A stretch of DNA of 25,870 bases from a virus. Position numbers and translations under genes: made by a program. Location of the stretch: positions 5,087 to 30,956 of the IMG/VR virus record IMGVR_UViG_3300037847_005481; one strand, given 5' to 3'. Positions 1-25,870 of this stretch are shown in pieces. Under the pieces are notes generated by a model that was not told the DNA's origin, searched no databases, and saw nothing but the letters and a program-made list of their open reading frames with translations. The first letter of the stretch is position 1. Each line of letters starts with the position of its first letter.

Positions 1-60
1 GACTATAGAAGGTTTTCATATATTAATACTATATATAAATTAATCGATTAAATTTTAATT

Positions 61-360
61 ATGGCAAAACAAAAATTAAAGAAAGAGGAACTACAGAAAA
101 TTGAGGACATTCAAGTAAGAATGCAAGCAGTTAGAGCTGAGTTTGGTTCTTTAGCATTAGCTGAAATCGATCTTAAGAATAGAAAAGTATCTGTTGAAAA
201 TTATTTAGCAGAAACTCAAGATCTAGAAAATAAGCTAGTTGCTGAATTAACTGAAAAGTACGGTAGAGGAGCAATTGATTTACAAGCTAAGGAATTTATT
301 CCTGAGGAAGTACCTGCTGCTACTGAACCAGAAAAAGAAGTAGTTCCAACAGTAGAATAG
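61..360 (+). CDS. small coiled-coil protein upstream of tail sheath, function unknown
   Basis: A 99-residue, highly charged protein. Residues 1-70 are rich in Lys, Glu, Leu and Gln with heptad-like spacing and are probably one long helix or coiled coil. The tail after about residue 78 is acidic and rich in Pro, Val and Glu and is probably disordered. There is no Cys, signal peptide or membrane segment. The ATG is preceded by an A/T-only leader without a Shine-Dalgarno sequence, as for most genes here. It ends at a TAG followed about 25 bases later by a hairpin. From memory, similar small proteins sit next to the sheath gene in other environmental T4-like phages, but I know of no assigned role. 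Its position suggests a virion-assembly or late-expressed protein. That is inference. Confidence 0.8.
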   Translation: MAKQKLKKEELQKIEDIQVRMQAVRAEFGSLALAEIDLKNRKVSVENYLAETQDLENKLVAELTEKYGRGAIDLQAKEFIPEEVPAATEPEKEVVPTVE

Positions 361-385
361 GTATATTTACTTTTATAGTATTTTA

Positions 386-410
386 AGGGGAAGGTTTTAC
401 ACCTTCCCTT
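386..410 (+). terminator. hairpin after the small coiled-coil gene
   Basis: GGGAAGGT (388-395) pairs with ACCTTCCC (401-408) around a 5-base loop, with one or two further weak pairs outside. No long T-run follows, only TTCCTATTTATA, so it may be a weak terminator or an RNA-processing or stability hairpin. It separates the small gene from the sheath gene. Confidence 0.6.
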
Positions 411-412
411 CC

Positions 413-420
413 TATTTATA
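413..420 (+). promoter_or_regulatory. candidate late-promoter element TATTTATA (distal, upstream of sheath)
   Basis: A copy of the TATTTATA octamer that recurs upstream of structural genes. It lies directly after the hairpin and 86 bases before the sheath start. A second copy at 470-477 is better placed, so this one may be secondary. Confidence 0.3.
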
Positions 421-469
421 TACAGATAACTACCTGCAAATTGCAAGGTTGGTTTACAGAATAAGCTGA

Positions 470-477
470 TATTTATA
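470..477 (+). promoter_or_regulatory. candidate late promoter for tail sheath gene
   Basis: TATTTATA followed by AAAAG, 28 bases before the sheath ATG. A TTGG lies 17 bases upstream (449-452), so a two-part promoter is possible here. The octamer recurs at 2706, 3286, 4309 and 7394, each time in the gap upstream of a structural gene. Confidence 0.45.
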
Positions 478-505
478 AAAGACATTTAAATAAACTTCAT
501 TAAAC

Positions 506-2692
506 ATGGCAGAAACAATTATCTCTCCAGGTGTATTCACAAGAGAAAATGATATTTCATTCATTCAACCAGCACCTGTAGTAGCAGGAGCAGCAATTAT
601 TGGACCAGCTGCTAAAGGTCCAGTAGAAGTACCTACATTAGTTACTTCGTATGGTGATTATCTAAGAAGATTTGGAAGCACGTTTGCTTCAGGATCTACC
701 TCTTATGAATTCTTAACTTCGATAGCAGTAAAAAATTATTTTTCACAAGGTGGAAATTCAGTATTAGTATCAAGAGTAGTAAACGGTACGTTTAGCGCAG
801 CTACTAATACAAATATAACAAACACACAAACCAGTACTGGTAATGAGTTTGCATCAGGATCACATGATTTTAACATTGGTTCAGGTGCAGCAGTAGATAA
901 TCAAGAATTTAGATTATCTAATGTTGGCTCAGGCAATGATACATTCAGATTCATAGCATCAGCGGACCCAGTTCCTGCAGATGATGTAGACGGTAAAGTA
1001 TTTTTCTTTTCTACAGGTTCTAATGAGGCTGGTTCAGTTTCAAATTTAGTAGATGCAATTAATAACGCTTCAGGTCTATCTAGTTTTGTATCTGCTAGTG
1101 TTAGTGGATCTACAAGTTTAGTAATCTCAGGTTCATCTGCCGGTACAGACTTTAACGGTATAGTATTTGCTTCAGGTTCTAGATTACCATCTGGTGCTAA
1201 CTTTGATTCTGATAATGTTACTATCTTTACTTTAGCTGGTGGTACAAATACAGTAACAGCTACTACTAATCCTTTTGTATTAGAAACATTAGGTAGAGGA
1301 GAAATTTACAATAACTCTACTGCAGCTAGTGATGGAGGAGCTCAAAACAGTGATGGTTCATTAGTATCAGGTTCTGCAGATAACTTAAGATGGGAAATAT
1401 CAAATGTCAATTCAGGATTAGGAACATTTACTTTATCAATCAGACAAGGAGATGATAATTTAAAAAATAAAACTATTTTAGAGACATTTAATAATGTATC
1501 TTTAGATCCTAATTCTCCTAACTACTTAGAAAAAGTAGTAGGTAATCAAGTAAAAAATATTACAACTGATTCAGACGGTTCCAAATATATAGCAGTAACT
1601 GGTTCTTATGTTAATAGATCTAATCTAGTAAGAGTATCAGCAGTTAACACACCAACTTTAAATTATTTAGGTAATGATGGTTTAACTGTAGAAGTAGATG
1701 CTCAAAATATTTCTTATTCAGCTTCTTTACCAGCAGTTGGCTCAGGTTCATTCTTTGGAGCATCAGGAACTTTATTTTCAGGTTCTCAAGCAGGAAATTA
1801 TTTTTCTGATATTAACGCTACTAATACACAAGGTTTACAACCAGGAGATTATACAGATATTATCTCAGTATTAGAAAATCAAGAAGAATATGTATTTAAT
1901 ATTATTTCAGCACCAGGTTTAGTATTTGAACTTAGTGGTCATGCTACACCTGTAAATAGTATAATTTCTTTAGCTGAAACTAGAGGTGATTGTATTGCAG
2001 TAATTGATTTAGTAGATTACGGTTCAACTGTATCTAACGCTACTGCTCAATCTTCTATCATTAATAGTTCTTACGCTGCGTCTTACTGGCCTTGGTTACA
2101 AACACAGTCAGAAACTGGTAGAAACGAATTTGTACCAGCTTCTACAGTAATACCAGGAGTATATGCATTTACAGATAATAGTGCTGCACCTTGGTTTGCA
2201 CCAGCAGGATTAGTAAGAGGAGGAATTACTGGAGTTATTCAAGCTGAAAGAAGATTAACTAGAACTCAAAGAGATACTTTATATACTAATAAAGTAAATC
2301 CTATAGCTTCATTCCCAGGTCAAGGTATTTCAGTATTTGGTCAGAAAACTTTACAAACTAAAGCTTCTGCACTTGACAGAGTAAATGTAAGAAGATTATT
2401 AATCAATCTTAAGAAATTTATTGGAGATCAAGCTAGAAACCTAGTATTCGAACAAAATACTATAACTACTCGTAACAGATTCTTAGCAGTGGTAAATCCA
2501 TTCTTAGAGTCAGTAGTACAAAGACAAGGATTATTTGCTTTCAGAGTAGTGATGGACGACACTAACAATACAGCCGACGTTGTAGATAGAAATCAATTAG
2601 TAGGTCAAATATTCATTCAACCAGCTAAGACTGCTGAATTTATAGTACTAGACTTTACAATTGAACCTACAGGAGCAACATTTGCTGGATAA
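506..2692 (+). CDS. 18: contractile tail sheath protein (T4 gp18-like)
   Basis: A 728-residue protein that polymerises around the tail tube and contracts at infection. The N-terminus (MAETIISPGVFTREND, then a VAGAAIIGPAAKGP segment) is the classical sheath start. The last 150 residues carry the other conserved sheath part: a RRLLINLKKFIGDQAR segment, then an NxF-type 'NRFLAVVNPFLESVV' region, and a C-terminal strand near 'FIVLDFTIEP' of the kind that forms the inter-subunit handshake. Residues about 100-480 are Ser/Gly/Thr/Asn-rich, with many SGS triplets, and form the surface insertion domain that varies most in sheaths. It is somewhat longer than T4 gp18 (659 aa). The tube gene follows directly, the usual sheath-tube order. 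The ATG has an A/T-rich leader. Confidence 0.95.
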   Translation: MAETIISPGVFTRENDISFIQPAPVVAGAAIIGPAAKGPVEVPTLVTSYGDYLRRFGSTFASGSTSYEFLTSIAVKNYFSQGGNSVLVSRVVNGTFSAATNTNITNTQTSTGNEFASGSHDFNIGSGAAVDNQEFRLSNVGSGNDTFRFIASADPVPADDVDGKVFFFSTGSNEAGSVSNLVDAINNASGLSSFVSASVSGSTSLVISGSSAGTDFNGIVFASGSRLPSGANFDSDNVTIFTLAGGTNTVTATTNPFVLETLGRGEIYNNSTAASDGGAQNSDGSLVSGSADNLRWEISNVNSGLGTFTLSIRQGDDNLKNKTILETFNNVSLDPNSPNYLEKVVGNQVKNITTDSDGSKYIAVTGSYVNRSNLVRVSAVNTPTLNYLGNDGLTVEVDAQNISYSASLPAVGSGSFFGASGTLFSGSQAGNYFSDINATNTQGLQPGDYTDIISVLENQEEYVFNIISAPGLVFELSGHATPVNSIISLAETRGDCIAVIDLVDYGSTVSNATAQSSIINSSYAASYWPWLQTQSETGRNEFVPASTVIPGVYAFTDNSAAPWFAPAGLVRGGITGVIQAERRLTRTQRDTLYTNKVNPIASFPGQGISVFGQKTLQTKASALDRVNVRRLLINLKKFIGDQARNLVFEQNTITTRNRFLAVVNPFLESVVQRQGLFAFRVVMDDTNNTADVVDRNQLVGQIFIQPAKTAEFIVLDFTIEPTGATFAG

Positions 2693-2705
2693 TTTAAAAA
2701 TAAGA

Positions 2706-2713
2706 TATTTATA
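2706..2713 (+). promoter_or_regulatory. candidate late promoter for tail tube gene
   Basis: TATTTATA followed by ATAAAC, in the 37-base gap between sheath and tube, ending 16 bases before the tube ATG. The extended form TATTTATAATAAA is shared with the copies at 4309 and 7394. Confidence 0.45.
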
Positions 2714-2729
2714 ATAAACAATAAATAAA

Positions 2730-3215
2730 ATGGCAGTATTAGATCCAAACGAAATTATGTTTAGAGCCTTCGAACCGAAGGTACAGAATAGATTTATTAT
2801 GTATATGGATAACATTCCATCATTCATGGTAAAGACAGTAACAGCTCCAGGATTCGAAGATGGAGAAGTAGTATTAGATCATATCAATTCTTATCGTAAG
2901 ATACGTGGTAAAAGAGTATGGAACGATATGGATATGACTCTTTACGACCCGATTACTCCTTCCGGAGCACAAGCAGTAATGGAATGGGCTCGTCTTTCTT
3001 ACGAATCAGTAACTGGACGTGCAGGTTATTCTGATTTCTACAAAAAAGATTTAACACTTAACGTACTAGGACCAGTAGGTGATGTAGTATCTGAGTGGAT
3101 AATCAAAGGAGCATTTATTAAAACAATGTCTCAAGGAGACTTTGATTGGTCTGCTCCTGATACTGTAGAATTATCTATGACTATAGCAATGGATTACTGT
3201 GTACTAAACTACTAA
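2730..3215 (+). CDS. 19: tail tube protein (T4 gp19-like)
   Basis: A 161-residue protein, almost the same length as T4 gp19 (163 aa), that stacks as hexameric rings to form the inner tail tube. Features typical of the family are the N-terminal 'RFIMYMDNIPSFMVKTV' strand pair, the central 'SYRKIRGKRVWNDMDMTLYDP' segment, and the C-terminal 'WSAPDTVELSMTIAMDY' strand. The product is compact, with no signal or membrane segment. It uses CGT and TCT codons more than its neighbours, as might be expected for an abundant virion protein. It lies directly after the sheath and is followed by a strong hairpin terminator, so sheath and tube form a closed late unit. Confidence 0.93.
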   Translation: MAVLDPNEIMFRAFEPKVQNRFIMYMDNIPSFMVKTVTAPGFEDGEVVLDHINSYRKIRGKRVWNDMDMTLYDPITPSGAQAVMEWARLSYESVTGRAGYSDFYKKDLTLNVLGPVGDVVSEWIIKGAFIKTMSQGDFDWSAPDTVELSMTIAMDYCVLNY

Positions 3216-3234
3216 TACAGCCTTAATTATAATA

Positions 3235-3259
3235 AAAAGCTCGGTTTTTCCGGGCTTTT
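3235..3259 (+). terminator. intrinsic terminator after tail tube gene
   Basis: AAAAGCTCGG (3235-3244), a TTTTT loop, then CCGGGCTTTT (3250-3259): a 10-bp stem with one G-T pair, whose A-run/T-run base gives a U-rich end, followed by GTTGTTTT. It is a good rho-independent terminator closing the sheath-tube unit. Confidence 0.85.
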
Positions 3260-3260
3260 G

Positions 3261-3290
3261 TTGTTTTAAAAAATAATTCTTCGTATATTT
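3261..3290 (+). promoter_or_regulatory. Bacteroidota-type promoter for gp26-like gene (TTGT-N19-TATATTT)
   Basis: TTGT at 3261-3264 and TATATTT at 3284-3290 are separated by exactly 19 bases, the same spacing as in the promoters at 15755, 17602 and 25143. It lies directly behind the terminator and 32 bases before the next ATG. The -7 box also overlaps a TATTTATA element (3286-3293), so the site may serve two polymerase forms. Confidence 0.6.
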
Positions 3291-3293
3291 ATA
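3286..3293 (+). promoter_or_regulatory. candidate late-promoter element overlapping the -7 box
   Basis: A TATTTATA copy, 29 bases before the ATG at 3323. It overlaps the TATATTT box described for the 3261-3290 promoter, so the two readings cannot be separated by eye. Confidence 0.35.
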
Positions 3294-3322
3294 TTTAGAA
3301 CTAGTTTTAATTAATCAAATTT

Positions 3323-4066
3323 ATGGAACAAAAACAAAAATTTCCCACAGAAATAGTAGATTTACCTTCAGAAGGTAAACTTTACCCGAAAGATTCTCCA
3401 CTTGCTAATGGTACTATTGAAATGAAGTACATGACAGCTAAGGAAGAAGATATCTTAACTAACCAAAATTATATAGAAAAAGGTATAGTTATTGATAAAT
3501 TAATAAAAGCGTTAATAGTAGATAAAACTATTGATTATAACGAAATACTTTTAGGTGATAAAAATGCTTTACTTGTAGCTGCTAGAATATTAGGTTATGG
3601 TAAAGATTATGAATTTACTTACGGAAACGAAAAACAAAACGTAGATTTATCATTACTTAATAATAGACCTTTGAATAAGGAAGTATCGAAAGCTACATCT
3701 AATTCTTTTAACTTTACATTACCTACTACAAAAAGAGTAATTACTTTTAAAATATTAACTCACGGAGATGAAGTTAAAATAGATCAAGAAATTAGAGGTC
3801 TGAAAAAAATTAATAAAGAATCTTCTGCTGAAATGTCTACTCGACTTAAATATATTATTACAGCTGTAGACGGAGATGAAGATAAGAAAAATGTTAGAGC
3901 CTTTGTGGATAACGAATTTCTAGCTAGAGATTCAAGAGCTTTTAGAAACTACCTTAGAGACTTTCAACCTGATGTAGATATGAGATTTTATCCCGAAACA
4001 GGCCCGGAAGGAGGGGTAGATATCCCTATAGGGGTTAACTTTCTTTGGCCTGACGCCGCAATATAG
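3323..4066 (+). CDS. 26: gp26-like tail/baseplate assembly chaperone, short (zero-frame) form
   Basis: A 247-residue protein resembling the T4 gp26 baseplate family. It begins with the typical short motif 'VDLPSEGKLYP', continues 'GTIEMKYMTAKEEDILTN', and is mixed alpha/beta with no membrane segment. It ends 'DIPIGVNFLWPDAAI', with a Phe-Leu-Trp-Pro-Asp run near the C-terminus. It sits directly upstream of the tape measure gene, where tail-assembly chaperones are encoded in lambda-like and many other tailed phages. From 4032 a second coding frame opens that has no start codon and continues to 4295. I therefore think this is the short product of a frameshifting chaperone gene, comparable in layout to lambda gpG. 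The family call is fairly firm; the chaperone role is inference. Confidence 0.8.
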   Translation: MEQKQKFPTEIVDLPSEGKLYPKDSPLANGTIEMKYMTAKEEDILTNQNYIEKGIVIDKLIKALIVDKTIDYNEILLGDKNALLVAARILGYGKDYEFTYGNEKQNVDLSLLNNRPLNKEVSKATSNSFNFTLPTTKRVITFKILTHGDEVKIDQEIRGLKKINKESSAEMSTRLKYIITAVDGDEDKKNVRAFVDNEFLARDSRAFRNYLRDFQPDVDMRFYPETGPEGGVDIPIGVNFLWPDAAI

Positions 4067-4295
4067 AATCAACATTTTTAGTCAGATACATGAAATAGTA
4101 TTTCATGGTAAAGGTGGATACGATTACGATACCGTATATAATATGCCTATATGGTTGAGAAACTTTACTTTTCAAAAACTACAAGAACATTACGAAAAAG
4201 AAAAAGCTGAATACGATAAGATAAATAAAAAAGCTAATTCAATGAAAGGTGGTACGATTAAAAAACCAACCTACAGTACTAGGGCTCGCAAATAA
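4032..4295 (+). CDS. C-terminal extension of tail-assembly chaperone, read by predicted +1 frameshift (gp51-like position)
   Basis: An 87-codon open frame, +1 relative to the upstream gene, opens after a TAG at 4029-4031 and ends at TAA 4293-4295. Its first in-frame ATG is at 4143, far inside the conserved-looking part, so normal initiation would lose most of it. The translation looks like real protein: 'LTPQYRINIFSQIHEIVF', then 'HGKGGYDYDTVYNMPIWLRN', then a charged helix with 'LQEHYEKEKAEYDKINKK'. Plausible P-site slips in the 32-base overlap are GGG_G (4031-4034), TTT_C (4040-4043) and CTT_T (4043-4046). Any of these gives a fused protein of 323 residues. In T4 the gene after 26 is 51, so this may be the gp51 counterpart, but I cannot confirm homology. 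A sequencing indel is the main alternative. Confidence 0.7.
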   Translation, partial: GLTFFGLTPQYRINIFSQIHEIVFHGKGGYDYDTVYNMPIWLRNFTFQKLQEHYEKEKAEYDKINKKANSMKGGTIKKPTYSTRARK

Positions 4296-4303
4296 AGCGA
4301 GCC
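4283..4303 (+). terminator. hairpin between chaperone and tape measure genes
   Basis: GGCTCGC (4283-4289) pairs perfectly with GCGAGCC (4297-4303) around AAATAAA. The loop contains the TAA stop of the +1-frame extension. Only TTAA follows, so termination may be partial. A candidate late promoter starts six bases further on. Confidence 0.65.
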
Positions 4304-4308
4304 TTAAC

Positions 4309-4316
4309 TATTTATA
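4309..4316 (+). promoter_or_regulatory. candidate late promoter for tape measure gene
   Basis: TATTTATA followed by ATAAACC, ending 15 bases before the ATG at 4332. It has no TTG box at -33, in contrast to the 19-spaced promoters, and matches the extended form at 2706 and 7394. Confidence 0.45.
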
Positions 4317-4331
4317 ATAAACCTATTTTAA

Positions 4332-7300
4332 ATGGCAAGAGACGTTAATGTAGACATGCAACAACTGTTAAGACAGTTAAAGGATTTAGGTGCTAGTACT
4401 AGAGAAATAAACGCAGTAGAAAGAGCGTTTAAAGGAACTAGGAAAGGCACTGAAGAATTCGCTGCAGCTGTAGATTTAGCTGAAATGAAAATTCAAGCTC
4501 TTAAAGGGGCTGCTGAATCAGTTAATACAACTTTTCAAGATTTAAATAAAATCATTAAAGAAAATAATGAAGCATTAGACGGTAATTTTAACGTTATTTC
4601 TCAGACTGCTAAACTACAGAGAAGAATAGTATCTATTAGTGATGACTTACTTCTCGATGCTGAAGGTATTACAGATCTAAATGCAAGACAGCTAGAGTCT
4701 AAACTTGAACAACTAAAAGCTGATCGAAGATTATTATCTTTAGCTACAGCAAAAGCACAAGAAGATCTACAATCATTTAATGATAGAATAGCTAAAGGTG
4801 AAATATTAACCGATACTGAAGAAGCAAGAAGAAAGAAGTTAGAAGAAATTTCTAAATTTAATGCTTTAGAAGATGAAGGTCTTAAAGGTTTAATTCAAAA
4901 AACAAAACAACGATTAGATTTAGAAACAGCCATTAATAAAAATATGGGTGTTGCTGGTGCGTTAGTAGGAGGTACTGGTGCTTTAATGGAAAGACTAGGT
5001 ATGAGATCTGGTATTTTCCATCAAGCCATGAAAGATGCAAATGAAGAAATGCGTCTAATGGCTAAACAGTTAGGTGAGAATGTTACCTTCATGAATAAAT
5101 TGCAGATAGCTGCTAAAGGTTTTTCAGTACTAGCTGACGGTTTTGGACCTGCATTAAGAGATCCAACTGTAATAGCAGGTAAATTATTTGATTCATTCTT
5201 AGAAGTCAATAAAGCTCAAACTGACTTTATTCGTAACACTGGACAAGCTGCTAGAACTTTAGGAGGAGTTAATACTGAAGTAGCTACTATGTCTGATATG
5301 CTAAAATCAGCTAGTGAGTTAAGCAAAGAAACTGGTCTTAACGCAGCTACAGTCTTTACTTCTGAACAAATAGGTAATATAGCAGATGCAACTGCTTTAC
5401 TTGGACTTTCTGCTGAACATGCAACTGGTCTAGCTATGATGACTAAGCTATCAGGAGAGACACAAAAGCAAATAGAAGAAAATATATCAGCAAACGTTAG
5501 TGCTGGTATAAATCAGCTTAGTGTATTAGAAGACGTAGCCGCATCTAGTGACGACATAAAAGCATCTTTCGGTGGTAGCTCAATAGAACTTGCTAAAGCT
5601 TCAAATGCTGCTAAGAAATTAGGTATGGATTTAAGTAAAATTAATGATATAGCTGATGGTTTATTAGATTTTGAAGACTCTATATCTAAAGAATTAGAAG
5701 CCCAACTACTTACCGGTAAAAATATTAACTTAAGTAAAGCAAGAGAATTAGCTTTAAATAATGATTTAGCAGGAGTAGCTGACGAATTAGCTAAAAATGG
5801 TGCATCAGCAGCAGAGTTTGCTAATATGAATAGATTACAGCAACAAGGTTTAGCTGAAGCTTTAGGTATGTCAAGAGCAGAGTTAGCTAAAACAGTTCTT
5901 ACTGAAGAAGCTAGAGCTAATATGACAGAAGAGCAGATAGCGGCAGCAAGAGGAGTTACTTTAGAGCAATCAAGACAAATGGATATTCAAGAAAGAATAG
6001 CTAAATCAGTCAACAGATTAGCTGAAGCTTTTGCTCCTATTTTAGAAGCAGTTGTTCCAATAGTAGAAGCCGTATTAGGTTTTATTAGACCTATAGCAGC
6101 AGGAATAGGTTATCTATTAAAATTTAAAGCAGTATCGATAGCTTTAACTACAACTTTTTCAGTTTTAGCCGGGTATATGGCAGTAAAAAGGATAGCAGAA
6201 TTCGTAGGAGTAGGGGTTAAAGGTTTCATGAATATGAGAAAGTCTTTACAAGGGGTGAATTTTAGTATGAAATCTTTTGTAAGTGGTCTCAAATCAGCAG
6301 GAGCTGGAATTAAAAACGCATTTTTAAAAGGTTTAGGAGGCAATAAAGTAAAAGCAGTATTCGATGAAACAGCAAAAAGATTCAGAGATACAGCTACAGG
6401 AAGGTTTATCTCTGCAGATAAAGCTAAAGAATTAGGAGCTAAAATGCCTAAATCTAAAGAAATAGCATCTACTGTAAAAGGAGCAAAAGCTACCAAAGCA
6501 GTTCCGCCAGGTAAAAATATTAAAACTTTCTTACAAAATTTTGCTGCAGGTTTAAGATCTATGGCAGGAATGAAAGTTCTTCAAGGGGCTCTTAATCTTA
6601 TCCCTGCAAGTTTAGGTTTAGTAGCAATGATACCAGGTGTAGTTGGAGCTAAACTTATGGAAGTTATCAGTGGGCCAAAATTATTGATATCTTTTCAATC
6701 ATTAGCAGGTGGATTAATAGCTATGGGAAATAGTAAAGTATTATTAGGCACAGCAGCATTAGCAGCAGCTGCCGCCGCCTTCATTTTAATGATTCCAGCA
6801 TCAGCAGGTATGGCTTTATTAGGAGTTACAGGACCTATGGCATCAGCAGGTATTATGGCTTTAATACCAGCATTAGAAGCTTTAGGTATGGCTATGGCGA
6901 CTGGTTACGGTGCATTAGGATTAGCTGCACTTCTTGCTAGTATGGTAGTAATAGGTGCTCAAGCAATGATGTTTGGAGCTGCATTTATGATGATAGGTGC
7001 AGGAATTAAATTCGCAGCTGATGGATTTAGTGTAATACTTTCTCAACTAGGTGGTTTAGTAGAGATGTTACCTTCATTGTATATGATAGGACCTGCTTTA
7101 ATGGGAATTGCTGCAGGATTATCTGCAATCGCTATTTCAGGAATAGCAGCATTACCTGCATTAGCAGGTTTAGGAACCTTAGCAGTTATGGCTACTCCTT
7201 TAATAGCTCTTGGTTCTTTATTTACCGGAGGAGACGATGAAAGTGACGGATTTGCTAAAATTGAAGCTAAATTAGATACTCTTATAGGAGTAGTTTCTGC

Positions 7301-7376
7301 TGGAGGAGATGTATACTTAGATTCAGATAAAGTCGGTAGAACTCAAGCTAAATCGTTCTCTTTAATAACATCTTAA
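4332..7376 (+). CDS. tail tape measure protein (T4 gp29 role)
   Basis: A 1014-residue protein with tape-measure composition. Residues about 1-215 are charged helices with coiled-coil character (for example 'LESKLEQLKADRRLLSLATA'). The middle is helical and Ala/Leu/Glu-rich. From about residue 560 hydrophobic stretches appear ('AFAPILEAVVPIVEAVLGFI'), and residues about 800-965 are a nearly continuous Ala/Gly/Met/Leu-rich membrane-like region, as expected for the part that enters the cell envelope during DNA ejection. A 'FRDTATGRFISADKA' segment near residue 690 resembles short motifs seen in other phage tape measures. At about 0.15 nm per helical residue it predicts a tail near 150 nm, longer than T4 (gp29 590 aa). 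It follows the chaperone gene directly. The gene product is recognised by composition and context, not by close sequence identity. Confidence 0.88.
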   Translation: MARDVNVDMQQLLRQLKDLGASTREINAVERAFKGTRKGTEEFAAAVDLAEMKIQALKGAAESVNTTFQDLNKIIKENNEALDGNFNVISQTAKLQRRIVSISDDLLLDAEGITDLNARQLESKLEQLKADRRLLSLATAKAQEDLQSFNDRIAKGEILTDTEEARRKKLEEISKFNALEDEGLKGLIQKTKQRLDLETAINKNMGVAGALVGGTGALMERLGMRSGIFHQAMKDANEEMRLMAKQLGENVTFMNKLQIAAKGFSVLADGFGPALRDPTVIAGKLFDSFLEVNKAQTDFIRNTGQAARTLGGVNTEVATMSDMLKSASELSKETGLNAATVFTSEQIGNIADATALLGLSAEHATGLAMMTKLSGETQKQIEENISANVSAGINQLSVLEDVAASSDDIKASFGGSSIELAKASNAAKKLGMDLSKINDIADGLLDFEDSISKELEAQLLTGKNINLSKARELALNNDLAGVADELAKNGASAAEFANMNRLQQQGLAEALGMSRAELAKTVLTEEARANMTEEQIAAARGVTLEQSRQMDIQERIAKSVNRLAEAFAPILEAVVPIVEAVLGFIRPIAAGIGYLLKFKAVSIALTTTFSVLAGYMAVKRIAEFVGVGVKGFMNMRKSLQGVNFSMKSFVSGLKSAGAGIKNAFLKGLGGNKVKAVFDETAKRFRDTATGRFISADKAKELGAKMPKSKEIASTVKGAKATKAVPPGKNIKTFLQNFAAGLRSMAGMKVLQGALNLIPASLGLVAMIPGVVGAKLMEVISGPKLLISFQSLAGGLIAMGNSKVLLGTAALAAAAAAFILMIPASAGMALLGVTGPMASAGIMALIPALEALGMAMATGYGALGLAALLASMVVIGAQAMMFGAAFMMIGAGIKFAADGFSVILSQLGGLVEMLPSLYMIGPALMGIAAGLSAIAISGIAALPALAGLGTLAVMATPLIALGSLFTGGDDESDGFAKIEAKLDTLIGVVSAGGDVYLDSDKVGRTQAKSFSLITS

Positions 7377-7393
7377 ATAAAGGTATTAATATC

Positions 7394-7401
7394 TATTTAT
7401 A
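7394..7401 (+). promoter_or_regulatory. candidate late promoter for the tail-tip/baseplate block
   Basis: TATTTATA followed by ATAAATAATAAAC, 30 bases before the ATG at 7432, in the 55-base gap after the tape measure gene. No intergenic gap longer than 9 bases occurs from 7645 to 15754, so this element could drive the whole block. Confidence 0.45.
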
Positions 7402-7431
7402 ATAAATAATAAACAATTAAAATTAACTATT

Positions 7432-7641
7432 ATGGCAAACGGAATTTTAAACGATCAATTACCTAACTCTGAATTAGGATTACAAGGACAAACGCCTCCT
7501 GTAATGCCTGGAGCTAAGATAGATTCAACTTTACATAATCAATCTTCGATTAATAATCAACCAGGTATAAACAGAGCGCCTTCAGCTTTAGATTTGAACG
7601 GGTTAACACCAGAAAAATATTTAGATAACCCTCCAAATTAA
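7432..7641 (+). CDS. small Pro/Asn-rich protein, unknown function
   Basis: A 69-residue protein rich in Pro, Asn, Gln, Leu and Gly, without Cys, membrane segments or strong helical pattern, so probably largely extended or disordered. I do not recognise it. It starts with an ATG after an A/T-only leader and ends four bases before the next start, so it is cotranscribed and perhaps cotranslated with the 887-residue structural gene behind it. Its place between tape measure and baseplate genes suggests a small tail-tip component or assembly factor. That is inference from context only. Confidence 0.75.
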   Translation: MANGILNDQLPNSELGLQGQTPPVMPGAKIDSTLHNQSSINNQPGINRAPSALDLNGLTPEKYLDNPPN

Positions 7642-7645
7642 TTAA

Positions 7646-10309
7646 ATGCCTATAATTAGGAACTTAAGTAGAGACCTTAATGAAGGTCGAATGGATAATC
7701 TCCGTACTTTAACGTATGAAGAAACGGGGACACAATCTCCTTTTGTTACTAAGGATATATTAAATCCTCCTAATGAAAGAGGAGTACTCTTGGAAGGTAC
7801 TAAAAGGATAGATGATTTAACAAGGATATCTAAATTAATTACCAACACACCAGGACAAAAATTTTTATTTAACGAAGGCCTTTTAAAACAAGGTGATTTA
7901 ACTGAGAAACTAAGAGGAAATAATAAAAAAGTTGTAGGTAATATAATTAGAAGAGCAGGAGGAACTGCAAAACATCTTGCTCAAGTAGTAGGTTCTACAC
8001 TAGCACAAGTACCTGTTAACGGTACTGGAACTCATTTTGTAAGAGCATTTAGATCAGATACTTATTTTCAAGATACTTCTTCGACTACTAGTGGATTCGT
8101 AGAATTTTTTGGAGGAGGTGGAGTAGAAGGTTCTTCTTTTAGTTTAACAGGTGCCCCTGTACCTTTTAAAGGAGTAAACACTGAATCTGAATTAGCTGAT
8201 AGAAATACAACAGTACTACCTGGAACTTTAGGTATCAATCATATTGGAATTGAAGGAAAATTAACTTCTCCTGTAGATATTTCATTCAATACAGCTAACA
8301 ACCCTTTTTATCAGAATACTGAAGATAGTGTCTTAGGAGCAACTACATCTGGAATTATTCCAATAGGTACTGAATTAGATGATGAAGATAATTCAGTTAG
8401 GAAGTTTCAAGTACAAACTACCGCTCAACCTTTTACTATCGGTATTGGTAAAAGTAGAGTAGGAGCAATAAGTAATATTGGGGAAGGTTTAAAGGTAAAT
8501 CCTATATTAGTAGATAATATCTTTAATCCTAATAATGATAAAGAGTATATACAATCTAAGACTGAATTAAATATAATTAATGCTAGTACTGGTAAACCAA
8601 TAAAAAATCCTAGAGGGGAAGTAACTGGTTCAACTGAAACAGGAGTTCAAACTACTCTTATACCCGGTTCTATAGGTATTACTAATCAATTTGTTACCGG
8701 TTCTATAAGCACTGGTGATCCTGTATTTGAAACTTTTTCTTTAGAAAAAGCTAATGAAATTAAAAAGAGCACATTAGAAACTAGTGATAATATAAATAAT
8801 ACTAGAAATAGTGAATTAATTACATTAAAAGAATCTCCTTCAAAGAATCTTATGAAAGGAGTTAACTTAGGTGAAAAATCTAATAATGCACCTTTCGAGT
8901 TAGGAAAATTTAGTGGAACTCCTTCTACTTACACAGGTTTTAAAACTGAAGATAATATTAATAATATATTATTAGGTACTGGTGGCAATCCAAAAGATGG
9001 AATAATTCCTATAAGGGTAAACGGAATATTAGATTCTATACAAGTTACATCTGTACCCATACCTATTAATGATGAAAATAGCGGTGATTATAATGGACTT
9101 AATTCCAGTATAGATAGTAGTCTTAAAAAAGGTTATATAGAAGATTTTAGAGCTCAGAGGCAAAACGCATCAGTTCCTAAAGCTTTAACTAACTTTACAG
9201 GCAGAACAATAAATACTTATTCTCTTAATTATAAAGATCCATTAGTTAATAAAGAAACAAGAGTAGGATTAGGTAATCAAGGAAAAACAACAAGAAGTAG
9301 AATTAATTATACTTCAAATGATCCTGATACAGTTGATAAACTTAATGCTTTAGATGTTAGTGTTAATGAAGCATTAGATGGAATTACTGAAAATAGAGAC
9401 TTAATTCAATTAGAGTTCCAAATATTAACTCCTGAAAAAACTTTTTATTTAGGATTTAGAGCATTTTTAGATACCTTTGATGATTCATTTAATGCTTCAT
9501 GGAATGACCATAAATATTTAGGAAGAGCTGATTCGTTTTATACTTATGGAGGATTTGATAGAACTATTACTATAGGATTTAAAATAGCAGCTGCAAGTAG
9601 AGAAGAAATGAAACCTTTATACCGTAAAGCAGCCACATTAGCTTCAGTTACTGCTCCGACTTACGGTAGAAATGGAAGATTTATGAGAGGTTCTTTAGCG
9701 AAAGTAACAGTAGGAGATTACATATACGAACAACCTGGAATTATAGAATCAGTTCAATATACTTGGCAAACTGATTATCCTTGGGAAATATCGTTCCAAA
9801 ACCCAGAAGGTCAAGGAAGAGATCAAATTTTACCTCACGTATTAGAAGTTAGTATAAACTTTAAAGTTATTCACGATTTCTTACCTACTACAGGTATTAA
9901 TCCTTTCATTACTAATTATAGACCTATTAAAGATAATAAAGATATTTACATACCGCTAGAAAATCAAGAATTTGTAACAACTACTCCTGATAATTCACCT
10001 ACTGTAGCTCAAAACGGTGATAGCAATACAGAAACAAGCTTACCTTTTGTTGATAATGATGGTGATGGTATATCTGACTTTATAGATATAGACGGAGGTA
10101 CTGGTACAGGAAGAGCTTTAACAGGTGTAAGAACACCTCCTCCTACAATAGCTATTGATAATACTTATGTGAATACTCCTAAATTTAATTCTAATAAACT
10201 TATTAAAAATAATATTCAAAATTTTAAATTTAATAATAATATAAAAATTAATAATAGTTCTGCCGTAAGTATAGATCCTGAGCTTGGAATTTTAAATTTT
10301 AATAATTAA
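7646..10309 (+). CDS. large tail-tip/baseplate protein, probably tube-initiator-like
   Basis: An 887-residue virion protein. The N-terminus has 'GQKFLFNEGLLKQGDL', a 'tube end' type sequence common in environmental myovirus baseplate proteins. The middle (about 120-560) is Asn/Thr/Gly-rich beta structure. Residues about 585-760 look like a tail-tube-type fold: 'LIQLEFQILTPEKTFYLGFR', 'GFDRTITIGFKIAAASREEM', and a closing strand 'LEVSINFKVIHDFLP'. By position and this domain it may play the role of T4 gp48 or gp54, which start tube polymerisation on the baseplate. Residues 802-818 hold an Asp/Gly-rich calcium-binding-like motif (D-N-D-G-D-G-x-x-D-F-x-D-x-D-G-G). The last 60 residues are Asn/Lys/Phe-rich low complexity. 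The structural assignment is fairly sure; the exact T4 equivalent is not. Confidence 0.65.
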   Translation: MPIIRNLSRDLNEGRMDNLRTLTYEETGTQSPFVTKDILNPPNERGVLLEGTKRIDDLTRISKLITNTPGQKFLFNEGLLKQGDLTEKLRGNNKKVVGNIIRRAGGTAKHLAQVVGSTLAQVPVNGTGTHFVRAFRSDTYFQDTSSTTSGFVEFFGGGGVEGSSFSLTGAPVPFKGVNTESELADRNTTVLPGTLGINHIGIEGKLTSPVDISFNTANNPFYQNTEDSVLGATTSGIIPIGTELDDEDNSVRKFQVQTTAQPFTIGIGKSRVGAISNIGEGLKVNPILVDNIFNPNNDKEYIQSKTELNIINASTGKPIKNPRGEVTGSTETGVQTTLIPGSIGITNQFVTGSISTGDPVFETFSLEKANEIKKSTLETSDNINNTRNSELITLKESPSKNLMKGVNLGEKSNNAPFELGKFSGTPSTYTGFKTEDNINNILLGTGGNPKDGIIPIRVNGILDSIQVTSVPIPINDENSGDYNGLNSSIDSSLKKGYIEDFRAQRQNASVPKALTNFTGRTINTYSLNYKDPLVNKETRVGLGNQGKTTRSRINYTSNDPDTVDKLNALDVSVNEALDGITENRDLIQLEFQILTPEKTFYLGFRAFLDTFDDSFNASWNDHKYLGRADSFYTYGGFDRTITIGFKIAAASREEMKPLYRKAATLASVTAPTYGRNGRFMRGSLAKVTVGDYIYEQPGIIESVQYTWQTDYPWEISFQNPEGQGRDQILPHVLEVSINFKVIHDFLPTTGINPFITNYRPIKDNKDIYIPLENQEFVTTTPDNSPTVAQNGDSNTETSLPFVDNDGDGISDFIDIDGGTGTGRALTGVRTPPPTIAIDNTYVNTPKFNSNKLIKNNIQNFKFNNNIKINNSSAVSIDPELGILNFNN

Positions 10310-10312
10310 GTT

Positions 10313-10618
10313 ATGGGAAGAAGATTTAGAAAAATACAGACATTTATAAATAAAGATAATGTTCCTTATAAAAGAAATGTAATTTACCCAGAAATACCAT
10401 TAAATGAAAATGATATATACGTTATATCTCAATATGGTGATAGATATGATACATTAGCACAAGAATTTTATAACGATTCAGGGTTATGGTGGATTATTTC
10501 TTCAGCAAATAATTATCAAAAAGGATCTTTAATCGTAACTCCAGGAGTACAACTTAGAATTCCTGCTAATAAAGCCGACGCGATAGAATTATTTGAAGAA
10601 GTAAATAATAATAGATAG
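10313..10618 (+). CDS. 53: baseplate wedge protein with LysM-like domain (gp53-like)
   Basis: A 101-residue protein that is little more than one LysM-like domain: 'ISQYGDRYDTLAQEFYNDSG', then 'LWWIISSANN', and a closing 'IVTPGVQLRIP'. T4 gp53, a baseplate wedge subunit that closes the wedge ring, carries the same kind of LysM-like domain, but T4 gp53 is about twice as long, so this is a minimal version. It starts three bases after the previous stop and ends one base before the next ATG, so it is tightly coupled within the baseplate operon. A peptidoglycan-binding LysM protein is the alternative reading, but the Trp-Trp signature and the neighbours favour the wedge protein. Confidence 0.78.
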   Translation: MGRRFRKIQTFINKDNVPYKRNVIYPEIPLNENDIYVISQYGDRYDTLAQEFYNDSGLWWIISSANNYQKGSLIVTPGVQLRIPANKADAIELFEEVNNNR

Positions 10619-10619
10619 T

Positions 10620-12833
10620 ATGTCATCTCAAGCACAAAGTAGTACACCTCAAGGGCAGCCTCAAGAAGTAATTGGAGGTGGATTAGATGCTGGTGTCGTT
10701 AGTCAAATAATTGAAAGAGAAAATCTAATCTCCCAGCAAAGGAAATCTAAAGAACATTTATTATTTTTTAACGGTAATGGTGCTTGGGCTAGAATGGTAT
10801 CAAGTGTTAATACTATAACTGCAAAAGAAGCAGAAGAATTAGTTATAAATAATAAAACTATATCAGAAGTTTCAGGAGACAGTAATTTAGCAAGGCAGAA
10901 TATACTGATGAGCGGTGTAGTTACCCAAAATACTAGAATAAATGGAGGTATAAATGAAAATAAATACCATTCCCCTATAAAATTAGACGGTTCTGGTTAT
11001 GTTACCGATGGACTTCCTGCAGAAGGAGAACCTGGTTTCGGTGTTTTAGCACCACAAAATAGTGATCTTAAAACTAATGCTTATCATAATTACGAAAGCT
11101 TAGGATTTAGACCTACACCAGGTATAGAATCAGTAGATGTAAAATCTAAAGGAACTTACGGTACTTTAAGAGAAGCAGAAGTAAATTTTAAAGTATGGAC
11201 TTTAGAAGATTTAGAAGTTATGCAAAAACTTTATCTCAGACCAGGTTACTCTGTATTATTAGAATGGGGTCATAGCCAACAGTTAAATTCTTCTACTGAT
11301 AAAGGTACTATTAATAGTAATGTAAGTACTTATAAAAAATTTTTCGATAATATAGAAGGTGATACTAATAATGATGTAATGCTTGAAATGGAAAAAGCAT
11401 TAAAACAAATTGCAGGAGAGGCAGATTTTAATTATGATTCATTTGTAGGTTATATAAGTAATTTTAATTGGACTTTAAACGAATTAGGAGGTTATGATTG
11501 TTTTGTTAAAATAATAGCTAAAGGAAGTATATTAGAATCTATTAGGATAACATTCGATCCTTCAGAAGTATTCCCTGCAGATCAAATGTCTCCTAGAGAA
11601 ACTAATAAAGGTAAGCAAGAACGTAAATCTATATATCATAAATTTTTTGCTGAATTAAAAAAAACTACTAAAGGTAACAGTCAAGCAGCAGCTAATCTTA
11701 ATAGAGACGTAGGGATTGCTGGTGCGGTAGGCTTACCAGGTACTATAGCAGCAAGAAATGCAATAAATTTTTGGCAATTTGCAGCATCACAGTGGAAAGC
11801 AGGTAGTACTAACTGGCCTGCAGTTAAAAGTTATCTATCAGCAGAATTAAATAGAAATATAGAACTTATAGATAATGCTGGTCAAGCTTTAGAAGATTTT
11901 TTATTTGGTAGTAAAGCTGAAGCTTTTTCTCAAATGAATACTGTAGATTCTATAGAAGGTAAGTTTGCAATGGAAAATAAAGGTTTTAAGAAAAAAATTG
12001 ACAAACTTAAAAAGGGAGATTCGTTTAGATATACAAACGCGGTAGGTATTACTTATACAGAAAGTTTCGAAGGTATTGAAGAAAGAGATTTTATAACTGG
12101 TGGTGGGTTTACAGCAATGGAAGAAGAAGAAGCAGTTTATTACTTTAAGAAAAATTTCAATAAATACGGTTTTAAATTTGAAGAAGGTACTACTTCCCGA
12201 GGATGGGGCTTTAATTTTGATGGTATGAAAATTACTGCTAAAAACGGAGAAACAATTAAAGTTGCACTTGATAAAACAGCTATTGCTGAATCTAGAAGAG
12301 ATAGTGCAAAAATAGTAGATTTTATAACTGAAAATGCTTATTTACCTACAAGTGAATTAACTGAAGAACAAAAACAGTTTAGGACTGAATTAGAACAGCT
12401 TAAAAAAGCGTATGAAGAGTACATTAAAAGATTAGAACAGACGAATAAAGAAAATAACGTTCAACAAAGTGCTCTCAACTCTGAAGGTGCTATTGAACCT
12501 ATCTATACTAAAGGTAAATTTGCATTAGATACAGCACAGCATTTTAAAACTAATCTAAATGATTTTGCAGCTTTTAGAGTAAAAGGTTTAGAATTAAAAG
12601 ATACAGGTTTTTTTGATAATGATGATTTAAATGAATTTTGGGTACCTTTATATGTTATATTAGATATTTACAATAATTACGTTACTCTAATTGATGGTAC
12701 TAAAAAACCAAAAAAAGGATCTAAAACTCCAGGAAGAAAACTAACACAGTTTTATACAGGTTTTCAAGATACTAAATTAAGCGGTAAGTATGAAAAAAAA
12801 CTTAAATATCTACCCCTTTACATTTTTCAATAA
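10620..12833 (+). CDS. baseplate hub-like structural protein (N-terminal part of a possibly split hub)
   Basis: A 737-residue protein. Recognisable parts are 'GIESVDVKSKGTYGTLREAE' followed by 'VNFKVWTLEDLEVMQKLYLR' and 'PGYSVLLEWGHS' at about residues 165-220, a set that recurs in baseplate or hub proteins of environmental myoviruses, and 'FVGYISNFNWTLNELGGYDC' at about 275-300. Residues about 580-620 are a charged helix. There is no enzymatic motif that I can see. It ends 'KYLPLYIFQ' five bases before the next ATG, and the next gene's frame stays open upstream of its ATG across the junction (from 12806), reading 'PLHFSINP'. The two genes may therefore be halves of an ancestral single protein or be linked by frameshifting. 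I infer a hub role (gp27-like position) from context. Confidence 0.65.
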   Translation: MSSQAQSSTPQGQPQEVIGGGLDAGVVSQIIERENLISQQRKSKEHLLFFNGNGAWARMVSSVNTITAKEAEELVINNKTISEVSGDSNLARQNILMSGVVTQNTRINGGINENKYHSPIKLDGSGYVTDGLPAEGEPGFGVLAPQNSDLKTNAYHNYESLGFRPTPGIESVDVKSKGTYGTLREAEVNFKVWTLEDLEVMQKLYLRPGYSVLLEWGHSQQLNSSTDKGTINSNVSTYKKFFDNIEGDTNNDVMLEMEKALKQIAGEADFNYDSFVGYISNFNWTLNELGGYDCFVKIIAKGSILESIRITFDPSEVFPADQMSPRETNKGKQERKSIYHKFFAELKKTTKGNSQAAANLNRDVGIAGAVGLPGTIAARNAINFWQFAASQWKAGSTNWPAVKSYLSAELNRNIELIDNAGQALEDFLFGSKAEAFSQMNTVDSIEGKFAMENKGFKKKIDKLKKGDSFRYTNAVGITYTESFEGIEERDFITGGGFTAMEEEEAVYYFKKNFNKYGFKFEEGTTSRGWGFNFDGMKITAKNGETIKVALDKTAIAESRRDSAKIVDFITENAYLPTSELTEEQKQFRTELEQLKKAYEEYIKRLEQTNKENNVQQSALNSEGAIEPIYTKGKFALDTAQHFKTNLNDFAAFRVKGLELKDTGFFDNDDLNEFWVPLYVILDIYNNYVTLIDGTKKPKKGSKTPGRKLTQFYTGFQDTKLSGKYEKKLKYLPLYIFQ

Positions 12834-12838
12834 ATCCT

Positions 12839-14662
12839 ATGGTTTGTGTATTACCTTCTCCTCCTACTAATATAGTTCTAAAAACAAGCGATGGAGAAAA
12901 AGTACCATGGCCTGATGGTTCAACATCTTATCCTATAGGACAGATTTGGAAAAATGGGTTTAATCAACAAGTACAAAAAGCACTTACATCAGGTATAATG
13001 AAAGGAGAGGTTGATGATATTTTAAATATTTTAGTTTCAGGTCAGTTAGTACTTGATGAATTAGATAAAATAGTTGCTCAAGCAGAAGATTCAGATTCTA
13101 ACGAAAATAATAATGTAGTTTACTTTCTAAGAACTCTTTTAAGGAAAATGAACGAAGCAATGGGTGGTATAAACGATTTAGATTTATTTTATGATGAAGT
13201 AGACGATCTTTATTATATAGTAGATAGAAAAGTAACTCCTGCCTTGAGAAACTTTATTCCTAAACTAAGCCTTTCAGGTATAAAAAGTACTATGAGTAAC
13301 GTTTCTATTAGTAGCGAAATAAGTAACCGTATAGGTAATATGGTTGCTATCGCCGCTCAAGGAGTAGGAGATAAATCAAAAGAAAACGTTAGTACTTTAT
13401 TAAAATGGAACGCAGGTTTAATAGATAGACATGTAAGACATAAAGCAGATACTGCAGGTCCTGATGAAGTAAAAGAACTTAGAGAAAAACCTGAAGATAA
13501 AAGATTGAAAAAATGGGTAGAAGACTATTACGATTATTGGCGAGAGTTTAACGGTGATAAATTTTGGGACTCAGGTGATTGGAATCAAGATATGGTTAGT
13601 GCCTTAGGAAACTTTCATAAGAGATTTTGCCAAAAATATGTAGTTACAGAGTATCAAAAAGGAGACGTTAATAACCCTTTACCTCCTCCAGGTACTATTC
13701 CTGTAGAATTATCATTTAGTACTATAGGTATAGGAGGAATGAAAATAGGTCAAGCGTTTATGATAGAAAATGGTTTATTACCGGAAAATTATTCTAAAAA
13801 CTTTGGATATATAATAACTGGTTTAGATCACAAAATAGGTGATAATAAGTGGATTACTACTGTAAAAACTCAATTTTATAGCATTACACCTCCTACTAAT
13901 GCTGAATTAGAATATTTTAAAAAGGTACGTGCTTCTACCGAATCGTATGTATTACCTATACCGACTGGAGGTGATCCTGCAGCAGGTGGTACCCCTGGAC
14001 CTGGAGTTCCTTACGACCCAGTAGATTCTAAACTACCCGGTGATGGTTCAGTATATTATGAAAAAGAACCTCCTAAAGGGGGTAGACCATTAGCTATTCA
14101 GCAAAAATTAATGGATATATTAGTTTATGCAGCATCACAAACAGGACTAAAAGTTAAAATTACTTCTAAAGGTAATATACCGTTGTCATTTGCTGAAGCT
14201 GAAAAGAAAAAAGGCGGAGCTAAAACAAGAAAAGCTATATTTATAGGAAATGGTGCACCTAATGGTGGAGGATCAGTAGGATCTGCTAGACATGATAATG
14301 GATATGGTGTAGATTTTAAATTATATAATCCTGCTGGAGGAGGTTCACTTAATATTGCCGAAGGATCAGCTATAGTTCAATCGTTTTTAAGAGCTTGTAG
14401 ATTAAGAGGTGCGCATTCGTTTGGTTTCGGCTCAGGACCTAAAGGTTACATGGGAGGTAAAGCTATTCACCTTGATATAGCTTGTGGTACTTCTAAATAC
14501 GGTAATGTTGCAGGTACCTTTTCAGTTAATGATACCTTGCCAAGGTGGGGTAAAGACTTATATAAAGCTACAAAAGTATTATCTGGTCAATATAAAAATA
14601 CTTTTAAGAAAAGTGAAAATTTAAAAGCTGCAAATGGAGAAAGATATTATAATTCTCGTTAA
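12839..14662 (+). CDS. baseplate hub protein with C-terminal M15/VanY-type peptidase domain (tail lysin)
   Basis: A 607-residue protein. The first about 380 residues are structural. The part around 'GYIITGLDHKIGDNKWITTV' resembles the end of hub proteins of the gp27 type. A Pro/Gly-rich linker (about 378-410) leads to a C-terminal domain with the zinc-peptidase pattern of family M15: S-A-R-H485-D-N-G-Y-G-V-D492-F, and later I-H544-L-D546, that is His, Asp and His as metal ligands. M15 enzymes (VanY, phage endolysins) cut peptide bonds in peptidoglycan. In T4 the hub-associated enzyme is the gp5 lysozyme, so here a peptidase appears to replace it for local wall digestion at injection. The start at 12839 is chosen as the first ATG, but the open frame extends upstream to 12806. 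Confidence 0.75.
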   Translation: MVCVLPSPPTNIVLKTSDGEKVPWPDGSTSYPIGQIWKNGFNQQVQKALTSGIMKGEVDDILNILVSGQLVLDELDKIVAQAEDSDSNENNNVVYFLRTLLRKMNEAMGGINDLDLFYDEVDDLYYIVDRKVTPALRNFIPKLSLSGIKSTMSNVSISSEISNRIGNMVAIAAQGVGDKSKENVSTLLKWNAGLIDRHVRHKADTAGPDEVKELREKPEDKRLKKWVEDYYDYWREFNGDKFWDSGDWNQDMVSALGNFHKRFCQKYVVTEYQKGDVNNPLPPPGTIPVELSFSTIGIGGMKIGQAFMIENGLLPENYSKNFGYIITGLDHKIGDNKWITTVKTQFYSITPPTNAELEYFKKVRASTESYVLPIPTGGDPAAGGTPGPGVPYDPVDSKLPGDGSVYYEKEPPKGGRPLAIQQKLMDILVYAASQTGLKVKITSKGNIPLSFAEAEKKKGGAKTRKAIFIGNGAPNGGGSVGSARHDNGYGVDFKLYNPAGGGSLNIAEGSAIVQSFLRACRLRGAHSFGFGSGPKGYMGGKAIHLDIACGTSKYGNVAGTFSVNDTLPRWGKDLYKATKVLSGQYKNTFKKSENLKAANGERYYNSR

Positions 14663-14668
14663 TTAATT

Positions 14669-15754
14669 ATGTATTTACCTAAACATCAATATGAAATTAT
14701 AGAGCAATCTAAACTCGATGGCATTGAAAGTCTAGTAGATCAAGCCGGTAATTTAATAGATGACTCTAAAGAAATAGTCCTTACCTCAGGAGGAAGGATA
14801 TTTGATAAATTAGGTATTGATTTTAAAAAAGGAGATTTTTCTAAAGCTAAAGAACTGTTTATAACAAATTTTGAAGAAGATGTAGATGGAGGATTAAGCG
14901 GAAATAGTGATGGAGTGGAAGAGTATAAATCTTCTGATTCAAAAAGAGCCCCTTCTTTCAAAATAGGACCTAGTAGAGAAGAGTTAAGCAAAGGAATAAT
15001 GACAAGAGCTTTTTATAAAAATTTAAGCACAGGTAAAGTAAAAGAAATAAGCTTAAACTCAGCTCGATATGTTGAAAAATCTTTGAGACCTTATGAACAA
15101 GTTTGTATAAGTCCGTGGTTAGTAAAAGGACCTGCTAAAGATCAAATTATAAATGGATACTTTTATGAAGGTATTTTATCTAAAAATCAAAAATTTATAG
15201 AGCAAATAAAAAGTATAGTTCCTGGTGCTGAACAATTAATAGAAGGACCAGATGAATATGTAGTTGATACTCTACCTTTAACACGTAATAATATAGAACC
15301 TATAAAAACTGGTTTTTCTATTCCGTCTCCTTCCAAATCAGTTCCGGTACCAAAAGATAAGTCTACTTCTTTTAAAAACTTAAAATTAAGTAATAAGATC
15401 AAAGAAGATTTGTATGCCGAACCTGGAGAATTTTTAGTCGAAGGAACTAATAGGGAATATGTAGGGTATTATCACTTACATCCATCTAAAGGTCCTATGG
15501 TTGGTGCAAAGCATATACCTACTTTCCACAGTAGACTAGTACCTGTTGATAAATCAAATAGCAGATACGGTGTTAATATTATTGAATCAGACACTCCTAT
15601 ACAAACAACACCAGTAGATACTCCTTCTATACCTAGACGTTCTGGAGAGTCTTATAGTAGTACTCCTACAGCTCCAACAGCACCATCTTCTACCGGAGGA
15701 TCAAGTACTTCAGGGGGTTCTTCCGGTGGTGGAAGCAGTTCCGGTGGTTATTAG
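14669..15754 (+). CDS. virion/baseplate structural protein with Gly/Ser-rich tail, unknown role
   Basis: A 361-residue protein. An N-terminal charged part is followed by 'RPYEQVCISPWLVKGPAKDQ' and 'IINGYFYEGILSKNQ' (about 145-180), which I recall from uncharacterised structural proteins of environmental myoviruses. A second conserved-looking piece is 'GEFLVEGTNREYVGYYHLHP' with 'SKGPMVGAKHIPTFHSRL' (about 250-290), rich in His and aromatic residues. The last 45 residues are low complexity: Thr/Pro, then Ser/Gly repeats ending in GGY. The N-terminus lacks a signal peptide. It is the last gene of the tail block, six bases behind the hub gene. Its place suggests a peripheral baseplate or fibre-attachment protein. 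The function is not recognised. Confidence 0.65.
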   Translation: MYLPKHQYEIIEQSKLDGIESLVDQAGNLIDDSKEIVLTSGGRIFDKLGIDFKKGDFSKAKELFITNFEEDVDGGLSGNSDGVEEYKSSDSKRAPSFKIGPSREELSKGIMTRAFYKNLSTGKVKEISLNSARYVEKSLRPYEQVCISPWLVKGPAKDQIINGYFYEGILSKNQKFIEQIKSIVPGAEQLIEGPDEYVVDTLPLTRNNIEPIKTGFSIPSPSKSVPVPKDKSTSFKNLKLSNKIKEDLYAEPGEFLVEGTNREYVGYYHLHPSKGPMVGAKHIPTFHSRLVPVDKSNSRYGVNIIESDTPIQTTPVDTPSIPRRSGESYSSTPTAPTAPSSTGGSSTSGGSSGGGSSSGGY

Positions 15755-15784
15755 TTTGATATTTAAAATTTTATTCTTATATTA
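15755..15784 (+). promoter_or_regulatory. Bacteroidota-type promoter for polymerase gene (TTTG-N19-TATATTA)
   Basis: TTTG at 15755-15758 starts directly after the TAG of the preceding gene, and TATATTA lies at 15778-15784, 19 bases apart. The spacer is A/T-only except for one G-free C near the -7 box. The GTG start at 15800 is 15 bases downstream, leaving a very short leader. Same architecture as the sites at 17602 and 25143. Confidence 0.72.
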
Positions 15785-15799
15785 AGAAAAAGGTTTTAA

Positions 15800-17128
15800 G
15801 TGTTTTATATAGTAGAAAAAGAATCTAAGTTAGTATCGTTAGAAAATTTTATTAGAAGAGGATGTTTTGTACATGTAATTTCATCTAACGATTTTTATCA
15901 CCCTAAACTTACCGAAACAGTAGCAGTTTATATAAGAATGCTTAATAGTAAGCACGGTTATATTATTCCTATAAAACATGACGACGGACTTAATGTAGAA
16001 AAAAAACGTGTCTACGATATTTTAAATAAAGCACAAATAGTTTATACTTTAGATAAGAAAAACTTACTTTATCACTTTAATATACAGAAAGCTATAGATA
16101 TTTCTTTAGTATATTCAATGAATTATTTTGATAAATTAGAATATAAATCTTCAATTTCGACTATAGAGTGGTATTATAACAAATATAGTGATAATAAAAA
16201 TATTAATTCTTTTATTCCTATAACTAAACTATATGAAAAATGCGAGTTAATTTATGAATCTATAAAAGATTTTTTAGATAGTATAGAACTACCTGAAGGA
16301 TTTGATTTTTATAATAAATTAGCAACAAACGTCTTTTTCTTAATAGAGCAATCTGGTTTAGGAGTATATTACGAACCTTATAATAAAATATTCAAACCAC
16401 GTAATCCTTTATTTAATAGTATAGATAATAAAGTATACACTTCTTATAATTTATACAATGCTACTTCAAGACCTACTAATAATTTTAATAGTGTAAATTT
16501 TGCAGCTATTCCTCATACTGAAAATCATAGAAAATGTTTTAAACCTCAAAACGATTATTTTGTTGAGTTTGATTTTGACGGTTATCATTTAAGATTATTA
16601 GCTGAACAACTTGAATATCCTTTAACTAAAGAATCAGCGCATAAACAACTTGCTGAAAGTTATTTTGGAACTAAAAATATATCTGAAGAGCAATACAAAG
16701 AAGCTAAACAGATTAATTTTCAGGCAATTTATGGTAAGATACCTGAAAAACATAAAGATTTAGAAATTTTTAAAAAAATACAAAAGTATATAGATACTTT
16801 ATGGAGTACCTTTAATGATAAAGGGTATGTCTCTAATATTCAATCAGGTAAGCAATTTACTAATGAATTAAAAGAGATGCATCCTGCTAAATTAATGAAT
16901 TATATGATGCAATCGTTGGAAACTTCAAATAATATTATTATATTAAAAGATGTACTAGAGTACCTAAAAGATAAAAAAACTTTTATAGCACTTTATACTT
17001 ACGATGCTATTTTATTTGATTTTTGCAAAGAAGATAAAGTAGAAGTTTTAGAAAATATACAACGTATAATGGAAAAACATGAAAAATACCCTGTTAAATT
17101 TAAATATAGTACTAATTTAGTGTTATAA
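15800..17128 (+). CDS. divergent family A DNA polymerase
   Basis: A 442-residue protein with GTG start. Polymerase motifs are in the Pol I order: 'ATSRPTNNFNSVNFAAIP' (about 221-238, the T-x-G-R region), motif A D258-F-D-G-Y-H-L-R265, motif B A-K303-Q-I-N-F307-x-x-I-Y311-G, an N367-x-x-x-Q371 pair, and motif C Y401-D402-A403. Both catalytic Asp residues are present, but Pol I Glu710 is His263, His881 is Tyr401, Glu883 is Ala403 and Arg754 is Tyr299. Residues about 20-95 resemble the 3'-5' exonuclease fold ('GYIIPIKHDD') but lack its catalytic acidic residues. T4 uses a family B enzyme; the far-T4 phage RM378 is reported to use family A. Followed by gp32, UvsX and helicase, this is probably the replicative polymerase or a degenerate version. 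Activity is uncertain. Confidence 0.82.
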   Translation: MFYIVEKESKLVSLENFIRRGCFVHVISSNDFYHPKLTETVAVYIRMLNSKHGYIIPIKHDDGLNVEKKRVYDILNKAQIVYTLDKKNLLYHFNIQKAIDISLVYSMNYFDKLEYKSSISTIEWYYNKYSDNKNINSFIPITKLYEKCELIYESIKDFLDSIELPEGFDFYNKLATNVFFLIEQSGLGVYYEPYNKIFKPRNPLFNSIDNKVYTSYNLYNATSRPTNNFNSVNFAAIPHTENHRKCFKPQNDYFVEFDFDGYHLRLLAEQLEYPLTKESAHKQLAESYFGTKNISEEQYKEAKQINFQAIYGKIPEKHKDLEIFKKIQKYIDTLWSTFNDKGYVSNIQSGKQFTNELKEMHPAKLMNYMMQSLETSNNIIILKDVLEYLKDKKTFIALYTYDAILFDFCKEDKVEVLENIQRIMEKHEKYPVKFKYSTNLVL

Positions 17129-17139
17129 GACAGCTTAAC

Positions 17140-17147
17140 TATTTATA
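17140..17147 (+). promoter_or_regulatory. TATTTATA element abutting a start codon
   Basis: The octamer lies in the 20-base gap after the polymerase gene, ending one base before the ATG at 17149. As a -10 element it would place the transcript start inside the gene, so either it is not a promoter or translation starts further down. Confidence 0.25.
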
Positions 17148-17148
17148 T

Positions 17149-17601
17149 ATGATAACAAATACAACAATACCAAAGTTCGATTATGACATCGAACCTTTTT
17201 TTACCAGCGAAGATATGAGCAATAAGCTGTTTTGTACTTTTTCAACTGAAGAAGGCTTAGATAAGGTCCTGAACGAAATTCAGGAAAGGTATAAAATCAT
17301 ATATAATAAAATATTTGTACTATATTCTAAAAGTCAAGATGAGTATATGTGTACCTATAATGTAGATTTCGGTAACGTATCTAATTTTATAGAAAATACT
17401 ATTTTAGTACACAGAAAAAAAGAAACTAATACTCTTTATACTATTAATGCTTTAAATACTTTAATTAAATCATTGAATAACGGAGAATTAGATACTAGCT
17501 ATAGGATAAATTGGAATGATTTTAGAAATTGTATTCTACTAACTAAAGGTCCTGAGCTAAAAAGAATTAATACAAAGTTATATAAAATTATTGAGCTATA
17601 G
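17149..17601 (+). CDS. hypothetical protein between polymerase and gp32
   Basis: A 150-residue soluble protein I do not recognise. Visible features are a central beta-rich part with 'KIFVLYSKSQDEYMCTYNVD' (about 53-73), a very regular 'HRKKETNTLYTINALNTLIK' segment (about 88-107) and a C-terminal 'LKRINTKLYKIIEL'. It has no membrane segment, nucleotide-binding loop or zinc motif. I recall similar sequences from uncultured marine phages, without function. It lies 20 bases after the polymerase gene, and the gp32 promoter starts directly behind its TAG, so it belongs to the polymerase transcription unit. A replication accessory or regulatory role is inference. The start codon touches a TATTTATA element. 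Confidence 0.75.
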   Translation: MITNTTIPKFDYDIEPFFTSEDMSNKLFCTFSTEEGLDKVLNEIQERYKIIYNKIFVLYSKSQDEYMCTYNVDFGNVSNFIENTILVHRKKETNTLYTINALNTLIKSLNNGELDTSYRINWNDFRNCILLTKGPELKRINTKLYKIIEL

Positions 17602-17631
17602 TTGGCTATTTAATTTTTTATTACTATATTA
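17602..17631 (+). promoter_or_regulatory. Bacteroidota-type promoter for gp32 operon (TTGG-N19-TATATTA)
   Basis: TTGG at 17602-17605 follows the TAG directly, and TATATTA lies at 17625-17631 with a 19-base spacer. The ATG of gp32 is 29 bases downstream. From here gp32, uvsX, exonuclease and helicase run with gaps of at most seven bases to the terminator at 21941, so this promoter probably drives all four. Confidence 0.75.
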
Positions 17632-17660
17632 ATATAAAGTTATAAATTAAAATTAGTTAT

Positions 17661-18458
17661 ATGGACATTAATGCTATCCGCGCAAAATTAGATGCGTTAA
17701 ACAACACCGGTCAACAAAGAGAGAAGACCGACTATTCAGAAATTTTTTGGAAACCTCAACTAGGTAAACAGACAGTACGTATAGTACCTTCTGCTTACGA
17801 TCCTACTTTTCCTTTTAAAGAGTTAAAGTTCCATTACGGAATTGGAAAATTCCCTATGGTTGCTTTATCTAACTTTGGTAAACAAGATCCAATAGAAGAG
17901 TTTGTAAAAGAATTAAGAAAAACAAATGATAAAGATAATTGGTCTTTATCTGGAAAAATATCTCCTAAAACTAGAATTTTCGCTCCTGTTGTCGTAAGAG
18001 GAGAAGAAGATAAAGGAGTTAGATTATGGGGATTTGGAATTACTATTTATAAAGCTTTATTAGCTTTAGCTGAAGATGAAGATGTAGGAGATTTTACCGA
18101 CGTATTAAATGGTTGGGATATGGTAGTAGAGCAGAGACAAGGGAACCCTTATCCTGAAACTACCGTAAGAATCAAACCTAAACAAACACCATTATCAGAT
18201 AATAATGATTTAGTAGATAAATGGTTAAAGAATCAACCTAATCCTTCTGAGACATTTACTCAGTATGATTACGATTTTATTAAGAAAAAACTTCAAGAAT
18301 ATTTAGACCCTAATGCAGTTGAAGAAAGTACTCCTGCTGCAGGCTCTGAAACTCCGCCAGAAAGCTCAAGTTCTCAAAAAACTGACTTTACTTTAGAAAC
18401 AGCTACTGCTGGCAATAAAGATACCGTTAGTAAATTTGATGACTTATTTAATGAATAA
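17661..18458 (+). CDS. 32: single-stranded DNA-binding protein (T4 gp32-like)
   Basis: A 265-residue protein. The start 'MDINAIRAKLDALN' corresponds to the cooperative N-terminal arm, and 'EIFWKPQLGKQTVRIVPS' (about 27-44) is the conserved core strand of gp32-type proteins. The body continues with 'LWGFGITIYKALLALAEDED'. The linker after about residue 215 is Ser/Glu/Thr-rich, and the C-terminus K-F-D-D-L-F-N-E is the acidic tip that recruits partners in phage SSBs. T4 gp32 holds a zinc ion through His64, Cys77, Cys87 and Cys90. Here there is no Cys in the whole protein, and the region is shortened to 'VALSNFGKQDPIEEFV', so the zinc finger is lost. T4 gp32 is 301 aa. It covers ssDNA in replication and recombination and acts with UvsX and the helicase encoded next door. 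Confidence 0.9.
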   Translation: MDINAIRAKLDALNNTGQQREKTDYSEIFWKPQLGKQTVRIVPSAYDPTFPFKELKFHYGIGKFPMVALSNFGKQDPIEEFVKELRKTNDKDNWSLSGKISPKTRIFAPVVVRGEEDKGVRLWGFGITIYKALLALAEDEDVGDFTDVLNGWDMVVEQRQGNPYPETTVRIKPKQTPLSDNNDLVDKWLKNQPNPSETFTQYDYDFIKKKLQEYLDPNAVEESTPAAGSETPPESSSSQKTDFTLETATAGNKDTVSKFDDLFNE

Positions 18459-18460
18459 AA

Positions 18461-19531
18461 ATGGCGAAAAATAAAGAAGTACAAGAAAGAGCGACTGCTG
18501 CAGTTAGAAAGTCGTTCAATTTAAGCAATTTTAAAAAGAAAAAAGGTTTTTCTAATGCATCTGTAAAGTTTAAAGAGCAAGGTTGGATACCTCTCTCTAA
18601 AGCTTTTCAAGATATAACTTCCTTACCGGGAATACCTACAGGTCATATTACCTTATTAAGAGGACATTCCGATACTGGTAAAACTACAGCTTTAATAGAA
18701 GCAGCGGTTAATGCTCAGAAAATGGGTATTTTACCTGTTTTTATTATTACCGAGATGAAATGGTCTTGGGATCATGCTAAAGAAATGGGTTTACAGATAG
18801 AGGAAGTATTAGACGAAAATGGAAACGTTACAGATTATGAAGGACATTTTTTATACTCAGATAGAGGTACGTTAAATACTATAGAAGATGTTGCCGTTTA
18901 TATGGCAGATTTAATGGATGAACAAGCTAAAGGTAATTTACCTTTCGATATATGTTTTTTCTGGGATAGTATAGGTTCAGTACCTTGCGATTTATCAGTT
19001 CGTTCTAATAAAAATAATAACGAATGGAATGCAGGAGCTATGTCTACTCAGTTTGGTAATAATTTAAATCAAAAAATATTACTATCCAGAAAAGAAAACT
19101 CTCCTTATACTAATACTTTAGTAGCAATTAATAAAGTATGGACTATGAAACCTGAATCTCCTATGGGGATGCCTAAATTACAAAATAAAGGAGGTATGTC
19201 TATGTGGTATGATTCTACGTTAGTTATAACTTTTGGTAATATTACTAACCCGGGAACATCTAAGATTAAAGCTATCAAAGATGGTTTACAGGTAGAATTT
19301 GCTAAAAGAACTAACGTTCAAGTAGAAAAAAATCATATAGGAGGAGTTCAATCAAGAGGAAGAGTAGTTATGACAGCTCATGGTTTTATACCTGATGATA
19401 AACGTGCTATTGATAAGTATAAAAATGAACATAAAGACCATTGGCTAAAATTAGTAGGTAGTTTAGATTTTAACTTGATCGAAGAAGGAGACTTAGAAGA
19501 AGATAAAATTACAACTGGTATTTTAGATTAA
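18461..19531 (+). CDS. uvsX: UvsX/RecA-type recombinase
   Basis: A 356-residue ATP-dependent strand-exchange protein. Walker A is G68-H-S-D-T-G-K74-T75 within 'GHITLLRGHSDTGKTTALIE'. The putative catalytic Glu is E98 in 'VFIITEMKW'. Walker B is 'ICFFWD' (164-169) followed by S-I-G-S. DNA-binding loop material follows with 'NLNQKILLSRKENSPYTNTL' and a QNKGG-type segment ('LQNKGGMSMWYDSTLVI'). It is somewhat shorter than T4 UvsX (391 aa). It begins two bases after the gp32 stop and overlaps the exonuclease gene by one base (TAATG). In T4, UvsX drives recombination-dependent replication and repair with gp32, UvsY and gp41; no UvsY is visible in this window. Confidence 0.9.
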   Translation: MAKNKEVQERATAAVRKSFNLSNFKKKKGFSNASVKFKEQGWIPLSKAFQDITSLPGIPTGHITLLRGHSDTGKTTALIEAAVNAQKMGILPVFIITEMKWSWDHAKEMGLQIEEVLDENGNVTDYEGHFLYSDRGTLNTIEDVAVYMADLMDEQAKGNLPFDICFFWDSIGSVPCDLSVRSNKNNNEWNAGAMSTQFGNNLNQKILLSRKENSPYTNTLVAINKVWTMKPESPMGMPKLQNKGGMSMWYDSTLVITFGNITNPGTSKIKAIKDGLQVEFAKRTNVQVEKNHIGGVQSRGRVVMTAHGFIPDDKRAIDKYKNEHKDHWLKLVGSLDFNLIEEGDLEEDKITTGILD

Positions 19532-20562
19532 TGGCTGATTACGGAAATATACTTAAAAATCTTAAAGAGACCCCACCCCGAGAATTGAATGATCACATTC
19601 TAGTGATTGATGCTATGAATATGTTAATTCGTAGCTTTTCATTACTCAAAGCTATGAATCCATCAGGTCATCATATAGGTGGCCTGGTAGGCTTCATGAG
19701 ATCTTTAGGGTACGTAACTAGAATCTTTGACCCTACTAGAGTAGTAGTAGTTTGGGACGGAAAAGGTGGTTCAGGTAATCGAAAAAATATAGACCCTAAC
19801 TATAAAGCTCAGAGAGCTACAGCTAGAATCACTCATTGGGGTTTGTATGATACTAGAGATGAAGAGCAAGAAGCGTTAATAGGACAGTTATATAGAACAC
19901 AAGACTATTTAGAATGCTTACCTTTACAGCAGATTAGTATAGAAAAATTAGAAGCTGATGATATTATAGCTTATTTAGCTAAACAAGCAGAAGGTAATAA
20001 TAAAAAAGTTACTATAATATCTTCTGATAAAGATTTCTTGCAGCTTATAAGTAAAAATATAGAAGTTTATGCTCCTATAAAGAAAAAAACTTTTACTTTA
20101 GATAATATAGTAGAAGAAATTAAAGTTTTACCACAGAATTATAATATTGTAAAAGCATTATTAGGAGATAACTCAGATAATTTACCTGGAGTTAAAGGTT
20201 TAGGAATTAAAACTATTCTTTCTGAATGGAGTAGTTTCTCTCACGACGCCCTAGCTTCTATAAATGATGTTTGGGATCATTGTGAAACTCAAATGGAGGG
20301 AGATAAACCTAAAAAAATATTTGCTAAAATTATTCATAATTGGGATAGAGTACTAAAAAATTATGAATTAATGAATTTACACAATACTGTGTTGGATGAT
20401 AAAGAAAAAAATCATATATTAGATATAATAAAGAGTGATATTCCTGACCTACAAACAGGGGCATTTTTACACCTTTTAGATCAAGATAAGATAGAAGGTA
20501 TTACTAAAAATACAGAAGGTTGGTTAGAGAATTTTAGAGGTTTAACGGTTTTTAAAAAATAA
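19531..20562 (+). CDS. rnh: 5'-3' exonuclease / RNase H of the FEN family
   Basis: A 343-residue flap-endonuclease-type nuclease that would remove RNA primers and flaps during lagging-strand synthesis. The metal-binding acidic set is complete: D27 in 'ILVIDAMNML', D76 in 'VVVVWDG', E141-x-D143-D144 in 'LEADDIIAYL', D166 and D168 in 'ISSDKDFL', and D213 and D216 in 'LLGDNSDNLPG', which leads into the helix-three-turn-helix 'GVKGLGIKTIL'. Arg/Lys residues of the arch lie at about 84-100. It is similar in size to T4 RNase H (305 aa) and to the polymerase I 5' nuclease domain, and makes up for the absence of that domain in the polymerase upstream. The ATG overlaps the uvsX stop. Confidence 0.92.
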   Translation: MADYGNILKNLKETPPRELNDHILVIDAMNMLIRSFSLLKAMNPSGHHIGGLVGFMRSLGYVTRIFDPTRVVVVWDGKGGSGNRKNIDPNYKAQRATARITHWGLYDTRDEEQEALIGQLYRTQDYLECLPLQQISIEKLEADDIIAYLAKQAEGNNKKVTIISSDKDFLQLISKNIEVYAPIKKKTFTLDNIVEEIKVLPQNYNIVKALLGDNSDNLPGVKGLGIKTILSEWSSFSHDALASINDVWDHCETQMEGDKPKKIFAKIIHNWDRVLKNYELMNLHNTVLDDKEKNHILDIIKSDIPDLQTGAFLHLLDQDKIEGITKNTEGWLENFRGLTVFKK

Positions 20563-20569
20563 GTTATAG

Positions 20570-21916
20570 ATGACATTAAAAGCATTGAATCAGTATGGAA
20601 AAAGTTTCCAACTGAAAGTATTGGGCTCTTTGCTTACAGATAAAAAATTCCTTTTAAACGTAAGAGACGTATTAAGCGAAAGTTATTTCGACTCAGATGC
20701 ACATAAATGGATAGTAGATGAGATAATCAAGTATTTTGATAAGTATCATACTACTATAACTATGGATGTACTTAAAGTAGAGCTACAAAAAGTAGACAAT
20801 GATATTTTACAGATAGCATTAAAAGAAGAATTAAGAAACTCTTACCAAGCTTCTCAAGATGATCTAGAATACGTACAAGAAGAGTTTACTACTTTTTGTA
20901 AAAATCAAGAAATGAAGCAAGCTATTTTAAATTCTACTGATTTACTAAAAGCAGGAGATTACGATGGTATTCGTAATAGAATTGAAAAAGCTATGAAAGC
21001 TGGAATGGATAAAAATATAGGACATGAATATAATAAAGATATTGAGACTCGTTATAGAGTTGATTACCGTCCTACTATTCCTAGTCCTTGGCCTGTTCTT
21101 AATGATGGAATTCAAGGAGGATTTGGACCTGGGGACTTGGCTATTGTATTTGGTAATCCTGGCGGTGGTAAGTCGTGGACTATGGTTGCTATTGCTGCTC
21201 ATGCTGTTAAGCTTGGGTTTAAGGTTAATTACTACACTTTGGAACTCGGGGAAGATTACGTTGGTAAAAGATTTGACTGCTATTTTACAGGATACTCTAT
21301 TGATGAAGTTAATAAACATCGTAAAGAAGTTCAAAAACATGTAGATAACTTAAAAGGTAGATTAATAGTAAAAGAATATGCACCTAAAAGTGCTACAGTA
21401 AATACTATAAAAGCTCATATTCAAAAATGTATGGATATGGAACATAAACCTGATTTAGTTATTATAGATTATGTTGATTATTTAAGAGCTCCTGCTAGAG
21501 GAAAATCTTTTGAAAGAAAAGATGAAATCGACGACGTATTTATAGCAACTAAAGGATTAGCTAAAGATTTAAAAATACCTATTCTTACCCCTTCTCAAGT
21601 AAATAGAATGGGTGCAAGAGATTCAGTTATCGAAGGAGATAAAGCTGCAGGCTCTTACGATAAGATGATGGTAGCTGATATTTGTTTATCTCTATCTCGT
21701 CAGAAAGAAGATAAGGTACTTGGAACTGGAAGAGTTCATGTAATGAAAAATAGATACGGTCAAGATGGTATGACATATAATGTTAAGATGGATACTAATA
21801 ACGGACATATTGAGTTCGAAGGAAAAGCTGAGTTAGACGAACAGTTTAATACTACACAAGGTCCTGTATTTAATCTATCGAGAGAAAAAATGTCTGAATT
21901 ATTTGACAAAAATTAG
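20570..21916 (+). CDS. 41: replicative DNA helicase, DnaB/T4 gp41 family
   Basis: A 448-residue hexameric 5'-3' helicase. The N-terminal helical domain (1-150) is followed by the RecA-like motor with 'GGFGPGDLAIVFGNPGGGKS': Walker A is G195-N-P-G-G-G-K201-S202. The catalytic Glu is E226 in 'YYTLELGED' and Walker B is 'LVIID' (296-300). The H3 Gln lies in 'ILTPSQVNRMG', and a basic segment 'VHVMKNRYGQDG' near the end supplies the Arg-finger region. The length is near that of T4 gp41 (475 aa). No primase is seen in this window. It ends the gp32-uvsX-exonuclease-helicase operon, 24 bases before a strong terminator. About 230 bases over the Walker A region (21040-21270) use a different synonymous-codon set from the rest of the gene. 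Confidence 0.92.
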   Translation: MTLKALNQYGKSFQLKVLGSLLTDKKFLLNVRDVLSESYFDSDAHKWIVDEIIKYFDKYHTTITMDVLKVELQKVDNDILQIALKEELRNSYQASQDDLEYVQEEFTTFCKNQEMKQAILNSTDLLKAGDYDGIRNRIEKAMKAGMDKNIGHEYNKDIETRYRVDYRPTIPSPWPVLNDGIQGGFGPGDLAIVFGNPGGGKSWTMVAIAAHAVKLGFKVNYYTLELGEDYVGKRFDCYFTGYSIDEVNKHRKEVQKHVDNLKGRLIVKEYAPKSATVNTIKAHIQKCMDMEHKPDLVIIDYVDYLRAPARGKSFERKDEIDDVFIATKGLAKDLKIPILTPSQVNRMGARDSVIEGDKAAGSYDKMMVADICLSLSRQKEDKVLGTGRVHVMKNRYGQDGMTYNVKMDTNNGHIEFEGKAELDEQFNTTQGPVFNLSREKMSELFDKN

Positions 21917-21940
21917 AATATATATGCTATTTATGGAAAC

Positions 21941-21980
21941 ATCTCCAACTAAAATTTACTTATTTTTGGAGATTTTTTTT
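21941..21980 (+). terminator. intrinsic terminator after helicase gene
   Basis: ATCTCCAA (21941-21948) pairs with TTGGAGAT (21966-21973), followed directly by eight T (21973-21980). The 17-base A/T-rich loop may fold further. This is the best rho-independent terminator of the window and separates the replication operon from the ribonucleotide reductase operon. Confidence 0.9.
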
Positions 21981-22007
21981 CGTTTAACCCTAAAAATTAA
22001 TTAAAAA

Positions 22008-22991
22008 ATGAGTTTACTAGAAGAACGCGTAGTTTATAAACCCTTCGAATATCCAAAAGCATTCGACTTTTGGTTAAAGCAACAACAAGCACACTGGTTA
22101 CATACTGAAGTCCCGATGGCACAAGATGTTACTGATTGGAAATCTAACTTAAAAGATCATGAAAAAAACGTAGTAGGTCAAATTCTGAAAGGATTTGCTC
22201 AAACTGAAACTATAGTTAATGATTATTGGTCTACTTTAGTAACAAAATGGTTTAGAAAACCTGAAATTATAATGATGGGTACTACATTAGGTTCTAGCGA
22301 AACTATACATGCTGAAGCATATTCACTATTAAACGAACAGTTAGGATTAGACGACTTTGCAGAGTTTTTAGAAGATGAAACTACTATGGCTAAGATAGAA
22401 GCATTAATGAACGTAAGAGATAATCATGACGGGACTCCTAACTGGCATGAAAGAGCTAAATCGTTAGCGATATTTTCAGCTTTTACCGAAGGAGTAAACT
22501 TATTTTCTTCATTTGCAGTCTTATTATCTTTCAAAATGAGAAATAAACTCAAAGGAGTAGGACAAATAGTAGAATGGTCTGTAAGAGACGAATCATTACA
22601 TTCTGAAGCAGGATGCTGGTTATTTAGAACTCTTATGAAAGAACATCCTGAATTTAAAACTGATAAATTAGTTAAAGAAATTGAAGATGCTGCTTTATTA
22701 GCTTTAAAGTTAGAATTTGATTTTATAGATAAAGTATTTGAATTAGGAGATTTAGAAAACTTAACTAAAGATGAACTAAAAAACTTTATAAGACATAGAG
22801 TTAATACTAAAATGAGTGATTTAGGACTTAAACCAATAGTACCATCTGAAGAAATAGATAAAGGAGCGTTAAAAACTATGAAATGGTTTGACGCAGTAAT
22901 AGCTGGTAAACAACATACTGACTTCTTCGCTAATAGAGTTACTAATTATGCTAAAGGTCATATGGAATGGGATCCTAACGCAATATTTTAA
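22008..22991 (+). CDS. nrdB: class I ribonucleotide reductase small (radical-generating) subunit
   Basis: A 327-residue di-metal protein that makes the radical for dNTP synthesis. The ligand pattern matches NrdB/NrdF spacing: E67 in 'FAQTETIV', E98 and H101 in 'SSETIHAEAY', radical tyrosine Y105, E161 in 'AFTEGVNLF', and E195 and H198 in 'VRDESLH'. The position equivalent to Asp84 of E. coli NrdB and Asp67 of NrdF is Glu, as in the Chlamydia-type enzyme, while the tyrosine is kept; this is unusual. The length is close to class Ib NrdF. No NrdI gene is visible nearby. It starts 28 bases after a terminator with an A/T-rich leader but without a clear TTG-N19 promoter. The partner NrdA gene follows after 11 bases. 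Confidence 0.95.
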   Translation: MSLLEERVVYKPFEYPKAFDFWLKQQQAHWLHTEVPMAQDVTDWKSNLKDHEKNVVGQILKGFAQTETIVNDYWSTLVTKWFRKPEIIMMGTTLGSSETIHAEAYSLLNEQLGLDDFAEFLEDETTMAKIEALMNVRDNHDGTPNWHERAKSLAIFSAFTEGVNLFSSFAVLLSFKMRNKLKGVGQIVEWSVRDESLHSEAGCWLFRTLMKEHPEFKTDKLVKEIEDAALLALKLEFDFIDKVFELGDLENLTKDELKNFIRHRVNTKMSDLGLKPIVPSEEIDKGALKTMKWFDAVIAGKQHTDFFANRVTNYAKGHMEWDPNAIF

Positions 22992-23002
22992 AATAATAAG
23001 TT

Positions 23003-24718
23003 ATGAGTATAGTAGTAGATACTTCCAATTGGGAAGTAGGAAAGGATTATCCTGAGTGGATGAATGAAATATCATTAGCAACTATTTCTAAAGGATATTT
23101 ACTTCCAGATGAAAATCCTAAAAAAGCTTACCGAAGAGTAGCTGATAGAATAGCAAAAAGATTAGATCGTCCTGATTTAGCAAATAAATTTTTCCGTTAT
23201 ATGTGGAAAGGATGGTTGAATTTAGCCTCACCTGTATTATCGAACACCGGAACCGACCGAGGATTACCGATCTCATGTTTTGGAATTGATACGCCCGATT
23301 CAATTCGAGGTATTGGATTAACCAATGCTGAACTTATGAGACTTACCTCCCTCGGCGGTGGTGTCGGTATAGGATTAAGTAGAATTAGAGGTAGAGGAGA
23401 AAAAATAGGCTTAGGAGATATGGGGCAGTCGGAAGGAGTAGTACCTTGGGCTAAAATTTATGATTCTACTATAATAGCTACTAATCAAGGAGCAGTTAGA
23501 AGAGGAGCTGCATCAGTAAATTTAGATATCAATCATCCAGATATAGAAGAATATTTACAAATTAGAAGACCAAAAGGTGATCCTAATAGACAGTGTCTAA
23601 ATTTACATCAATGCGTAGTAGTTGATGATAGCTTTATGCAAAAATTAGAACGTAGAGACCCGGAAGCTATTTCATTATGGGTGGAAATACTAAAATCTAG
23701 AGTAGAAACTGGTGAACCTTATATAATGTTTAAAGATAACGTTAATAATGATAATCCTCCTGCATATGTAAGAAATAATTTAGATGTAACTATGACTAAT
23801 ATATGTTCGGAAATTACTTTATTTACTGACGAAGAACATTCTTTTATATGCTGTTTATCATCAGTTAATTTAACTAAATGGCATGAATGGAAAAATACTG
23901 ATTTAGTAGAAACAGCTATTTACTTCTTAGATGGAGTTTTAGAAGAATTTTTAGCTAAGACTTCTGGTAGAGATTCTCTAGTAAGGGCTCATAGAAGTGC
24001 TAAAAAAGGAAGAGCTATAGGTTTAGGAGTATTAGGATGGCATACTTTTCTACAAAACGAAAGGATTCCTTTTACTTCGGTAGCAGCTACGTCTTATACT
24101 CATCAAATCTTTTCACAAATTAAAAACCAAGCAGAAGCAGCTTCAAGAAAACTAGCAGACGAATACGGAGAACCAGTTTGGTGTAGAGGTACAGGTATGA
24201 GAAATAGCCATTTATTAGCAGTAGCTCCTACAGTTTCTAATAGTACTATATCAGGAGGAGTATCAGCCGGTATAGAACCAGTACCTGCTAATGTATATAC
24301 TTTTAATTCAGCAAAAGGAACTTTTATAAGAAAAAATCCTGCATTAGAATCATATTTAGAAGAAAGAGGTCATAATACTGAAGAAGTATGGGATGCTATT
24401 ATGAAAGATAGAGGTTCCGTAGCAAATTTACCTGAAGATATTATGCCTTTAGATGATAAGCAAATATTTTTAACTTTTGCAGAAATAAATCAATTAGCTT
24501 TAGTTGAACAAGCTTCAGTTAGACAAAAGTATATCGATCAAACTCAATCTTTAAATTTAGCTTTTGATCCAACCGATTCACCAAAATTTATTAATCTAGT
24601 ACATCAAACAGCATGGAAACTTGGAATTAAAACTCTTTATTATTTACGAACTGATTCTGTAATTAATGGTGATATTGGTTCAAGAACTTCAGAAGATTGT
24701 TTAAGCTGTGATGGATAA
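23003..24718 (+). CDS. nrdA: class I ribonucleotide reductase large (catalytic) subunit, compact, no ATP cone
   Basis: A 571-residue protein that reduces ribonucleotides to deoxyribonucleotides. All catalytic elements are present: C92 in 'LPISCFGID' (first redox Cys), N266-x-C268-x-E270 in 'MTNICSEITL' (radical Cys triad), C283 in 'FICCLSSVNL' (second redox Cys), the radical-transfer pair Y546-Y547 in 'TLYYLRTDS', and C-terminal C566-x-x-C569. E. coli NrdA has 761 residues. This one lacks the N-terminal ATP cone of about 90-100 residues, so allosteric on/off control by ATP/dATP is probably missing, and it is shorter elsewhere too. It is coupled to nrdB upstream. The thioredoxin at 25324 can supply electrons to the C-terminal Cys pair. 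Codons over 23230-23370 are unusually C-rich. Confidence 0.95.
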   Translation: MSIVVDTSNWEVGKDYPEWMNEISLATISKGYLLPDENPKKAYRRVADRIAKRLDRPDLANKFFRYMWKGWLNLASPVLSNTGTDRGLPISCFGIDTPDSIRGIGLTNAELMRLTSLGGGVGIGLSRIRGRGEKIGLGDMGQSEGVVPWAKIYDSTIIATNQGAVRRGAASVNLDINHPDIEEYLQIRRPKGDPNRQCLNLHQCVVVDDSFMQKLERRDPEAISLWVEILKSRVETGEPYIMFKDNVNNDNPPAYVRNNLDVTMTNICSEITLFTDEEHSFICCLSSVNLTKWHEWKNTDLVETAIYFLDGVLEEFLAKTSGRDSLVRAHRSAKKGRAIGLGVLGWHTFLQNERIPFTSVAATSYTHQIFSQIKNQAEAASRKLADEYGEPVWCRGTGMRNSHLLAVAPTVSNSTISGGVSAGIEPVPANVYTFNSAKGTFIRKNPALESYLEERGHNTEEVWDAIMKDRGSVANLPEDIMPLDDKQIFLTFAEINQLALVEQASVRQKYIDQTQSLNLAFDPTDSPKFINLVHQTAWKLGIKTLYYLRTDSVINGDIGSRTSEDCLSCDG

Positions 24719-24728
24719 AACTTAAATT

Positions 24729-25142
24729 ATGTTAGAAAATATACTGCTTTTATTTCCTCTTATTATTTTAGGAGGAATAATTTACTATTATAACAGAAAA
24801 ATTAAATTATTAAAAAAGAGTTTTGAGGTTGAAAGAGAACTTATAAAAATAGATACTAAAAAAAGATCAGGAGCAGTACAATGGGGTAAGACTATAGAAC
24901 ATTTCGTTCCTTTTATAGAAAACTTTCCAGTTCCGGCTGAAGATTGTACTTTTTTAGGTATGCCTATCGATTATGTAGCTTTTTGCGATACTAGAAGTAA
25001 AACTAAATGTTCTATACATTTTGTAGAAGTTAAAAGCGGCTCTTCATTTTTAATGTCTAAACAAAAAAATATTAAAAAGGCTATACAAGAAGGAAGAGTA
25101 TTTTGGCATGAAGTTTCAGTAGGAGGTAATAATATTGAATAG
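24729..25142 (+). CDS. membrane-anchored endonuclease related to Holliday junction resolvases (PF10107-type)
   Basis: A 137-residue protein. Residues 4-21 form one hydrophobic helix ('NILLLFPLIILGGIIYYY'), followed by a basic stretch, so it should be anchored in the membrane with the nuclease domain in the cytoplasm. The domain has the pattern of the 'endonuclease related to archaeal Holliday junction resolvase' family: G53-K-x-x-E57-H58, P61-F62, 'FLGMPIDYVAF' with D81, 'HFVEVKSG' with E100-x-K102, and Q112 with a following helix. D81, E100 and K102 fit a PD-(D/E)xK active site. The biochemical activity of this family is not well established as far as I know. It lies 10 bases after nrdA in the same operon. 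A role in DNA processing at the membrane is inference. Confidence 0.8.
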   Translation: MLENILLLFPLIILGGIIYYYNRKIKLLKKSFEVERELIKIDTKKRSGAVQWGKTIEHFVPFIENFPVPAEDCTFLGMPIDYVAFCDTRSKTKCSIHFVEVKSGSSFLMSKQKNIKKAIQEGRVFWHEVSVGGNNIE

Positions 25143-25172
25143 TTGGTTTTTACCTTATTTTTTCTTATATTA
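25143..25172 (+). promoter_or_regulatory. Bacteroidota-type promoter for the 41-aa gene and thioredoxin (TTGG-N19-TATATTA)
   Basis: TTGG at 25143-25146 starts directly after the TAG of the endonuclease gene, and TATATTA lies at 25166-25172 with a 19-base spacer. The ATG at 25196 is 23 bases downstream. This is the third copy of the same arrangement, behind a TAG stop, in the replication/metabolism half of the window. Confidence 0.72.
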
Positions 25173-25195
25173 TTATATAATACTAAATTAAATAT

Positions 25196-25321
25196 ATGTC
25201 AAAAAATACTGCAAAGCAAATTTATAATCAAACAGTAGAATGGTTAAAAGTAAGAGGAATTGATATTAAAAAAAGAGGAACTAAAAGAAGCAAATTCAAT
25301 AAATTTAAAAAAAATAAATAG
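25196..25321 (+). CDS. small basic protein (41 aa), function unknown
   Basis: A short open frame of 41 codons: 'MSKNTAKQIYNQTVEWLKVR', then 'GIDIKKRGTKRSKFNKFKKN', K, stop. About a third of the residues are Lys or Arg with almost no acidic residues, giving a short helix followed by a basic tail. Support for it being real: it is the first gene behind a well-matched promoter, it has the usual A/T-only leader, and its TAG is two bases before the thioredoxin ATG, leaving no other use for this stretch. I recognise no family. The charge suggests nucleic-acid or ribosome contact (small basic phage proteins include host-takeover factors), but this is speculation. Confidence 0.65.
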   Translation: MSKNTAKQIYNQTVEWLKVRGIDIKKRGTKRSKFNKFKKNK

Positions 25322-25323
25322 AA

Positions 25324-25584
25324 ATGATTAAAGTAATAAAATTTTATGCTGATTGGTGTGGACCTTGTAAATTATATGCTAAAATTTTTGATAAAGTAAC
25401 TCAAGAATTAGGTAGTAAAATAGAAGTTCATAATATTAATGTTGAGGAAGATACAACAGGATTAGCTGCTGAATATAAAGTTACTAATATTCCTTACACA
25501 GTAGTCGTAAATGCTGATAGTACTAAAAGTGAAGTAGGATTGATGGATGAAAAGACTTTAAAAAAATTTATATTAGGTGAATAA
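25324..25584 (+). CDS. thioredoxin-like protein
   Basis: An 86-residue redox protein with the classical active site W11-C12-G13-P14-C15-K16 after the first strand 'VIKFYAD', and the cis-proline P57 in 'TNIPYTVVV'. It is shorter than E. coli thioredoxin (108 aa), as is common in phages, lacking N-terminal elements. In the cytoplasm it would reduce disulfides, most probably the C-terminal Cys pair of the NrdA encoded 600 bases upstream; T4 nrdC plays this part. It is coupled to the 41-aa gene (two-base gap), and the next gene's GTG overlaps its end. Confidence in the fold is high; the RNR link is inference from context. Confidence 0.93.
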   Translation: MIKVIKFYADWCGPCKLYAKIFDKVTQELGSKIEVHNINVEEDTTGLAAEYKVTNIPYTVVVNADSTKSEVGLMDEKTLKKFILGE

Positions 25585-25870
25585 AAGTATATTTATAGCA
25601 TTTATATTATTTTTTTTAGCTCAAACTATGATTTGGTACCAGACTAACTCACAGTTTTTAAGTAACTGGGCTAAAGAAAGACCGTTGCTGATTGCCTGTA
25701 TGGGTATTCCTATTAGCTACATATTAATATATGCTACTAAATATGTAGTTGCAGGCTTTGATGGATTATTATGGCCAGGTAGACTAATAGGATTTTCTTC
25801 TGGAATGTTAATTATGGCATTATGTACTTATTTGCATTTAGGAGAAGGTATTACGTTAAAAACAGGAGTA
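25577..25870 (+). CDS. small multi-pass membrane protein, incomplete at window end
   Basis: The frame is open from a TAG at 25574-25576 to the window end, with a GTG at 25577 overlapping the last codons of the thioredoxin gene. From the GTG, 98 codons are visible and give three hydrophobic segments: 'SIFIAFILFFLAQTMIWY', 'LLIACMGIPISYILIYAT' and 'IGFSSGMLIMALCTYL', with the conserved-looking 'FDGLLWPGRLIGF' between the second and third and 'LGEGITLKTG' at the end. Starting at the ATG at 25628 would delete the first membrane helix, so I prefer the GTG; translation would be coupled to thioredoxin. I recall similar proteins in many environmental T4-like phages, without known function. Confidence 0.7.
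   Translation, partial: MNKSIFIAFILFFLAQTMIWYQTNSQFLSNWAKERPLLIACMGIPISYILIYATKYVVAGFDGLLWPGRLIGFSSGMLIMALCTYLHLGEGITLKTGV

Follow-up and report, generated by a model that had tools for sequence, protein, structure and literature searches.

The tail assembly chaperone gene of a T4-like myovirus very probably contains a programmed +1 ribosomal frameshift at a UUU_Y site, which would allow a single gene of the G/GT kind to be read as both a short and a long protein. The DNA concerned, referred to here as the window, is the whole stretch of 25,870 nucleotides that was analysed, itself part of an IMG/VR virus record of 30,956 bases (~31 kb), and its relevant features are collected in Table 1. An earlier note on this DNA had proposed a programmed +1 frameshift in the chaperone gene that lies before the tape measure gene, a proposal that comparison with related loci bears out: the +1 relation holds in 251 of 252 of them, and both codon constraint and +1-frame identity jump at the slip codon. 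As far as sequence can establish, this is one conserved locus in which the +1 relation, a boundary at UUU, the lack of an obligatory start codon and constraint on two SD-like elements are all found together, and on that footing the observation is confirmed as real and functional, far beyond chance.

How would the two proteins arise? Most ribosomes would terminate at 4064-4066 to give a short form of 247 residues, while a minority would pause with peptidyl-tRNA-Phe on UUU (4040-4042). The tRNA-Phe would then re-pair one base forward on UUC (4041-4043) and translation would resume at UUU (4044-4046), generating a long form with a C-terminal domain that may recruit the tail tube. With the slip at UUU_Y the predicted long product has 240+83 = 323 residues and runs ...GVNF-FGLTPQYR... 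across the join; the predicted junction peptide of the window is FYPETGPEGGVDIPIGVNF[F/L]GLTPQYR and the C-terminal peptide of the short form is FYPETGPEGGVDIPIGVNFLWPDAAI. If the roles are those known from lambda, the short form would coat the tape measure, with tube subunits recruited by the long form. We infer this role in assembly, the ratio of the two forms and a slip of +1 rather than -2.

Table 1. Features of the window that bear on the frameshift, ordered by position.
Feature	Positions	Strand	Basis and remarks
Tail sheath gene	506-2692		Upstream of the chaperone gene
Tail tube gene	2730-3215	+	161 aa; phrog_4542 tail tube, E=1.3e-21
Putative short form, tail assembly chaperone (TAC-N; T4 gp26-like, gpG-like)	3323-4066	+	247 aa 0-frame ORF ending in TAG 4064-4066; phrog_150; gene position; Foldseek
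Far SD-like GGAGG, within AAGGAGG 4008-4014	4010-4014	+	25 nt to the slip codon in the window; beyond synonymous expectation
Near SD-like G run GGGG	4031-4034	+	5 nt ahead of the slip codon; GGG enriched at -9
Predicted slip codon UUU (tRNA-Phe, UUU to UUC)	4040-4042	+	TTT in 251/251 loci
Dual-coded stretch CTTTGGCCTGAC	4043-4054	+	0-frame L W P D; +1 frame F G L T; TGGCCTGAC near-invariant
Putative C-terminal domain, +1 frame (gpT-like / T4 gp51-tail-like)	4044-4295	+	83 residues and TAA; conserved in all relatives, without its own start; weak profile matches
0-frame stop TAG	4064-4066	+	24 nt past the slip codon
Tape measure gene	4332-7376	+	1014 aa ORF directly downstream; positional equivalent in immuto annotated 'tail tape measure protein'

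The relation between the two frames recurs throughout the relatives. Viral contigs were scanned twice, which yielded 158 loci carrying both halves, every one of them +1; the addition of pattern and profile scans brought the collection to 252 distinct loci, in 251 of which the first reading frame is continued, close to its 3' end, by a second one that lies at a +1 offset and has no start of its own. The sole locus without this offset, L349, has a 0-frame broken well ahead of the junction, probably by an upstream (assembly) indel. The same relation, which the earlier note had proposed to check in homologues, is also present in Flavobacterium phage immuto, Microcystis phage Mel-JY01 and the huge phage LR756508 (484 kb). 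An indel error in the window, which that note had named as fatal to its case, is ruled out because isolated phages and 251 distinct loci all repeat the +1 relation, and the probability of a sequencing or assembly indel, or of a pseudogene, is vanishingly small. In the complete 160 kb genome of immuto each half is found once only (tblastn), and a BLAST search of that genome found no second gene that could supply the long form. The annotations of immuto and Mel-JY01 call the halves as separate ORFs. For instance, KNV73_gp038 of immuto (L159 6854-6964), annotated as a 37-residue hypothetical protein, starts inside the C-terminal domain and is a mis-called fragment of the frameshifted domain.

Within the window a TAG at 4029-4031 is followed by an open +1 frame, which runs from 4032 as far as a TAA at 4293-4295. 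The overlap with the 0-frame noted earlier is present, although it amounts to 35 bases and not the approximately 32 first given. The first ATG, GTG or TTG of the +1 frame lies 37 codons in, within the conserved part, and 97/251 loci have no such codon at all in the interval from the upstream +1 stop to the domain, in agreement with the earlier view that the second half lacks a usable start.

Where, then, does the ribosome change frame? When the 251 0-frame genes were aligned codon by codon, synonymous constraint was found to jump at the slip codon. Conserved residues upstream vary freely in their synonymous codons up to Pro235 (CCA in 41%), five codons ahead of the slip, while the codon of Phe240 (4040-4042) never departs from TTT, as against 82-88% TTT in the other conserved Phe columns. 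Beyond it, Pro243 is encoded by CCT in 251/251, a codon used for at most 55% elsewhere in these genes, and Asp244 by GAC in 99%, where GAT dominates elsewhere. The identity of the +1 frame rises from 0.48 for the codon that starts at base -2 to 1.00 from base +1 onward, a change that falls on the same base as TTT. Stops in the +1 frame occur upstream of the slip in 32% of loci at -23, in 21% at -11 and in 9% at -5, with none after it, and 0/251 loci have a +1 stop between the slip site and the C-terminal domain. Thus, the +1 frame is unconserved and often interrupted by stops upstream and invariant downstream, and entry into it must therefore occur at or just after TTT.

The three slip sites suggested earlier, GGG_G (4031), TTT_C (4040) and CTT_T (4043), do lie at those positions, but only the one at 4040 is universal, in the form TTT_Y. 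GGG_G is excluded, with a +1 stop after GGG_G and right before TTT in 9% of loci, and an SD-like G run is the better description of this GGGG. CTT_T is not shared by all: among 245 TGGCC-type loci the codon after TTT is TTT in 160, CTT in 83 and CTA in 2, with CTA again in LR756508; the three loci with CTA at this codon are L045, L132 and L161, for which TTT_C alone remains as a site. TTT_Y at 4040 is the only re-pairing site common to all the +1 relatives examined, the distant relatives SP-15, LIS04, GXN1 and RM378 having TTT followed by T or C. The 0-frame stop is found 24 nt past the slip codon in 159/251 loci and 18 nt past it in 82/251, with a full range of 15-30 nt, so that the A site would not contain the stop when the slip occurs. 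Nor do the loci follow the -1 heptanucleotide pattern X_XXY_YYZ with an extension in the -1 frame, the offset being +1 in 251/252.

A +1 slip might instead take place one codon later in the manner of prfB, with tRNA-Leu or tRNA-Phe on CUU or UUU re-pairing on UUU and with UGG in the A site. This would be in keeping with the presence of CTT or TTT in 243/245 of the TGGCC-type loci and with the use of CUU_U as the prfB site (PMC12421855), but the constraint to CTT/TTT is already accounted for by the Phe of the +1 frame, and a slip at this point leaves the absence of TTC at the preceding TTT unexplained. Furthermore, the CTA of L045, L132 and L161 would break the re-pairing; since such loci are unable to use a YUU_U slip and UUU_Y works for all, UUU_Y is preferred, and a later slip of the prfB-like CUU_U kind is regarded as rather unlikely. 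The CTA loci also bear on a -2 shift from the second codon, which would reach the same frame as +1 with one extra residue in the product and is known in phage Mu (PMC5009743). Here the tRNA on YUU could re-pair on UUY, but that re-pairing fails where CTA is found, -2 shifts are rarer, and +1 at UUU_Y is enough for all loci, so that a -2 shift is considered quite improbable.

Could the C-terminal half simply be a separate gene with a non-standard or internal start of its own? The separate ORFs called by the annotators of immuto and Mel-JY01 would agree with this, as would a conserved ATG at +103 (171/251) and a conserved CTG at +10 (247/251). However, the ATG lies inside the domain and would cut it, while initiation at the CTG would leave the invariant TTT at 0 and the FF residues unexplained. 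Conservation of the protein sequence sets in at the slip codon itself, and the 97 loci without ATG, GTG or TTG ahead of the domain add to the case against an independent gene, which is very hard to credit. A frameshift at UUU_Y remains the favoured reading.

What kind of protein does the gene encode? The 0-frame protein of the window matches phrog_150 ('baseplate hub', E=4.9e-8), as do 7/7 family members and both gp26 and gp51 of T4, and PF12322 is matched by the distant members L161, L162 and L164 and not by the window protein itself. The predicted fold of the N half has a pLDDT of 89.6, and Foldseek matches it to T4-like baseplate hub and hub assembly proteins; a fold search of the PDB gave no significant match, the HK97 chaperone 2ob9 and the prophage-type YqbN 3klu ranking third and fourth at E about 2. 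With the halves folded apart, the prediction for the C domain is poor (pLDDT 67.4, a helical hairpin only). The +1 half matches phrog_32580 'tail assembly chaperone' weakly (6/30 members, best E=0.021) and, likewise weakly, phrog_634 'baseplate hub assembly catalyst' (4/30 members, best E=0.026). The likeness to T4 gp51 that the earlier note had proposed to look for, here to its C-terminus through phrog_634, is thus weak by profile, and hhalign of the family profiles against the single T4 gp26 and gp51 sequences gave nothing. A Pfam match of the +1 half to MRP-L51 was set aside as chance level, as were Pfam matches of the tape measure protein to unrelated families, and a profile search gave no confident family match for that protein in the window. 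The gene sits between the tail tube and tape measure genes, in the order expected of G/GT genes, and its identity as a tail assembly chaperone of the G/GT kind with a predicted long form of 323 residues is supported by these comparisons.

Tail chaperone frameshifts are among the most widespread recoding events and are usually -1. Such genes are known to shift by -1, -2 or +1, and the frameshift that links lambda gpG and gpGT is conserved in long-tailed phages (PMC5009743). The lambda shift is -1 and its sequence is unrelated, whereas in the present family the shift would be +1 at UUU_Y, and the 0-frame stop follows 18-24 nt later. The +1 direction is shared with HSTV-2, a haloarchaeal myovirus whose tail-chaperone shift is very likely +1 (PMC5009743), although this is an archaeal virus. 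It is also shared with prfB (RF2; PMC12421855, PMC8710568), which similarly combines a pyrimidine-rich slip with an upstream SD-like element. In prfB, however, the slip is on CUU with UGA in the A site and the SD 3 nt upstream, whereas in the window it would be on UUU with a sense codon in the A site and SD-like elements at 5 and about 26 nt. Neither hallmark of the prfB type, a CUU_U slip codon and an A-site stop, describes the family, where many loci have CTA or UUU and the stop is 15-30 nt away.

T4 itself has the two forms as two separate genes with no frameshift, in contrast to the one gene and +1 frameshift of the window. It shares the N-terminal family (phrog_150/PF12322), with gp51 as the longer paralogue that carries a C-terminal extension, and gp26 and gp51 can be aligned over about 160 residues (BLASTP E=2e-6). 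The two T4 genes (L165 7803-9229) are paralogues that are divergently placed. Their arrangement is consistent with a short-form gene plus a long-form gene. That gp26 and gp51 are tape-measure chaperones, as the earlier note had suggested, agrees with Vladimirov et al. 2022, who, as relayed in PMC12846349 and PMC10885494, describe both as tail assembly chaperones and propose that T4-like phages encode the short and the long form in two genes rather than by frameshifting; to that extent the suggestion is not new.

Other members of the family use the opposite direction. The extension is +1 in the window clade, Mel-JY01, LR756508, RM378, SP-15, LIS04 and GXN1, and -1 in KVP40, Bellamy, PA5oct, RaK2, 121Q, XacN1, RAS14, BF, Atu_ph07 and LR756511, nearly all of the latter at T_TTT_TTY. 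By annotation gp26/gp51 were not found in P-SSM4, and Bellamy and KVP40 were used for comparison; the KVP40 record likens a small ORF downstream to the C-terminus of T4 gp51. Chaperone pairs of the -1 type at T_TTT_TTY were seen in L445, L446, L447-L452 and L164 (Bellamy, KVP40 and jumbo phages). The -1 relatives have the same gene pair, Phe-Phe/oligo-U site and kind of C-terminal domain as the window and differ in direction. At this one site the direction of the shift has switched at least once; on the tree it needs two changes, with a single +1 clade not rejected (p=0.18) and with long deep branches.

Upstream of the slip codon are two SD-like elements. GGAGG lies at -31 to -27 in 107 loci and starts at -30 in 43 and at -28 in 27, and GGAGG or GGGGG is present at this far position in 202/251 loci, in comparison to 42.5 expected from synonymous resampling (maximum 59 in 200 trials) and to 0-2/251 loci in control windows. 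Its spacing in the relatives is 24-26 nt ahead of TTT. The earlier note had half-dismissed AAGGAGG for its distance, but the element is conserved beyond codon expectation at just this spacing; the motif is present as described, with 3 copies on the + strand of the 25.9 kb, though the shorter AGGAGG is found 17 times. Closer to the slip, GGG encodes the Gly at -9 in 125/187 loci (67%), compared to 188/3095 (6%) in the rest of these genes, and a G run is found 4-8 nt upstream of the slip codon in 114/251 loci as against 48 expected. The encoded peptide is rich in Glu and Gly in this region, and both elements might result from biased codon or amino-acid use (EEG, GG and IG motifs) rather than act as stimulators. 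Such an origin is doubtful in view of the excess over synonymous resampling, the retention of the far element in different codon phases and peptides with a GAG:GAA ratio of 120:12 at the site versus 1132:3929 overall, and the preference for GGG at -9. The two elements may stimulate the slip.

RNA structure gave no comparable signal: RNAalifold found no conserved pairs in any of the segments tested, with a mean z of about -0.1 to -0.6, and pairing in cis of GGAGG with the invariant CCTGACGCC was rejected as not locus-specific, random partners pairing as well or better. None of 20 start codons inspected in the window is preceded by an SD, the upstream regions being mostly A/T, as in Bacteroidota. 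The far element is too distant for the known geometry of prfB or dnaX, and to our knowledge there is no precedent for a 26-nt spacer between an SD-like element and a slip site. In Bacteroidia the anti-SD is occluded and prfB +1 frameshifting is still common, for which it has been proposed that pausing allows time for the anti-SD to be released (PMC8710568). The two-element arrangement would suit this idea. It is possible, and put forward here tentatively, that the family has a two-step SD-assisted +1 shift adapted to Bacteroidota ribosomes together with a -1/+1 flip at the same oligo-U site, whereby a passing ribosome would have its occluded anti-SD drawn from the 30S pocket by the far GGAGG, after which the near GGGG, which lies 5 nt from UUU, would re-pair and push tRNA-Phe +1.

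The clade is large and probably infects Bacteroidota, which are likely hosts because of the host of immuto and the occurrence of relatives in Winogradskyella and Flavobacteriaceae MAGs. Frameshifting in tail chaperone genes as such is already known, as is, from the papers that cite the proposal, the role of gp26/gp51 as chaperones. What is new is that a large clade would use +1 at UUU_Y, with two SD-like elements kept beyond codon expectation. One outcome is the correction of a systematic annotation gap, by which the long form had come to be called a 37-residue hypothetical protein in immuto. More broadly, an abundant marine clade appears to have its +1 site fixed over about 15 bases, where almost no change is tolerated, and the branches of the family with +1, -1 or two genes (T4) would form a natural series for the change of recoding direction. 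Finally, the likely hosts, Flavobacteria, ignore SDs at initiation and are reported to have a prfB frameshift that is puzzling in this light, and the locus would thereby make the use of the anti-SD in the elongation phase testable (PMC8710568).
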